IMG/VR virus record: IMGVR_UViG_3300045283_000278
Span: 1-56,150 of that record
Origin: a virus
Reading direction: 5' to 3' (one strand)
DNA: 56,150 nucleotides
The position numbers were made by a program, and so were the translations under genes. The notes below the pieces were generated by a model. It searched no databases and was not told the DNA's origin. It worked only from the letters and a program-made list of their open reading frames with translations. Shown in pieces: positions 1 through 56,150 of this stretch; within the stretch, counting starts at the first letter, position 1, and each line of letters starts with the position of its first letter.

Positions 1-34
1 TGCGCCTTGAGGTCCGTACGGGTTCCCATCTTCG

Positions 35-58
35 GCCGGGCGCTGCATAGCGCCCGGC
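35..58. other. Perfect 10-bp hairpin before the terminase genes
   Basis: Left arm 35-44 and right arm 49-58 are exact reverse complements (GCCGGGCGCT / AGCGCCCGGC) around a GCAT loop. There is no T-tract after it. It lies at the extreme left of the window, 25 bases before the small terminase start. It could be a terminator for genes entering from the other genome end, or a structure recognised in packaging. The sequence alone does not decide between them. Confidence 0.6.
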
Positions 59-82
59 GCCCCTCTGCACAGAGGACATGCC

Positions 83-670
83 ATGCCAGGACCGCTCCCT
101 ACGGGCTCCGCCCGCCGTCGGAATAGCCCGACGATCCCTCGCACAAGCCTGCCCGCAGGCGGCCGGAAGGGCCGCCCTCCGAACGTGCCCGGCGCGTACT
201 CCCTCGGGGAAGCCGGCAAGTCATGGTGGAAGTGGGCCTGGACCACCCCGCAGGCGACGGGCTGGGACGCGAGCGCCCTCTATACCGCGGCGCGCCGCGC
301 GTCGCTCGAGGACGACCTCGCCGCGCTCGAGCTGACCGCGTTCGACGACCTCGAGGACGCCCTGCTCGAGTTGGTGGGCGCTGACGGCGACGACCGGCGC
401 GTGCGCTCGGCGATCACGGACCTCGAGTTCGGCGTGCGCCGGCTCAAGGGCCTCGCCGGCGGCCGCGTCGGCGTGATGAAGGAAATGCGCGAGCTCGACG
501 GCAAGCTCGGGCTGAATCCGAAGGCGCTCGCCGAGCTCCGCTGGACGATCCTCGCTGAGGAAGACACCAGCGCGGCGCCGGCGCCGGCGCCGCCGACGCC
601 GCCGACGCCGCCGAGCGGGTCGAAGCGGCAGCCGGCTGAGCCGAAGGTGCGCCAGCTCCGCGCGGTCTGA
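83..670 (+). CDS. Terminase small subunit (probable)
   Basis: This is the first gene of the late operon and ends 2 bases before the large terminase start. The 195-residue protein has a basic N-terminus, a helical Asp/Glu/Arg-rich middle (residues about 70-155) and a Pro-Ala-rich tail. A Gly-Ala-Tyr-Ser-Leu-Gly segment followed by a Trp-rich patch near residue 45 recalls small terminases of actinophages. The start at 83 follows an AGAGGA ribosome site; the ATG at 78 is in another frame. Small terminases bind the packaging site and hand DNA to the large subunit. The call rests mainly on position and general character, not on a strong motif. Confidence 0.72.
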   Translation: MPGPLPTGSARRRNSPTIPRTSLPAGGRKGRPPNVPGAYSLGEAGKSWWKWAWTTPQATGWDASALYTAARRASLEDDLAALELTAFDDLEDALLELVGADGDDRRVRSAITDLEFGVRRLKGLAGGRVGVMKEMRELDGKLGLNPKALAELRWTILAEEDTSAAPAPAPPTPPTPPSGSKRQPAEPKVRQLRAV

Positions 671-672
671 CC

Positions 673-2535
673 GTGGCCAAGGCCCGCTGCGCGGAGTGCG
701 GCGGCACGAAGTGGACGACCACGGGCACGCGCGACGAGCGCGGCCGCTGCGTCGAGTGCAACGTCTTCCCCACGCTCGGCTACGTCGTCGCCGAGTTCAT
801 CCAGGACGTCTGCGTCATCCCCGACCGCGCCGTCGCCGGCCGGCCGTTCGCCCTCAGCGACCAGCAGTACCTCCACCTCCTGCGCCAGTACCGGCTGTGG
901 CCGACCGCGACCTACGACGAGGACCGGCCCGCCGCCCCGTTCGTCTTCACCGGCTCGCTCCTCGTCCGGTCGCAGAAGTGGGGCAAGGGCCCGTTCAGCT
1001 CCGCGCGCATCGCCGCGCAGGCCGTCGGTCCGGTGCTCTTCGCCGGCTGGGACGCCGACGGCCAGCCCGTCGGCATGCCGTGGGCGACGCCGCACATCCA
1101 GGTCGCCGCGGTCGCCGAGGACCAGACCGAGAACATCTGGCGCGCGCTCAAGCCGATGATCGAGCTGAGCCCCAAGCTCTGGGCGCTCATCCCCGACACC
1201 GGCCTCGACCGCATGAACCTCCCCGGCGGCGGGATCATCGAGCGCGTCTCGAGCGCCGCGACGACCCGCCTCGGCGCCCGCCTGTCTTACCTCGAGATCG
1301 ACCAGCCCGAGTCGATGACGAAGTCCAACGGCGGCGAGAAGCTCTTCGACACGCTGCTGCGGAACGTCGCGGGTATGGGTGGTCGATGGGCCGCGACCGG
1401 CAACGCCCACGACCCGACCGAGCGCTCGGTGCAGCAGACGCTCGTCGAGGTTCCCCTCGACGACGCGTACATCGACTGGCCCGACCCGCCGAAGGGCTCG
1501 TGGGGCAACAAGCGCGAGCGGCGGCGGATCCTCCGCCACGCCTATAAGGGCTCCCCGTGGGTCGACATCGACCGCATCGAGTCCGACTGCGACCGGCTCG
1601 CGAAGAAGGGCGACCCCGGCCAGGCCGAGCGCTTCTTCGGCAACCGCATCGTCGCCGGCGCCGACAAAGCCTTCGACCTCGACGCCTACAAGACGCTCAA
1701 GGCGCTCATCGCGATCCCGCCCGGCCGGCCGGTCACTCTCGGCTTCGACGGCTCGCTCACGAACGACGCCACCGGCCTCGTCGTCACCGACATCGAGCTC
1801 GGCCACCAGGCCGTCGTCGACTGGTGGAAGCGCCCGCCGGAGATCCCCGAGGACGAGGAGTGGACCGTCCCAATCGTCGAGGTCGACGAGGCCGTCGCCT
1901 TCGCGTTCAGCACCTGGAAGGTGTGGCGCCTCTACGGCGACCCACCGCACTACCGCGACGACATGAACCGCTGGGCCGGCGAGTACGGCTCCGACCGCGT
2001 GATCGAGTGGTGGACGAGCTCACGCCGGCGGATGGCGATCGCGCTGCGCGAGTACCGCACCGACATGCGCCCCGGCGTCATGTCCCACGGGCCCCTCATC
2101 CTCGAGCCCGATGTCGAGCCGACCACCGATCGCCTCGAGGCACACGCCGCTCTCGTCGAGCATCACGGCAACTCGGTCCGCCGGCCGACGAACATGCGCG
2201 ACGAGGACGATGGCACCTTCCTCTGGCTCATCGGGAAGGCGAGCGCCAAGTCCCCGCACAAGATCGACCTCGCCATGGCCGCGGTCCTCGCCTGGATCGG
2301 CCGAGGCCACGCGATCCGGGACGGCGTCTTGAAAGAGGAGACCTACGGCCGCGCATCGTGGTCCGGCGGCCAGGGCGCGGGCAACGGCAAGCCGGTCACG
2401 CGCGACGACTACCTGCCGTGCGTCGGCTGCGGCAAGCCGATCCATCCCTCGCTGCACGCCAAGGGCGCCGCGGAGGGCGGCCGGTGCCTCAAGTGCCGGC
2501 GCGACGCCGGCGACACAACCACCGCCCGCTGGTAG
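673..2535 (+). CDS. terL: Terminase large subunit, with zinc ribbons at both ends
   Basis: This is the packaging motor: an N-terminal ATPase drives DNA into the prohead and a C-terminal RNase H-like nuclease cuts concatemers. The Walker A-like segment RSQKWGKG lies at residues 99-106 and the Walker B-like segment LEIDQPES at about 207-214. The nuclease strand LGFDGSLTNDATG (about 356-368) carries the first acidic residues. The length of 620 residues is somewhat longer than usual because two putative zinc ribbons are added: C6/C9/C26/C29 at the N-terminus and C583/C586/C605/C608 at the C-terminus. The GTG start at 673 directly follows the small terminase. Family assignment is firm; the role of the ribbons is unknown. 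Confidence 0.93.
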   Translation: MAKARCAECGGTKWTTTGTRDERGRCVECNVFPTLGYVVAEFIQDVCVIPDRAVAGRPFALSDQQYLHLLRQYRLWPTATYDEDRPAAPFVFTGSLLVRSQKWGKGPFSSARIAAQAVGPVLFAGWDADGQPVGMPWATPHIQVAAVAEDQTENIWRALKPMIELSPKLWALIPDTGLDRMNLPGGGIIERVSSAATTRLGARLSYLEIDQPESMTKSNGGEKLFDTLLRNVAGMGGRWAATGNAHDPTERSVQQTLVEVPLDDAYIDWPDPPKGSWGNKRERRRILRHAYKGSPWVDIDRIESDCDRLAKKGDPGQAERFFGNRIVAGADKAFDLDAYKTLKALIAIPPGRPVTLGFDGSLTNDATGLVVTDIELGHQAVVDWWKRPPEIPEDEEWTVPIVEVDEAVAFAFSTWKVWRLYGDPPHYRDDMNRWAGEYGSDRVIEWWTSSRRRMAIALREYRTDMRPGVMSHGPLILEPDVEPTTDRLEAHAALVEHHGNSVRRPTNMRDEDDGTFLWLIGKASAKSPHKIDLAMAAVLAWIGRGHAIRDGVLKEETYGRASWSGGQGAGNGKPVTRDDYLPCVGCGKPIHPSLHAKGAAEGGRCLKCRRDAGDTTTARW

Positions 2536-2550
2536 CCGAGGAGGTGAGCG

Positions 2551-3978
2551 GTGCCCGACATCAAGGACTTCGCGCCGCTGCTCGACAAGCTGCTCGGCGA
2601 GCTCGACAAGCGCTGCAAGGTCACCACGCGCCTCAACAAGTACGTCGAGGGCACCGCACCCGTGCCCGATGCCGTCGCTTCGGCGCGCCTCACCAAGGCG
2701 TACGAGCGGCTCATGGGCATGTCCACGGCGCCATGGGCAGCGCTCGTCGTCGACACCGTCCAGGACCGGCTCGAGGTCGGCGGCATCGCCACCGGCAACT
2801 CGACCGTCGACGATCAGCTGTGGACGATCTGGCGGGCGAACGCCATGGACGCCGAGTCGAAGCTCGGTCACCACGGCGCGCTTGTCGATGGTCGCGTGTT
2901 CGCGACGATCTGGCCCAACGACAATGGGGTCCCCGAGATCGTCCTCGACAGCTCCGACCAGATGGTCGTCATGTACATCGAGGGCCGCCACCAGCCGGGC
3001 TACCGCGTCGCGGCGCTGCGCCGCTGGGTCGACGCCGACACCGGCCGGCAGCACATCACGCTCTACCGACGCGACGCGCTCTTCAAGTTCCGCGAGTCCA
3101 AGGACCAGAACGACGCCACCGGGCGCGTACTGGCCGGCGGCAAGTGGTGGGAGCAACGTGAGGAGATCGGCCGCGACGGCGCTCCCGAACCGTGGCCTCT
3201 CGAGAACTCGTACGGCGTCGTGCCGGTCGTCGAGATCGCCACGAACCGGCGCCTGCAGTCCGGGCCGTTCCCGTACGCCTGCGGCGAGTTCCAGCGCGCG
3301 ACGGGGCTCATCGACCGCATCAACCTCCTGACCTTCCTCGGTCTCGTCGTCGCGCTCTGGATGGGCTTCCCGCTGCGCTATGTCGTCGGCGACAAGATCC
3401 TCCGCGACGACGACGGCAACGAGATCCCGCCGTTCGAGTCCAAGCCCGACGAGGTCGCGCAGTTCGAGAACCCCGAGGCGAAGCTCGGGCAGCTCGCACC
3501 GGCCGACCGGAAGAACCTGAGCGTCTTCGACGAGCTCGCGCAGCTCGCCTACGTCACGAAGACACCGGCGCACTACTTCCCGCAGAGCACCGGCCTCTCG
3601 AACATCTCGGCCGACACCATCCGGGCGCTCGAGGGCGGCCTGCACGCCAAGACCGACGGCATCCACAAGCCGCAGATCGGCGGCGGCTGGGAAGAGGTCC
3701 TGCGCGTAGCCGGCCTGATGAACGACGTCGAGATCAAGGTGCCGCCCACCGCGACGCTGTCGTGGGTGCCGCGCGAGTCGCGGTCACTCGCCGAGGCCGC
3801 CGATGCCGCAGCCAAGCTCAAGGACATCCTGCCCTTCCAGGTGATCGCCGACAAGTATCTCGGGATGGGCCAGGAGGAGATTCGGCGCGCCGAGAGCGAC
3901 ATGGCGACGTCGGCGCTCACCACCCTGCTGCACGCCGCCGAGACCCCGCCAGCCGCGCCCGCGCCGGTCGCCGCCTAG
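2551..3978 (+). CDS. Portal protein (SPP1 gp6-like)
   Basis: The 475-residue protein is placed directly after the large terminase, and its features match the SPP1 gp6-like portal family of actinophages. These include an early segment with Ala-Pro-Trp-Ala-Ala-Leu-Val-Val-Asp, a central Arg-Ile-Asn-Leu-Leu stem region (about residues 255-275) and a helical C-terminus ending in an Ala-Pro tail. The portal forms the dodecameric ring through which DNA enters and leaves and to which the connector attaches. The GTG start at 2551 follows a GAGGAGGTGAG ribosome site. Confidence 0.9.
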   Translation: MPDIKDFAPLLDKLLGELDKRCKVTTRLNKYVEGTAPVPDAVASARLTKAYERLMGMSTAPWAALVVDTVQDRLEVGGIATGNSTVDDQLWTIWRANAMDAESKLGHHGALVDGRVFATIWPNDNGVPEIVLDSSDQMVVMYIEGRHQPGYRVAALRRWVDADTGRQHITLYRRDALFKFRESKDQNDATGRVLAGGKWWEQREEIGRDGAPEPWPLENSYGVVPVVEIATNRRLQSGPFPYACGEFQRATGLIDRINLLTFLGLVVALWMGFPLRYVVGDKILRDDDGNEIPPFESKPDEVAQFENPEAKLGQLAPADRKNLSVFDELAQLAYVTKTPAHYFPQSTGLSNISADTIRALEGGLHAKTDGIHKPQIGGGWEEVLRVAGLMNDVEIKVPPTATLSWVPRESRSLAEAADAAAKLKDILPFQVIADKYLGMGQEEIRRAESDMATSALTTLLHAAETPPAAPAPVAA

Positions 3979-3981
3979 CCC

Positions 3982-4701
3982 ATGGCGGTCGTCACCGCGC
4001 AGCAGGAGGCGGCGCTCACCGCCGCGCACCTCGAGGCGCAGGCCCGTCTGCGGCAGCGCGTCGCCACGGCAGCCGTGGCCGCCTGGCAGAACCTCCGGTC
4101 CTATGACGAGGAGGACGTCGCGCCGTGGCTCGCGATCATCGTGCCGCTCATCTACGTCGGTCAGCGCACCGCGGTCTCGCTCGTCGACGCGTTCGTCGCC
4201 TCGGTGCTCGGGCGCCGTCCGATCGGCCTCGACTCCGAGCGGGTCGTCTCCCGCGTCCGGCCGGGCGTGAGCCCGGAGACGCAGTGGCGCCGCCCGTTCG
4301 TGACGGTCTGGAGTGACCTCCAGAACCAGCAGACCTGGGAGCACGCCGTGAGCGCCGCCGGCAGCCGCATCGACGCGATGGCCCAGATGGACATGCAGCT
4401 CGCGCACATCGGCGCCTATCAGGCCGCCCAGGACGCGGACCCGACGACGATCCAGGGCTTCCGCCGCAAGGCGGACCCCGGCGCGTGCAAGTTCTGCCGG
4501 CTCGTCGATGGCGCCTACGTCAAGCGCGCGGACGCCTCGCCGCTGCACGACCGCTGCGGCTGCGGGCTCGTCCCGCGCATTGAGCCTGCCCACCCGACGC
4601 CGCTACCTGCCGGTGTCGCCGTCCACGAGCACGGCGAGCTCGGCCCGACACTCGCCGACCCGGCGCACGACTTCACCACCCACGCCGACCTGGCTGCCTG
4701 A
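3982..4701 (+). CDS. MuF-like minor head protein
   Basis: This gene lies between portal and scaffold, the usual place for Mu gpF/SPP1 gp7-type minor head proteins. The 239-residue protein is helical at the N-terminus. Near residue 157 it has a GFRRKADPGACKFC segment with CxxC, followed by LHDRCGCG. This Cys/His cluster is typical of the C-terminal part of actinophage MuF-like proteins and probably binds zinc. These proteins are packaged in small copy number and may help DNA exit or capsid assembly. I see no fused toxin or ADP-ribosyltransferase domain, which some MuF proteins carry. Confidence 0.8.
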   Translation: MAVVTAQQEAALTAAHLEAQARLRQRVATAAVAAWQNLRSYDEEDVAPWLAIIVPLIYVGQRTAVSLVDAFVASVLGRRPIGLDSERVVSRVRPGVSPETQWRRPFVTVWSDLQNQQTWEHAVSAAGSRIDAMAQMDMQLAHIGAYQAAQDADPTTIQGFRRKADPGACKFCRLVDGAYVKRADASPLHDRCGCGLVPRIEPAHPTPLPAGVAVHEHGELGPTLADPAHDFTTHADLAA

Positions 4702-4720
4702 CCCGTCAAGGGAGGACCCC

Positions 4721-5026
4721 ATGGCCATCGAGAACGCGACCATCACGGTCGGCACCACACCTACCCTTCTCGCCGAGAACACGGGCGACCAGAACGCCTC
4801 CGCGGACTGGGCGAAGGTCACGTTCACGCTCAAGATCCAGACGCACACCGCCACGGTCTTCCTCGGCGACAAAAACGTCGCTACGAGCGGTGCGCACGCC
4901 GGCTACCCGTGGGAGGTCGGCGACGGCAACCGCCTCGAGGGCCTCGAGCTCGAGCCCGGCGAGCAGCTCTTCGGCGTCGTGGCCACCGGCACCCAGGTGA
5001 TTTCGCGCTTCAAGACCGGCCGCTGA
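4721..5026 (+). CDS. Small beta-rich protein of the head operon, unknown role
   Basis: The 101-residue protein starts at the ATG at 4721, which follows a strong AAGGGAGG ribosome site. Longer in-frame starts upstream lie inside the previous gene. The sequence alternates Thr/Val/Gly-rich strands (start MAIENATITVGTTPTLL) and has no catalytic signature. Proteins of this size and style near capsid genes are often decoration or head-fibre proteins, but I do not recognise a specific family. It sits in the head operon between the MuF-like protein and the scaffold. Confidence 0.7.
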   Translation: MAIENATITVGTTPTLLAENTGDQNASADWAKVTFTLKIQTHTATVFLGDKNVATSGAHAGYPWEVGDGNRLEGLELEPGEQLFGVVATGTQVISRFKTGR

Positions 5027-5079
5027 CACGGCCCGCACACCGGTCGCCGCATGGCGACCCCAACCAGAGGAGAGGCCGC

Positions 5080-5868
5080 ATGGCTTCGACGACCCTGCCG
5101 ATGCTCGACGAGATCCTCGAGCACGCAGCGACGCTCGTGCCCGCATGGGACGAGCTCCACGCTGGCATCCCTGCCTGGCACCCTCGGAATGAGGACCCAC
5201 CGGATCCCGATCCCGATCCGGACCCCGATCCCGATCCGGACCCAGACCCAGACCCGGACCCGGACCCAGACCCCGATCCGGACCCCGCCGCGCGCAAGGG
5301 CGAGCCGGACTGGAAGGCCCAGTCGCGGAAGCACGAGCGCGAGTCCAAGAAGGCGCGCAAGGAAGCCGAGGAGCTCCGCGCCAAGCTCAAGGAGCGCGAG
5401 GACGCCGATCGCACCGAGCAGGAGAAGGCGATCGACGAGGCGCGCAACGCCGGTCGCGCCGAGGCGCTCACCGAGGCCCAGAAGGAACGGCGGGCCGACC
5501 GTCTCGAGGGCGCGGTGCTGCGCCTGGCCGCGAAGGGCATCGAGCTTGGCGAGGGCGACAAGGCCCGGACCGTGAAGTTCGAGGACCCCGAGGACGCGCA
5601 CGTGTTCATCGAGCGCGCCATCGCGCGCGGCGACATCGACGAGGACGACGTCTTCGACGACCAGGGCAAGGTCAAGACCGACGCGATCACCGAGGCGCTC
5701 GCAGACCTCCTCGACCGTAAGCCGCGGCTCGCCGCCGGCGAGAACGGCAACGGCAGCGGCCGGCCCCGGCCGCAGGGCGGCGCGGACGCCGGTCGCGGCG
5801 CCGGCGCCGGCAAGGGGCTCGACGACATGAGCCCCGACGACCACCTCAAGGCCATCCAGAAGAAGTAA
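5080..5868 (+). CDS. Scaffold protein with (Asp-Pro)14 tract
   Basis: The 262-residue protein lies just upstream of the coat gene. After a short N-terminal domain (residues 1-40) comes an uninterrupted Asp-Pro tract (about 42-69). A long charged coiled coil follows (about 75-160, rich in Lys/Glu/Arg), then an acidic C-terminal region ending in a Lys-Lys helix. Coiled-coil, highly charged proteins in this position are procapsid scaffolds in many siphoviruses (GP20-like group), and a basic C-terminal helix often binds coat. The ATG at 5080 is preceded by AGAGGAGAGG. The TAA stop overlaps the next ATG. Confidence 0.82.
   Translation: MASTTLPMLDEILEHAATLVPAWDELHAGIPAWHPRNEDPPDPDPDPDPDPDPDPDPDPDPDPDPDPDPAARKGEPDWKAQSRKHERESKKARKEAEELRAKLKEREDADRTEQEKAIDEARNAGRAEALTEAQKERRADRLEGAVLRLAAKGIELGEGDKARTVKFEDPEDAHVFIERAIARGDIDEDDVFDDQGKVKTDAITEALADLLDRKPRLAAGENGNGSGRPRPQGGADAGRGAGAGKGLDDMSPDDHLKAIQKK
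5203..5286 (+). repeat. Hexanucleotide repeat encoding 14 consecutive Asp-Pro pairs
   Basis: Fourteen GA(T/C)-CC(N) hexamers run without interruption inside the scaffold gene. Third positions vary (GAT/GAC, CCC/CCG/CCA) in blocks, which suggests expansion in several steps. Read on the opposite strand it gives a Gly-Ser run in an open frame, which is a shadow. Confidence 0.95.
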
Positions 5869-6131
5869 TGGCCCCAATCCGCGTCGGCCTGCGCTTCCAA
5901 CGCCGCGACCAGCAGCGCCTCGAGGCCATGGCCGACCGCGTCCGTCGTGGGGAGATCCCCGGCGACATCACGACCTTCTCGAGCGCCGCGGATGCGGCGC
6001 GCACCGGGGAGCCGCTGATCGTCTACTGCGAGAAGCCCGCGGAGGCCCACCTGATGGCGGACCTCTACGTGCGCCTCGGCATCAGCCGACCCGCAGTCGA
6101 AGAGCTCACGGGCATGCGCCCGTCGAACTAG
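5868..6131 (+). CDS. Small protein between scaffold and coat, unknown
   Basis: The 87-residue protein is translationally coupled to the scaffold (TAATG overlap at 5866-5870). The N-terminal half is rich in Arg and the C-terminal half is helical (EAHLMADLYVRLGIS). I see no motif that identifies a family. Its place between scaffold and coat suggests a head role, but this is inference from position only. Confidence 0.65.
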   Translation: MAPIRVGLRFQRRDQQRLEAMADRVRRGEIPGDITTFSSAADAARTGEPLIVYCEKPAEAHLMADLYVRLGISRPAVEELTGMRPSN

Positions 6132-6207
6132 CGCCGCACGGCGCACCACACCGAAGCTGCCGCACGGCGGCCACCTTCACCCATCAAGAAAGAGAGGCGT
6201 GGTCGCC

Positions 6208-7119
6208 GTGGCGAACACCTTCATCAAGCCGACCGTCATCGCGGCGCGCGGCATCGCAACGCTCTACAACGCCATCCTCCTGGCCGGCCTCGTCTGGCGG
6301 GACTTCGACGCGGACTTCCGCGGCAAGCAGGGCGACACGATCACGATCCGCAAGCCGGCCGTGTTCACCGCCACCGAGTTCAACCGCAGCACCCGCACGA
6401 CGTCGTGGCAGGACGCGACCGAGGACTCGACGACCCTCACGCTCGACAAGCTCGCGCACGTCCCGTTCCACGTCACCGACGAGCAGATGACGCTGGAGAT
6501 CAGCGACTTCCAGCAGCAGCTGCTCAACCCGGCGATGGAGGCGCTCGCACAGAAGATCGACGCTGATCTCGCCGAGGCTGGCATCGACGCCGCCGAGGGC
6601 GCCGGAGGCGGCGGGACGGTCACCATCGCCAGCAACGACCCCAACTGGGTGTTCCGGAAGGCGCGCGAGAAGCTGCAGCGCAACAAGCTGCCGGTGACCG
6701 ACCGCTACGCGGTTCTCTCGCCGGAGGCGGAGACCTCTGCGCTGGGCGACCTGACGTTCCTGCAGGCCGACCACGCTGGCAGCACGGACGCACTCCGTGA
6801 GGCCATCATCGGCCGCGCGTTCGGGTTCGCGACCTACGGGTCGCAGACGTTCGGCTACGGCCCCGGTGACCGCGGCGAGGCCGACGGTCTCGCGTTCCAC
6901 CAGTCCGCGCTGGTGCTCGCCGCCCGCCCGCTGCAGCAGCCGCGGGGCATCCCGTCGGACCAGTACTCGGTCGCGAACTACAAGAGCCTGTCGCTGCGCG
7001 TCATCTACAGCTACGACCACGACGCCAAGCAGGACCAGGTGACCGTGGACGTCCTGTACGGCGTCAAGGCCACCCGGCCGGAGGGCTGCGTGCAGCTGAA
7101 CTTCGGCCAGGGCTCCTAA
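6208..7119 (+). CDS. Major capsid protein, P22-type coat
   Basis: The 303-residue protein starts MANTFIKPTVIA, followed by a VWRDFDADF...GDTITIRKP segment. This is the N-terminal signature of the P22 gene 5 coat family as found in actinophages (HK97 fold with extra insertion). The GTG at 6208 is preferred over the GTG at 6199, because the AGAAAGAGAGG ribosome site ends at 6197 and would be too close to the latter. The gene stands alone between a non-coding leader (6132-6207) and a strong hairpin, as expected for the most highly expressed protein. Confidence 0.9.
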   Translation: MANTFIKPTVIAARGIATLYNAILLAGLVWRDFDADFRGKQGDTITIRKPAVFTATEFNRSTRTTSWQDATEDSTTLTLDKLAHVPFHVTDEQMTLEISDFQQQLLNPAMEALAQKIDADLAEAGIDAAEGAGGGGTVTIASNDPNWVFRKAREKLQRNKLPVTDRYAVLSPEAETSALGDLTFLQADHAGSTDALREAIIGRAFGFATYGSQTFGYGPGDRGEADGLAFHQSALVLAARPLQQPRGIPSDQYSVANYKSLSLRVIYSYDHDAKQDQVTVDVLYGVKATRPEGCVQLNFGQGS

Positions 7120-7137
7120 GCCACCACGAGACGCAGT

Positions 7138-7176
7138 GCCTCACGCGCCGCGCGCCCAGCGCTGGGCGCGTGAGGC
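7138..7176. terminator. Strong hairpin after the capsid gene
   Basis: GCCTCACGCGC (7138-7148) pairs with GCGCGTGAGGC (7166-7176). Inside it, CGCGCCCAGC/GCTGGGCGCG (7151-7170) is a second perfect inverted repeat that could form instead. No long T-tract follows, as is common in high-GC actinobacteria. It would reduce transcription from the coat gene into the fibre genes. Confidence 0.7.
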
Positions 7177-7203
7177 CTCCTTGCTTGGCGAAAGGAGCAC
7201 GCG

Positions 7204-8379
7204 ATGACAGCAACCTTCCCGGGTACCGGCGGCGGCGGCGGTACCCCGACGGTGCCGTTGGACACACCGCCAGGTGGCGTCTTCGGTTCGACCTTCACGT
7301 GGCCTCTCGCCGGCCGTAAGGACGCCAAGCTCGGCGGCACCCTCACCACCGACCTGACGCTCACGATCACCGGCCTCTCGCAGGGCGCGCTCTTCGACAT
7401 GACGTTCGCCCAGAACGGGACCGGTGGCCACCAGGTCACTCTGATCGCCGCCGGCGACACCAAGGTCGTCGACATCAACCTCGACCCAGGAACGAGCACC
7501 AGGGTCGAGTGCATCTCTCCCGATGGCACCAACCTCGACGTCGAAACGGGCGCTGCGCCGTCGGGCACGACGTACGTGCCGTTCGCGGCGAAGACCACCG
7601 ACTACGAGGTCCTGCCCAGCGACCACAACACCTGCTTGAGCTTCGACTCGGCGAGCGAGTGCGACGCGATCATCAACGCCGACGCCGGCCACGCCCCCGG
7701 GTTCACTGTGCAGATCGCCTGCGACGGCCCCGGTGGTGTTCGTCTCGCCCCGGGCCCGGGCGTGGACCTACGCCCTGCGAGTTTCCGGTACATCCCGCAG
7801 GACTGCACGCTCTTCCTGGTCCGGCAGCCCACCGCCAACCTGTGGCGGATCCTGCTCGGTCCGAGCGACTCGGGCATCCCCACCGTCACGAGTCTCCCCA
7901 GCTCCCCAACCGACGGGCAGGAGGTCTACTTCGTCGCTGACGCGACCAACGGCGTGGAGTGGCACCTCAAGTACCGTGCCGCGGCGACCGGCTCATACAA
8001 GTGGGAGTGCCTCGGCGGCGCGCCGTTGACCACCCTGGTCGCAACGCAGCAGACCACGTCAGCAGAGTCGGCGACCGATCTCGGCACGGTCGGGCCGTCT
8101 ATCACCCTGCCGCTCGCAGGCGACTACCTGGTCGGCGTCCAGGCCGACATGAAGGCCAGCGTCGCCGGCTTGTACGTGACCTTGGCGTTCGACGGGGAGA
8201 CGGCGTGGGAGCCGTTCATGCACGCCGCCGCCGACAACCAGGAGGCCACGGTGGCCGCCGAAGCCCGCCACAACGGGCTGACCGCCGCAGCGCACAAGCT
8301 CCAATACCGGGTCGTCGGCACCGGCACTGGCACATGGTCCGGGCGCCGGCTGTCGTTGATGCCGATTCGGGTGGGCTGA
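7204..8379 (+). CDS. Virion surface/tail-fibre-like protein, unknown family
   Basis: The 391-residue protein begins with a Gly/Thr-rich stretch. It then has repeated beta-rich segments, including an N-terminal TFTWPLAGRK/LGGTLTTDLTLTITGL part and a C-terminal jelly-roll-like part (about 270-391). The N-terminal segment resembles those found in phage tail or decoration proteins that present beta-sandwich domains. It has no catalytic motif and no transmembrane segment. The ATG at 7204 follows GAAAGGAGC. As first gene after the capsid terminator and before two fibre genes, it is likely a structural or adhesion component. Confidence 0.65.
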   Translation: MTATFPGTGGGGGTPTVPLDTPPGGVFGSTFTWPLAGRKDAKLGGTLTTDLTLTITGLSQGALFDMTFAQNGTGGHQVTLIAAGDTKVVDINLDPGTSTRVECISPDGTNLDVETGAAPSGTTYVPFAAKTTDYEVLPSDHNTCLSFDSASECDAIINADAGHAPGFTVQIACDGPGGVRLAPGPGVDLRPASFRYIPQDCTLFLVRQPTANLWRILLGPSDSGIPTVTSLPSSPTDGQEVYFVADATNGVEWHLKYRAAATGSYKWECLGGAPLTTLVATQQTTSAESATDLGTVGPSITLPLAGDYLVGVQADMKASVAGLYVTLAFDGETAWEPFMHAAADNQEATVAAEARHNGLTAAAHKLQYRVVGTGTGTWSGRRLSLMPIRVG

Positions 8380-8382
8380 CCG

Positions 8383-10365
8383 ATGGCCGTCGCTGCGCGA
8401 CTGGCCCGACCGGCCTGCGGCGGCCGGAGCCGTGCGGCGAGCCTGGTAGTGGTCACGCCGCCGGACCCCGATCCACCTCCGCTGGGGATCATCGAGGTCG
8501 CCCAGGGCAAGACAGCGACCGCCTCGTCGGTTAAGCCGGCGAACAACACCGGCGTCTTCACGCCGGATAAGGCGGTCGACGGCGACCCCGCAACCCGGTT
8601 CTCGACCGCGTGGGGCTCCGACAACCAGACCTACACCATTGATCTGGGGGCGATCTATCAGGTCGTCCGCGTCGAGGTGGATTGGTACACGAGCTGGGCG
8701 ACGCAGTGGGCCGTCATGATTTCCACCAACGGCACGTCGTTCACGGAGCGCTATGGGGTCACGAGCTCCCAGTATCAGCCGTCGTGGGTGATCCCGTTTG
8801 TCGGGGTATCCGGTGAGCTGATCCCAACGTCGGTCAGGTATGTGCGGCTGAGGTTGGATACTCGGGCGGACAAGAACTTCGGGTTCTCGTTCTACGCGGT
8901 CAGGGTGTACGCGTACGACACGGTGCCGCCGGTCACGAGCCCGCCGACGAACGAAACGAAGCCGGCGATCACTGGCACCTTCCAGGACGGATCGACGCTG
9001 TCATGTAGCTCTGGGGCGTGGCGCGATGCTGGCGGGCAGCCGATCCTCAACCCGGCCGCGCTCTATCAGTGGACGGCCGACAACATTGACTTGCCGGGTG
9101 CCACCTCCCAGACGTTGCTGCTCACCTCGGCGCACGTCGGCAAGACGATCGGCTGCAAGGTCACCGTCCAGGGGGTCCCCGTCGCCGCGATAGGCGGCAA
9201 GGTCGTTCAGCCAAAGGTCGTCACGCCGCCGCCCGTCGATCCGCCGACGGTCGCCACGGCCCCGACGATCTCCGGCCCGGGCGTCGTCGGCCAGCCCTAC
9301 ACGGGCACGCTCGGCACGGCCACCAACGGCGCGACCGCGACCTCGTTCTGGCAGGAGAACGCCGGGTCGGGCTTCACCGATGTCATCCCGCTCGATACGG
9401 ACCTCACCTACGTCCCATCCGTCGCCGGGCGCTCGATCCGGCTGCGGGTCCGGTGGACGAACGCGGCCGGGTTCGTCGATGCCTTCTCCAGCCCGCTGAC
9501 ACCGGCGGCCGCGCCGCCGACCGGCCGCACATATGGGACGTTCGAATACCCCTGGAGCGCATCGTCGCCGGCGAGGCGCACCCTCGCCGAGCAGAGCGTC
9601 ACCTACTACGCCGACTCCGACGTGCGGACCACGACGATCCGGTCGCGCAGCCCCGATGTGGCCTACCAGAACTGGTCTGCGACCGCGTTCAAGGGCACCG
9701 CCTCCGATCCGGTCAGGACAATCACCGCCCCGGATGGGTCGGGGTCCTGTCACATGCCGTCGATCGCCCGCCCCCAGTCCGATACGGACGGATCGATCCT
9801 CATCGTCGACATGGTCAACCTGATCGTGCACGAGGCGTGGAGTGCAACCCAGGACAACAACGGCAACATCACCGCCCGCTCCTATCAGTCGCAGTCGCTG
9901 ACGGGCACCGGGTTCAACGGCGGGATGCCCGCCGCAGACTTCTCATATCTCGTCGGGATCATCCGCAAGTTCGAGCTCGCGTCGACCGTGGCGGAGATCG
10001 AGCACATCATCGGCATCACTCTCGCGGTCGAGATCATGGACAACGTGTTCGTGCCGCCGGCCCGGTCGATCGACGGCTACGGCGGCAACCCGTGGGGCGG
10101 CTCCATCGAGTACGGCCGCCGGTTCGGCGCCCCGAACCTCCCGACGAACCTCCAGACCCAGTCGGGTGTGCGCGGAAAGGTCGCCCGCGCGGTGATGCGC
10201 TACGGGCTGATCGTGTGGGACACGTTCTCCGCTGGTGATGGTGGGTCGAAGATGACTGTGCGTGCCGAGGACAACATCACTTCTTCGGAGGCCACGGCGA
10301 TCGACCAGGGCGTCACGGATTGCCTGCCGTACCTGCGGACCGTCCAGTCAACGATCAGCGGCTGA
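8383..10365 (+). CDS. Tail fibre with discoidin-like and Ig-like domains
   Basis: The 660-residue modular surface protein starts 3 bases after the preceding stop. Residues about 35-185 look like an F5/8 type C (discoidin/CBM32) domain: ASSVKPANNTGVFTPDKAVDGDPATRF, TYTIDLGAIYQVVRVEV and a C-terminal VRYVRLRL strand. Residues about 195-270 and 285-375 are Ig-like repeats of the actinobacterial GAT-type (SGAWRDAGG, YQW, GATSQTLLL). Residues about 430-655 form a domain shared with the fibre at 14879-16300. Discoidin domains bind glycans, so host-surface binding is the likely job. The very Ala/Arg-rich first 25 residues may mean that the true start is further in. Confidence 0.8.
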   Translation: MAVAARLARPACGGRSRAASLVVVTPPDPDPPPLGIIEVAQGKTATASSVKPANNTGVFTPDKAVDGDPATRFSTAWGSDNQTYTIDLGAIYQVVRVEVDWYTSWATQWAVMISTNGTSFTERYGVTSSQYQPSWVIPFVGVSGELIPTSVRYVRLRLDTRADKNFGFSFYAVRVYAYDTVPPVTSPPTNETKPAITGTFQDGSTLSCSSGAWRDAGGQPILNPAALYQWTADNIDLPGATSQTLLLTSAHVGKTIGCKVTVQGVPVAAIGGKVVQPKVVTPPPVDPPTVATAPTISGPGVVGQPYTGTLGTATNGATATSFWQENAGSGFTDVIPLDTDLTYVPSVAGRSIRLRVRWTNAAGFVDAFSSPLTPAAAPPTGRTYGTFEYPWSASSPARRTLAEQSVTYYADSDVRTTTIRSRSPDVAYQNWSATAFKGTASDPVRTITAPDGSGSCHMPSIARPQSDTDGSILIVDMVNLIVHEAWSATQDNNGNITARSYQSQSLTGTGFNGGMPAADFSYLVGIIRKFELASTVAEIEHIIGITLAVEIMDNVFVPPARSIDGYGGNPWGGSIEYGRRFGAPNLPTNLQTQSGVRGKVARAVMRYGLIVWDTFSAGDGGSKMTVRAEDNITSSEATAIDQGVTDCLPYLRTVQSTISG

Positions 10366-10384
10366 ACGTTGTTGAAAGGTTGCT

Positions 10385-12349
10385 ATGCCAATTAGATTCT
10401 CCTCGGGCTTGGTGGGAAGCGCGATCGACATCGCCGGCCAGGTGGATCGCCGTCGCCTGCGGTGGAAGGGCACGGCGCCACACTGGCAAGACCCGCCGTG
10501 CGTCGACCTCCGTGACTGGGATGGCGTGGAGCCATGGAAGACATCCTTGGGCACGGTGATGACGTCGGGGCAGCCGGTGCTGTCCAACACGGTCACGCCG
10601 TTCCAGTCCAGCGACGTCGGCAAACTGGTGATCGTCAACCAGAACGTCGGGACCGATCCGAGGTACTTCGCGAAGATCGCCTCGGTCAGTAACGGCGTAG
10701 CGACGATGGTTGACCCTGCCGATGGGGTCACGCCCGCGCCGTGCCCGTCGACCACGACCAACCAGCGCATGGTCTACGGGTGGGACGAGACGGCCGCCTT
10801 GCAAGCGGCTCTCAATGCGGCGGCGGCGTTCAACGTCACCGGCCGTTGGTGCGTGCTGCCGGGCACGCACTTTGTGTCGCAGCTCATCTATCCGACCGGC
10901 CTCTGGTTGGCGGGCGACGGCTGGGGCATCCAGTACGGGTCAACCAACGGCAGCATCTCCGACGTCCAAGGCAACTCGGGCACCACGATCGCTCAAATCC
11001 CCGGATCCAACAAAGACCTCCTCAGGTTCGCCGTCAGCTACTACGACGGCACGACGCGCTTCTACGGCCCGGGTTCGATTCGTCAGGTCACGCTCCTCGG
11101 TCCCCCGGCGGTGGGCGGCAAGACCTACACCGGGGGCGGCGGGTTCGTGATGCGCGACGTGGACGGCAACGCCGTCTGCCCGCAGGACGGAGCGTTCTTC
11201 GCCGACATCCACGCCATCCAGTTCTACGACGACGGCTTCGAACTCCCGGCCGGCGGCATCCCGCTGTTCGTGGATCGCTTGCGACCGTTCTACAACGGCC
11301 GCTACGGGATCAACGTTGGGGCCGCGCCCGCGTCCGACTCTGGGGTTGGCGGTGGCAACCAGCAGTCGATGCACTTCCTGAACTGCACCGGCGACGGCAA
11401 TGGCGAAGGACTCCTGCGCATCCATGATCAGGGCAACGCCGGGAACGTGGTGATCACGAACCTGAAGTCTGAGAAGGGCACCGTCCGTCCTCTCGCCAGG
11501 GTCGCGTCGGGTGCCCAGGAGTCGGCGATCATCCTCGAGAACTGCAACTACACGCCGGTCGTGATCAACGGGGTCACGCACATCAGCTCCGGGACGAGCA
11601 ACCCGACCGACGCCCCCGGGCCCGCGATCCTGATCAAGGCCAGCGACGACCGTCGACCGCAGGTGTCGTTCTTCGGCGTTGGCGTCCGCGTCACTTCGAC
11701 GCAGACCAACGGGCTCGCGGATGCGGTCTTGCTGCGGGACTCGGTCATCGGTGTGGACATCCCTCGGTCGGTGCAGACGAAGTCGGGGCATTGGCCCCCG
11801 GACACCCTGGTGAACCCGGACGGGATGGCTCTCTCGTCGGGGGAGGCAAACATTCCCCGGTTCCAGGCGCAGACGACGGTCACGATGACCAGCCAGGCGT
11901 TGCGGCTCGGCTACTTCCAGGCGCGGAAAACGGAGCAGATCGGGAAGCTGCGGGTCCACACCGGGTCAACCCCGGCAGGCGCGACCCCGTCGCTGCTGAA
12001 GTTCTGCATCTACGAAGTCCTCTCCGATGGCAGCCTGAACCTCGTCGGTGTGACCGCAAACTCGACAGGGTCGCTGGTGGCCGCCAGCACCGGTTACACC
12101 GTCGACTTGACTGCGGCGTTCAAGAAGTACTCGGGGAAGGTGTACGCGGCCGGGCTTCTGGTTGTGACGGCTGCGACGGCACCCCAGGTGTCGGGCGCTA
12201 TTCCTCCGTCTGCTGAGGCGGCGTCGCGGACCCCTCGTTTGACGTTGGCGTTGACTGGCCAAGCGGACGTGCCGTCCTCGATCTCGGCGGCGACCGTGTC
12301 TGGTTCGACGGCGACGAACAACTTTCCGTACGTGGTCGCGCTGCCATAA
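10385..12349 (+). CDS. Tailspike-like beta-helix protein
   Basis: The 654-residue protein has an N-terminal virion-attachment part and then the usual entry to a right-handed beta-helix: DETAALQAALNAAAAF at about 139-154 (the DDT..iQ.Ai motif), followed by repeated Asn/Gly-rich coils up to about residue 470. A C-terminal beta-sandwich (about 500-654) ends with PRLTLALTGQADVP...PYVVALP. Pectate-lyase-fold spikes cut or bind capsule or cell-wall polysaccharide. I cannot assign catalytic residues by eye. The ATG at 10385 follows GAAAGG. Directly after the stop, the same frame encodes a diverged copy of its C-terminus (see 12350-12499). Confidence 0.8.
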   Translation: MPIRFSSGLVGSAIDIAGQVDRRRLRWKGTAPHWQDPPCVDLRDWDGVEPWKTSLGTVMTSGQPVLSNTVTPFQSSDVGKLVIVNQNVGTDPRYFAKIASVSNGVATMVDPADGVTPAPCPSTTTNQRMVYGWDETAALQAALNAAAAFNVTGRWCVLPGTHFVSQLIYPTGLWLAGDGWGIQYGSTNGSISDVQGNSGTTIAQIPGSNKDLLRFAVSYYDGTTRFYGPGSIRQVTLLGPPAVGGKTYTGGGGFVMRDVDGNAVCPQDGAFFADIHAIQFYDDGFELPAGGIPLFVDRLRPFYNGRYGINVGAAPASDSGVGGGNQQSMHFLNCTGDGNGEGLLRIHDQGNAGNVVITNLKSEKGTVRPLARVASGAQESAIILENCNYTPVVINGVTHISSGTSNPTDAPGPAILIKASDDRRPQVSFFGVGVRVTSTQTNGLADAVLLRDSVIGVDIPRSVQTKSGHWPPDTLVNPDGMALSSGEANIPRFQAQTTVTMTSQALRLGYFQARKTEQIGKLRVHTGSTPAGATPSLLKFCIYEVLSDGSLNLVGVTANSTGSLVAASTGYTVDLTAAFKKYSGKVYAAGLLVVTAATAPQVSGAIPPSAEAASRTPRLTLALTGQADVPSSISAATVSGSTATNNFPYVVALP

Positions 12350-12499
12350 GCCGCTGCGCAGGCCGCAGGCAGCGCGGGCCGGCCTCGACTCTCGGGATTC
12401 GTCGCGTCGCAGGCCGATCTACCGGCCGATGGTGGCACGATCTCCGGCGCGTCGGTTTCGAACACCAGCGCCGGGCCGTACGCCGTGTTCACTGCTTGA
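12350..12499 (+). pseudogene. In-frame remnant copy of the tailspike C-terminus
   Basis: After the TAA of the tailspike gene (12347-12349) the same frame stays open for 49 codons and ends at TGA 12497-12499. From its Pro-Arg-Leu onward (38 residues) it aligns without gaps with the last 38 residues of the tailspike, and both end in stop codons at the same position. I count 11 of 38 identities, including PRL, QAD-x-P and PY-x-V. It has no start codon or ribosome site. It overlaps the last 11 bases of the acyltransferase gene on the other strand. It is probably a leftover of a duplicated or replaced spike gene, or a readthrough extension. Confidence 0.55.
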
Positions 12500-14693
12500 T
12501 AGCGGCTCGGAATGCTGCGTCGAACGGGGCTGCGAGCTCTGCGCCGTATGTCTTGGTGATGTGGCTGTTGTCGAAGTAAGCGACGGTGCGGCCGATCACT
12601 ACTGGGCATGTCCGCTGTCCGCAGAACCAGCCGGTCGGGTTGATGAACCCCGCCCCGTGCGCCTTGGCGAGCTGGGCAACGGTCTGCGTGACCAGGATGC
12701 GAGCGGAATCGTAGGGCGAACTGCAATCCCCCAACTTCGAATGGCTGCGGAGTAGGCAGTCGACGGGCAACTGCTGCTCGCCGAACACGTCGCCCATGAC
12801 CACGACCCGCTTCGACGACAGCTCAAGCTTGGGAATCAGTGCCCCCAGCGCAGACGTAACCGAGGCCATGGCAGGTGGCACCCCGGGAACCTCGTTCAGG
12901 TAACGACCGGCGATGATCGTGAGATCGGGACGCAGCTTCGCGGCCTGGCCAGTCGCCCACTTGTACCAGGCGGTGCATCCGGGCTTGGGGTGATCGCCGC
13001 CCCACATCCTGATGGTGCACGAGACCTTGATGACGGGGATCACCGTCCAATGCTCGCGCCTGGCGGTGCTCATGATCGCGGGCATCCACATCTGGGCATG
13101 AGAGTCGCCGAACACCACCATCGTCCGCGACGCGGCTGTGTCACCCATCTTGCAGAGCTGGTTGGTCGTCTGCCGTTCGCCAGCGGTGCATTCGGGCGGG
13201 AGTTTGTAGATGTCTTTTGCCAGGTCGCCTGTCGCTGGTGAGGGCGTCAGGCCCGCCGGGATCACCCGATTTGCCGTCGCAGCGAGATCCGCAGCCATGA
13301 CCGACGGAAGCGGCTTTCCGGTCGCGGCGAGCTGCTCGATCAATGCCTGCTGCTGCAACCGGTAGCGTTTCTGCGCAGGCGTCTCCGGGGCAGCGGGGGT
13401 GAGAAGGCTGGGTGCTCGCGCGGCGGCGGCGGCGACCTCGCCGTTGACGGCTGACAGCACCTTTCCGTCGATCGCTTGCTGAGCAAAGATCACGACCGCG
13501 GCGACGATGACCGGTGACGCGAGCCACATCACGAGTGCGGGCTGGGTCGAGATTCGTTCGCTGCGACGGATCGGGTTCTCAAACAGGTAGTAGGTGCCAG
13601 CCGAGAGCGCGAGCGCAGCGGCAAGCAGCAGGATGTTGGTGCCGACGCTCAGGTCGCTGCCGTGCTGTTCTGCGGCGAGTGCCAGAACGGGCCAGTGCCA
13701 CAGATAGAAGGTGTAGGAGATGTCGCCGATAAACCGCATCGGCGCGATGCTGAGCAGGCGGCCGACTCCAGCGAACGGGGTCTGCGCGGGCATCCCTGCA
13801 ACGATCAGCAGCGCCGCGCCGATCGTCGGGACCAACGCGGCCGAGCCAGGGAACGGTGTCGTCGCATCGAACTCGACCGCGGCGACCACGATGGCGGCGA
13901 GACCCGCCCATCCCATCCCGACACGGATGAGTGCCGGGACCCTCGTGAGGTGGCGAGCGGTCACGGCGAGACCTGCACCGAGCGCGAGCTCCCACGCCCG
14001 CGTAAACGTCGAGAAGTACGCCACCGTGGGGCTTGTCTTCGTCTGGTGGATCGACCAGTACAGCGATACCGCGGCGATGATCGCGATGAGCACGAAGAGG
14101 CGGTCAAGTCCGCGGCCGGTCAACGGGGGGCGCGGCCGCATCCGACGGCGACGGCCGATTCGGATCAGGCCGGTCCCGAACACGACGACAGCAACGAGCG
14201 TTGGCCACACGACATAGAACTGCTCCTCGACCGCGAGGGACCAGAAGTGGCGGACCGGGGATTCGGGCTGGCCCTGCGCGAAATAGTCGGTGCCCATGTG
14301 CGCGAAGTGCACGTTGGCGCCGAACACCGATGCCCAGAGCGTGTCGGTCAGCACCTGATGGGCGCGGACGATGTTCAGCATCTGGTAGGCCGCGATTGCG
14401 GTGGCAGCGAGGGTGAGGGTCGCGGCCGGGAGTATGCGCTTTGCGCGCCGAGCGTAGAACTCGGCCAGAGAGATTCGGCTGCGTTGCGCCGCTCCGGAGA
14501 GCAGCACCCCGGTGATGAGGTAGCCGGACAGGACGAAGAACACGTCCACGCCGATGTAGCCGCCCGAAAGAAATCCGATGCCGGCGTGGTTGAGCGCGAC
14601 GAGCAGCACGGCTACGGCGCGCATCCCTTGGATGTCGCGTCGGTGCCTGGTGGATGGCAGCAGTGGTCGTCCAGCCCGCGGGTCGGCTTTCAT
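12489..14693 (-). CDS. OafA-type membrane acyltransferase with SGNH domain (moron)
   Basis: The 734-residue protein has an Acyltransferase_3 domain with about ten membrane segments. It opens with DIQGMRAVAVLLVALNHAG (catalytic-type His at about residue 36), then GVDVFFVLSGYLIT and FWSLAVEEQFYVVWP. A periplasmic C-terminal SGNH part carries VVFGDSHAQMW and a terminal FDNSHIT. Members O-acetylate surface polysaccharides, and phage versions are known for serotype conversion in lysogens. It is the only leftward gene among the tail genes. I chose the ATG at 14693 because a TACAGT hexamer lies 8 nt upstream; a GTG at 14786 would add 31 unlikely residues. Confidence 0.9.
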   Translation of the reverse strand: MKADPRAGRPLLPSTRHRRDIQGMRAVAVLLVALNHAGIGFLSGGYIGVDVFFVLSGYLITGVLLSGAAQRSRISLAEFYARRAKRILPAATLTLAATAIAAYQMLNIVRAHQVLTDTLWASVFGANVHFAHMGTDYFAQGQPESPVRHFWSLAVEEQFYVVWPTLVAVVVFGTGLIRIGRRRRMRPRPPLTGRGLDRLFVLIAIIAAVSLYWSIHQTKTSPTVAYFSTFTRAWELALGAGLAVTARHLTRVPALIRVGMGWAGLAAIVVAAVEFDATTPFPGSAALVPTIGAALLIVAGMPAQTPFAGVGRLLSIAPMRFIGDISYTFYLWHWPVLALAAEQHGSDLSVGTNILLLAAALALSAGTYYLFENPIRRSERISTQPALVMWLASPVIVAAVVIFAQQAIDGKVLSAVNGEVAAAAARAPSLLTPAAPETPAQKRYRLQQQALIEQLAATGKPLPSVMAADLAATANRVIPAGLTPSPATGDLAKDIYKLPPECTAGERQTTNQLCKMGDTAASRTMVVFGDSHAQMWMPAIMSTARREHWTVIPVIKVSCTIRMWGGDHPKPGCTAWYKWATGQAAKLRPDLTIIAGRYLNEVPGVPPAMASVTSALGALIPKLELSSKRVVVMGDVFGEQQLPVDCLLRSHSKLGDCSSPYDSARILVTQTVAQLAKAHGAGFINPTGWFCGQRTCPVVIGRTVAYFDNSHITKTYGAELAAPFDAAFRAAIKQ

Positions 14694-14701
14694 CGCGCGG
14701 G

Positions 14702-14707
14702 ACTGTA
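14702..14707 (-). promoter_or_regulatory. TAnnnT -10 element for the acyltransferase (leaderless)
   Basis: On the minus strand the hexamer TACAGT ends 8 nt before the ATG at 14693. In actinobacteria a TAnnnT at this distance marks promoters of leaderless transcripts. No clear ribosome site precedes this start, which fits. No good -35 is visible. Confidence 0.5.
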
Positions 14708-14815
14708 AAGCGCAGAGCCGCGTTCTGCTATCGACCTTGCTCTGTGTTGGACCTGCCGTACTGGTCGGTTGGACAGGACGGCACACCTGCTTTGCGTGAG
14801 GCTCCGACGGTCCCT

Positions 14816-14834
14816 GGGCGCCCGTTAGGCGCCC
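14816..14834. terminator. 7-bp hairpin upstream of the second fibre gene
   Basis: GGGCGCC (14816-14822) and GGCGCCC (14828-14834) flank a CGTTA loop and are followed by GTTCTC on the plus strand. It sits between the divergent acyltransferase and the fibre gene. It may stop antisense readthrough or mark the border of the inserted moron. The rest of 14694-14878 holds only the acyltransferase promoter region and the ribosome site of the next gene. Confidence 0.45.
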
Positions 14835-14878
14835 GTTCTCGCAGCACTCTTCGATCCCCCGGCCCGGGAGGACTACTC

Positions 14879-16300
14879 ATGGCTTCGATTGGCACCCCGA
14901 CGTTGAAGCTCACCGCCACCACGCTCACGTGGACCCGGGTCACGGGTGCGTCCGGCTACGTCCTCGTCGACACCGATGCCGCCGGCCGCGCGGCGCTCGT
15001 CCGTGTCGCGGCGGCCGTCACGACCTATCCGGCGCAGCCCGGGCACACCTACAACGTCTTCGCACGCGGCCCGTTCTCTGACGCCGTCCACGTTCCCGCT
15101 GTCCCCGACCCCCCGGCGGAGCCTCCTGCGACGGTCACCGTCGACATTCGCCACAAAGAGGACCTGTCGACGGTCACCGACACCGACGACGTGCACGGTG
15201 CCTACATCGGCGACATCGTCAAGGCCGTCGTCACCGGCTCACCGGGCGGGGCCCTCTACTTCGAGTGGGACAACCTCGGCCTAGTCCGAAGCGACCACGA
15301 CGACGAGTACGTCATCACCGACGCCGAGGACGGCGAGCCGCTCAAGGTCCGGGTGCTCGACAAGGCCGGCGGAACGCTCCTCGCGCAGGACACGATCAAC
15401 GTCCGGGCAGGCCTGCGGCCGAGCTCGACACCCGTACCCGGCGCCCCGCCGGTCGTCACGCCGCCGGTCGTCACGCCGCCGAGCATCCCGTCGACGAGCA
15501 AGCGGCCGTGGTGGGCGCCGGGCTCCTACTGGACCCGGGACATTCCCGACGGGCTGCAGGCCGCCCTCGTCAACGACGCGCGCGCCGCGCAGCTGCACGG
15601 CTCCGCCACGTTCAACTGCTCCAACGGCTACGGCATCCCCGTCTGGGTCGGCAAGAGCACCGACCCGCTCATCGCCCCGTCCGCCAGCGACCTGAACCGC
15701 ACCGAGAGCCTCCACATCCCCGCCGGCGCCACCGCCGCGCACGGCACCGACGGTGCGTTCGCCGCCGCCGACCCGATCAAGCGCCTCCTTCTCGATGCCT
15801 GGCAGTGGAACGGCGGCCGCGCAGCGAGCGCCTACATCGGCGTCCTCGGCCAGGACACGGGCATGCAGGGCGGCATGCGCGCCGCCGACTGGCACTACGC
15901 CGCCGGCCTCATCTTCGGCGACGACCTCGCCGACGGCCGCATCGACACCGCCCTGTGCCTCGCCGTCCCTGGCTCTCTACTGCGACTCGGACCGATCCCT
16001 CCGGCGCGCAGCCAGGATGCCGGCGCCGGCGACTACGGCGGCCTGAACCCGATGGGGACGTTCGGCGCGATCCCCGAGGGCGTCGACATCACCAAGATAG
16101 GTCTCCAGACCAGGGAGGGTCTCGTCGTTGCCGACGCGCTGCAGCGCAAGGGCGCGTTCATCGGAGACCGCGCGGGCAACCGCGTCCTCTTCGGCGACCC
16201 CGTGACCGTCACCAAGGCCCAGGAGGCGAACCTCGTCCGGGATGCCACCGCTCTCTTCAAGGCCCTCTGGGTTGGGCCGCTGACGGGCGTCACGCGCTGA
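14879..16300 (+). CDS. Second tail fibre, shares C-terminal domain with 8383-10365
   Basis: The 473-residue protein starts at the ATG at 14879 after a GGGAGGA ribosome site. An FN3-like beta-sandwich (about 1-75) and an Ig-like part (about 85-180) lead to a Pro/Val/Thr linker. A C-terminal domain (about 215-470) shares ordered motifs with the fibre at 8383-10365: His-hydrophobic-Pro, Asp/Glu-Ala-Trp, GG-M-x-AAD, PPARS-x-D and YGG-x-NP-x-G. I recall similar domains in secreted actinobacterial proteins but cannot name the family. Probable role: host adhesion or glycan binding at the tail. Confidence 0.75.
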   Translation: MASIGTPTLKLTATTLTWTRVTGASGYVLVDTDAAGRAALVRVAAAVTTYPAQPGHTYNVFARGPFSDAVHVPAVPDPPAEPPATVTVDIRHKEDLSTVTDTDDVHGAYIGDIVKAVVTGSPGGALYFEWDNLGLVRSDHDDEYVITDAEDGEPLKVRVLDKAGGTLLAQDTINVRAGLRPSSTPVPGAPPVVTPPVVTPPSIPSTSKRPWWAPGSYWTRDIPDGLQAALVNDARAAQLHGSATFNCSNGYGIPVWVGKSTDPLIAPSASDLNRTESLHIPAGATAAHGTDGAFAAADPIKRLLLDAWQWNGGRAASAYIGVLGQDTGMQGGMRAADWHYAAGLIFGDDLADGRIDTALCLAVPGSLLRLGPIPPARSQDAGAGDYGGLNPMGTFGAIPEGVDITKIGLQTREGLVVADALQRKGAFIGDRAGNRVLFGDPVTVTKAQEANLVRDATALFKALWVGPLTGVTR

Positions 16301-16305
16301 GGCAT

Positions 16306-16638
16306 ATGAGCATCGAAGCGGCTCCCGGCAGCGAGCTGTACGCATACACGTCGCAGATCCAGACCGGGCTCGCGCCCACGATGACCGTCCAGATCCTCGA
16401 CGGCCCGACCGGCGTCTACGGCCCGACCGGCGATGACCTCGTCGAGGTACCGGTCGGCTCTGGCCGCTACGCCGCGCTGCTCACCGCCCCCGCCGACCCC
16501 GGCCGCTACCTCATCGTCTTCACGGCCGGCGATGGTCGCTGCGCCGACGAGGAGCTCATCGTCACCGAGCGCGCCGTCCAGCTCGGTGGGCGTGTGAACC
16601 TCTGGGATCCGCGACGTACGCACGAGGGGACCACATGA
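16306..16638 (+). CDS. Small Ig-like virion protein, first tandem copy
   Basis: The 110-residue protein starts at the ATG at 16306; the long open frame upstream is a shadow of the fibre gene. It shows a single beta-sandwich with AYTS...VQILDG, GSGRYAALLTAPADPGRYLIV and EELIVTE strands. The same order occurs in the N-terminal half of the next protein, so the two are tandem paralogues. Such domains lie before head-tail connector genes in actinophages. The exact function is unknown. The stop overlaps the next ATG (ATGA). Confidence 0.7.
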   Translation: MSIEAAPGSELYAYTSQIQTGLAPTMTVQILDGPTGVYGPTGDDLVEVPVGSGRYAALLTAPADPGRYLIVFTAGDGRCADEELIVTERAVQLGGRVNLWDPRRTHEGTT

Positions 16639-17279
16639 TCCGAGTCGCGCCGTCCGCCAGCTTCTACGCCTACACCAGCCCCACCGCCAGTGGGCTCGTC
16701 GGCGACATCAGCGTCCAGATCCTCGACGGCACTAGTGTCGAGGTCGCCGAGACGACCAGCGGGATCACCGAGACCCCCGCCGGATCCGGCATCTACGCCG
16801 CGCACCTCACCGCGCCGGCCGAGCCCGGCCGCTACCTCATCGTCTGGGACGACGGCGCCGGCACCCTCGCCGACGAGGACCTCCTTGTCACCGGCGAGGA
16901 TCCCGACGACCAGCCCATCACCGTCCAGGCGCAGGGCCCGCCGCTGCCCGCCGGCCCGATCCTGAACCTCATCCGCGGCGACGACTACCGCGCCGCCGAC
17001 GACCGGTCGTTCATCTTCTACGCCGACGCCGGCTGGCCGAGCATCGACGCCGCGACCGTCACGCTCCTGCTCTCCGGACCCACGCCCGGCATCACCGTCG
17101 CTGTGACCGGCGAGGTCCTCGACGCCGATGGCGAAGTCCAGCAGATCGGTGTCGAGATCACCGCCGCGCAGACCAGCAGCCTCGAGCGCGGCGAGGGCCG
17201 CTACGTCCTGAGCGCCGCGAAGTCCGGGCGCGCCCTCACGCTCGCCCGCGGCTTCGTTCGCGTGCACGACCGCCCGTAG
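16635..17279 (+). CDS. Ig-like virion protein, second tandem copy plus C-terminal domain
   Basis: Of 214 residues, 1-90 repeat the domain of the preceding protein (FYAYTS, VQILDGTS, GSGIYAAHLTAPAEPGRYLIVW, ADEDLLVT). Residues about 105-214 form a second beta-rich domain (LIRGDDYRAADDRSF... and ALTLARGFVRVHD) with the look of a BppU-like or Ig domain found in phage baseplate and neck proteins. It is coupled to the preceding gene by ATGA and lies 9 bases before the connector gene. Confidence 0.7.
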   Translation: MIRVAPSASFYAYTSPTASGLVGDISVQILDGTSVEVAETTSGITETPAGSGIYAAHLTAPAEPGRYLIVWDDGAGTLADEDLLVTGEDPDDQPITVQAQGPPLPAGPILNLIRGDDYRAADDRSFIFYADAGWPSIDAATVTLLLSGPTPGITVAVTGEVLDADGEVQQIGVEITAAQTSSLERGEGRYVLSAAKSGRALTLARGFVRVHDRP

Positions 17280-17288
17280 GAGGCGCCC

Positions 17289-17732
17289 ATGGCCTTCGCC
17301 ACCGTCGAGCAGCTCGCGCAGCGCCTCGGGCGCACCTTCACCGAGGCAGAGACCACCCAAGCCACCGCGCTGCTCGGGCTCGCGCAGCTCGCGATCGCCG
17401 CCGCATGCGACAAGGACGACACCTGGGCCGACGAGCTCGATCCCGTACCGGCGGCGCTGCAGATCACCTGCATCGAGATCGCCGTGCGGATCATGTCCAA
17501 CCCCTCCGGCGCACGGTCGCGGTCCGAGCGCCTGGGCCAGTACGAGGTCAGCGAGAGCTTCCACGCGAACTTCGACCCCGCGGCCGCCGGCATCACGCTC
17601 ACCGACCGCGAGGAGCTCCGCTGCCGCCGCGCCGTCTACGGCTCCGCCTCCGGGTCGGTGCGCGTCAAGTCCGTCACCCAGGACCTCCTCCTCGACCGCG
17701 TCCCGTTCGCGTGGTGGTTCGACGAGGCATGA
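17289..17732 (+). CDS. Head-tail connector / adaptor
   Basis: The 147-residue protein has the helical fold and layout of SPP1 gp15/HK97 gp6-type adaptors: MAFATVEQLAQRLGRTFTEAETTQATALLGLAQLAI, an internal IAVRIMSNPSGARSRSERLGQYEVS segment and a short basic C-terminus. It would bind the portal ring and start the head completion stack. The other connector genes do not follow directly, because five glycosyltransferase genes and one small gene come first. The start is preceded by TAGGAGG. Confidence 0.8.
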   Translation: MAFATVEQLAQRLGRTFTEAETTQATALLGLAQLAIAAACDKDDTWADELDPVPAALQITCIEIAVRIMSNPSGARSRSERLGQYEVSESFHANFDPAAAGITLTDREELRCRRAVYGSASGSVRVKSVTQDLLLDRVPFAWWFDEA

Positions 17733-18373
17733 GCGTCGCGATCATCGTCCCCGTCCTAGGCCGGCCACACCGCGCCGCGCCGCTCGTGCAGTCGATCACC
17801 GCAACCACACCGGCACCGCGCATCGTCTTCGTCTGTGACACCGACGACGCCGCCCAGCAACAGGCCAGCCGCGCGACCGGCGCCGAGGTCCTCATCGTCG
17901 ACGGCGGATACGCCACGAAGATCAACGCCGGCGTCCGCGCGACCAGCGAGCCGCTCGTGATGCTCGGCGCCGACGACCTCGAGTTCCAGCCCGGCTGGCT
18001 GACCGAAGCTCTGAACGCGATGACCGACGGCATCGAGGTCGTCGGGCTCAACGACCTCATCGAGCGGCCCCGCCGGCCAACGCACGCGACGCACTTCCTC
18101 CTCACGCGCGCCGCCGCCGAGCTTCCGACGATCGACGGACGTCCCGGACCCCTCTGTGAGGCCTACCACCACTCCGCCGTCGACGACGAGCTCATCGCCA
18201 CCGCTACACGACGCGGCATGTACGCCTACGCCGACCGCGCGCACGTCCGCCACCTCCACTGGATGAACGGCGCCGCGCAGGACGACGACACCTACCAGCG
18301 CGGCCGCGCACGGTTCCGCCACGACATGCGGCTCTTCTACGCCCGCTCCCGCCTCTGGAGCACCGCAGCGTGA
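17729..18373 (+). CDS. Glycosyltransferase, GT-A fold (family 2-like), copy 1
   Basis: The 214-residue protein is coupled to the adaptor gene (ATGA at 17729). The N-terminal IIVPVLGRPHRAAPLVQSI is the usual GT2 start. A metal-binding-type ADD sits at residues 81-83 in LVMLGADDLEF. A His/Trp-containing end (RHLHWMNG) follows. It would transfer a sugar from a nucleotide donor. There is no signal peptide or membrane segment, so it acts in the cytoplasm, most likely on a phage protein. Confidence 0.82.
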   Translation: MSVAIIVPVLGRPHRAAPLVQSITATTPAPRIVFVCDTDDAAQQQASRATGAEVLIVDGGYATKINAGVRATSEPLVMLGADDLEFQPGWLTEALNAMTDGIEVVGLNDLIERPRRPTHATHFLLTRAAAELPTIDGRPGPLCEAYHHSAVDDELIATATRRGMYAYADRAHVRHLHWMNGAAQDDDTYQRGRARFRHDMRLFYARSRLWSTAA

Positions 18374-18996
18374 GCATCGACGCCACCATCGCCGTCGCGA
18401 CGTTCGGCGACTCCTCCTGGGCCGACCTCGCCCAAGCGCGCGCGATTCCGTCCGCCGAGGCCCTCGGCGTCCCCGTCGTCCACGTGCATGACGAGACGCT
18501 CCACGACGCGCGCAACGCCGCCCTCGACCTGGTCGGTACCGAGTGGGTCGTGCACCTCGACGCCGACGACGAGCTCGAGCCCGGCTATCTCGACCACATG
18601 GCATGCGGGACGGCGGATCTCCGCGCGCCGGCCGTCCGCTACGTGCGCGGTCCACGACAGCACACCCCCTACGTCCCGAAGGTCGCCGGCCACACTCACG
18701 ACTGCACCGGCGATTGCATCGCGAGCGGCGCTGGCAACTGGCTGGTCGTCGGCACCATGGCCCGGACGCAACTCCTCCGTGACATCGGCGGCTGGCGGGA
18801 CTGGCCGATGTACGAGGACTTCGATCTCTGGATGCGTGCGCTGCTCACTGGCGCAACCGTCGAGGCCATTCCCAGCGCGGTCTACCGCGCCTTCGCAAGG
18901 CCCGATAGTCGCAACCGGGGGCCGTCCATGGTGGAGAAGAATCGCGTGCACTACGCCATCGTCGCCGCGAACCTCCAAGGGGCGGCAGCGGCGTGA
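18370..18996 (+). CDS. Glycosyltransferase, GT-A fold (family 2-like), copy 2
   Basis: The 208-residue protein has a GTG start overlapping the previous stop. The motif DARNAAL (about 46-52) with HLDADDELEPGY (DADD at 64-67) is the classic GT2 nucleotide-sugar and metal-binding region. A later YEDFDLWMRAL supplies the acidic base-type ED. It is clearly related in plan to the neighbouring transferases but differs strongly in sequence, so the acceptor or sugar is probably different. Confidence 0.88.
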   Translation: MSIDATIAVATFGDSSWADLAQARAIPSAEALGVPVVHVHDETLHDARNAALDLVGTEWVVHLDADDELEPGYLDHMACGTADLRAPAVRYVRGPRQHTPYVPKVAGHTHDCTGDCIASGAGNWLVVGTMARTQLLRDIGGWRDWPMYEDFDLWMRALLTGATVEAIPSAVYRAFARPDSRNRGPSMVEKNRVHYAIVAANLQGAAAA

Positions 18997-19271
18997 ACGC
19001 CGAGAACAAGGACGCCCAGCGCCAGGTGCACGAGGCCATCGGCGGCCTCCTCGACGATGGCGAGATCGCGATCTGCTGGGTGTTGACCATCGACGTCGCC
19101 GGGCCCAACGACACGCGCTACCTCGCGCACCGCGCCGGCGGGGGCCATGACGGCAACGACAACCCGATGGCGTGGACCGCGGCCGGGATGCTCCAGGCGA
19201 GCGCCGACATGGCCCGCGACCAGATGCGCCGGTTCACCGTGGAGACCGACGACGAGGACGAGGACGAGTGA
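18993..19271 (+). CDS. Small acidic-tailed protein inside the glycosyltransferase cassette
   Basis: The 92-residue protein has a GTG start overlapping the previous gene. Its middle has AHRAGGGHDGNDNPMAW and AGMLQASADMARDQ, followed by a Asp/Glu-only C-terminal tail. I have an impression of similar small proteins in many actinophages but know no function. In this cassette it could be unrelated to sugar transfer. Confidence 0.65.
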   Translation: MNAENKDAQRQVHEAIGGLLDDGEIAICWVLTIDVAGPNDTRYLAHRAGGGHDGNDNPMAWTAAGMLQASADMARDQMRRFTVETDDEDEDE

Positions 19272-19864
19272 GCGTCTGCCTGCTGGCGATCAGCGACGGG
19301 CGCCACGAGTACCACCACCAGGCCTTCCGGTCCGCGCTGCAGCACCTCCCGCGGTTCGACCATCACGTCTTCATCGACGATCCCTCACACGAGCTCGGGT
19401 TCACGGGCGCCGTGATCGAGGGGTGGCGGCAGGTCCTCGAGACCGACGCCGACTTCGTCTGGCACTTCGAGGCTGACTTCACGTTCGACCGGCCGATCCC
19501 GATTGCCGACATGGTGGGGGTGCTCACCGCCCGGCCGTACCTCACGCAGATGGCGCTCCTGCGCCAGCCGTGGAATGACGAGGAGCGCGCCGCGGGCAGC
19601 ATCTACAACCTGATCGCCGCCCAGCTCACCGCCGTCACCGACGGCAACCACCGCTGGCTCGAGCACCGCCGGCCGAACACGACAAACCCGTCGCTGTGGC
19701 CACGCTGGGTCCTCGAGCGCGGCTGGCCGAACGTCCCGCACTCCGAGGGCATCTTCGGCGGAGAGCTCATGCGCTCCGACGACACCTATCGCGCCGCCTA
19801 CTGGGGTCAGGGCGAAGAGTGGTGCGAGCACATCGGCGCGATCCGCGCAGGGAGGGGCTACTAG
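19268..19864 (+). CDS. Glycosyltransferase-like protein, copy 3
   Basis: The 198-residue protein uses the GTG at 19268, coupled to the preceding stop. WHFEADFTFDRP has an EAD (68-70) in the place of the DxD metal motif, after a GAVIEGWRQVLE helix typical of GT-A proteins. The C-terminal part carries GIFGGELMRS and EEWCEHIG, as in phage-encoded transferases. The match to GT2 is weaker than for its neighbours, so a divergent or specialised enzyme is likely. Confidence 0.75.
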   Translation: MSVCLLAISDGRHEYHHQAFRSALQHLPRFDHHVFIDDPSHELGFTGAVIEGWRQVLETDADFVWHFEADFTFDRPIPIADMVGVLTARPYLTQMALLRQPWNDEERAAGSIYNLIAAQLTAVTDGNHRWLEHRRPNTTNPSLWPRWVLERGWPNVPHSEGIFGGELMRSDDTYRAAYWGQGEEWCEHIGAIRAGRGY

Positions 19865-20674
19865 ATGGGCGAGATCTTCGGCATCACCCGTTCGTACAAC
19901 GAGGCCGACATCATCGAGTCGTCGATCCGCCGCATGTGCGCCCAGGTCGACCACGTCATCATCGGCGACAACAGCGACGACGGCACCGGCGAGATCCTCC
20001 TCGAGCTCGGCGCCAAGGGCCTCCCGATCACCGTCCTTTGGGACGACGCGCCGTCGGTCGCTCAGCGCGACGTCATGACCGCCTACGGCCACCTCGCCCG
20101 GGAGATGGGTGCCACCTGGGGCGTGTTCTTCGACATCGACGAGGTCTGGTACGCCAGCGACACCCGGATCGCCGACGCGCTCGCCGATCTCCCCGACCAC
20201 ATCCTCCTCGCGCCCGCCAGGAACCTGAACCACACGGCATCGACCGCTGATGACCCCGAGGACCCCGACCCAATCCACCGCATGGGCTGGCGCAACGCCG
20301 AGATGCTGCCCCTCGTCAAGGTCGCCTGCCGCCTCCGCGACGACTTGGCGATCGGTCACGGCAACCACAGCGCCAGCTACGCCGGCGAGCGCCACCCCGC
20401 CGCCGTGAACGGGCTGCTCGAAAGCCACCACTACCCCTATCGGTCGCCCGAGCAGTTCATCAAGCGCGTGAAGGGCGCCTGGCCGCAGCTGCGCGACAGC
20501 GGCCTCCCCGAGACCCACGGCGCGCACATGTGGGCCTACGGCCGCCACCTCGACGAGTTCGGCGAGGACGGCCTGCGGCGCTGGTTCGAGAACGGCATGC
20601 TCGCGAAGGACCCGGCGAGCAACCCCGACCTCGTATACGACCCGGCGCCGGCGTGTCCGACGTTGACGTCGTAG
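19865..20674 (+). CDS. Glycosyltransferase, GT2 family, copy 4
   Basis: The 269-residue protein starts directly after the previous stop. The N-terminal ITRSYNEADIIESSIRRM is the GT2 signature for donor binding, followed by IIGDNSDDGT and the DxD-type FFDIDEVWY (DID at 90-92). The C-terminal HYPYRSPEQFIKRV is seen in the Glyco_tranf_2_4-like group. It is soluble, so cytoplasmic modification of phage or host molecules is expected. It overlaps the next gene by 22 bases. Confidence 0.88.
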   Translation: MGEIFGITRSYNEADIIESSIRRMCAQVDHVIIGDNSDDGTGEILLELGAKGLPITVLWDDAPSVAQRDVMTAYGHLAREMGATWGVFFDIDEVWYASDTRIADALADLPDHILLAPARNLNHTASTADDPEDPDPIHRMGWRNAEMLPLVKVACRLRDDLAIGHGNHSASYAGERHPAAVNGLLESHHYPYRSPEQFIKRVKGAWPQLRDSGLPETHGAHMWAYGRHLDEFGEDGLRRWFENGMLAKDPASNPDLVYDPAPACPTLTS

Positions 20675-21348
20675 TCGTCGTTCCGTGGCGCCCGGACGAG
20701 CACCCCGCCCGCCAACGCGCCTGGGACTGGACTCGCGCTTGGTACGCCACACGCTTCCCGGGCTGGACGGTCCTGGAGGCGCTGTGCCCCCCGGGCCCGT
20801 GGATCAAGGCCGCGGCGTGCATGCCGCCGGCGCTCGAGCGCCGCGCGCGCGTCACCGTCGTCGCCGACGCCGACGTCATCTGCGACGGCCTGTCCGCCGC
20901 CGTCACCGCCGTCCTACGCGGGCAGCCATGGGCCATCCCGCACCACGCGGTGCACCGGCTCACCGCCCAGGCGACCAACCAGCTGCTTGCTGGCGACGAC
21001 CCCGCCGGCCTCCCCGTCGAGCAGGACGCCTACCGCGGCGTCACCGGCGGCGGCATCACCGTCCTCAGCATCGACGCCCTCGAGACGGTCCCCATGGACC
21101 CACGCTTCGTCGGCTGGGGCCAAGAAGACGAGGCCTGGGGCGTGGCACTGCAGACCATGCTCGGCCGGCCCTGGCGCGGCCTCGACCCGCTCTACCACCT
21201 CTGGCACCCGCCGCAACCCCGGCGGACCCGGAAGATGGGCAACCCGAAGGGCGAGGCCCTGCGCCGACGCTACGCCCTCGCCGCCCGCAGGAAGCCCGAG
21301 ATGAAGGCATTGCTCGCGGAGGTCCCATGTCTCTCTCCCTGCTCCTGA
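20653..21348 (+). CDS. Galactosyltransferase-like glycosyltransferase, copy 5
   Basis: The 231-residue protein starts at the GTG at 20653 inside the previous gene. It begins with VVVVVPWRPDEHPAR, has VVADADVICD (DAD at 72-74) and then TGGGITVLS followed by FVGWGQEDEAWGVAL. The GWGxEDE motif is the acceptor and base region of beta-1,4-galactosyltransferase-like C-terminal domains, also seen in mycobacteriophage transferases. Its last 22 bases overlap the next connector gene, showing that the cassette is tightly fitted into the late operon. Confidence 0.88.
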   Translation: MSDVDVVVVVPWRPDEHPARQRAWDWTRAWYATRFPGWTVLEALCPPGPWIKAAACMPPALERRARVTVVADADVICDGLSAAVTAVLRGQPWAIPHHAVHRLTAQATNQLLAGDDPAGLPVEQDAYRGVTGGGITVLSIDALETVPMDPRFVGWGQEDEAWGVALQTMLGRPWRGLDPLYHLWHPPQPRRTRKMGNPKGEALRRRYALAARRKPEMKALLAEVPCLSPCS

Positions 21349-21671
21349 ACCGCCCCTGCACGATCGTCGGCCAGGTCGCCGACGGCACCGTCGACGAGTA
21401 CGGCGGCGAGCTCATCGCCGAGACCCGCACCGACACCGTCTGTGAGCTGCAGCAGGCACAGCGCAGCGAGACCGACCAGGAGGTCGTCGCGACGCGCTGG
21501 ACGCTCTTCCTGCCCGCCGGCACCCAGATCGACGCCGGCGACCGCGTGATCGTCGAGACCGAGACGTTCGAGGTCGACGGCCAGCCGTGGCCTGCGCGTA
21601 ACCCGCGCACCGGCCAGGAGTCGCACATCGAAGCGACCGTCGTGCGCACCGAAGGCACCGCGGGGTCCTGA
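21327..21671 (+). CDS. Head-tail connector / stopper
   Basis: The 114-residue protein starts at the ATG at 21327; the long open frame further upstream is a shadow. A small beta-barrel pattern, LNRPCTIVGQ...DTVCELQQA...TRWTLFLPAGTQIDAGDRVIVETETFEVDG, matches the SPP1 gp16-type head closure proteins of siphoviruses. It would plug the portal channel after packaging. The position between adaptor and tail terminator fits, once the inserted transferases are set aside. Confidence 0.8.
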   Translation: MSLSLLLNRPCTIVGQVADGTVDEYGGELIAETRTDTVCELQQAQRSETDQEVVATRWTLFLPAGTQIDAGDRVIVETETFEVDGQPWPARNPRTGQESHIEATVVRTEGTAGS

Positions 21672-22075
21672 TGGTCGACACCGAGCGGATCATCAGCGCC
21701 TACCTCCGCGACCATCCCCTCCTCGCCCAGTGGGCTGACCGGATCGTGCCGCGGACACCGTCCTCCACCGCGTCGGCGTGGCTGCGCGTCCAGCTCATCG
21801 ACGGCCGGCAGGCACCGCGATCGAGGGCCCTTCACCTCATCAACACGCTCGTGCAGATCGACTGCTACGCCGGCGAGGGCGCCGGTGGCCAAGGTGACGC
21901 GAACGGCATGGCGGTCGCCGTCGTCGAGGCGCTCAACGCGATGCCCGGCGCGAGCACGCCCGGAGCCTTCGTGAGCTCCGCGCGCTCGAGCTGGCGGCGA
22001 CTGCCCGATACGACGTTCACGCCCGCGCGGGAGCGTTACATCGTCGAGACGCAACTCGTGCTGCACCCCGCCTGA
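21671..22075 (+). CDS. Tail terminator / tail completion protein (probable)
   Basis: The 134-residue protein has the order of a gp17/DUF3168-like tail terminator. RIISAYLRDHPLLAQW leads the N-terminal helix, then LRVQLIDG and the central IQIDCYAG strand of ring-forming tail terminators, and a final YIVETQLVLHP strand. It caps the tail tube and joins it to the head. It overlaps both neighbours by 1 base. Confidence 0.75.
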   Translation: MVDTERIISAYLRDHPLLAQWADRIVPRTPSSTASAWLRVQLIDGRQAPRSRALHLINTLVQIDCYAGEGAGGQGDANGMAVAVVEALNAMPGASTPGAFVSSARSSWRRLPDTTFTPARERYIVETQLVLHPA

Positions 22076-22368
22076 TGGCCACACGGTTCCGGGCCGACCA
22101 CAACTTCGAGGGACAGATCCGGCGGCAGCCGTCCTACCAGGCCGGCATGCACACCGTCGCCGAGCTCGTCGTCGTCGCCGCTGACGCCGCCGCGCCACAC
22201 GTCACCGGCTACTACGGCCGCCACCTCGAGGCCATCGGGAACGCAGCCGTCGCTACCGATCCTTTCGGTCACCTAGTTGAGTGGGGCAGCAAGAACAATC
22301 CGCCCTACGCCCCCCTGCGCCGCGGCGTGCTCGCCGCCGGCCTCCGGCTCGACATCGCCCAGCTCTAA
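22075..22368 (+). CDS. Small neck / minor tail protein (HK97 gp10-like, tentative)
   Basis: The 97-residue protein has a C-terminal DPFGHLVEWGSKNNPPYAPLRRG, which recalls the FxEFGT...P..P..pA motif of HK97 gp10-type neck proteins. The N-terminal half resembles the basic helix of that group. In most phages the gp10-like gene precedes the tail terminator; here it follows it. Assignment is tentative. Confidence 0.6.
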   Translation: MATRFRADHNFEGQIRRQPSYQAGMHTVAELVVVAADAAAPHVTGYYGRHLEAIGNAAVATDPFGHLVEWGSKNNPPYAPLRRGVLAAGLRLDIAQL

Positions 22369-22390
22369 CCCGAGCCGGACTTCCCATCTT

Positions 22391-22418
22391 GACCTAGCCC
22401 CCGTCGGGGGTCGCGGTC
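22391..22418. terminator. Possible hairpin before the major tail gene
   Basis: CCCCC (22398-22402) and GGGGG (22406-22410) form the core with a GTC loop. Outer GACC (22391-22394) and GGTC (22415-22418) extend the pairing across mismatches. It lies in the 89-base gap before the major tail tube gene. It has no T-tract. Confidence 0.35.
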
Positions 22419-22457
22419 TCGGCAGGACCCATCACCCCCGATCAGGAGGCACTCACC

Positions 22458-23036
22458 ATGGCATCGCAGGACGCCACCGAGCTCGTCGTTGCGGGCACCG
22501 GTGACATCTACGTCGGCCCCGTCGGGGCGACGCTTCCCACGACCGCAGTCGCCGCGCCGTCGCCGCACTTCGTGCAGCTCGGGTTCACCACCGAGGATGG
22601 CGTCACGCTCACCCGCACCCCGGAGATCCAGGACTTCGGTGCCTGGCAGTCGCGCACGCCGGTGCGTCGCGAGCTGACCAGCGAGGAGGTCACGCTCGCC
22701 TTCCAGCTCGAGCAGTGGAACGCTGAGAACTTCGCGTTCGCGTTCGGCGGCGGCGAGATCACCGACCTCGGCGGCGGCATGTACCGCTACGACTTCCTCG
22801 CCCCCGAGGACCAGCTCGCCGAGAACTCGCTGATCGCCGACTGGCGCGACGGCAGCAAGCGCTACCGGCTGTGCATCCCGCGCGGCAACGTCACGGAGAG
22901 CACGGAGACCCAGCTCGTCCGCGGCGCCCTCGCGGTGCTCCCGGTGAGCTTCAAGGCGCTCGCGCCAGACGACGCGAGCTCGCCCGCATACCTCCTGACG
23001 AACGACCCGAACTTCGGGGACCCGATCGCATCGTGA
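22458..23036 (+). CDS. Major tail tube protein
   Basis: The 192-residue protein lies directly before the frameshifting chaperone pair, the fixed place of the tail tube gene. MASQDATELVVAGTGDIYVGPVGAT is typical of actinophage tube proteins, followed by QLGFTTEDGVTLTRTPE and LAFQLEQWNAENFAFAFG. The C-terminal part, with VLPVSFKALA, forms the tube beta-barrel strand. It stacks in hexameric rings around the tape measure. The ATG follows TCAGGAGG. Confidence 0.88.
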   Translation: MASQDATELVVAGTGDIYVGPVGATLPTTAVAAPSPHFVQLGFTTEDGVTLTRTPEIQDFGAWQSRTPVRRELTSEEVTLAFQLEQWNAENFAFAFGGGEITDLGGGMYRYDFLAPEDQLAENSLIADWRDGSKRYRLCIPRGNVTESTETQLVRGALAVLPVSFKALAPDDASSPAYLLTNDPNFGDPIAS

Positions 23037-23383
23037 GCACCGCCACCGCAGCGTCCAAGAACGGGGCGAAGGCCGCAGCGCCTTCGCCCCGTGAGATCGA
23101 CCTCGACGGCGCCCGGGCCGCGCGCGCGGAGTCCGCGAGCGAGCCCGTCTCGCTCGTGTTCGGCGGGGACACGTTTACTCTGCCCGTGGAGTTGCCCGCG
23201 GACTTCGCGCTGTACGCCGCCGAGGGCAACCTGCGGGCGTGCGTCGTTGCACTCCTCGGCGAGGACGCGGATGCGTTCTTCGCCTGGAAGCCGTCGATGG
23301 ACGACCTCACCGCCCTCGTCACGGGCGCGTCCAAGGTGTACGGGATGTCCGAGGGGGAATCACCGGCCTCGCCGAGTTCCTGA
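23033..23383 (+). CDS. Tail assembly chaperone, short form (gpG-like)
   Basis: The 116-residue protein has its GTG start at 23033 overlapping the tube gene stop. After a Ala/Lys-rich start come LVFGGDTFTLPVELPADFALYAAEG and FFAWKPSMDDLTALV, the helical core typical of gpG-like chaperones of actinophages. It keeps the tape measure soluble and recruits the tube protein. It ends at TGA 23381-23383, shortly after a slippery run. The longer product is listed separately. Confidence 0.85.
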   Translation: MSTATAASKNGAKAAAPSPREIDLDGARAARAESASEPVSLVFGGDTFTLPVELPADFALYAAEGNLRACVVALLGEDADAFFAWKPSMDDLTALVTGASKVYGMSEGESPASPSS

Positions 23384-23805
23384 CCGCCCGCTGGGCGCTC
23401 GTCGAGGCCGACTTCCAGCGGTTCTACAAGCTCGACCTCAGGACCGAGTTCCGCTGCACCGGCTGCCGACGGCTGCTGGCCCTCATCAAGGGACTGCCGG
23501 CCGAGGCGGCGGTGTGGCGCGACGAGAAGCCGAAGTGGTCGCAGCAAGACGAACTGCTCGCGACGGTCAGCGAGGTCGTGGACGCGTGGGGCCGGCGGAT
23601 CATGTTCGCCGTCTCCCAGGGGCCGGTCAAGAAGCCGAGGTTCCCCGAGTCGATCGTGGACCTCCACCACCCCGACCGGCCCAGTGCACCACGCACCGCA
23701 GTACAGAGAGCCGCGCCACGGCGCCCGCGCGATGAGCACGGCCGCGCCGCGGCCGAGATCGACCTCGCGGCCGCGAACCGGTTCTTCAACCGCATGAGGA
23801 GGTGA
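23033..23805 (+). CDS. Tail assembly chaperone, -1 frameshift product (gpGT-like)
   Basis: A second frame, -1 relative to the short form, is open across the end of the first and runs to TGA 23803-23805. It encodes GGITGLAEFLTARWALVEADFQRFY and a zinc-ribbon-like CTGCRRLL. It has no good start of its own. If slippage occurs at 23353-23359 the fusion has about 257 residues: 108 from the first frame and 149 from the second. This gene pair and -1 shift is conserved in siphoviruses. The amount of slippage cannot be judged by eye. Confidence 0.75.
23353..23359 (+). promoter_or_regulatory. Candidate -1 slippery heptamer GGGGGAA
   Basis: In the zero frame it reads G GGG GAA. On a -1 slip the GGG in the P site re-pairs perfectly (GGG) while GAA in the A site becomes GGA. 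It is the only homopolymer run in the overlap of the two chaperone frames. No downstream structure was computed. Confidence 0.6.
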
Positions 23806-23812
23806 TGTAGCG

Positions 23813-26800
23813 ATGGCTCTGGGGGCTCGTGTCGGTACGGCGTACGTGGAGATCGAAGGCGACTTCTCTCCGCTGAACCGGCAACTCGCGTCCCTGTCGG
23901 GGCCATTCGCCGCGAAGTCGAAGAGCATCGGCGACTCGTTCTCGCGCGGGCTGACCCCCGGGCTCGACCGCGCCAGAGACTCCATGCGCGGCGTCGCCGA
24001 CGCCAGCCAGCACCTGGCTGCCGCTGAGCGGTCCCTGGCCGACCAGACGCTCAAGGCCAAGGACGCAACCCTCAAGGTCAGTGAGGCAGAGGCCAAGCTC
24101 TCAGCCGTCAGGAAGCGCCACGGCGACGACAGCACCCAAGCCCAACGCGCCGAGGTTGCCCTCGAGCGCGCCCGGCTGAACGTCACCCAGTCCAACAGCC
24201 GCGTCGAGGCAGCTGAACGCAAGGTCGCCAGCGCCCGTCAGGGCAGCGAGCGCGACACGCATGGCCTCACCCGCAGCCTCCTGGACCTCGATAGCTCGCT
24301 GCGCGTGTCCACCGGCGGCATGGGCGGCTTCGGCCGGGCCGTGCATCTCGTCAAGCCCGCGGCGCTCATCACCGGGATCGGCCTCGTAGCCCAAGGCCTG
24401 AGCGCTGCTGCCGGCGGCGCGATCGCCGTCACGAGCGCGCTGGCGCCGGTCGCCGGCGTCGCCGCTGCGGCGGGTGTCGGGCTGACCGCGGCCGCCCAGG
24501 GCGCCGGCACGTTCGCGCTCGCGACATGGGGGCTCGGCGACGCGCTCAAGGAACAGGTCAAGGCCCACGCCGCCACCGCGACCGGAGCGGGAAACACCGC
24601 CTCGGCCGAACGCGCTGCCGCGAAGGCGATCGAGACCGCCGAGCTCGGCGTCACCAACGCCAAGGACCAGGTGCGCGCGGCCGGCCTCCGCGTCGCCGAA
24701 GCTCATCGGGCCGAGAAGGCCGCCAGCGAGTCTCTGGCCGATGCTGAGCGCGACGCGACGCGAGCCGTCGCCGGGCTCACAGACGCCCGAGCCCGCGCCC
24801 GCCGCGAACTCGAAGACCTACGCAGCGCTGTCACCGACAGCGCGCTGGCAGAGGCCCGCGCAACGCAGACCCTTCACGACGCCCGCGCCGAGCTCGAGCG
24901 CCTCGAGGCCGGCGCTTCCGCCGACGACGTCGCAGCGGCTCACGACCGGGTCACCGAGTCCGTCACGTCCGAGACGCGCGCCACCCAGGCGCTGCAGGAT
25001 GCCCGCGATGCGCTTGCTGCGGCCGAGGCCGGACCCACCGCTACCGACGTCGCCGACGCACACGACAAGCTCGGCGACGCGCAGCGCGCCGAGCAGCGCG
25101 CAACGCTGGACCTCACGCAGACGCGCAAGGACGCCCAGGCTGTCCTCGACGACTCAGCCTCGAGCGACGAGGACAAGGCCCGGGCACGCCTCGACGTCGC
25201 CGACGCCGAGGACCGCGTCAAGGACGCGACCAACGACACCGCGAAGGCCCAGGCCGCGCTCGCCGAGCTCGAGAAGGGCCCCGATCAGAAGAAGATCGCC
25301 GACGCCCGGATCACGGTCGCCGAGGCCGAGGAGCGCGTCAACGACGCTCGCCGCGAGGCCGCCGGCGCCCAGAAGGACCTCGACACCCTCGAGCAGCCGG
25401 CAAGCGCCGACGACCTCGCCAAGGCGCGCCTGAACGTCGCCGAAGCCGAGAACACGCTCGCCGAGTCCATCCGCGACCACAAGCGCGACCAGGAGGACCT
25501 CACCGCCGCTGAGAAGAAGGGTGTGGAGGGCTCCGACGCGGTCGTCGGCGCGTTGCAGGACATCGTTGACGCCAACCGGCGTGTCCGGGACGCCGAGCAG
25601 GGCGTCAAGGACGCGCGCCGCGACAGCGTCGAGGCGGCACGCGACCTCACGCGTTCCCACCAGGACGTCGCCCGCGCGATTCGCGATGTCCGCGACGCCG
25701 AGCTTGCTCAGGCTGAGAGCTCCGCGGCCGCCGCCACCGGCGCCGCACACCTCAGCGAGGCGTTCGACTCGCTGCCCGGGCCGGCGCAGGCCTTCGTCCG
25801 GACCCTCATCGCGCTCAAGCCCAAGCTCGACGACCTTCGCGAGACCGCGGCCGCCGGCATCTTCCCGGGCGCCACGGCGGGGCTGGAGTCCGCGGTGAGG
25901 AACTTCGACTCGGTCAAGACCGTCGTCGGCCAGACCGCCTCCGTCATCGGCGACCTCGCTCGCCAGGCCGGCGACCTCATCGGCAGTCCCGCGTTCGGGC
26001 GTGACCTCGAGCGAGTCGGGTCCCGCAACGCCGACATCATCGCGACCCTCGGCCAAGGCGCCCTGCGTCTCGGCGACGCCTTCCGCCACATCGTCGTCGC
26101 GGCCGGACCGCTGACGACATGGCTCGCGAACCTTGCCGGAGGCTGGGCCGCCACCATCGACGCCGAGGCACAGGCCGGCCGTGAGTCCGGGCGCCTCGCC
26201 GGGTTCTTCGACCAGACCCGCGACGTCATCCAGCGGCTCGTCAGCATCGCCACCCACCTCGGCCGGGCGTTCTGGGAGATCGGCCGCGCAGCCGCCCCGT
26301 TGGGCCGAGACATCCTCGCCGCGATCGACGGGGCCGCGAGCCGCTTCGACGACTGGACGCACAGTCTCGAGGGCCGCAACCGGCTGCGCGACTACTTCGA
26401 GCGGGCGCGCGCCCCGATCTTCGAGCTCGGCCGCCTCATCCATGACGTCACGAACACGTTCTTCCGGCTTGGCAATGGCGACCAGGTCGCGCCGCTATTG
26501 CACCAGATCCGCACGCAGCTGCTCCCGATGTTCGAGCAGGTCATCTCGTCGACGACCTCCGCGTTTGGCCCGCACCTCATCAACGCGCTTACGCAGATCA
26601 CCCGGCTCTTCGGCGCGATGGCAGGCAGCAGCGGGCCGCTCACCCACTTCGTCGACCTCATTGGGCTGCTCGCCGGCGTCATGGCCGATCTGCTGACCAA
26701 CAACCCGGCGCTGCAGACCATGACGGTGTCGCTGCTTGGGTTCGCCGGCGTCCTCAAGGCCCTGCGCCTGACCGCCGCCGTGACCGGCATGGCCGCGCTC

Positions 26801-28954
26801 GGACGCTCGATCGTCGGCACCACGGCTGCCTATCGCGCACTCGCCGGCGGAGCCACCATCGCGACCGTCGCTCAGCAGGAGAGCACGGGCGCGGCGATCG
26901 CCGCGAAGGTCGCGATGCTCGCCCAGGCCGCAGCGACTCGGGTCGCGACCGCCGCGCAGTGGCTCTTCAACGCCGCGATGACCGCCAACCCGATCGTGCT
27001 CGCGGTTGCCGCGGTCGCCGCGCTCGCCGCCGGCTTCATCTACGCCTACACCCACATCGAGCCGTTCCGCGATGCCGTCAACGCCGTGGCCGGTGCGCTC
27101 AAGGACGCGTTCGGCTGGATCGTCGATCACTGGCCTCTCGTTCTGGGCATCCTCACCGGCCCGATCGGGCTCGCCGTCGTCGCGATCGCCACCCACGTCA
27201 ACGAGATCGTCGGGTTCTTCCAGGACCTGCCGGGCCGGATCGCCGACGCGATCACCTCCGGCGCCGCCGCCTTCGCGGGCGCCGTCAGCTGGATCAAGGA
27301 CCAGGTCGTCAACGGCATCAAGGCCTACGTCGGCCTCTACATCGCCGTCGGCTCCTGGATCGTCAACCGCATCGCCGACGGCCTGCACGTCGTGACCGAC
27401 GCCTTGGCCTCCGTCGGCGGATGGATCAGGAACCGGATCAGTGACCTCATCCATGCGGTCGCCGACGGCTTCCTCGCCGTCGGCTCCTGGATCGTCAATC
27501 GGATCGTCGATGGGTTCAAGGTCATCACCGACGCCTTGGCCTCCGTCGGCGGCTGGCTGAAGAACCGGATCGTCGATCTCGTCCGCGCGGAGGCCGATGG
27601 CCTCGTCGCCCTCGGCGGCTGGGTTATCAACCGGGTGATCGACGGCGTGACCACGGTCACCGACGCGGTGAAGAACGTCGGCGGATGGATCAAGAACCGG
27701 ATCGTCGAGTTCGTCCACGCGGCCGGCGACGACTTCTTCGCGCTCGGCGGCTGGGTGATCGGGAAGATCATCGACGGGCTCGAGGGCGGCGTGAACCTCT
27801 TCGTCGACTTCGTCAACAAGATCCTCGACGTCATCAACGTCATCCCCGGCGTCGAGATCCACCAGATCAAGCACCTCGCCAAGGGCGGCACGATCCAGGA
27901 CGCGGGGCTCACCGAGATGGCCGCAGGGGCGTTCGCCGTCGGCGGCAAGATCAACCGACCGCTGGCGATCGTCGGCGAGGAAGCGCCCCGCCACCCCGAG
28001 TACGTCATCCCAACGAATCCCGCCTACCGTGGCCGGGCGCTCGGGCTCTTCGGCGCCCTGGGCTCCGAACTTCAGGTCCCCGGCTTCAAGCTCGGCGGCA
28101 TCATCGGCGGCGGCCTGGACCTCGTCGGGGACGCCTTCGACTTCGTCAAGAACGGCGCGGCGAACATCCTCGGCAAGCTCCCGGGGGTTGACAGCCTCCC
28201 GCCGTGGTTGAAGGACACCGGCCGCTGGGGCCTCAAGCAGGTCACAGGCTGGATCAAGGACAAGGTCGGGTCGCTGCTGGGACTCGGTGGCGACGGTGGT
28301 GGCGACGCTGACCTCAACAGCAGCGCGATCGGACGCGTGAGCTCGATGATCGCAATGGCCGACCGCCTCGACGCCATGGACATCCCATACGGTCCGCAGG
28401 GTCACGCCGGCTGGGCGATCAACAAGCTCGGCGAGGACTGCTCCTCCACCGTGTCGAAGGTGCTGCACGCCGCCGGCTACCTCTCGAGCGTCCTGACGAC
28501 CGTGACGCTGCCGAGCCAGCTCGCCTCCGGCGCCGGGAAGTGGGTCACCGTCCATGACCGGCCGCTGCCCGGCGACCTCGGCCACACGATCATCCAGATC
28601 GGCAGCCGGTTCTTCGGCACCAGTGGCCAGAACCCCGGCGGCGGCCCCGGCTGGATCACCGCCAGCGAGGGCTACCTCTCGCAGATGTCCACCAAGCTTC
28701 ACCCTCCGGGGCTTGCGAAGGGCGGCGTCATCCAGGCCCCCTTCGTCGGGTCCTACGCAACGGGCGGGGTCGTGCCCGGCGACGGCTTCGCCTACGTCCA
28801 CGAGAACGAGGTCATCAGCCCCGACGGGCTGCCCGACCTCTACATCGAGAACATCATCAGCGGCGACCTGCAGGCCCTCGACATCCGGGTCGACAGCCGC
28901 ATCCAGCGCGCTGACCGCGCCAAGGGCGCATACGCAAGAGCGATCCGTAGATGA
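23813..28954 (+). CDS. Tape measure protein with coiled-coil, 44-residue repeats and a peptidase-like domain
   Basis: The 1713-residue protein starts 7 bases after the chaperone stop, behind AGGAGGTGA. It sets tail length; at about 0.15 nm per residue this suggests a tail near 250 nm. Residues about 250-640 are an Ala/Asp/Glu-rich coiled coil built of loose repeats. About 965-1170 is hydrophobic with several membrane-like segments. Residues 1180-1311 are three tandem 44-residue repeats. Near the C-terminus EDCSS (Cys 1543) and LGHTIIQ (His 1591), with GRFFGTSG-type context (here SRFFGTSG), make a NlpC/P60-like peptidase domain, common in actinophage tape measures, which may help cell-wall penetration. 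Confidence 0.93.
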   Translation: MALGARVGTAYVEIEGDFSPLNRQLASLSGPFAAKSKSIGDSFSRGLTPGLDRARDSMRGVADASQHLAAAERSLADQTLKAKDATLKVSEAEAKLSAVRKRHGDDSTQAQRAEVALERARLNVTQSNSRVEAAERKVASARQGSERDTHGLTRSLLDLDSSLRVSTGGMGGFGRAVHLVKPAALITGIGLVAQGLSAAAGGAIAVTSALAPVAGVAAAAGVGLTAAAQGAGTFALATWGLGDALKEQVKAHAATATGAGNTASAERAAAKAIETAELGVTNAKDQVRAAGLRVAEAHRAEKAASESLADAERDATRAVAGLTDARARARRELEDLRSAVTDSALAEARATQTLHDARAELERLEAGASADDVAAAHDRVTESVTSETRATQALQDARDALAAAEAGPTATDVADAHDKLGDAQRAEQRATLDLTQTRKDAQAVLDDSASSDEDKARARLDVADAEDRVKDATNDTAKAQAALAELEKGPDQKKIADARITVAEAEERVNDARREAAGAQKDLDTLEQPASADDLAKARLNVAEAENTLAESIRDHKRDQEDLTAAEKKGVEGSDAVVGALQDIVDANRRVRDAEQGVKDARRDSVEAARDLTRSHQDVARAIRDVRDAELAQAESSAAAATGAAHLSEAFDSLPGPAQAFVRTLIALKPKLDDLRETAAAGIFPGATAGLESAVRNFDSVKTVVGQTASVIGDLARQAGDLIGSPAFGRDLERVGSRNADIIATLGQGALRLGDAFRHIVVAAGPLTTWLANLAGGWAATIDAEAQAGRESGRLAGFFDQTRDVIQRLVSIATHLGRAFWEIGRAAAPLGRDILAAIDGAASRFDDWTHSLEGRNRLRDYFERARAPIFELGRLIHDVTNTFFRLGNGDQVAPLLHQIRTQLLPMFEQVISSTTSAFGPHLINALTQITRLFGAMAGSSGPLTHFVDLIGLLAGVMADLLTNNPALQTMTVSLLGFAGVLKALRLTAAVTGMAALGRSIVGTTAAYRALAGGATIATVAQQESTGAAIAAKVAMLAQAAATRVATAAQWLFNAAMTANPIVLAVAAVAALAAGFIYAYTHIEPFRDAVNAVAGALKDAFGWIVDHWPLVLGILTGPIGLAVVAIATHVNEIVGFFQDLPGRIADAITSGAAAFAGAVSWIKDQVVNGIKAYVGLYIAVGSWIVNRIADGLHVVTDALASVGGWIRNRISDLIHAVADGFLAVGSWIVNRIVDGFKVITDALASVGGWLKNRIVDLVRAEADGLVALGGWVINRVIDGVTTVTDAVKNVGGWIKNRIVEFVHAAGDDFFALGGWVIGKIIDGLEGGVNLFVDFVNKILDVINVIPGVEIHQIKHLAKGGTIQDAGLTEMAAGAFAVGGKINRPLAIVGEEAPRHPEYVIPTNPAYRGRALGLFGALGSELQVPGFKLGGIIGGGLDLVGDAFDFVKNGAANILGKLPGVDSLPPWLKDTGRWGLKQVTGWIKDKVGSLLGLGGDGGGDADLNSSAIGRVSSMIAMADRLDAMDIPYGPQGHAGWAINKLGEDCSSTVSKVLHAAGYLSSVLTTVTLPSQLASGAGKWVTVHDRPLPGDLGHTIIQIGSRFFGTSGQNPGGGPGWITASEGYLSQMSTKLHPPGLAKGGVIQAPFVGSYATGGVVPGDGFAYVHENEVISPDGLPDLYIENIISGDLQALDIRVDSRIQRADRAKGAYARAIRR
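27350..27745 (+). repeat. Three tandem 132-bp (44-residue) repeats in the tape measure gene
   Basis: Units start at 27350, 27482 and 27614, with a partial fourth from 27746. Each begins Gly-(Ser/Gly)-Trp-(Ile/Val), contains NR(I/V), then a TDA(L/V) helix, SVGGW(I/L)(R/K)NRI and an acidic/hydrophobic end. The first two units share long DNA stretches, for example the GACGCCTTGGCCTCCGTCGG block, so the duplication looks recent. Confidence 0.9.
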
Positions 28955-30525
28955 CCCTCACCACGCTCCGCCCCGACACCGAAGAGCTCAACCAAACCGG
29001 CGTCACCATCAACGGCGGTGGCGGCGGCGCGACTCGCGCATCCGTCGTCGCCGACGACAGCGACTCCAGCTTTGTCGAGCTCGCCGGCTTCACGAGCGCG
29101 GTGCGCTACAGCTTCCCGGACGCCGGCATCGCCGCCGACCGGATCATCGTGTCGATGACCGCCCGCGTCCGGATGGCCGGGGTCGCGACACAGCAGGCGG
29201 TCTACATGGACCTCGCTCACTCCATGGGCGAGAGCATCTTCCGCAAGTCGTTCTCGGTGCCGGTCGCCCCGGCCCCGACGAGCACCGACAGCTACACCTT
29301 CACTGCGATCCCGTGGGATCCCCCCACCCTGCTGCCGGGTCCTGACGAGGCAGCGATCCTCATCGCGCGCCCAGGGATCTCGTCGTTCTCGGTGCGGCTG
29401 TACTACCTCGCCCTGGACATCGTCCACGCCGCCCGCGCGACCGTCGCAGTCAACGCGTTCGCATCCAGTCCCGTCACCACATCGACGCCGCAGGTGACGT
29501 GGTCCACGACGGTCGACACGGCCGCCGGGTCCCTGGCCAAGTACCAGGTCAAGGTCTTCACCCCCGCGCAGGTCGCCGCGCCCGGCTTCAACCCCACCAG
29601 CAGCCCAGCGACCTACGAAAGCGGCGAGGTCCCCTATAACGGCGTGTTCTCCAACGCGCACACGGTCGTCGAGCCGCTCCTCGACGGCTCGTGGCGGGCC
29701 TATGTTCGGGTGTCGCAGACCGTCGGCGGCTCAGACGAATGGTCGGCGTGGGACAACCGGGCGTTCACCATCGACGCGGTCAAGCCGACCCCGCCTACGG
29801 TCACTGCCGTCGCCGAGCACCAACTCGCTCGCATCCGCGTCGATGTCGCCGACACCGCCATCGCCCCCAACACCGACCTCTACGAGGTACAGCGCAGCAC
29901 CGACGGCGGCGCGTCCTGGGAGACGATCCGCAGCGACCGCAGCGACGGCTACCACGAGCGCACCGGCTCCACGATCAGCCTCTATGACTACGAGCTCGGT
30001 AACGGCACCCAGGTCGTCTATCGCGCTCGCGCGATCAACGTGACCGCCTCGGCGCCCCTCTCGCTCATCGGCGACCAGAGCCCGTCCACTGACCCCGCGG
30101 CCTGGCATCACCGGCGCTGGTGGATCAAGAGCCCCACCGCGCCCGAGTTGAACATGCCGATCGACGTCAACTCGCTGCCCAGCATCCAGCGTCCGGTGCG
30201 CCAGGGCATCTACCAGCCGCTTGGCCGTGTCGACCCGATCGTCGTCAGCGACACCCGCGGCTACGAGCGCGGCACTGTCCGCTTCGCCTGCCACGACAGC
30301 GACGAGCGCGCCAAGCTCAACGCGCTCCTGGACACCAACGCCCCCCTGCTCGTGCAGGCGCCCCCGCGCGACGGCTGGCCCGACCGCTACGTCATGTTCG
30401 GCGACCTCGACAGCGCCCGCACCGTCGACAAGAGCTGGATCCGCGAGACCCTCGACACCCTGCCGTGGGTGACCGTCGCCAAGCCCATCGTGCGGTTCCT
30501 CCCGACGCCCGACCTCCGCCTGTGA
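28951..30525 (+). CDS. Minor tail / distal tail protein
   Basis: The 524-residue protein is the first gene after the tape measure (ATGA overlap), the place of Dit-like proteins. The N-terminal half has beta-sandwich, FN3-like pieces (about 150-280 and 285-365). The C-terminal part, with DPIVVSDTRGYERGTVRFACHDSDE and LLVQAPPRDGWPDRYV, matches the conserved end of actinophage minor tail proteins that form the baseplate hub. No enzyme motif is seen. Confidence 0.82.
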   Translation: MTLTTLRPDTEELNQTGVTINGGGGGATRASVVADDSDSSFVELAGFTSAVRYSFPDAGIAADRIIVSMTARVRMAGVATQQAVYMDLAHSMGESIFRKSFSVPVAPAPTSTDSYTFTAIPWDPPTLLPGPDEAAILIARPGISSFSVRLYYLALDIVHAARATVAVNAFASSPVTTSTPQVTWSTTVDTAAGSLAKYQVKVFTPAQVAAPGFNPTSSPATYESGEVPYNGVFSNAHTVVEPLLDGSWRAYVRVSQTVGGSDEWSAWDNRAFTIDAVKPTPPTVTAVAEHQLARIRVDVADTAIAPNTDLYEVQRSTDGGASWETIRSDRSDGYHERTGSTISLYDYELGNGTQVVYRARAINVTASAPLSLIGDQSPSTDPAAWHHRRWWIKSPTAPELNMPIDVNSLPSIQRPVRQGIYQPLGRVDPIVVSDTRGYERGTVRFACHDSDERAKLNALLDTNAPLLVQAPPRDGWPDRYVMFGDLDSARTVDKSWIRETLDTLPWVTVAKPIVRFLPTPDLRL

Positions 30526-31631
30526 GACCCGTCTCGGCCGCGTTCCTCGCCGCGACCAGCGAGTCGCACATCGCCGTCCGCACCCTCGAGGTCCTTCGCG
30601 ACGGCGCGATCGCCGCGACGATCACCACGATCGCCGACGGCACCGTCACGCTCGACCAGACCGTCGCGACCCGCGGCCGCCTCGACGTCACGATCGCCGA
30701 CGACGGCACCCTCGGCCTCGTCCCACGCCTCGCGTCCGATCTCCTCGCGCCCTACGGCACCGAGCTGCGCGTCAGCCGCGGCGTCCGCCATCCCGCCGTC
30801 GACGAGACCGTGTCGCTCGGCATCTTTCGCATCGACGACGTCACCGTCGACGACGGCGTCGAGCACCTCACGATCCAGATCGCCGGCAGCGACCGCTCCG
30901 CCAAGGTCATTGACGCACGCTTCGAGGACCCCTACCAGGTCCCGGCCGGCATGAACTACGCCGACGCTATCCGGTCGACGATCGAGGACGGCGTCGCCGG
31001 CATCACCTTCAACTTCCCGACTGTCAGCCAAACCGCCCCGAACCTCGTGGCCGCCGAGGGCGACGACCGCTGGGACTTCTGCCAGAAGATGGCCCAGGCG
31101 CTCGGCATGACGCTCTACTTCGACGGCGACGGCGTCTGCACCATGCGACCCGTAGCCACCCCCGACGGCATCGCGGTCGCCGCGATCGCCGAAGGCCAAG
31201 GCGGAGTCCTGCTCAACGCGCAACGCCGATGGACCAGACACAGCGCGTTCAACCGCGTCATCGCAACCGGCGAGAACACCGGCGAGACCGCCCCCGCACG
31301 CGGCGTCGCAACCGACGACAACCCACTCTCACCCACCTACTACTACGGGGCGTTCGGTCGGGTGCCCCGGTTCTACAGCTCCCCGATGATTGCCACCGAC
31401 GAGCAAGCCGCGTCGGCCGCCGCGTCACTACTGGCCCGCGAAATCGGGACCACCCAGTCGGTGAACTTCGGCGCGGTCGTCAACCCGGCGCTCGAGCCCG
31501 ACGACATCATCACGGTCACCCGTCAGCGTCTCGGCGTCGACGAGCGCCACATCATCGACCAGATCACCATCCCGCTCACCGTCGACGCCGCCACGAGCGG
31601 CGCGACTCGCGCGGTCATCGGCGTCTTCTAG
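30522..31631 (+). CDS. Minor tail protein (Tal/DUF5047-like hub)
   Basis: The 369-residue protein has its GTG start at 30522 overlapping the previous stop. The sequence pattern (SESHIAVRTLEVLRDG, VTIADDGTLGLVPRLASDLLAPYGTELRV, FRIDDVTV and a long C-terminal section ending in DIITVTRQRLGVDERHIIDQITIPL) fits the DUF5047-type tail-associated proteins of actinophages. These lie downstream of Dit and form the tail hub. There is no lysis domain. Confidence 0.8.
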   Translation: MRPVSAAFLAATSESHIAVRTLEVLRDGAIAATITTIADGTVTLDQTVATRGRLDVTIADDGTLGLVPRLASDLLAPYGTELRVSRGVRHPAVDETVSLGIFRIDDVTVDDGVEHLTIQIAGSDRSAKVIDARFEDPYQVPAGMNYADAIRSTIEDGVAGITFNFPTVSQTAPNLVAAEGDDRWDFCQKMAQALGMTLYFDGDGVCTMRPVATPDGIAVAAIAEGQGGVLLNAQRRWTRHSAFNRVIATGENTGETAPARGVATDDNPLSPTYYYGAFGRVPRFYSSPMIATDEQAASAAASLLAREIGTTQSVNFGAVVNPALEPDDIITVTRQRLGVDERHIIDQITIPLTVDAATSGATRAVIGVF

Positions 31632-31634
31632 GCC

Positions 31635-31883
31635 ATGGACGACGTCGCCCTCAAGAGGCTCCTCGAGGATCTCGGTGAGATCGAGCGTCGAGCCGTCAAG
31701 CTGCGCGTCGGCGTGATCACCGACACGACACCGCTGAGCGTCGCGCTCGGCGGCAGTGCCATCGCCTACACCAACGTCAAGGCGCTTCGCGGACCCACCC
31801 CCCTGGCCGTCGACGACGTCGTCGCCGTCCTGGTCGCCGCAAACGACCTGCTTGTTCTCGGCGTCATCAGCACCGGTATCTAG
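31635..31883 (+). CDS. Small tail-operon protein, OB-fold-like
   Basis: The 82-residue protein follows the hub gene by 3 bases. After an N-terminal helix (LKRLLEDLGEIERRAVKL) comes a short beta-barrel-like part (RVGVITDTTPLSVALGGS, LAVDDVVAVLVAANDLLVLGVI). Such short OB-like proteins occur after the hub gene in actinophages. The function is unknown. Confidence 0.7.
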   Translation: MDDVALKRLLEDLGEIERRAVKLRVGVITDTTPLSVALGGSAIAYTNVKALRGPTPLAVDDVVAVLVAANDLLVLGVISTGI

Positions 31884-31917
31884 CCTGTCGTCGCAATCCC
31901 CCGCGGAAGGGAGCGCC

Positions 31918-32082
31918 ATGTCCACAATCGCTTGTAGCTCACCCGGGACCGTCTCGAGCGCCCAGGCGCCTCAGGGTGGGATCGCCGGCTGGTGGATCGG
32001 CGGCACGAACATGACCGCCCTCACGGTGGACATGGGCGGCCAGGCGTTCACCGGCCGCCTCGTGCTGGAGAAGCTGGCGTAG
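31918..32082 (+). CDS. 54-residue protein, unknown
   Basis: The ATG at 31918 follows a strong GGAAGGGAG ribosome site. The peptide starts MSTIACSSPGTV and contains GGIAGWWIGGTNM. It has no recognisable domain. The strong ribosome site and good codon use make it a likely real gene of the tail or lysis region. Confidence 0.6.
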   Translation: MSTIACSSPGTVSSAQAPQGGIAGWWIGGTNMTALTVDMGGQAFTGRLVLEKLA

Positions 32083-32085
32083 CGG

Positions 32086-32544
32086 ATGCCGAACGGGGAA
32101 TCGAGAATGGAACCTACGGGCGGCAGGCGCAACTACGACAGCGACCTCTCCTACCTCGAGGAGTCGTTGAAGCGGTGGGTGTCTGAGGAGATCGGCCAGA
32201 CCCGGCATCTGATGCGCAACGAGATCGCCGCGGTCAGCGCCCAGGTAGCGGCGCTGACGTTGAGCTCGACGAAGGAGCATGCGGAGGTCAAGGCGGCGTT
32301 GGCGCAGCTTCAGGCGGGGATGGCGTCAGCGGTGGCGTTGGAGGCGCGGGTGGACACGATCGAGCGCAAGGCCGCCGACGTCGAAACGCTCGCGCAGGTC
32401 ACCGGTCGGGTGCAGCGGTTGGAGAGCGCATCTGGAGCCGATCAGGCCAGCGCGACGGCGATCGACAAACTCCGCACCAGATTGGTGTGGTATGCGTTCG
32501 GGATCATCGGCGCGGTCGGCACGATCGCGGCGCTCCTGCGATGA
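32086..32544 (+). CDS. Coiled-coil protein with C-terminal membrane anchor (XhlA-like layout)
   Basis: The 152-residue protein has a long coiled coil (about 40-125, with LEARVDTIERKAADVETLAQ) followed by LVWYAFGIIGAVGTIAALL as one membrane helix at the C-terminus. This layout is shared with XhlA/hemolysin-like phage lysis accessory proteins. A second in-frame ATG at 32107 is also possible. The position before the lysins fits a lysis role, but no family is certain. Confidence 0.65.
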   Translation: MPNGESRMEPTGGRRNYDSDLSYLEESLKRWVSEEIGQTRHLMRNEIAAVSAQVAALTLSSTKEHAEVKAALAQLQAGMASAVALEARVDTIERKAADVETLAQVTGRVQRLESASGADQASATAIDKLRTRLVWYAFGIIGAVGTIAALLR

Positions 32545-32978
32545 GCGAGCCCGTGTCGCTGCGCGAGTACGTCGAGGCGCTGCGTGTTGCTGACCAGCGG
32601 TTTGAGCAGGAACGCGACCGGCGGTATGCGGAGGTGGCGTTGGAGCGCGAGAAGGCGCTGAAGATCAAGGAGACCGCAGACCTCGCCGCGTTGCAGCTAG
32701 CCAGGGAGTTTCAGAAAGAGCGCGACGAAAAGGCCAACGAGTTGCGCTCCCAGATCGAGCGCGAGCGCGGCGACTACCCGACCCGTAGCGAGCTCGCGAC
32801 GGTAGTGGACAAGTTTGAGGCCGCGCTCAGGCCCGTCACCGACTACATCACGTCGCTTCAAGCTCGAGCCGAGCAATCGCAGGACAGCCGTGAGCAGGCG
32901 GGCGCAAGCCTCGGTTTGTGGATCGCGGTGGGTGTCCTAGTCGTCGCCGTGATTGGGCTGGTCGTCGGGACACTCTAG
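32541..32978 (+). CDS. Charged coiled-coil protein with C-terminal membrane anchor
   Basis: The 145-residue protein is coupled to the previous gene (ATGA). Highly charged helices (QERDRRYAEVALEREKALKIKE) precede a C-terminal membrane helix, LWIAVGVLVVAVIGLVVGTL. The same layout as its neighbour suggests paired or interacting membrane proteins of the lysis region. It is commonly seen before endolysin genes in actinophages; the function is unproven. Confidence 0.7.
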   Translation: MSEPVSLREYVEALRVADQRFEQERDRRYAEVALEREKALKIKETADLAALQLAREFQKERDEKANELRSQIERERGDYPTRSELATVVDKFEAALRPVTDYITSLQARAEQSQDSREQAGASLGLWIAVGVLVVAVIGLVVGTL

Positions 32979-33009
32979 GCGACAGCCAGGTCCAGGGAGC
33001 GAAGCCCTG

Positions 33010-33090
33010 ATGCCCTCCTCGGGATCCCACGAGGGCCGTCGTCACGACCGCGCCGCCGCCTACCCCCTGCCGTTCCCCCTGCACTGGTAG
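33010..33090 (+). CDS. Possible 26-residue microprotein
   Basis: In the 159-base gap before the first lysin, the ATG at 33010 follows AGGGAGCGAAG and opens a 26-residue peptide ending YPLPFPLHW. Codon use is G/C-rich at third positions. It is too short to prove. Nothing else is seen in the gap apart from the AGGAGG site of the lysin. Confidence 0.3.
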   Translation: MPSSGSHEGRRHDRAAAYPLPFPLHW

Positions 33091-33137
33091 CCGCGCGCCG
33101 CGGCGGCCGGGCACCTGCCTCGACCTAGGAGGTCCTC

Positions 33138-33749
33138 ATGGGTCTCAACGGCCGCTTCGCCGACAGCGAGCTCGCCGCAATCCCCGGCGGTCGCCTCGCG
33201 ACGCCATACGCGCTGCGCTGGAACCTGATGGTCGCCGCATGCCGGCGCGCCGGCGTCGCGCCGCCGATGCCCAACGGGCCGGCATCCAGCTACCGGACGC
33301 TCGCCCAGCAGGTCCAGCTTCGGGCGTCCTGGTGCGCAGCCGGACAGTGCGGCAACGCCGCGATCCCCGGCACGTCGAACCACGGCATCGGCCGCGCGGT
33401 CGACACCAACCAGAAGGCCACGGCCATCAGGTACGGCAAACCCTACGGCGTCCGCGACCCCAGCGACGCGCCGTGGGAGAGCTGGCACACCCTCGTCCAT
33501 CTCGACCCAGTAGAGGTCCCGCCGCCCCCGCGCGAGCCCACGCTGCGCAAGGGGATCATCAACCGGGCGGCGGTCACCCGCCTGCAGAAGCTTCTCGTCG
33601 CCGACGGCATCAAGGCACCTGTCAACGGCCGCTACGACCTCGCGACCCGCCGCGCCGTCCGGCGCTTCCAGAAGGCCCACAACCTCCCCGTCGACGGTGT
33701 CGCCGGGACGTCCACCTGGGCGGCCATCAACGAGGCCGTCCGCCACTAG
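33138..33749 (+). CDS. Endolysin: M15/VanY-type peptidase plus peptidoglycan-binding domain
   Basis: The 203-residue protein starts after AGGAGG. Residues about 25-125 have the metallopeptidase pattern of the VanY/M15 family: SSYRT at 50-54, SNHGIGRAVDT with His 82 and Asp 89, and SWH with His 117. These three residues would hold zinc. It should cut a peptide bond in the murein stem or cross-link. Residues about 140-200 are a PG_binding_1 repeat (LQKLLVADGIKAPVNGRYDLATRRAVRRFQ). It is followed by a holin and a second lysin. Confidence 0.88.
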   Translation: MGLNGRFADSELAAIPGGRLATPYALRWNLMVAACRRAGVAPPMPNGPASSYRTLAQQVQLRASWCAAGQCGNAAIPGTSNHGIGRAVDTNQKATAIRYGKPYGVRDPSDAPWESWHTLVHLDPVEVPPPPREPTLRKGIINRAAVTRLQKLLVADGIKAPVNGRYDLATRRAVRRFQKAHNLPVDGVAGTSTWAAINEAVRH

Positions 33750-33761
33750 AAGGAGAGACCC

Positions 33762-34133
33762 GTGAGCAACGACCTCAAGGCCGTCCTCGACCAGGCGATG
33801 ACGTCGACGATCAGCCGGTTCGTCGCCGCGCTCGTTCCCGTGCTCGCCAGCGTTCTCGGCGCCGGCGCGTACTGGCTGCAGAACGTCGCCGGCATCAACC
33901 TGCAGGCCCACGTCGCGGTCGCCGCGGCGTTCGTCGGCACTGTCGTCCTCGGCGTCCTGATGACCGGTTGGAAGTGGCTCGAGGGCCGCGCGCTCTTCGA
34001 GAAGACCGCGACCGAGCTCGCCGCGCTCTACCACCTCGGCCAGGACCACGTCGACGACACGCCGAAGTACGTCGAGGCGCCGAAGGGCGTCGAGGTGCCG
34101 ACCGTCCCGCCCGGGATGCAGACCGAGGGCTGA
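33762..34133 (+). CDS. Holin (probable)
   Basis: The 123-residue protein has two membrane helices, FVAALVPVLASVLGAGAYWL and AVAAAFVGTVVLGVLMTGW, and a charged, mostly cytoplasmic C-terminal tail. Size, topology and position between two lysins fit a class II holin that forms membrane holes to release lysins. The GTG at 33762 follows AGAAGGAGAG. Sequence similarity to a defined holin family is not obvious by eye. Confidence 0.78.
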   Translation: MSNDLKAVLDQAMTSTISRFVAALVPVLASVLGAGAYWLQNVAGINLQAHVAVAAAFVGTVVLGVLMTGWKWLEGRALFEKTATELAALYHLGQDHVDDTPKYVEAPKGVEVPTVPPGMQTEG

Positions 34134-34828
34134 TGCTTCCGTCCTCACCTCCCGCGTCGACTGCGCGCTCGACGCGGGAGGACGCGGTGGGGTGGCCGGT
34201 CTATGCCATCCAGCGCGCGCTGAACGACGCCGCCGGCCGGGTTCTCGCGCCCGACGGTGCGTTCGGGCCCAAGACGACGATGGCCGTCAGGGTCTTCCAG
34301 GCCAAGGAACACCTGACCGCAGACGGTGTCGTAGGCCCGGCGACCTGGCGGGCACTGTCGGCCGCCGTCTGCAGGCGGCTCGACGGCCTCGGGCTCGTGC
34401 CCAGGGGCCTGTCAGGCGGGTTCGCGCAGGCCGAGGGCGGCAACCACGGCGCCGCGGTCAACTGGTCGGTCGCCGGCGGCGTGGACTGCGGCCTCTTCCA
34501 GCTGCGCTGCTACGGGCCCCCGTACGACATCCAGGCGCTCGGCGTCGCGTTCTCCCCCTACCGCGCCGGCGTCAAGGCCATGACCGCGCTTGCGGGCAAG
34601 GCCAAGGAGTTCGCCCGCCCGCACAGCGGGTGCCCGTTCTCCCCGATCGAGCTCGCCGTGCTGAACCACAACTTCCCCTACGCCGCCGACCGGTACTTCC
34701 GCGTCGGCGCGCTGCCCGACCCCGGTCGCTTCGCACCCTGGGTGCCGGCATCGCTGCCGTGGAGCGTCCGCACCTACGGCGGCTGGTGCCGCTACTACGT
34801 CACCATGATCATGGGAGCCGCCGGATGA
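34133..34828 (+). CDS. Second endolysin: peptidoglycan-binding plus lysozyme-like domain
   Basis: The 231-residue protein starts at the ATG at 34133 overlapping the holin stop (TGATG). Residues about 18-80 form a PG_binding_1 domain (VYAIQRALNDAAGR, FGPKTTMAVRVFQAKE). Residues about 93-225 look like a lysozyme-fold glycosidase: GFAQAEGGN with a candidate catalytic Glu 101, then DCGLFQL and LAVLNHNFPYAA. It would cleave the glycan strands, complementing the peptidase encoded upstream. Confidence 0.78.
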   Translation: MLPSSPPASTARSTREDAVGWPVYAIQRALNDAAGRVLAPDGAFGPKTTMAVRVFQAKEHLTADGVVGPATWRALSAAVCRRLDGLGLVPRGLSGGFAQAEGGNHGAAVNWSVAGGVDCGLFQLRCYGPPYDIQALGVAFSPYRAGVKAMTALAGKAKEFARPHSGCPFSPIELAVLNHNFPYAADRYFRVGALPDPGRFAPWVPASLPWSVRTYGGWCRYYVTMIMGAAG

Positions 34829-34974
34829 CGCCATCCCCCAGGGCCGTGCTCGCAGCCCTCCGGCGCCGACTGCGGCGCTACCGCTCGGCGATCACCGGCC
34901 GGTACGTCAGCGAGGAGTTCGCCCGCGAGCACCCCGACACCACGATCTCGGAGCTCGACAAGCGCTCCCCATAG
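34825..34974 (+). CDS. 49-residue basic protein ending the lysis operon
   Basis: It is coupled to the lysin by ATGA. The first half is Arg-rich; the second half reads SAITGRYVSEEFAREHPDTTISE. A similar TGR-F/Y-VS...A..HP.TT pattern is familiar from short proteins of many phages, with unknown function. It is the last gene before the late terminator. Confidence 0.7.
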   Translation: MTPSPRAVLAALRRRLRRYRSAITGRYVSEEFAREHPDTTISELDKRSP

Positions 34975-35005
34975 CCACGCGGTCCTCTCCGCCACGTGGA
35001 CCTCT

Positions 35006-35039
35006 GAGAGCCGCTATCCCGCAAGGGCTGGCGGCTCTC
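35006..35039 (+). terminator. Terminator hairpin of the late operon
   Basis: GAGAGCCGC (35006-35014) pairs with GCGGCTCTC (35031-35039) over a 16-base loop and is followed by TGTCGTT. It separates the rightward late genes from the convergent gene at 35057-35746 and may serve both. Confidence 0.75.
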
Positions 35040-35056
35040 TGTCGTTCCAGGGTCGA

Positions 35057-35746
35057 CTAGGAGATCCGGCGCCCGGCGCCGACGGTGACCTGGCCGATGC
35101 GGTCCTCAAGGCGCGGCGCGATCGACAGCCCGGGGCCGCGCGCGCACACCGTGACGTCGTAGCGGCCGAAGTAGTCGAGCTGCTGGCGCGCCTTCGTGAT
35201 CGTGCTGCCGTTGCGGCGCACGGCCATGACGAGCCGCACGTCCGGGTGGGGGTCGTTGTCGTGCCAGGCGATCTTGCCGCGCAGTCGTAGCCGCCGGCAT
35301 CCGGCGATGGTGTGGAGCCGCTGGGTCTGGAGCGTCCAGCCCTCGAGGACGGCGGGCTCGTCGGCGACATCGAGCGTTGCGACCTGGGTCCACGGAGTGT
35401 CGGTCCCTGACCCGGGGACCGCGCCGTCGTCGCGCATACGCGTGTGCCAGAAGTAGCGGCCGGCGTTCACCGGCTGGGTGAAACGAAGCACCCCGTCCAG
35501 CGGCTCATGGAGGTAGAGCACGGCGAACTCCGACGCCGCGATGTCGACGAAGCTCCCCACGGCGGGTCCCGAGGTCAGCAGATCCGGGGAGCGGGAGAGC
35601 TCGACCTCGGCGGTGCCCTGGAGGAAGTCGTAGGTGAACATCGGTTCCGCGGGGACGGTGTCGCCGTCCCGGGGCGCGAGGACCGTTGCCGCAGGCGCGC
35701 CTGACGGCAGCACGAGCAGGAGTGCGAGCACGATCGTGGCGGCCAC
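35057..35746 (-). CDS. Secreted protein, unknown; possible lysogenic cargo
   Basis: The 229-residue protein has an N-terminal export signal: hydrophobic IVLALLLVLP followed by GAPAATV. After it come beta-rich, FN3-like segments and a C-terminal domain with two Cys. The style is like secreted host proteins of actinobacteria. The GTG at 35746 would remove a normal basic n-region: the in-frame codons just upstream read Glu-Arg-Arg-Arg-Pro, but no standard start precedes them in frame. The nearest ATG (35777) is out of frame. It is leftward, apart from phage operons, so probably expressed in the lysogen. Confidence 0.7.
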   Translation of the reverse strand: MAATIVLALLLVLPSGAPAATVLAPRDGDTVPAEPMFTYDFLQGTAEVELSRSPDLLTSGPAVGSFVDIAASEFAVLYLHEPLDGVLRFTQPVNAGRYFWHTRMRDDGAVPGSGTDTPWTQVATLDVADEPAVLEGWTLQTQRLHTIAGCRRLRLRGKIAWHDNDPHPDVRLVMAVRRNGSTITKARQQLDYFGRYDVTVCARGPGLSIAPRLEDRIGQVTVGAGRRIS

Positions 35747-35894
35747 AAGCAGCGGGCGGCGGCGCTCGATGATGCATGGCGAGTGGTCAGGTGCCCTACT
35801 GATAAGCGGTCTTTCAGCTATTGCACAGGCTTGGGATGGTGGCGCACGTTAGGTTGCCACTGGTTCACATAACGGCTGCGGGGGTTCGGTAGGG

Positions 35895-36272
35895 ATGAGC
35901 GCGACGGGCGGGGTCGGGGGATCTGGATTTCTGCCGGGTGACGAACTAGTGTTCGGTTCCTCGCCGTCGATGGTCGCCGACGACGCGGGATCAACCGGAG
36001 TGGTTGGGGACATTGCGGCCGGGAGCGGAAGGGACCGCTTCATGCAGCATCCGATCATCCATCTACTCCAGGGCGGGGCCTCGGTCTCCGTGCTGGAGTG
36101 GGAGGCCGACCTTGAGCGTCGCGTCGCATCGTTCATCGAGCGCCACCTCCTGACGAGCCCTCCCCCTGGCCCGAGTCAGGTCGCCGTTGATCTTGGCGAG
36201 TGGGCCGAGGGGCTCGAGTGCGACGCCCGGTCTCGCCTGGGATTGGCGGCGCCCCGCCACCAGTTGGCTTAG
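35895..36272 (+). CDS. Possible protein convergent with the repressor-like gene
   Basis: This 125-residue frame has a Gly/Ser/Asp-rich first half and a more convincing second half (HPIIHLLQGG, EWEADLERRVASFIERHLL, VAVDLGEWAEGLE). Its last 140 bases overlap the 3-prime end of the repressor-like gene on the other strand. In that shared stretch the plus frame looks more protein-like than the Gly/Arg/Gln-rich repressor tail. No family is recognised. Confidence 0.45.
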   Translation: MSATGGVGGSGFLPGDELVFGSSPSMVADDAGSTGVVGDIAAGSGRDRFMQHPIIHLLQGGASVSVLEWEADLERRVASFIERHLLTSPPPGPSQVAVDLGEWAEGLECDARSRLGLAAPRHQLA

Positions 36273-36537
36273 ATCTCCCGCGACCGGCCTGCGCCTCCGC
36301 GATCGGCCATTCGTAGAAGACGGCAGGCTCTTCGCCCATCGCCGTCGCAAGCGACTCCAGGATGTCGGCCGGGGGCACCGTCCCTCGGCCTCGCTGCTGC
36401 TCGTACTTCTGAATCACCGAGAGCGACACCGGAGGGTTTGTTAGCCGGGCCAGTTCGCCCTGGCTAAGCCCGTGCTTCTCCCGGAGTTCTGGGAGCAGCT
36501 CATAGAGAAGCTTCGGCGGCGGCGCCACTGCCGTCAT
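36133..36537 (-). CDS. Repressor-like HTH protein (XRE family)
   Basis: The 134-residue protein has an XRE-type HTH at about residues 15-65 (LLPELREKHGLSQGELARLTN, SVIQKYEQQRGRG) and then ILESLATAMGEEP. The C-terminal 60 residues are low complexity. It is divergent from the Cro-like gene across a 60-base region, the classic lysis-lysogeny switch layout, so it is the best candidate for the immunity repressor. The longer open frame to 36717 is antisense to the Cro-like gene and is not used. Confidence 0.75.
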   Translation of the reverse strand: MTAVAPPPKLLYELLPELREKHGLSQGELARLTNPPVSLSVIQKYEQQRGRGTVPPADILESLATAMGEEPAVFYEWPIAEAQAGRGRSKPTGGGAPPIPGETGRRTRAPRPTRQDQRRPDSGQGEGSSGGGAR

Positions 36538-36557
36538 ACAAAACGTTGCATGACGGC

Positions 36558-36587
36558 TTGACAAGTGATGCAGCGTCGTCGTACGAT
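36558..36587 (+). promoter_or_regulatory. Early rightward promoter in the switch region
   Basis: TTGACA (36558-36563) and TACGAT (36582-36587) are 18 bases apart. The -10 ends 10 bases before the ATG at 36598, so the transcript would be leaderless or nearly so. The -35 lies within the palindrome CTTGACAAG (36557-36565), a possible operator half-site pair for one of the flanking HTH proteins. Confidence 0.6.
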
Positions 36588-36597
36588 CCGTAGCACG

Positions 36598-36807
36598 ATG
36601 AAGCGTGTGACCCCACTCAAGCTCGCGATCGTCGCCTCGGGTCGAACCCAACGCGACATCGCCCAGGAGATCGGTGTGGACGAGGGCCACCTGTCTCGAA
36701 TCGTGAACGGCCTCCACTGCTCGGACCCTATGCGCGACGCGTTGTGCGACGCCCTCGGGAAGACGGTTGACGAGCTTTGGCCCGCTTCGGCACAGGCAGC
36801 GGCCTGA
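36598..36807 (+). CDS. Cro-like HTH protein
   Basis: The 69-residue protein uses the ATG at 36598. Nearly the whole protein is an XRE HTH: LAIVASGRTQRDIAQEIG, VDEGHLSRIVNG and DPMRDALCDALGKTVDELW. It is short and divergent from the repressor-like gene, at the head of the early operon, as in lambda-type Cro. The stop overlaps the next ATG. Confidence 0.82.
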   Translation: MKRVTPLKLAIVASGRTQRDIAQEIGVDEGHLSRIVNGLHCSDPMRDALCDALGKTVDELWPASAQAAA

Positions 36808-37328
36808 TGGTCCCCTCCCACGAGATCCGCCAGGCGCTCAGCCACTCCCTCGAGAGCGTCGCGCTCAACGAGCGCCAGCACCTCCTCATCTTCAACCCGG
36901 ACCCCGAGGTCAACAGCCTCGCCGAACGGATCGTCCATCTCCGCCGCCACGGCGTTCCCACCGACCTGGTGGCCGCCTTGGTCGCCGACGTCCGCCGGCT
37001 CCTGGAGCTCAACGCCGCCGAAGGGCACGGCACCCGCACGGTCGCGAGCCGTCTGGATGACCTTGCCTCCGCGCTTGCCCACGCGGAGCGCAACGAAGCC
37101 GTGGTCGCCGCCGTGTCGATCAAGCGCCTTGCCGGCCAGCTTCGGCCGCATCTCGCCACGCTTCGGCAGCCATCGACTGACGGTACGGCGTACTTCCGGG
37201 CGGCAGCGACGGTCAAGGACATTGTTCGATCGACGCCGCGGAGCCGGCTGACGTCACCGACGATGCGCCGCCAGCTCGGCGCCGGACCGCACGCCCAGCT
37301 GCTGGATCTGATGGGGACGGTGGCGTGA
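36807..37328 (+). CDS. Helical protein of the early operon, unknown
   Basis: The 173-residue protein starts at the ATG at 36807 (TGATG overlap). It is mostly helical, with RIVHLRRHGVPTDLVAALVADVRRLLELNA and HAERNEAVVAAVSIKRLAGQL. It has no enzyme motif or membrane segment. It directly follows the Cro-like gene, so it may act early in infection. Confidence 0.7.
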   Translation: MVPSHEIRQALSHSLESVALNERQHLLIFNPDPEVNSLAERIVHLRRHGVPTDLVAALVADVRRLLELNAAEGHGTRTVASRLDDLASALAHAERNEAVVAAVSIKRLAGQLRPHLATLRQPSTDGTAYFRAAATVKDIVRSTPRSRLTSPTMRRQLGAGPHAQLLDLMGTVA

Positions 37329-37498
37329 TGGTTCCGTGGTGGTGCCTGGTGCCGATCCTGGTCGGCGGGGTTGCCGTGGCGATCATCGCCCTGGCGCTCA
37401 TCGAGCTCGCGTTCATCGTGACCGCCCACATCGTGTTCACCGCGGTCGAGCGTCACCGTCGCGCCCGTCTGGCCCGTCGGCGGATGGTGGTGCGCTAA
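37328..37498 (+). CDS. 56-residue single-pass membrane protein
   Basis: The ATG at 37328 overlaps the previous stop (GTGATG). A long hydrophobic helix, LVGGVAVAIIALALIELAFI, is followed by a strongly basic tail (ERHRRARLARRRM). Stop TAA at 37496-37498 overlaps the next ATG (TAATG). The family is unknown; small early membrane proteins can act in exclusion or host takeover, which is inference only. Confidence 0.65.
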   Translation: MVPWWCLVPILVGGVAVAIIALALIELAFIVTAHIVFTAVERHRRARLARRRMVVR

Positions 37499-37704
37499 TG
37501 GCCTGGCTCGGCGACGAGTTCGACCACGAGTACTGGCAGGACTTCGCCGAGGGCCTCGCCCGTGACGAAGACCGAGCCCGCATGACCCTGTACGGCGACC
37601 GGACCCGGTCCGGGGAGGTCGTGCCGTTGGGCTCCACCAAGCGGCCGCACTGGCCGGTCGACGTCTTCCAGGCGGGAGGCCACGATGACGACCGTCCCTT
37701 CTAG
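37498..37704 (+). CDS. 68-residue acidic protein, unknown
   Basis: It starts in the TAATG overlap. The sequence (MAWLGDEFDHEYWQDFAEG...) is acidic and aromatic at the N-terminus, with a Asp/His-rich end. No domain is recognised. Its 3-prime end overlaps the next gene by 20 bases. Confidence 0.6.
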   Translation: MAWLGDEFDHEYWQDFAEGLARDEDRARMTLYGDRTRSGEVVPLGSTKRPHWPVDVFQAGGHDDDRPF

Positions 37705-37870
37705 CGCGTCGGTCATCACGGGCGGCGCCGGCGCTCGCGAGAAGGCGCTCGGGCACGTGTATGCCGCTGAGGCCCGCCGGTTCCTCACCGTGGCCGCTGA
37801 GGCGGGCGTCTCGATCACCGACACCTTCAACAACTGCGGCCCGGGGGCTACCGACCCCCAGGCCGCCTGA
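37685..37870 (+). CDS. 61-residue protein, unknown
   Basis: It overlaps the preceding gene by 20 bases and is followed 19 bases later by a gene with a good ribosome site. It contains AREKALGHVYAAEARRFLTVAAEAGVS, a likely helix. No family is recognised. Confidence 0.5.
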   Translation: MTTVPSSASVITGGAGAREKALGHVYAAEARRFLTVAAEAGVSITDTFNNCGPGATDPQAA

Positions 37871-37889
37871 CCACCGAGAAGAGGTCTCG

Positions 37890-38120
37890 ATGGACGCACA
37901 GCAGATTACTCGTCGGCCTGGCGTCGACTGGACCTACACCCAGCTGGACGCTCTCCGTGATCTGGCGCGCACCTTGGAGTGCTCGTCGGGCACCGTGAGC
38001 CAGCTGGACCACGACGTCTGGCACTTCGTTGCCTATAGCGATCAGGGTGACGCCCCCGCATGCTCCGGGGTCATCACCGCCGACGGCCGCGTCCGCACCG
38101 ACGTGCTGGTGGCAGCCTGA
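37890..38120 (+). CDS. 76-residue protein, unknown
   Basis: The ATG at 37890 follows GAGAAGAGG. The protein has an N-terminal helix (TYTQLDALRDLARTLE) and a small beta part (DHDVWHFVAYSDQGD). The stop overlaps the next ATG. It has no known domain. It sits directly before the Sak4-like gene in the recombination part of the early operon. Confidence 0.65.
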   Translation: MDAQQITRRPGVDWTYTQLDALRDLARTLECSSGTVSQLDHDVWHFVAYSDQGDAPACSGVITADGRVRTDVLVAA

Positions 38121-39154
38121 TGGCCGGCCTGACGTTCGCTGCCGCCGCGGCGATCCCCGACACGTTCAACGTGCTCCTCTACGGTCCGCCGAAGGCCGGT
38201 AAGACCTCGGCGGCCGCGACGGCTCCTGGGCCGATCCTGTGGCTGAACATGGAGGGCGGCGGCGCTCTCGGGTACGCACGTCGCGTCGCCGCGCAGCGCG
38301 GCACCGAGATCCACGAGGTTCGTCCGCAGCGCCACGAGAAGCTCAAGCCGGTCCTCGAGGACATCTACCGGCACGTCTCCACCGGCGCCGAGCCGAAGGT
38401 GCAGACCGTGGTGGTCGACACGCTCGGCAAGGTCCGCGATCACCTGGCCCGCGACATCGGCGGGGCGCACCCGCAGATCCAGCACTGGGGCGAGGTAGCC
38501 AAGGTCATCGAGCAGTTCGTCGTGACGATGCGCGACCAGCCGGTCAACCTCATCCTCCTGGCGCACGAGGCGGTCAAGGACGCTGACGACGGCGACCGGA
38601 TCGTGGAGCCGCTGATCGGCGGCGCGACGACCGCAAAGGTCTGCGGCGAGGTCGACGTCATCGCCTACTGCGGGCGCAAGGAGGACGAGGACGGCAACGT
38701 CGAGTACCTCGGTGTGCTCGTCGAGCGCCGCGGTCGCCGCGCGGGTGATCGCTCCGGTGGTCTCGGCGCGAGCCGGCCGCTGGACCTGACCGAGTGGCTG
38801 GACACGTACGGCAAGGCGCTGGCCTCCGGCGCCCCGCTGTCCAGGGAGCCGGCCCAGCCCGAGCCGGCCGCGGACCCGGAGCCCGAGCCTGTGGTGGAGC
38901 CGATCACGAAGAAGCGGGCCGGCGAGATCGTCGACGCGGCCTGGCAGGTCGGTGTGGAGAACCAGCTGCAACTCGCCGCGTCGCACGCGCACGGCGCCGA
39001 CGTCGGGGACTGCTCGACGAAGACCGCCGCCAAGGAGGCCCTGGGGAAGCTCACTGGGCCGCAGGGGGACACGGTCATGAAGTGGCTGATCCGCAAGGCC
39101 GACGAGCAGGCGGCCGGCTCCCCCGACGGCGAGCGCAGCGAGGCTGCGGCATGA
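38120..39154 (+). CDS. Sak4-like RecA-fold ATPase (AAA_24)
   Basis: The 344-residue protein has Walker A GPPKAGKTS at residues 22-30 and Walker B VVVDT at 97-101, with a Gly-rich LNMEGGGAL after strand 2. This is the AAA_24/Sak4 pattern of phage single-strand annealing and recombination ATPases. The C-terminal third is a Pro/Glu linker and a small helical domain (about 265-330). It is coupled to a PD-(D/E)XK nuclease gene, so the two probably form a recombination pair comparable to lambda Red in role. Confidence 0.85.
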   Translation: MAGLTFAAAAAIPDTFNVLLYGPPKAGKTSAAATAPGPILWLNMEGGGALGYARRVAAQRGTEIHEVRPQRHEKLKPVLEDIYRHVSTGAEPKVQTVVVDTLGKVRDHLARDIGGAHPQIQHWGEVAKVIEQFVVTMRDQPVNLILLAHEAVKDADDGDRIVEPLIGGATTAKVCGEVDVIAYCGRKEDEDGNVEYLGVLVERRGRRAGDRSGGLGASRPLDLTEWLDTYGKALASGAPLSREPAQPEPAADPEPEPVVEPITKKRAGEIVDAAWQVGVENQLQLAASHAHGADVGDCSTKTAAKEALGKLTGPQGDTVMKWLIRKADEQAAGSPDGERSEAAA

Positions 39155-40038
39155 CGACGATCGAGCAGGCCAACGTGCAGGTCATGGGCCCGTTCGAGGT
39201 TCACACCATGCCGACAGGGGTGTCGGTCGCCTACCGCGACAAGGACCACAGCTACTGGAAGACCTGCGAGATCGCGGGTGGCGTGTGGAAGGGCACGGGC
39301 CGGCTGACTGGCGTGTCGACGGTCGTCAGCCCGTTTGACTTCCGTCCCGACAATCTCATGCGGTGGGCCGCCCGCACCAACGGTGCTGGCGTCGCCGCCC
39401 TTGCGGCCGAGGCGCTGTCGCTTGAGCACGCCGACGACATCCGCGCTTCGCTGCGCTGGCTGGAGTCGGCTGACTCGATCTGGTCCGCGCTTGAGGACGC
39501 GCGTCTGCTGTTCAGCGACGCGAGTGACGCAGCAGCCGACCGCGGCACCAACGTCCACAAGCACAGCCTCCAGGCGCTCGCGGCTGGCAGACCGGTGCCT
39601 GATTGGGCCTCGATGACCGAGATCGAGCGCGGCTACTCGCGCGGCGTCGAGACGTTCTGGATGGACCACGACCTCGAGCCCCTGCACAGCGAGACGGTCG
39701 TCGTCGACCCTCGGCTCGGCGTCGCGGGTCGCTTGGACCTGATCGCCCGGTCGCGAAAGCTCGGCGGCGTGGTGTTGCTGGATGCCAAGACGTCGGGATT
39801 CATCCCCAACAAGCATCACGTGCAGCTTGCCGGCTACGCCCACTGCGCGAACGAGTGCGGGTTGATCGACGAGTTCGCTGGGGCCTATGTGCTGCAGGTC
39901 GGCGCCGACGGCAGCTATGAGCTGATCCCGTCGCAGGCTACGGCCGAGTCGTTCGTCATGGCGGTGAAGGTCTACCGGGAGGCCGCACGCATTCAGCGCG
40001 ACGCGAGCAGGGCCGCGAAGAAGGCGAGCGCGGCATGA
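39151..40038 (+). CDS. PD-(D/E)XK exonuclease (RecB/Cas4-like)
   Basis: The 295-residue protein has RGTNVHKH (131-138, motif I His), GRLDLIARSRK (Asp 196) and VVLLDAKTSG (Asp 211, Lys 213), then QLAGYAHCA (motif with Gln and Tyr). These are the ordered motifs of the RecB/Cas4-type nuclease domain. I see no four-Cys iron-sulphur set, so it is not a full Cas4. It likely resects DNA for the Sak4-like protein. ATGA overlap with that gene. Confidence 0.85.
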   Translation: MTTIEQANVQVMGPFEVHTMPTGVSVAYRDKDHSYWKTCEIAGGVWKGTGRLTGVSTVVSPFDFRPDNLMRWAARTNGAGVAALAAEALSLEHADDIRASLRWLESADSIWSALEDARLLFSDASDAAADRGTNVHKHSLQALAAGRPVPDWASMTEIERGYSRGVETFWMDHDLEPLHSETVVVDPRLGVAGRLDLIARSRKLGGVVLLDAKTSGFIPNKHHVQLAGYAHCANECGLIDEFAGAYVLQVGADGSYELIPSQATAESFVMAVKVYREAARIQRDASRAAKKASAA

Positions 40039-40238
40039 CCGTGATCTCGACGATCCCCGGTGCCCAGGACCGCCGGTGTGACGTGTGCCTGGAGTTCGGC
40101 GGCTTCCGTTCTGCGGAGCGCTACGCGGCGACCGGCTGGGAGCAGCACGACGGGTTCGACCTGTGCCCGATCTGCCTGTTCGAGTTCAACGGGCCGCAGG
40201 CCGCTCTCAACCACATCAACACGGAGGCGGCAGCGTGA
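40035..40238 (+). CDS. 67-residue zinc-finger-like protein
   Basis: Two CxxC pairs (RRCDVCLEFGG and FDLCPICLFEF) suggest one zinc ribbon. It is coupled to the nuclease gene (ATGA) and to the next gene (GTGA). A DNA- or protein-binding role in the recombination module is possible but not shown. Confidence 0.7.
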   Translation: MTVISTIPGAQDRRCDVCLEFGGFRSAERYAATGWEQHDGFDLCPICLFEFNGPQAALNHINTEAAA

Positions 40239-40630
40239 TCGACCCCGTCACGGTGGTGCAGTCGCTGCACGACGACGCCGCTGACCTCGACACGATCAGC
40301 AAGCGTCTCTACGAGGCCAACCAGCGAGTCGATCGCGCCGAGGCCGCCTGGGATCTCGTCTACGACGCCAACGCCGAGTCTCTCAAGGACGAGATGGTCG
40401 AGGACGGCCGCAAGGGCGACCCCGCCGAGCACTGGATCACCTCCGTGACCCGTCGTCAGCACCGGGTCGTCTACCAGGAGCTTCGAAACGCCAAGCGTGA
40501 GGTGGAGCGTCTGGAGCGCCAGTTGAAGGCGAAGACGTCGGCGACGTCGGCGCGCCAGTCGGAGTTGAAGGTGTTGCAGGACGAGGCGCGCGCCCAGGAC
40601 TACCTCTCGCAGAGGAGGCATGCGGCCTGA
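40235..40630 (+). CDS. Coiled-coil protein, unknown
   Basis: The 131-residue protein starts with GTG in an overlap. It is almost entirely helical, with a coiled coil near residues 75-125 (LRNAKREVERLERQLKAK). No enzyme motif is seen. It lies among recombination genes. Confidence 0.7.
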   Translation: MIDPVTVVQSLHDDAADLDTISKRLYEANQRVDRAEAAWDLVYDANAESLKDEMVEDGRKGDPAEHWITSVTRRQHRVVYQELRNAKREVERLERQLKAKTSATSARQSELKVLQDEARAQDYLSQRRHAA

Positions 40631-40833
40631 TGCCCGACACCGTCGTCGACCCGCTCGCCGGCCCTGACGGCATCTTCGCCACGGACCGGCCGCCGACCCG
40701 CGGCGACTGGCACACGATCGCCGTGCTCGCCCTTCGCGTGCTCGGCCACCCACTTCCCACCAGCAGGTTCGACGCGACCGTCGCCGCCGTGCGACTGCGC
40801 GAGCACATCAACAACACCGAGAGGACCCAGTGA
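40630..40833 (+). CDS. 67-residue protein, unknown
   Basis: It starts in a TGATG overlap. It contains DWHTIAVLALRVLGHPLP and VAAVRLREHI helices. No family is recognised. It is coupled to the next gene (GTGA). Confidence 0.6.
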   Translation: MPDTVVDPLAGPDGIFATDRPPTRGDWHTIAVLALRVLGHPLPTSRFDATVAAVRLREHINNTERTQ

Positions 40834-41204
40834 CCGCCACCGCCACCTCCAACGGCAAGACCATCGACCCGGTGCAGACCGCGATCAGCGAGGACGGACA
40901 GGTAGTTGATGCGCCGCCGAAGGCACCAGCCGAGCGCAAGATCAAGCCATACGCCGTGTTCGAGGTGATCGAGTCCAAGGACGACGTGCCGACCAAGTTG
41001 GAGTTCGTCTGCTCGGTCGAGGCGTTCGACAAGACCGAGGCCCGGTGGGCGGCCGTCGACAAGACCCCTGCGTTGAAGAAGCGCGTCACCGCCAAGGACG
41101 GCCAGTCCGGCGAGCCGGTGGTGCTGCTGCCGATCTCGGCCCGGTCGCTGTCGGGTGCTGAGGCGACGTTCGAGAAGGTCGAGCAGGTCATCGCGAGGGC
41201 ATGA
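40830..41204 (+). CDS. 124-residue protein, unknown
   Basis: It has a GTG start in an overlap. The middle and end form an alpha/beta domain (KPYAVFEVIESK, KLEFVCSVEAFDKTEARWAAVDK, VVLLPISARSLSGAEATFEKVEQV). It looks like a small folded protein but I cannot name the family. Its place next to nuclease and resolvase genes hints at a helper role. Confidence 0.65.
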   Translation: MTATATSNGKTIDPVQTAISEDGQVVDAPPKAPAERKIKPYAVFEVIESKDDVPTKLEFVCSVEAFDKTEARWAAVDKTPALKKRVTAKDGQSGEPVVLLPISARSLSGAEATFEKVEQVIARA

Positions 41205-41533
41205 TCGCGCTGCCCCCTCATGGCCTGCCGGTGCTGCGGCCGCTGCGTCACGTTGACGCGGCGCGCAGTGGTCTGTCCCGGGTGCTCGTGGCCGACGCCG
41301 TGGCGATCGTCATTGACGGCGCGGAGAAGGCGGCCGAGGCGGCCGAGCGACGTCGGATTGAGCGTGAGGCGCGCGCCAGTCGGCCGTGGAGCCCGCCGTT
41401 TCGGTGCAATCGCTGCCACCGCTACGTGTCGAGTGCCACGTCGGCGTGCAAGGGCTGCGGGCATGTCGGGGCGACCTGCGACGAGGGTCAGCGGACCAGC
41501 TACGCCCGAGCCCATCGGAGGCATGCCGCATGA
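41201..41533 (+). CDS. Zinc-ribbon protein, 110 residues
   Basis: A helical N-terminus is followed by a four-Cys ribbon: FRCNRCHRY and SACKGCGHVG, with a further CDEG. It is coupled at both ends (ATGA). Zinc-ribbon proteins of this size are frequent in actinophage early operons. No specific function. Confidence 0.7.
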   Translation: MIALPPHGLPVLRPLRHVDAARSGLSRVLVADAVAIVIDGAEKAAEAAERRRIEREARASRPWSPPFRCNRCHRYVSSATSACKGCGHVGATCDEGQRTSYARAHRRHAA

Positions 41534-41847
41534 GTCAGCGTGGCCACGCCCGAGAGCGCGCTGTCGTCGCCCATCTGCGAGAGCAGGACTGGATCGCCTT
41601 CCGCGCCCCCGCCAGCCTCGGCGTCGCCGACGTCGTCGCGCTGCGCGCCGGGTCAATCCCGCGACTGGTCGAAGTGAAATCGACCGCGCAGGGGCCATAC
41701 GAGCACTTCGGTCCCGCCGACCGCCAGAAGCTTGCGTCGGCCGCTTCGATGGCCGGCGCGTCGGCGTGGCTGGTGTGGTGGCCGCCGAGAGCGTCGATGC
41801 GCTGGATCGCCGAGTCCGAGTGGCCGGCCGTGAGGGCCGCGGCATGA
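41530..41847 (+). CDS. Hjc-like Holliday junction resolvase (PD-(D/E)XK)
   Basis: The 105-residue protein starts with SQRGHARERAVVAHLRE (the conserved Glu/Arg helix), has ASLGVADVVALRAG (Asp) and PRLVEVKST (Glu-x-Lys), then FGPADRQKL. This is the complete motif order of archaeal-type Hjc resolvases and related VSR-like nucleases. It would cut four-way junctions made during recombination or replication. It starts in an ATGA overlap. Confidence 0.85.
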   Translation: MSQRGHARERAVVAHLREQDWIAFRAPASLGVADVVALRAGSIPRLVEVKSTAQGPYEHFGPADRQKLASAASMAGASAWLVWWPPRASMRWIAESEWPAVRAAA

Positions 41848-42530
41848 GGGGCGTTGCGGCATCCGAGGAGACCCGTGCATTGGCCCGAACGCTCCATGCC
41901 GAGGGTGTGTCGCCATTGGAGATCTCCCGGCGGCTGGGCTACGCCAGAGCAACGATCTACCAGTGGTTGGACCCGGAGCACATGAGCAAGCAGAAGGTGC
42001 GTCGGCTGCGGTATTCGCAGCCGTGTGTGGATTGCGGCAAGGCGACGGGCGGCTCCGGAGGTTTCGCTGCCCCTGCCCTGCGATGCGCACCCTGCCAGCG
42101 GCGGTGGCAGCGGGAGAACGCGATCTGGACCCGGGAGACTGTGATCACCGCGATCCAGGCATGGGCCGATGAGCATGGCGGCGTCCCACCGGTCGCAGCC
42201 GATTGGAATCCGGCGATAGCACGCCGCCTCGGTAAGCCCGAGAAGGCCGACAAGTTCTATGAGGACGACGCGTGGCCGACTGTCGAAAGCGTGCAGAAAG
42301 TTTTCGGGTCGTGGAACCAGGCGATTCGGGCCGCGGGGTTTGCGCCGAGGCGCCCCGGTCACTACGGCCGCGAAGGTGAGGACCCCACCGTGGTCCAACA
42401 CACCGTTGACCTGTACGAGCAAGGTCTGTCCCAACGAGAGATCGCCGAGTTGCTGGGCATCAGCAAGGCCGGCGTGCGATATCGGCTGGCTCGCGGGCGA
42501 GGGAAGCGATCGACCGGGGCCGCCGCATGA
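41844..42530 (+). CDS. Multi-HTH DNA-binding protein with zinc finger
   Basis: The 228-residue protein has an N-terminal HTH (VSPLEISRRLGYARATIYQWL), a zinc finger (CVDCGK and RCAPCQRRW) and two SANT/homeodomain-like modules (VITAIQAWADEHGGVPPVAADW and VQKVFGSWNQAIRAAGF). A C-terminal HTH (GLSQREIAELLGISKAGVRYRLARG) follows. The set resembles DNA-binding modules seen in homing-nuclease-linked proteins, but no nuclease centre is present. It may be a regulator or the directionality factor; both are unproven. Confidence 0.75.
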   Translation: MRGVAASEETRALARTLHAEGVSPLEISRRLGYARATIYQWLDPEHMSKQKVRRLRYSQPCVDCGKATGGSGGFAAPALRCAPCQRRWQRENAIWTRETVITAIQAWADEHGGVPPVAADWNPAIARRLGKPEKADKFYEDDAWPTVESVQKVFGSWNQAIRAAGFAPRRPGHYGREGEDPTVVQHTVDLYEQGLSQREIAELLGISKAGVRYRLARGRGKRSTGAAA

Positions 42531-42709
42531 GCCGGACGAAGCAGCGGACCTGCCGCGGCAAGCGCCGGTTCCGCGACCACGCCGAAGCCATCCGCTCCCT
42601 TCGCGGCCTCGCCGCCGTCAGCACCCGCCAGAAGATCGCTGACCGGGCATACGCCTGTGACCGCTGCGGCGGCTGGCATGTCTCATCCCGACCGGACCGG
42701 TACGCATGA
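42527..42709 (+). CDS. 60-residue basic zinc-ribbon protein
   Basis: It is coupled to the preceding gene (ATGA). Basic throughout, with ACDRCGGWHVS near the C-terminus and a single upstream Cys (RTCRGKRRF). The KxRFRDHAEA...YxCxxCGGWH pattern is familiar from many actinophages. The function is unknown. Confidence 0.72.
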   Translation: MSRTKQRTCRGKRRFRDHAEAIRSLRGLAAVSTRQKIADRAYACDRCGGWHVSSRPDRYA

Positions 42710-42975
42710 CCGCGATCGACAACACCATAGCCCGCCGGGTCACCGCCGCCAACGCCATCATGACCCTCGTCCCCGGCGAACACGCCGCCGCCCGCCGCGG
42801 CCCCGAGCTCGAGCACGAGGAGACCACCCGCCTGAACCGTCTACTCGAGCAGATCGGCCGGCTGGGCACCGCGATCCTGAAGCGTGACGACGAGGCCAAG
42901 AGCGACGCGTTGGTGCGGATCGCCGGGATCGTGCACGCCTGGATCGACCACCTCCAGGCCGAGGCCGCCCGATGA
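42706..42975 (+). CDS. 89-residue helical protein, unknown
   Basis: It is coupled at both ends (ATGA). Helical, with TTRLNRLLEQIGRLGTAIL and ALVRIAGIVHAWIDHL. No motif recognised. Confidence 0.62.
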   Translation: MTAIDNTIARRVTAANAIMTLVPGEHAAARRGPELEHEETTRLNRLLEQIGRLGTAILKRDDEAKSDALVRIAGIVHAWIDHLQAEAAR

Positions 42976-43394
42976 ACGCCGAGCAGCCCAACAAGACCGT
43001 TGTCTTCGACGGTCCAGTGCCCATCTTCTCGAAGAAGACAGCGCAGCGCGACGCGGCGAGGGCGGTCGCCAATGCCCGCCGGCTCGCGCGCCGCAGGCTG
43101 CGTCATGACGTTCGAGACGGCCGTCGCAGCGTGGCCGACGCCATCACAGACCCTTGCGTCGCAACGCTTCGCTTGGCCGAGTTGATCGCCTGGCAGTACG
43201 GGTGGCCGGCGTGGCGCGCCGAGCACCTGCTCGCCAAGCACGAGATCTGCTCGCCCTTCCAGGTGTGCGGGAAGCTCACCGACCGCCAGCGTGCGGCGGT
43301 CGCCAGGGCCCTGCGTCACTGCGGAGATTCGCGACGGTTTGACCCTGAGACCGCCCACACCGGGGTCGTCGAGTGCAACGGTGGAGGCGCATGA
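42972..43394 (+). CDS. mIHF-like nucleoid protein (tentative)
   Basis: Of 140 residues, about 45-125 follow the layout of actinobacterial integration host factor (mIHF). There is a basic RRRLRHDVRDGRRSVADAI start, then LRLAELIAWQYGWPAWRAEHLL in place of the PGVGK-type turn, an EI-containing helix and KLTDRQRAAVARAL in place of GLGxxQRxxLL. mIHF bends DNA and was found as a host factor for L5 integration. The gene lies just before the integrase gene. The similarity is by pattern only. Confidence 0.55.
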   Translation: MNAEQPNKTVVFDGPVPIFSKKTAQRDAARAVANARRLARRRLRHDVRDGRRSVADAITDPCVATLRLAELIAWQYGWPAWRAEHLLAKHEICSPFQVCGKLTDRQRAAVARALRHCGDSRRFDPETAHTGVVECNGGGA

Positions 43395-43609
43395 CGGAGC
43401 GCCCGAAGATGCCGGCCGAGGCCGTGGAGCGCGGCGCCCGGGTCCTCGCCCGGGTGCTACTGCGCCTGTACCCCGACGCCGAGACGATCCGCCTCTACCG
43501 AGCTGAAGACGTAGGGCCGGGACGTGAACTCGCGGTCGCCACGCGCGGGCAGGTCCAACGGCGTCCCGTGGAAGACGATCTCCATCCTGTCCCCGAGCGG
43601 AAGGTCGCG
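43391..43609 (+). CDS. Short protein convergent with and overlapping the integrase
   Basis: It starts in an ATGA overlap. The first 40 residues (AVERGARVLARVLLRLYPDAETIRLYRAEDV) look like real helical protein. The rest reads antisense to the integrase 3-prime end. The original gene may have been longer or may have ended differently before the integrase came to lie here. Confidence 0.5.
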
Positions 43610-45034
43610 TGACCCGTGCCTGACGAACACGCACTTGACCACGGCCGCCAGGAGCTCGCGCTGCTCGTCGCGCGTGAAGCTCGGCCACTGGTCGCGGATG
43701 ACGTCGGGGTCGATGTCGGGCAGCCGCGGCGCGGTGAGCGTCGCATCCTTGCGGGCGAGCTCGGCGATCGCGGCGTTCATCTCGTCCTGACGGGCAGCGA
43801 GCCCGTCGAGGTAGGCGTCCATGCCGAGGCGTTCCTGGACGCGGCTGTCGTCACGCCACTGCTCGAACCGCGCCCGGGCCTCGTCAACGGCCTGGCGTTC
43901 GTCGGCGAGCTCCGGGGTGGCCTGCTCCTGCTCTCCGACGATCCGCGGCCAGGCCTCGAGGACCTCCTCGACGATCCACGCCTCGACGTTGCCGGTGTCG
44001 AGGATGCGGACGGGCTCGGTGCAGCGCACGGCGACGTCGCCGGCGCGGGCGGCACGACAGGCGAACACCCAGTAGCCGCGGCCGTCAGCGTAGGTGCGCC
44101 GCTCGGCACGGACCTTGTACCGGCAGCCGGCGCAGCGCAGCAGCGCGCGGACCGGCGACGGGTCGACCTTCGGGACGAACTGCACCCCGGGCCGCTGCGC
44201 TCGACGGAACGTGACCTGGTCGGTGAGCGGCGGGTGGGCGTCCTCGTTGCGGAAGGTGTCTCCTTGGCCGCGGGCCTTGCTGTAGGCGACGCCGAGATAC
44301 ACCTCGTTGCGGATGATGTCCTTCACGGCGCGGATGGACCAAGCGCTGCGACCCCACTGCGACCGGGCGCCGAGCTGCTGAAGCCAGCGGGCGAGCTCGC
44401 TGAAGCCGGCGCCGTCAGCGCGTCGCTGGAACAGCTCGGTGACGATCGGCCCGGTCTCAGGGTCGACGACCAGGGCGCCGGTGGGGTTGCCTCCAGGCTT
44501 GCGCGGCGGTCCTTCACGGCGGTAGCCGAACGGCGGCGTCGCCGACGGGTGGATGCCACGGGCCACGGCCCGGGCCTTGGCGTCGGCCCAGGTGCCGCGT
44601 ATCCGTTCGAGCTCGTGCTCGGCGATGGACAGCATGATCCGCAGCACCAGTCGGCCGGTCTCGGTGCTGGTGTCCAGGCCGTCGGCGACGGCGACGAGGC
44701 GGCCACCGGCGGCGGTGATTCTCTGCATCTGCGCGAGACCGTCGAGCATGCCTCGTCCGAACCGGTCGGCCTTCCACACGACGATGCCGTCGGTCTCACC
44801 GCGCTCGACACGGGCGATCGCCTCTTCCAGCAGCTTTCGACGGTGGCCGGCCTTGCCCGACTCGTCGAGCTCCTCATGGACGGCGACGAGCTCGTGCCCG
44901 TAGGCGCCGCACCACTGCTCGATCCGTTCACGCTGGACGCTGGGGCTGATGAACGAGTCGCCCGCGCGACCGCGGACCTGCGAGACGCGGACGTAGCCGT
45001 CGAGGCGCAGGACCTTCGGGGCACGAGGGGTCAT
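43457..45034 (-). CDS. int: Large serine integrase
   Basis: The 525-residue protein has the resolvase catalytic domain at residues about 8-150: YVRVSQ with nucleophile Ser 18, then VQRERIEQW, VVWKADRFGRG and a late SIAEHELERIRG helix. The recombinase domain follows (about 165-270, with PPFGYRR and SIRAVKDIIRNEVYLG). A zinc-ribbon domain (LRCAGC and later Cys) and a C-terminal coiled coil (about 380-440) complete it. This is the layout of phiC31/Bxb1-type integrases, so the phage is temperate. It is leftward between two rightward early operons. Confidence 0.95.
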   Translation of the reverse strand: MTPRAPKVLRLDGYVRVSQVRGRAGDSFISPSVQRERIEQWCGAYGHELVAVHEELDESGKAGHRRKLLEEAIARVERGETDGIVVWKADRFGRGMLDGLAQMQRITAAGGRLVAVADGLDTSTETGRLVLRIMLSIAEHELERIRGTWADAKARAVARGIHPSATPPFGYRREGPPRKPGGNPTGALVVDPETGPIVTELFQRRADGAGFSELARWLQQLGARSQWGRSAWSIRAVKDIIRNEVYLGVAYSKARGQGDTFRNEDAHPPLTDQVTFRRAQRPGVQFVPKVDPSPVRALLRCAGCRYKVRAERRTYADGRGYWVFACRAARAGDVAVRCTEPVRILDTGNVEAWIVEEVLEAWPRIVGEQEQATPELADERQAVDEARARFEQWRDDSRVQERLGMDAYLDGLAARQDEMNAAIAELARKDATLTAPRLPDIDPDVIRDQWPSFTRDEQRELLAAVVKCVFVRHGSRDLPLGDRMEIVFHGTPLDLPARGDREFTSRPYVFSSVEADRLGVGVQAQ

Positions 45035-45126
45035 TGTGGTGGCACACTACTGTCAGCCGCTAGTTCGACCCCTCACCCTACGTTCGCGCGCGCGCGTGAA
45101 CCTGAGACCGAGCGGGTGGTCGCCGC
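45035..45126. promoter_or_regulatory. Divergent intergenic region with integrase promoter; possible attP
   Basis: On the minus strand TAGTGT (45044-45049) ends 9 bases before the integrase ATG, a leaderless-type promoter. A GC-alternating run (CGCGCGCGCG) lies near 45085-45095. Serine integrases often have attP next to their own gene start, so attP may be here, but I could not see a convincing imperfect inverted repeat. Confidence 0.4.
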
Positions 45127-46050
45127 ATGAGCGAGGGGCGGACGACCTGGCGCGCCAAGCCCTGCGGCTGGCGCGACCGCGAGCGGGTTGTAGCACTCGG
45201 CGAGGAGTTCGGCCCGGCCGGCCCGCTGATCCTCGACCTCCTCGAGGAGCTCGCCAAGGAGCAGCGCGCCAACGGCGCGGTCCGTACCGGCCTGCGATCG
45301 CTTGCCCGCGGGGCGTTCCTGCCGCGGGGTACCGATGGCGCGCAGCTGGCGCGGAGCATTCTCGAGTTCGCCGAGACCATTCACGCTCTCGACGACCTGG
45401 CGATTGCCGACGACGCCGACATGACCGTCACCTGCCGGGTCAGCGGCTTCGCGGCCGACCAGGGGAAAGGCTACGAGGCGGTCCGCAAAGGCCAGCAGCG
45501 CGCGGCGGGACACATCGAAACCCCACCGGACAACGTCCCCGGCAGTCCCGACGCCAGGGACAACGGCGCGGCTTGTCCCGACGGCGGGGACACGGTCCCG
45601 GTGAGTCCCCCTACAGGACAGGACAGGACAGGAGAAGAACCACCTCCTGTCGCCGCAAGCGGCGACCTGCCGGTCTCGATCGACAAGGCCCGCGACCGGC
45701 TCAAGGCCGAGGTCGTGGACCGGGTATGGACCGCCTACGTCGACACCCGCCTCGCCGTCCTGGGCAACCGTGCGGCGCCGAAGCGCACCGACGCCCGCAG
45801 CCAGCTGATCGCCCGACGGCTCCGGGAGTGGCCGGAGGACGAGGTCGTCGCCGCCGTGAAGGGCTGGCGGCACTTCCCGCACAACCGCGGCGAGAACGAG
45901 CGCAACCAGCCCTACTGCGACATCGAGCTGCTGCTGCGCGACGCCGCGCACATCGAGAAGTTCCGCGACGCCGAACTCGCCTCCGGCGGCCCCGGCCGCC
46001 GCGGCGATGGCCTCACCGACGACGAATGGAAGGCCCTGGTGCTGAAGTGA
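45127..46050 (+). CDS. Replication initiation / helicase-loader-like protein
   Basis: The 307-residue protein has an N-terminal winged-helix-like domain (about 15-110, with EEFGPAGPLILDLLEELAKEQRANGAVRTGLRSLARGAF) that resembles phage replication protein/DnaD-type starts. A Pro/Gly/Asp linker (about 130-185) and a basic helical C-terminal domain (about 185-300) follow. It directly precedes and overlaps the helicase gene (GTGA), as origin-binding or loader proteins do. Family name uncertain. Confidence 0.72.
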   Translation: MSEGRTTWRAKPCGWRDRERVVALGEEFGPAGPLILDLLEELAKEQRANGAVRTGLRSLARGAFLPRGTDGAQLARSILEFAETIHALDDLAIADDADMTVTCRVSGFAADQGKGYEAVRKGQQRAAGHIETPPDNVPGSPDARDNGAACPDGGDTVPVSPPTGQDRTGEEPPPVAASGDLPVSIDKARDRLKAEVVDRVWTAYVDTRLAVLGNRAAPKRTDARSQLIARRLREWPEDEVVAAVKGWRHFPHNRGENERNQPYCDIELLLRDAAHIEKFRDAELASGGPGRRGDGLTDDEWKALVLK

Positions 46051-47345
46051 CCGACCTCGCCGATCACCACGCCGAGCAGGCATTGGTCGGGCTCGCCGTC
46101 ATGTCGCCGGCTGCCGCCCGTGCCGTCCTGGACCGTGGCCTGGCGCCCGAGCAGCTCGCGTCGCCGCGCCACCGGCTGGTCCTCGGCGCGATCCGCCGCC
46201 TGGTCGCCGACGGCGCGGACCCCGACGTGCCGTCGATCTGCGCGGTGCTCGCCGACCACGGCAAGCTCGACGACGTCGGCGGACCGGTCGCCGTCGACGG
46301 CCTGGCCGCCCATGCCGCCGGTGTCGGCGCGATCCAGCCGCTCATCGACCGGGTCATCAGCCTCGCCGGCTGGCGTCGGCGCCGCAACGTCGCTCGCGAC
46401 CTCATCGCCGCATGTGACGCCACCGACGGCGACCTCTTCGATGAGGCCGAGGCCCGGCTGTTCACCGACGACGCTCCGACCACGCGACGGGCCGACTGGG
46501 CGCCCGCGGACGCCGCCGCCGACTTCATGACCACGTTCGACGGTGCCCCCGTCGACGTGTTCCCCTGGCCGTTTCAGAAGCTCAACGTCAAGAGCGACGG
46601 CGGCGCTGCTCGCGGTGAGGTCACCGTCATGGCGGGACCGGTGACCCACGGCAAGAGCTGCCTGTTGGACATGGCGTTGGAGTCGATGCACAAGCCCGAC
46701 AGCCATGTCCGGCTCTACCTCAACGAGATGAAGCGCAACCAGCGGCTCGCCCGCGTCTGCGCCCGCCGCAGCGGTGTCGAGCTGTCGAAGATCCAGAAGG
46801 CGATGCGCCGCCTCGAGCCGCTCGCCCCCGGCGACCGGACCATGGTGCAGCGCTCCTGGGAGCACTACCCCGTCCACATCACCGAGTGCTCCGGCTGGAC
46901 CATCGACCGCATCTGCCGTGACGCCCGCCGCCAGGGCTGCGACGTCATGGCCCTGGACATCGTCAACCGGCTCCCGTTCGGCGCCTCCGACCGCTCCCGC
47001 ACCCACCAGCTCGACGACGCCGCCAACCAGCTCGACCAGCTCGCCAAGGAGTGCGACATGCACGTCATCGTCGTCGCGCATCTCAACCGGCTGCGCGCCG
47101 CCCCCACCGGCCGGCCGCCGATGCCCGCGTTGTCGGACATCAAGGAGTGCGCGGCCCTGGTCGAGATCGCCGACAACGTGCTGTTCGTCTGGCGCGACAC
47201 CGACGAGGCCGGCGACCCCACCGACACCGGCAACGTCCGGTTCGCGAAGAACCGCACCGGCGAGCTCGGCGGCCTCGAGGTCCGCTTCGACGGCCCCCAC
47301 CAGCGGTTCCTACCCATCGACCGACACCTGGAGGTTGCGGCATGA
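46047..47345 (+). CDS. DnaB-like replicative helicase
   Basis: The 432-residue protein has an N-terminal DnaB domain (HHAEQALVGLAVMSPAAA, DGADPDVPSICAVL), about residues 5-120. The RecA-type motor has Walker A GPVTHGKS at 197-204 and Walker B VMALDIV at 299-305, with VVAHLNR and a final KNRTGELGGLEVRFDG. It unwinds DNA ahead of the host polymerase. The GTG at 46047 is coupled to the initiator-like gene; the long open frame upstream is a shadow. Confidence 0.9.
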   Translation: MTDLADHHAEQALVGLAVMSPAAARAVLDRGLAPEQLASPRHRLVLGAIRRLVADGADPDVPSICAVLADHGKLDDVGGPVAVDGLAAHAAGVGAIQPLIDRVISLAGWRRRRNVARDLIAACDATDGDLFDEAEARLFTDDAPTTRRADWAPADAAADFMTTFDGAPVDVFPWPFQKLNVKSDGGAARGEVTVMAGPVTHGKSCLLDMALESMHKPDSHVRLYLNEMKRNQRLARVCARRSGVELSKIQKAMRRLEPLAPGDRTMVQRSWEHYPVHITECSGWTIDRICRDARRQGCDVMALDIVNRLPFGASDRSRTHQLDDAANQLDQLAKECDMHVIVVAHLNRLRAAPTGRPPMPALSDIKECAALVEIADNVLFVWRDTDEAGDPTDTGNVRFAKNRTGELGGLEVRFDGPHQRFLPIDRHLEVAA

Positions 47346-47491
47346 CCAACCGGCAGCTCACCGACGAGCAGTTGCGCCAGGCCCGCTACCTCGTCAGGGA
47401 AGGGCTGCCCATGAGCTACATCGCCAGGAAGCTCGAGATCGACATTGTCGACCTGATGGACGCGCTCACCGAACCGAAGGATGCGGCATGA
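47342..47491 (+). CDS. 49-residue HTH-like protein
   Basis: It is coupled to the helicase (ATGA). LVREGLPMSYIARKLEIDIVDLMDAL has the pattern of a homeodomain-like helix-turn-helix. It is too short to say more. It may be a DNA-binding accessory of replication. Confidence 0.6.
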   Translation: MTNRQLTDEQLRQARYLVREGLPMSYIARKLEIDIVDLMDALTEPKDAA

Positions 47492-47637
47492 CCGCCGCTG
47501 ATCTGCGCTACGAGGCGGGCCGGGTGTTCTTCACCACGTTGGTCACTGCGGTCGGGACGCTCGTTGTGGCAGCGGTGGTCGCCGACCAGGCGCTGCGGGC
47601 TGTCGCGGCCCGCCTTCAACGAAAGGATCGACCGTGA
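47488..47637 (+). CDS. 49-residue single-pass membrane protein
   Basis: It is coupled to the previous gene (ATGA). One hydrophobic helix (FFTTLVTAVGTLVVAAVVADQAL) is followed by a basic tail. The function is unknown. Confidence 0.58.
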   Translation: MTAADLRYEAGRVFFTTLVTAVGTLVVAAVVADQALRAVAARLQRKDRP

Positions 47638-48290
47638 GCATCGCCGCGATGACCCGTGAGGCCGAGGCGCGCGAGCGTGTCCTGAGCGAGATCGCCGATC
47701 ACGAGCTCACGGTCCTGCACGACGACGGCCTGTATCGGCATCTGCGCTTCATGGCACCCGGCTCGTCGTTCTACTGGTTCGACCTCGTGACCTGGCCCGG
47801 CGTGCTCGTCATCAACGGCGACTGCGGGACCTTCACGTTCAGCCGGGTCCGCGACATGCTCGAGTTCTTCGAGAGCGACGCCGGCCAGATCAACCCGCAC
47901 TACTGGGCGCAGAAGCTACGCGGCCCGACCGACGGCACGCGCTCGGCTCAGACCTACGATCCCGAGACGTTCGAGCGCCGGCTGCGCGCGTGGGCTCGGG
48001 ATGCGACAGGCAAGTGGGGCGAGCACGAGGAGGTCTATCCGCACCTGCTCCTCGGCGCCCTTGAGCGTGAGGTCTTCAGGTGCCCGTGGTGGGCGGAGTG
48101 GGGGACCTACGACACGGAGCAGGACGCCCACGCGTTGCTGGCCGAGCTCGCCGAGGCTGACGTCGTCGGCAGCGAGACGTGGGAGTGGGACCTTCGCGAC
48201 TGGCACTGGCAGTTCCTTTGGTGCTGCTGGGCAATCGTCGAGGGCATCAAGCGCTACCGCGGGGCTGTCGCCTTGGAGGACAAGCGATGA
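47634..48290 (+). CDS. Conserved phage protein, 218 residues, unknown
   Basis: The GTG at 47634 follows GAAAGGATCG. It contains GLYRHLRFMAPGSSFYWFDL, VTWPGVLVINGDCGTFTFSR and INPHYWAQKL, and ends with DWHWQFLWCCWAIVEGI. I have seen this pattern in hypothetical proteins of many phages of both phyla, never with a known function. It is aromatic-rich, soluble and begins the series of small early genes. Confidence 0.75.
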   Translation: MSIAAMTREAEARERVLSEIADHELTVLHDDGLYRHLRFMAPGSSFYWFDLVTWPGVLVINGDCGTFTFSRVRDMLEFFESDAGQINPHYWAQKLRGPTDGTRSAQTYDPETFERRLRAWARDATGKWGEHEEVYPHLLLGALEREVFRCPWWAEWGTYDTEQDAHALLAELAEADVVGSETWEWDLRDWHWQFLWCCWAIVEGIKRYRGAVALEDKR

Positions 48291-48661
48291 CGGGTTCCGA
48301 TGTCTGCGAGCACGGCGGCCTGCGCCGTAAGTGCGACACCTGCGATTACCGCGAGGAGCGCGACCAGGCGTACGACCTTCTAAAGCGCATCGCATGGGCC
48401 ATAGAGACGAACAACATCGATATCCCCGACGTGTGCCACGCGATCGAGGAGGAGATCGGCGAGATGATCCCACCGGTTGGGCTGACGTCATTCACGGCGG
48501 GCCAGATGAAGGTTCTGTGTGAGCCTCAGCGGCTCATCAGCATCTCGCACTGGAATGGGCCGTTCTTGCTGTCGGCCGAGATGGCGCGCGATCTGCTTGG
48601 CATCTTGCCGAAGGCCATCGAGATCGCGGAGATGCCTGCTCTTGAAAGGACGCGACCGTGA
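48287..48661 (+). CDS. 124-residue protein with N-terminal zinc-binding motif
   Basis: It is coupled to the previous gene (ATGA). CEHGGLRRKCDTCDYRE at the N-terminus is a probable zinc site, followed by a helical part. It is one of many Cys-rich short proteins in this region. No family known. Confidence 0.68.
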   Translation: MTGSDVCEHGGLRRKCDTCDYREERDQAYDLLKRIAWAIETNNIDIPDVCHAIEEEIGEMIPPVGLTSFTAGQMKVLCEPQRLISISHWNGPFLLSAEMARDLLGILPKAIEIAEMPALERTRP

Positions 48662-48861
48662 TCGCCTGGGACGTCAAGTTCAAGCGAGATCGCTATACGC
48701 CGGAGTACAAGGCCGAGCGTCTGGTCATCGTGACGCTCGAGAATCGCTTGCAGCAGGTTCTCGACGCCCTGCGTGAGCGATACCCCGCGGCGACGGTCGA
48801 GGCGATGGAGACGCTCGGCGAGGCGTTGGTAGCTGTCGGAATCGAAGGGGACGGGCGATGA
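48658..48861 (+). CDS. 67-residue protein, unknown
   Basis: It has a GTG start in an overlap. Helical second half (NRLQQVLDALRERYPAATVEAMETLGEAL). No motif. Confidence 0.6.
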   Translation: MIAWDVKFKRDRYTPEYKAERLVIVTLENRLQQVLDALRERYPAATVEAMETLGEALVAVGIEGDGR

Positions 48862-49064
48862 ACGGCGACGCGCTCTGCTGGTGCGGGCACCCTCGCCGGG
48901 TCCATGAGCACCTGAGCGGCCACTACCCAGCCATCTGCTCCCACGTCGATCCGTTGCCGGTCGATCGCGCCCCGGAGCCATATGAAGGCGTCTGCATGTG
49001 CCTGGAGTTCGAGGCCGAGGAGATGCCTGCAACTTCTACGACTGGACGACCTGATGCTGCTTGA
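48858..49064 (+). CDS. 68-residue Cys-rich protein
   Basis: It is coupled to the previous gene (ATGA). CWCGHPRRVHEH, ICSH and CMCLEFE are the recurring elements of short zinc-binding phage proteins (CxCGHxxxxH type). The function is unknown. The next gene starts inside it, at 49054. Confidence 0.66.
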   Translation: MNGDALCWCGHPRRVHEHLSGHYPAICSHVDPLPVDRAPEPYEGVCMCLEFEAEEMPATSTTGRPDAA

Positions 49065-49404
49065 AAGCTGGATCGCCACGTTGGCGATTCTTGACCCCGA
49101 TGCGCTGATCGAGATGGAAGACGGCACGACGCCGGTCTGTCTGACGTCCTACCGGGGCTATTACGAGGATCTGGCGCTCGACTACAACCACAGTCGCCCC
49201 GTGACGGTCGGTGTACTTCTGGACGACGCACGCAAGGCGGTGGGCGCGACGTTCGAGGGATACAAGGGCGGTGATTTCATCATGCGAGGGGATACGCGCG
49301 TGTGGGTCTCCGAGTGGGGTCGTAGCGAGGGGCGTGATCTCACGGGCGTTGAGGTTCGGCCGGGCGGCGCGGTCATCGTCAAGTCGACCCTGATCGAGGA
49401 GTGA
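49054..49404 (+). CDS. 116-residue conserved phage protein, unknown
   Basis: I chose the ATG at 49054 because the upstream frame is a shadow of the Cys-rich gene. It contains LTSYRGYYEDLALDYNHSRPVTVGVLLDDARKAVG and FIMRGDTRVWVSEWG. This SYRGYY-type pattern is common in phage proteins of unknown function. Confidence 0.68.
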   Translation: MLLESWIATLAILDPDALIEMEDGTTPVCLTSYRGYYEDLALDYNHSRPVTVGVLLDDARKAVGATFEGYKGGDFIMRGDTRVWVSEWGRSEGRDLTGVEVRPGGAVIVKSTLIEE

Positions 49405-49432
49405 CCGCTTTGCCTTCCACGGAGGAGCCTCG

Positions 49433-49732
49433 ATGACTCTGCGTGAGCTGATCCAAGAGCTCGAGTACGTCGCTGAGCGTTACGGCGACGGTGACGCGTG
49501 CCTCACATCCACGGGCGAGATCATCGACACCATCGGCTGGACTCGAGGCGGCACCATCACGATCGGATCGCTCGGTGAAGAGGGCCTGATCCGGCGCTAT
49601 CGCGAGGCGCTCCAGAGGATCGCCAGCGAGGACTACCGCGGCTCCCGGCCCTCGTCGTCGAGGATCGCCGAGGAGGCCCTTGCAATGTCACCAACGCGGG
49701 GAGATATGCCAAACATGCGGGAGCACGGATGA
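49433..49732 (+). CDS. 99-residue protein, unknown
   Basis: The ATG at 49433 follows GGAGGAGCC. The N-terminal half (TLRELIQELEYVAERYGDGD) resembles the small acidic domain common in phage accessory proteins. No function. Confidence 0.62.
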   Translation: MTLRELIQELEYVAERYGDGDACLTSTGEIIDTIGWTRGGTITIGSLGEEGLIRRYREALQRIASEDYRGSRPSSSRIAEEALAMSPTRGDMPNMREHG

Positions 49733-49784
49733 CCGTGATGCAAGCCACCGCATATAACACAACCCAGAAGCCTGAGGAGGACTA

Positions 49785-50057
49785 GTGAGGTACCGACTGC
49801 TCCACGAACGCGAGCGTGTCAGCGGCATCAACAACAGCTACTCGCCCGCGGCCGGCGCTTTCTTCCCCGTAGGGGGCGTTCGCGATGGGAAGGACTACCG
49901 GGATGCCCTGGAGCGGTTCGGCCCGGCGACTGGCCGTTGGCTCGTACTGCGCGAGGACGACAGCACGTTCCGCATGTTCACCGTCGCCAAGCGCACCGAG
50001 ACCGACATCCTGCCGGGAGAGACTCCCCTTCGGCTGCACGAGGTCACCCGTGCTTGA
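49785..50057 (+). CDS. 90-residue protein, unknown
   Basis: The GTG at 49785 follows GAGGAGG. A small alpha/beta protein (YRLLHERERVSG, GRWLVLREDDSTFRMFTV). It has no recognised family. The 52 bases before it contain TATAAC (49753-49758), perhaps a weak -10, and a possible 18-codon peptide. Confidence 0.62.
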   Translation: MRYRLLHERERVSGINNSYSPAAGAFFPVGGVRDGKDYRDALERFGPATGRWLVLREDDSTFRMFTVAKRTETDILPGETPLRLHEVTRA

Positions 50058-50304
50058 GAGGAGCGATCATCCCGTCATGGACAAGCTGCCTGTGGGGACC
50101 ATGGTCGGTATCTACGATCGGGACGGGAATCTCGTCCGGCATGTCGCGGTCGACGTCCGTACCGGCAAGTTCCTGGAGCCGGTGACATTGGAGGACGGTC
50201 AGAGCTTGTGGTTCGCCACGCCTGGCGCCCCGATGCTGCCGATGCTTGGTTGGCCGCAGTTCGAGCATGGGACGCGCCCGGTCGACGAGGACGACCTGTC
50301 ATGA
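50050..50304 (+). CDS. 84-residue protein, unknown
   Basis: GTG at 50050 overlaps the previous stop. An in-frame ATG at 50077 would use the GAGAGGAG site but with long spacing. Small beta-rich body (GTMVGIYDRDGNLVRHVAVDV, TLEDGQSLWFATPG). No family. Confidence 0.6.
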   Translation: MLERSDHPVMDKLPVGTMVGIYDRDGNLVRHVAVDVRTGKFLEPVTLEDGQSLWFATPGAPMLPMLGWPQFEHGTRPVDEDDLS

Positions 50305-50537
50305 CCTCGTCGCTCCCCCAGCATTCCAGGCACCTCTACAGCGTCGATGACAAGCACCTCTACAGCGTGGCCGGCGTTCAGGAACTCCAGGCCGAGGTCG
50401 AACGCCTGCGTCAAGGACTGTTCGAGTGCGCGAAGCAGGCCGGCGAGGATGTCAGCGAGGGCATCCCGACCTTCCCGGACATCGTGGACTGGGCGGTCGA
50501 GGCTGTCCGTCAGCTGAGGATCGACGCCGATGCCTGA
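50301..50537 (+). CDS. 78-residue protein, unknown
   Basis: It is coupled to the previous gene (ATGA). A short coiled coil (VQELQAEVERLRQGL) follows a duplicated HLYSV element (about residues 11-15 and 19-23). No function known. Confidence 0.58.
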   Translation: MTSSLPQHSRHLYSVDDKHLYSVAGVQELQAEVERLRQGLFECAKQAGEDVSEGIPTFPDIVDWAVEAVRQLRIDADA

Positions 50538-50868
50538 GCCGCGAAGCGTGACGCGCATGCGGGCTGTGACCGATCCCGTGGCGACGTCCGAGCGGATCTT
50601 CGCTCTAGGGGCCGAGGTCGATCGCCTGCGCGAGGAGAACGCCCGCCTGCGCGCACTTCAGGACGAGGGCGTGCAGGTCGGCGGGATGCTGGCCTTCGAC
50701 GCCGAGCAGGAGGTCGCGCGGCTGCGCGAGGCGCTGGAAGAGGTCGCGCACTGGGACTCCCGGAAGGCGCACGCGCACGGCTACATCGGGGTGCGGGAGT
50801 TCGCCGAGGTCGTCCTGGGGCGCCGCTCGGCTACCAACCCTTTGCAGCAGGAGGTCGATCGTGGCTGA
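50530..50868 (+). CDS. 112-residue coiled-coil protein, unknown
   Basis: It overlaps the previous gene by 8 bases. It is almost entirely coiled coil (AEVDRLREENARLRALQDE, AEQEVARLREALEEVA), a form common in phage accessory genes. No function known. Confidence 0.62.
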   Translation: MPEPRSVTRMRAVTDPVATSERIFALGAEVDRLREENARLRALQDEGVQVGGMLAFDAEQEVARLREALEEVAHWDSRKAHAHGYIGVREFAEVVLGRRSATNPLQQEVDRG

Positions 50869-51025
50869 GCATCGCGAGCAGCTCAAGTTCCACAATGGCA
50901 GCTGGACCGAGTGGACCATCCGCTGTACCTGCGGATGGACATCCCCGCGGCTGTCCTCTGAATACGCCGCGGAGGAAGCCCTAGACCAGCACATCGCTGC
51001 AATGCAACAGGAGGGACCGCAGTGA
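50861..51025 (+). CDS. 54-residue protein with CxC motif
   Basis: The GTG at 50861 overlaps the previous gene and the stop overlaps the next GTG. WTIRCTCGWTSPRLSSEYAAEEALDQHIA is the pattern of short phage and actinobacterial zinc-finger-like proteins (CxCGW...A..A...H). Confidence 0.62.
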   Translation: MAEHREQLKFHNGSWTEWTIRCTCGWTSPRLSSEYAAEEALDQHIAAMQQEGPQ

Positions 51026-51408
51026 GCTACGTCCGAGACATCGTTCTGCCGCACGCCGGCACGACGGTCAGCGGCACACCAGACGCCGTCGCCCGGGCGG
51101 TCACGATCGACCGCCGCATGGCCGACGAGCAACGAGCGTGGGTCGCCGAGCTGCGTGCCCAGGGCGTCAAGGCTGCCCACCCTGACGACGGGTGGGTCAA
51201 GCGCGACCGCAACACGGTGCACCTCTGCTACCCGCAGTTCGACGACGGGCTACGGGCCGGCGACTTGCTCGCGCTGGGACGCCCCGCTGAGTACCGCATC
51301 GTCCGCGTCGTCGTGTGGCGAAGCTGGCGCACCGCCCTCGACGACAGCCACGGTGAATGGACCTTCGAGTCCGCTGCAAAGGGCAGAAAGCAGGGGACCG
51401 ATGCCTAA
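51022..51408 (+). CDS. 128-residue protein, unknown
   Basis: It has a GTG start in an overlap. It contains a helical middle (RRMADEQRAWVAELRAQG) and a small beta-barrel-like end (LRAGDLLALGRPAEYRIVRVVVWRSW). No family. Confidence 0.62.
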   Translation: MSYVRDIVLPHAGTTVSGTPDAVARAVTIDRRMADEQRAWVAELRAQGVKAAHPDDGWVKRDRNTVHLCYPQFDDGLRAGDLLALGRPAEYRIVRVVVWRSWRTALDDSHGEWTFESAAKGRKQGTDA

Positions 51409-51574
51409 CTTGCGTGCGGCCTGCACGGTGCGCGTCACCGACAAGGAGGCGGATTCGCTGGTCAGCCTCGGACTCGCCTACGACCACCCGACCGATGGGC
51501 TGAATCTCACCGGGGACGGCGTTCGCTGGTTCCACGAGGCGCTAGCCGCTACCGCCAGAACGGAGGCGTCGTGA
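51401..51574 (+). CDS. 57-residue protein, unknown
   Basis: It overlaps the previous gene by 8 bases and the next by 4. Possible winged-helix-like end (LTGDGVRWFHEALAA). No family. Confidence 0.55.
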   Translation: MPNLRAACTVRVTDKEADSLVSLGLAYDHPTDGLNLTGDGVRWFHEALAATARTEAS

Positions 51575-51825
51575 GCGTCGACCCCTATGCGCGATGCCGC
51601 GACTGCGGTAGCCGCAACATCGAGGGCATCGCAGACGCCCACGCCATCGGTCGGATTGACCGCCACGGCAACGTTGTGGACGTCACCCGATTCGAGGTAG
51701 CGCTGTCACCCGCGTCGCGAGACAGCCTCTTGTGTGCGGCCTGCGGCTCATGGCGGGTGCGCCCGCCCGAAGGACTGCGTCCGCGAACGCCTGCCTTGAC
51801 CGGAAAGGAGCAGGCCGATGGCTAG
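51571..51825 (+). CDS. 84-residue zinc-ribbon protein
   Basis: It has a GTG start in an overlap. Four Cys in two CxxC pairs (RCRDCGSRN and LLCAACGSW) about 45 residues apart make a zinc ribbon. The function is unknown. Confidence 0.65.
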   Translation: MSVDPYARCRDCGSRNIEGIADAHAIGRIDRHGNVVDVTRFEVALSPASRDSLLCAACGSWRVRPPEGLRPRTPALTGKEQADG

Positions 51826-52069
51826 CGGCTCGTGGGATCGCGGAGGCAAGTTCATGGTCGCCGACGCTGACATCGACCTCATCTTTCGGCTCGACTGCGT
51901 GGGTGGTGTGGTCTGCGCTTGCGGGGCCTATGCCGAGGAAGTCGACGACTTCGGGCAGATCGACGGCCGCCCTGTGTGCCCGTCGTGCTTCGGCGAGGTC
52001 GAAGCTCTCACCACGACCGCCTTGAGCCGTGCCGAGGCGACTGGAAATCAGCGACGCGATGCCGACTGA
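51818..52069 (+). CDS. 83-residue Cys-rich protein
   Basis: It overlaps the previous gene by 8 bases. VVCACGAY and PVCPSCFGE are the two halves of a probable zinc ribbon. The function is unknown. Confidence 0.62.
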   Translation: MASGSWDRGGKFMVADADIDLIFRLDCVGGVVCACGAYAEEVDDFGQIDGRPVCPSCFGEVEALTTTALSRAEATGNQRRDAD

Positions 52070-52253
52070 GCGGCAGAACGATCAGGGGCGCTGGGTAGCG
52101 GCAGAGCCGCTGCCGCCGCCCTTCGGCGTGCGCTGGCAGCACGCGATGCTCCACCGCCGCTCGCTCGGCCAGGGACGAATCCGTGCCTACGTGTGCGGAT
52201 GGCGCGACACCCGAGCCGTGGACGCTTTGAGCCGGGAGCGACAGACCCCATGA
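52059..52253 (+). CDS. 64-residue protein, unknown
   Basis: It starts inside the preceding gene. Basic, with a Pro-rich turn (AAEPLPPPFGVRW). No family. Confidence 0.52.
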   Translation: MPTERQNDQGRWVAAEPLPPPFGVRWQHAMLHRRSLGQGRIRAYVCGWRDTRAVDALSRERQTP

Positions 52254-52456
52254 GAAGCCTCAAGCGCATCCTCGCTTGGGCGTTCATGGCGACCCTCGTT
52301 ATCGGCGGCGGGGTCGCGTTCATCGTCGCCGTAGTGGTGGGCTGCGTCCAGAGCCAGCTGTTCCGCGAGCTAGTGCTGTTCCTGCTTCTCATCCCGGCCG
52401 TCGTTGGCCTATGGATGCTGGGCCTGTGGGCCTGGTACACGATCACCGATGGCTGA
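52250..52456 (+). CDS. 68-residue two-pass membrane protein
   Basis: It is coupled to the previous gene (ATGA). Two hydrophobic helices (LAWAFMATLVIGGGVAFIVAV and LVLFLLLIPAVVGLWMLGLW) separated by CVQSQLFRE. This could be an accessory holin or an exclusion-type membrane protein; nothing decides. Confidence 0.65.
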   Translation: MRSLKRILAWAFMATLVIGGGVAFIVAVVVGCVQSQLFRELVLFLLLIPAVVGLWMLGLWAWYTITDG

Positions 52457-52491
52457 CCCGACCACTTGAGCCGGGGGTGATGATGCGCGGC

Positions 52492-52749
52492 CTATCGCAG
52501 CGACTCGATGACGTAACCCTCCAGCAGGGCGGCATCGGAGACGCCACGGTCGTTGATGTGGTTGGCGATCGCGTACCGCGCGTTCAACACGTGGTCGGTC
52601 TCGTCGTGACCGCCGCTGAAGACCTCAGCCAGCGGCACCCGGCACGACCCGACACCGTCCTCGAGCTTGACATTCCACACCGTCATGAGGCCCTCGTCTG
52701 GTGCTCGTTCGATGGCCTCGAAGCCGATCAGGTCGTCCTCATCACGCAT
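52492..52749 (-). CDS. 85-residue protein on the opposite strand, unknown
   Basis: This is the only leftward gene in the right arm. It starts at the ATG at 52749, 6 bases after a TAGGCT hexamer on the minus strand (52756-52761), a leaderless-type promoter. The protein is acidic, with GLMTVWNVKLEDGVGSCRVPLAEV and ADHVLN-like helices (here TDHVLNARYAIANHI). Orientation and own promoter suggest expression in the lysogen. Function unknown. Confidence 0.6.
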   Translation of the reverse strand: MRDEDDLIGFEAIERAPDEGLMTVWNVKLEDGVGSCRVPLAEVFSGGHDETDHVLNARYAIANHINDRGVSDAALLEGYVIESLR

Positions 52750-52786
52750 CCGTCGAGCCTAGGCGATCAGCAGAGTCGGACGCGCG

Positions 52787-52945
52787 ATGCCTGATCTCCG
52801 CTGCCCCGTCTGCCACCACTGGTCCCCGCGCGAGCAGTGGGACTACAACGCCCGAGCGTTCCTGCTCACGTGCCCACGCTGCGGTGCTGACAGCGACATC
52901 AAGGCCCCCGACGTGCGCCTCCTGGGCGACGAACCACCCACCTGA
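52787..52945 (+). CDS. 52-residue zinc-ribbon protein
   Basis: The ATG at 52787 opens a frame with LRCPVCHHW and LTCPRCGAD, a clean CxxC...CxxC ribbon 20 residues apart, and ends at TGA 52943-52945. It is divergent from the gene at 52492-52749 with 37 bases between. Confidence 0.6.
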   Translation: MPDLRCPVCHHWSPREQWDYNARAFLLTCPRCGADSDIKAPDVRLLGDEPPT

Positions 52946-53033
52946 AACGGGTGAGCCCCGCACGTCTCCGCACGAGGCCCAGTGACCGAGGGAACTCAGA
53001 CCCCCTCAGTCAAGCAGCCCGACAGGACGACGC

Positions 53034-53612
53034 GTGAACGACACACCCCACCAGATCCGTCGCATGACAGACCAGCTCACCGGCGCTCAGCGTCGCGCAC
53101 TGACCCGCGCCAGCCGCAAAGCCGGCGCCCGCATCGCTCCGCGCTTCACCGCACTCGGCAAGGACGGCATCACCCCGGACATGGCCCAACGCCTCCTCGA
53201 GCTCGGCTGGGTCGAAGAACACGAGAAGCGCGAGCTCACGGGCAGGCTCATCACCCTGCACATCACCGACCTCGGGACCCGCATCCTCAACCAGCCCATC
53301 GAAGAGACCATCACCTTCCTGCACCAGGACTCCAGCCACGGCTACACCGACAAAGCCAGCAGCGCACTCCTCTCCGCCGGCGAGGTCCTCACCGAACCAT
53401 CCGAGACGTGGAAGCGCTCAGCCAGCGAGGCCGCGATGGCCGCCAAGCTCAGCAACCCGAAGACGCGCCGCGACCAAGCACGCCGCATCTCCCGCGCCGC
53501 CAGCGGCCGCCACGGCTGGCGCACCAACGGACCCGTCCACCCCGTCAGCCGCCGCGTCGACCCCGCCGAGATCCGCGAAACCGACGACCAGGACCACGAT
53601 GAGGCTGCATAG
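53034..53612 (+). CDS. 192-residue basic protein, unknown
   Basis: It has a GTG start at 53034; an ATG at 53064 is also possible. The N-terminal half has a winged-helix-like pattern (ALTRASRKAG, MAQRLLELGWVEEHEKRELTGRLITLHITDLG, with wing-like strands). The C-terminal half is basic and helical. A DNA-binding role is plausible. The 88 bases upstream hold only a possible 28-codon frame that I do not trust. Confidence 0.62.
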   Translation: MNDTPHQIRRMTDQLTGAQRRALTRASRKAGARIAPRFTALGKDGITPDMAQRLLELGWVEEHEKRELTGRLITLHITDLGTRILNQPIEETITFLHQDSSHGYTDKASSALLSAGEVLTEPSETWKRSASEAAMAAKLSNPKTRRDQARRISRAASGRHGWRTNGPVHPVSRRVDPAEIRETDDQDHDEAA

Positions 53613-54090
53613 CCGCGGGAAACACCGGTCCCACGGATGCCGATCCGTCCCCTATAGTCCGCGCTGGCGCCCCGGCCAGGGCCGCGACCTCGAAGTCGCC
53701 CCGCACGAGCCAGCCCAGGCGCACATCCTCGCTGACCCCGCAGACCGTGGCGCCCCCGCCGCCATGGATCCGCACCAGGCCACAGCACACGACCGCCGCA
53801 ACCGCCGGCGACTCGCGACCGCCGTCCGGCAGGCCGCCATGCACGCAACCGCCGACGAGATGCTCGCCCTCCAAGCCCTCGTCGACGCCACCACCCTCGG
53901 CACCGTCACCGTCGACGACGCCCGCGCAGCCGTCGCCGACCTCCGCCGCGCTCAGCAGCAGCGCAACGCCTGGCCACCCCGCGGCGACGAGCACAACCCC
54001 AAGACCTGCGAGCGCATGGTCTGCCCCGAGTGCGTCGCCCGCATCCCGCCGCGCACCGGCAACGCCGACCCCTTCCGGCTCGCCGCGTGA
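53599..54090 (+). CDS. 163-residue protein with C-terminal zinc site
   Basis: The ATG at 53599 overlaps the previous gene; a later ATG at 53764 is an alternative. Third-position GC is high from about 53665 on. It has a helical middle (AMHATADEMLALQALVDATTLG) and CERMVCPECVARIP near the end. No family. It is coupled to the next gene (GTGA). Confidence 0.55.
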   Translation: MRLHSRGKHRSHGCRSVPYSPRWRPGQGRDLEVAPHEPAQAHILADPADRGAPAAMDPHQATAHDRRNRRRLATAVRQAAMHATADEMLALQALVDATTLGTVTVDDARAAVADLRRAQQQRNAWPPRGDEHNPKTCERMVCPECVARIPPRTGNADPFRLAA

Positions 54091-55115
54091 GCCTCGTCCT
54101 ACAACCCGACCCTGTCGCCGACGTCGCGCCCAAGATCAACGCGGCGCTAGCCAACGGCGGCCAGGCCGCGCTCACCGGCCCCGGCAACCACCGGGCAGTC
54201 ACGCCGATCACGATCCCAGCGAACGCCATGCTGGAGATCGAGGGCGGCACAGTCCTCAACTGCCCGGCCGACACCTCCACACCGAACATCGTCGTCCGCG
54301 AAGGGTTCCTCGTCGGCGCGGGCCGCATCGTCGGCCCCGGCATCAGCAAGGGCATCGGCAAGCCGAACTGCCAAGCGGCAATGGGCGTCTGGGCCGACGA
54401 CCACGCGACCGTGCGCGACCTCCGCGTCTCAGGGTTCCTTGTCGGCGCCGACATCGTCGGCAACCACCAGCACTTCGACAACGTCCGCATCACCGACTGC
54501 TACATCAACCTCACCTTCGGAGCAGGCGCCGACGACTTCGGCGACCAGCACCTCCACAACTGCGACCTGACCGGCGCATACCTCGCCTCCATCGCCGTCG
54601 ACCCATCGAGCACCATCGACAACGCCGAGTTCATCGGCGGCCACGCCGGGTGGGCGCCGTACGGCATCCTGCGGCCCAGCACCCCAGGGTCCACGGCGGG
54701 GAAGCAGTTCATCACCAGCACGGTGTTCAAGGGCTTCGCGTTCGAGACGGTCGGCAACGCCGCCATCTACGACCAGTCCGGGACCAAGGAGGTGTCCAGC
54801 TGCGTGTTCGAGAACGCCGGCGGCATCTTCAACCCCGCGTGGCGCATGTCCGGCGCTCCGCGCGACGGGCTGATCGACGTCGGCACGCTCATGGACGTGC
54901 GCTTCACCGGCTCCGCCACATTCTCCACCCCGGGCGACAAGGCGGTCGTGGTCGCACACAGAGGCGCCGCGAACGTGATCTGGGAGGACGGACGCGCGTT
55001 CTGGCAGGCCGCCAAGGCGCCCGCGATCCTGTCCACGCCATCGGCCAAGGGCGTCTACGTCGTCGGCCCCGACGGCCGCTACTACACCACCGACCTCGCC
55101 CGAACGACGCGATGA
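54087..55115 (+). CDS. Beta-helix (pectate-lyase-fold) protein outside the tail cluster
   Basis: The 342-residue protein has its GTG start in an overlap. It opens with the typical APKINAALANGGQAALTGPGNH entry, followed by short repeated strands (TVLNCPADTSTPNIVV, GAGRIVGPGI, VRDLRVSGFLVGADIVGN, NVRITDCYINLTFG, HLHNCDLTGAYL). This is a right-handed beta-helix as in tailspikes, here without the fibre genes. It could be a second receptor-degrading protein or a surface-acting enzyme. No signal peptide is seen. I cannot name a catalytic site. Confidence 0.75.
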   Translation: MSLVLQPDPVADVAPKINAALANGGQAALTGPGNHRAVTPITIPANAMLEIEGGTVLNCPADTSTPNIVVREGFLVGAGRIVGPGISKGIGKPNCQAAMGVWADDHATVRDLRVSGFLVGADIVGNHQHFDNVRITDCYINLTFGAGADDFGDQHLHNCDLTGAYLASIAVDPSSTIDNAEFIGGHAGWAPYGILRPSTPGSTAGKQFITSTVFKGFAFETVGNAAIYDQSGTKEVSSCVFENAGGIFNPAWRMSGAPRDGLIDVGTLMDVRFTGSATFSTPGDKAVVVAHRGAANVIWEDGRAFWQAAKAPAILSTPSAKGVYVVGPDGRYYTTDLARTTR

Positions 55116-55438
55116 GCCGCGCCGGCCGCATCTGCTGGTGCGGCGCGATGCAGCCGTGCGCTACCCATGCGCGCCGGCCCTGGGATCGCAGTGATGGCCA
55201 GGGCCGCTCACGGCTCAGCGGCTCAGCGCAGCAGAAGCGGGCGCGCCGCATCCTCAGGGTGCACGACGAGGTGTGCCACGTCTGTGGTCTCGGTGGCGCG
55301 GACCAGGCCGATCACGTCATCCCGATCGCCGAGGGCGGCGCGGATAACGACAGCAACATGCGGCCCATCCACAGCGAGCCGTGCCACCGCGAGAAGACCC
55401 AGGCCGAGGCCGCACGAGCACGAGGCGTAAAGACCTGA
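55112..55438 (+). CDS. HNH endonuclease, 108 residues
   Basis: It is coupled to the previous gene (ATGA). CHVCGLGGADQADHVIPIAEGGADNDSNMRPIHSEPCHREKT shows the HNH order: CxxC, DHVIP with the first His, Asn in SNMRP, and CHREK with the last His. The N-terminal part is basic, with CWCGAMQPC. It may be a nicking enzyme used with terminase for packaging, or a free-standing homing nuclease. Confidence 0.86.
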   Translation: MSRAGRICWCGAMQPCATHARRPWDRSDGQGRSRLSGSAQQKRARRILRVHDEVCHVCGLGGADQADHVIPIAEGGADNDSNMRPIHSEPCHREKTQAEAARARGVKT

Positions 55439-55501
55439 ACAAGAACGGCCCCGCAGCGCGCCAACGCCCGGGGCCACGGCCGACACACAGGAGGTGTCGA
55501 C

Positions 55502-56092
55502 ATGACCGAGCGTACCTGCGAAGCCTGCGGCAAGCGCTTCATCCCCACCGCCAAGACTCAGCGCGCTTGCCCGCCCAGCGACCACGACCGAGCACGCGCA
55601 GCAGGACGCCAGGCGCGCAGCCGATGCGCCGTCAAGGTCGCCAACGCGGCCTACCGCAAGCGCCCCGTCGTCATCGGTGAGGTCGGGCTTCCCTTCGACT
55701 GCGCACACTGCGGCAAGCCGTGCACCCCTGGCGTCGACGTCCCGGCTCACGCCTCCCGCTTCTGCTCGTCCGAGCACAAGGCAGCGTGGCACAAGACGCC
55801 CCGCTCGATCACTCTGACGGCCGAGCCCACGTCCCGATCGTCGGCGGCGTACTGCCGCGCCATGCGAGCAGATCCGTGCGCGTACTGCGGAGCGCCGTCG
55901 CAGGCTCTCGACCACATCGTGCCAAGGAGCGACGGTGGGTCGAACGACTGGACGAACCGCACCGGCGTCTGTAGCTCATGCAACAGCACGAAGCAGCAGA
56001 GCCCGCTCCTGATCTTTCTCGGCTGGCGGCAGGCGCGCGATGCCTTCGAACCCTGGCGTCAGATCGTCGCGACGATCCACACCCGCACCTAG
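55502..56092 (+). CDS. HNH endonuclease with additional zinc fingers, 196 residues
   Basis: The ATG at 55502 follows AGGAGG. Three zinc-type modules: CEACGKRFI (N-terminus), CAHCGKPC...FCSSEHK (about 67-100) and the C-terminal HNH core CAYCGAPSQALDHIVPRSDGGSNDWTNRTGVCSSCNSTK. It is the last gene of the window. If the ends are joined, it lies directly upstream of the terminase genes, where HNH proteins often support packaging. Confidence 0.88.
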   Translation: MTERTCEACGKRFIPTAKTQRACPPSDHDRARAAGRQARSRCAVKVANAAYRKRPVVIGEVGLPFDCAHCGKPCTPGVDVPAHASRFCSSEHKAAWHKTPRSITLTAEPTSRSSAAYCRAMRADPCAYCGAPSQALDHIVPRSDGGSNDWTNRTGVCSSCNSTKQQSPLLIFLGWRQARDAFEPWRQIVATIHTRT

Positions 56093-56109
56093 CCCACCGG
56101 AAAGGTGGG
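56093..56109 (+). terminator. Hairpin after the last gene
   Basis: CCCACC (56093-56098) pairs with GGTGGG (56104-56109) across GGAAA. It starts right after the HNH stop and no T-tract follows. It is a weak terminator candidate at the right end of the window. The remaining 41 bases show nothing I can name. Confidence 0.45.
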
Positions 56110-56150
56110 GGAGGGACCAGCTCGAGACGAGGCCCGGGACCGGAGAGCGC

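What the first reader, a model, noticed from the sequence alone, without database searches (positions are those of the whole stretch)
17729..21348. Five glycosyltransferases inserted between head-tail connector genes
Seen: five coupled GT-A-type genes plus one small gene sit between the adaptor (17289-17732) and stopper (21327-21671), two genes normally adjacent. The last transferase overlaps the stopper by 22 bases, so the cassette is fully built into the late operon. The catalytic motifs differ (ADD, DADD, EAD, DID, DAD with GWGQEDE), which suggests different sugars or steps. Known: some actinophages glycosylate their capsid and tail proteins. Inferred: this phage makes a multi-step glycan on virion proteins, timed with particle assembly. 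The two tandem Ig-like proteins and the fibres just upstream are possible acceptors.
Basis: partly seen in the sequence, partly recalled or inferred. Interest (0 to 1): 0.8.

Follow-up and report, generated by a model that had tools for sequence, protein, structure and literature searches.

The report
Sugar-coating gene cassette in phage
This virus of (probably actinobacterial) bacteria carries five sugar-transfer genes inside its particle-building gene block; the same five genes in the same order recur in dozens of other uncultured phages, and comparison points to the very last amino acid, a serine, of the shell and tail-tube proteins as the place where the sugar is attached.

Summary
Five glycosyltransferase (GT) genes plus a 92-aa orphan fill 17729-21348, between head-tail adaptor and stopper, coupled by 4- and 22-base overlaps. 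It is not an oddity of one phage: in all 58 distinct viral contigs carrying all five families on one strand the order is GT1-GT2-GT3-GT4-GT5. Where flanks are readable the cassette lies Ad1|Hc1 (28 contigs), before Ad1 (8) or after Hc1 (7); many versions add methyltransferases, epimerases or sulfotransferases. GT5 is homologous to GTs of Che8 and of a Corndog-group phage; Che8 and Corndog have glycosylated virions (PMC12363180).

The major capsid protein ends in Ser in 22 of 24 cassette phages and the tail-tube protein in 33 of 34, against 0/14 and 1/14 in complete GT-free phages and 0/40 portals of the same phages. Glycans at these two C-termini are reported for mycobacteriophages (PMC12619734). 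Best reading: a cassette that O-glycosylates the C-terminal Ser of capsid and tail-tube subunits. Known kind of function, new conserved cassette, testable signature; chemistry unproven.

The parts
17289..17732 (+). head-tail adaptor Ad1, upstream border of the cassette
   Evidence: phrog_137 8.8e-18
17729..18373 (+). GT1, 214 aa, GT-A family 2 glycosyltransferase, ADD motif; phage-enriched family
   Evidence: PF00535 28.4 bits, cut-off 23.3; 186 relatives in viral contigs, 4 in 84,980 genomes; A81-D83 and ~30 other positions conserved in 100 homologs
18370..18996 (+). GT2, 208 aa, family 2 glycosyltransferase, DADD and ED motifs
   Evidence: PF13632 3.8e-11; D62-A-D-D65 and E147 D148 (profile numbering) conserved in 79 homologs
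18993..19271 (+). 92-aa acidic orphan protein, translationally coupled, role unknown
   Evidence: coding GC pattern 0.71/0.43/0.97; no homolog
19268..19864 (+). GT3, 198 aa, GT-A glycosyltransferase with ExD motif
   Evidence: phrog_3047 galactosyl transferase 2e-8; AlphaFold pLDDT 95.1, Foldseek best SpsA 3.2e-6
19865..20674 (+). GT4, 269 aa, family 2 glycosyltransferase, FDxDE motif; nearest solved sequences are protein-modifying GTs; one candidate for the first (protein-linking) step
   Evidence: PF13704 3e-7; GmaR flagellin GlcNAc transferase 1.7e-9, SunS 1.9e-4
20653..21348 (+). GT5, 231 aa, beta4GalT/GalNAcT-like GT-A fold, DxD and WGxED motifs; homolog of Che8 gp109 and Firecracker gp35
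   Evidence: AlphaFold pLDDT 95.7; VIA Z 16.9 to B4GalT1, 14.2 to GalNAc-T2; 75.9 bits to Che8 gp109, 91.3 to Firecracker gp35
21327..21671 (+). head closure / stopper Hc1, downstream border
   Evidence: phrog_501 5.7e-14
6199..7119 (+). major capsid protein, ends ...NFGQGS; predicted acceptor (Ser codon 7114-7116)
   Evidence: phrog_283 9.4e-65; C-terminal Ser in 22/24 cassette phages, 0/14 GT-free
22458..23036 (+). tail-tube (major tail) protein, ends ...FGDPIAS; predicted acceptor (Ser codon 23031-23033)
   Evidence: PF25681 Phage_TTP_17 2.3e-36; C-terminal Ser in 33/34 cassette phages, 1/14 GT-free

Best explanation
The cassette makes soluble, cytoplasmic glycosyltransferases that build a short multi-sugar O-glycan on newly made virion proteins during late gene expression. 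Most likely acceptors are the C-terminal serines of the major capsid protein (...GQGS) and of the tail-tube protein (...PIAS). One enzyme (GT4, by kinship to the flagellin-modifying GmaR, or GT5, by kinship to polypeptide-GalNAc-transferase-like enzymes) sets the first sugar; the others extend the chain with host nucleotide sugars; in many relatives methyltransferases, epimerases or sulfotransferases tailor it. The coat would alter the particle surface (shielding, stability or adsorption). Shown: gene order, families, folds, conservation, C-terminal signature. Inferred: activity, sugar identity, order of steps, acceptors, benefit.
For: Same order in 58 of 58 contigs with all five on one strand. 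Location in the head/connector gene block in three neighbouring slots, other cassettes beside portal/protease/head-morphogenesis genes. GT5 homologous to Che8 gp109, Firecracker gp35 and prophage GD91-2 GTs; Che8 gp110 and Corndog gp38 are described as essential for capsid glycosylation (PMC12363180); Firecracker has O-methyltransferase and GTs between portal and protease. Extra genes in cassettes: at least 18 of 62 SAM methyltransferases, 6 NAD epimerases, 2 sulfotransferases. No transmembrane segment. C-terminal Ser: MCP 22/24, MTP 33/34 in cassette phages; TerL 1/33, portal 0/40, protease 2/43, scaffold 2/26; 14 complete phages without any GT hit: MCP 0/14, MTP 1/14; Fisher p 1e-8 and 1e-9, although MCP/MTP are otherwise only ~30% identical. 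GT-bearing Che8, Firecracker, Volt and (fetched afterwards as a check) Neville have Ser at both ends. Glycans at the C-termini of capsid and tail-tube subunits of mycobacteriophages: PMC12619734.
Against: No mass spectrometry, no enzyme assay. Related phages are not independent, so p-values are optimistic; the GT-free set is 14 phages. Kromp has a PF00535 hit in a 556-aa frame and no C-terminal Ser. GX15bay carries GT2-GT3-GT4 (no GT5) and none of the 12 proteins read after its portal ends in Ser, though its capsid protein was not identified. phi7917 has a Ser-ending MTP without GT. Hc1 also ends in Ser in 19/43, mostly where its stop overlaps the next start (14 of 19), so a weak constraint of that kind exists; it does not apply to MCP (0 of 22 overlap). 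GmaR/SunS similarity covers only the N-terminal ~110 residues.
Confidence: 0.8

Rival explanations
1. The cassette glycosylates virion proteins, but mainly the tail fibres, spike or Ig-like proteins encoded just upstream.
For: These genes lie between MCP and Ad1 in the window and some relatives (L045, L047, L136: gaps 4-7 kb); g8 has a galactose-binding-like F5/8C domain.
Against: 13 of 20 measurable cassette phages have MCP and Ad1 less than 210 b apart, without such genes. None of the window's g7-g11 ends in Ser.
Confidence: 0.07
2. The enzymes modify a host surface polymer (lysogenic conversion or superinfection exclusion).
For: The phage is probably temperate (serine recombinase) and carries an AT3-SGNH O-acyltransferase of the host-surface-modifying type at 12489-14786 (-). 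GT2 profile weakly matches TagF.
Against: The five GTs are soluble, lie in the late structural operon of many unrelated phages, and no lipid-carrier or flippase gene was seen among the ORFs scanned. GT5 kin act in virion-glycosylating phages. The TagF match covers only 49 residues around DxD.
Confidence: 0.06
3. The GTs glycosylate hypermodified bases of phage DNA.
For: Phage GTs often do this (PMC12619734).
Against: No DNA cytosine methylase (PF00145) or thymidylate-synthase-type hydroxymethylase (PF00303) in the record; TET search (PF12851) negative but its control did not ring. Location is with head genes, not replication genes; does not explain the C-terminal Ser association.
Confidence: 0.04

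Closest known systems
Virion glycosylation of mycobacteriophages Che8 and Corndog (Freeman et al. 2023, Cell Host Microbe; not held, known here through PMC12363180, PMC11256854, PMC12619734)
   Same: Phage-encoded GTs; GT5 homologous to Che8 gp109 and Firecracker (Corndog group) gp35; Firecracker's GTs and O-methyltransferase also sit in the head gene block; MCP and MTP of Che8 and Firecracker also end in Ser.
   Different: Five GTs in a fixed order instead of two or three; GT1, GT2 and GT4 have no clear counterpart there (Che8 gp108 matches GT2 only weakly, 27.5 bits); located between adaptor and stopper.
Caudovirales GX15bay (MK557849) GT block
   Same: GT2-GT3-GT4 orthologs in the same order, with a methyltransferase; only deposited phage matching GT2 and GT4.
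   Different: Lies upstream of the terminase, no GT5, GT1 at best a weak match; no C-terminal Ser found.
prophiGD91-2 GT/methyltransferase block (MW584188)
   Same: Two GT5 homologs and two SAM methyltransferases; MCP ends in SGS.
   Different: Lies upstream of the terminase; adaptor and stopper adjacent; GT1, GT3 and GT4 not clearly present.
GmaR (Listeria flagellin GlcNAc transferase) and SunS (SP-beta prophage peptide S-glycosyltransferase)
   Same: Closest solved sequences to GT4; both glycosylate proteins or peptides (PMC9638930; SunS from own knowledge).
   Different: Similarity limited to the N-terminal half; different acceptors and extra domains.

Membership tests
Phage virion glycosylation system (Che8/Corndog type) | phage-encoded GTs homologous to those of glycosylated phages | tested here: met
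   GT5 profile: Che8 gp109 75.9 bits, Firecracker gp35 91.3 bits; independent whole-record search
Phage virion glycosylation system (Che8/Corndog type) | acceptor site at the C-termini of capsid and tail-tube proteins | tested here: inconclusive
   Sequence signature (C-terminal Ser on both) present and associated with GTs; the glycan itself was not seen
Phage virion glycosylation system (Che8/Corndog type) | O-linked glycan on purified virions, lost when the GT gene is lost | not testable with these tools
   needs mass spectrometry and mutants
GT-A / family 2 glycosyltransferases | Pfam family match over cut-off (GT1, GT2, GT4) | tested here: met
   GT1, GT2, GT4 over cut-off; GT3 and GT5 not
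GT-A / family 2 glycosyltransferases | GT-A fold and conserved acidic metal-binding motif in GT3 and GT5 | tested here: met
beta-1,4-galactosyltransferase (GT7) | fold and WGxED motif of GT7 in GT5 | tested here: inconclusive
   Z 16.9 to B4GalT1 and motif present, but PF02709 below cut-off (0.038) and heparosan synthase scores equally
Phage DNA hypermodification | base-modifying enzyme (C5 methylase or hydroxymethylase) in the genome | tested here: not met
   PF00145 and PF00303 absent, controls rang; record may be incomplete
Serotype-conversion gtr-type cassette | membrane-bound GT / flippase | tested here: not met
   no hydrophobic 19-residue window above 1.5 in any cassette protein

The most novel reading that the evidence does not exclude
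[quoted passage not shown] That would make virion glycosylation far commoner than isolated phages suggest.
Probability: 0.6. Interest if true: 0.8.

Novelty: new variant of a known kind. Interest (0 to 1): 0.7.

Why it matters
Virion glycosylation has been shown in a few mycobacteriophages only. A conserved five-enzyme cassette in dozens of distinct viral contigs, nearly unseen among 50,697 deposited phages, suggests it is common in nature. The C-terminal Ser signature gives a simple prediction of which phages glycosylate which proteins, directly testable by mass spectrometry, and proposes a minimal acceptor (the last residue) that could serve as a glycosylation tag.

Tried and rejected
Megablast of the window region in deposited phages: no match. 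Stopper as viral-contig query: no relatives. Small 92-aa gene: no homologs, left unexplained. Global S/T richness of MCP/MTP as an acceptor sign: nothing unusual, but this showed the C-terminal Ser. C-terminal Ser in Hc1, Ad1, TT: raised (19/43, 12/46, 13/41); for Hc1 and Ad1 mostly tied to overlapping stop/start codons, so not claimed as acceptors. Corndog and Myrna records are not in the collection under the accessions tried; Firecracker was used instead. Freeman 2023 itself is not held; its content is cited second-hand. GT1 profile found no solved relative. TET search uninformative. No tRNA (bar one likely spurious call) or composition break was found at the cassette borders, so how it moves between slots is unknown.

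Full report
What is in the window. The record is a 56,150-b viral contig from IMG/VR with a head-to-tail late operon, a serine recombinase and high GC. Five GT genes and one small gene occupy 17729-21348 between adaptor Ad1 and stopper Hc1, exactly as described, with 4-base and 22-base overlaps. Three GTs exceed Pfam cut-offs; GT3 and GT5 do not, but their models (pLDDT 95) are GT-A folds: GT5 like beta-1,4-galactosyltransferase, heparosan/chondroitin synthases and polypeptide GalNAc transferases, GT3 like SpsA and other GT-A enzymes. The acidic motifs are conserved over 76-100 homologs each.

A conserved cassette. Searching viral contigs with GT5, GT1 and GT4, with the other loci fetched, gave 138 distinct loci. 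All 58 contigs with five families on one strand show the order GT1-GT2-GT3-GT4-GT5; shorter sets keep it too, with one contig having a divergent GT5 and one locus simply read in reverse. GT1 has 186 relatives in viral contigs but 4 in 84,980 genomes, one of them a Parafrankia prophage (the genome scan used one pattern, the viral scan two, so the ratio is approximate). Among 50,697 deposited phages GT2 and GT4 match only GX15bay. Genes inserted within cassettes, mostly between GT3 and GT4 or GT4 and GT5, are SAM methyltransferases (18 of 62 match Methyltransf_23), epimerases, sulfotransferases and further GTs, which is what a tailored oligosaccharide needs.

Location. Of 82 contigs with at least three cassette GTs, 43 could be placed: Ad1|Hc1 28, before Ad1 8, after Hc1 7. 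In the latter two groups Ad1 and Hc1 are neighbours, as in 14 annotated phages without this insert. On a concatenated GT tree the slot changes at least 6 times, fewer than with shuffled labels (mean 13.8, minimum 11 of 200), so position is mostly inherited but has shifted. For cassettes with no recognised connector gene, PHROG scans of the upstream neighbours gave portal, protease and head-morphogenesis families.

Link to proven virion glycosylation. GT5 is homologous to Che8 gp109 and Firecracker gp35 (confirmed on whole records). In Firecracker an O-methyltransferase and GTs lie between portal and capsid protease. PMC12363180 reports that Che8 gp110 and Corndog gp38 are essential for capsid glycosylation and that capsid and tail-tube proteins are modified; PMC12619734 states that the glycans are at the C-termini. 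GT4's nearest solved sequences are GmaR, which puts GlcNAc on flagellin, and SunS.

The acceptor. Comparing C-termini: MCP ends in Ser in 22/24 cassette phages (20 as GS/AS) and the tail-tube protein in 33/34, whereas TerL, portal, protease and scaffold do so in 1/33, 0/40, 2/43 and 2/26. For controls I fetched complete phages with tail-tube homologs and searched whole records for PF00535 and the GT5 profile. Fourteen without hits: MCP 0/14, tail tube 1/14. Phages with GTs: Che8 (KTGS/SDGS), Firecracker (LVGS/KGDS), GD91-2 (SSGS, MCP only) and Volt, which was picked blind as a control and turned out to carry a GT (YAGS/EPAS). Neville, fetched afterwards because it has a GT3 homolog, ends in DPS and AGS. 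Exceptions: Kromp (PF00535 hit, no Ser) and GX15bay (no Ser seen, capsid not identified). MCP stops never overlap a downstream start, so the Ser is not a by-product of gene overlap. The window's MCP ends GQGS and tail tube PIAS; its fibres and Ig-like proteins do not end in Ser. (The window's Hc1 also ends in GS, at an overlapping stop; not claimed as an acceptor.)

Caveats. The C-terminal pattern was found while looking through the data, then tested on controls; phages share ancestry; the control set is small. Nothing here shows enzymatic activity, sugar identity or benefit. The small gene is unexplained.

Verdict.

Noticed in passing
window 12489-14786 (-): Acyltransferase-3 plus SGNH O-acyltransferase (PF01757 4.7e-31, PF19040 6.9e-27) on the opposite strand inside the late operon; looks like a lysogenic-conversion gene for a host surface glycan.
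   Followed up: partly
window 18993-19271: 92-aa acidic orphan, coupled to GT2 and GT3, no homolog in the loci then held or in deposited phages.
   Followed up: yes
window 8383-10365: Putative minor structural protein with an N-terminal F5/8 type C (galactose-binding-like) domain, between capsid and adaptor genes.
   Followed up: no
window 10762-10850: ARAGORN tRNA-Ala(tgc) call lies inside the long ORF 10385-12349, probably spurious.
   Followed up: no
window 41220-42530: 436-aa frame with HNH-associated repeat and sigma-70 region 4-like helix-turn-helix matches.
   Followed up: no
L002, L003, L005, L009, L024, L030: A different GT plus methyltransferase block with a GT5 homolog sits directly before Ad1 in other phages; the tail-tube proteins read there also end in Ser.
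   Followed up: partly
L232:13040-14260: Gene next to the tail-tube gene of Gordonia phage Neville also ends in Ser (LAYS), a possible further acceptor.
   Followed up: no
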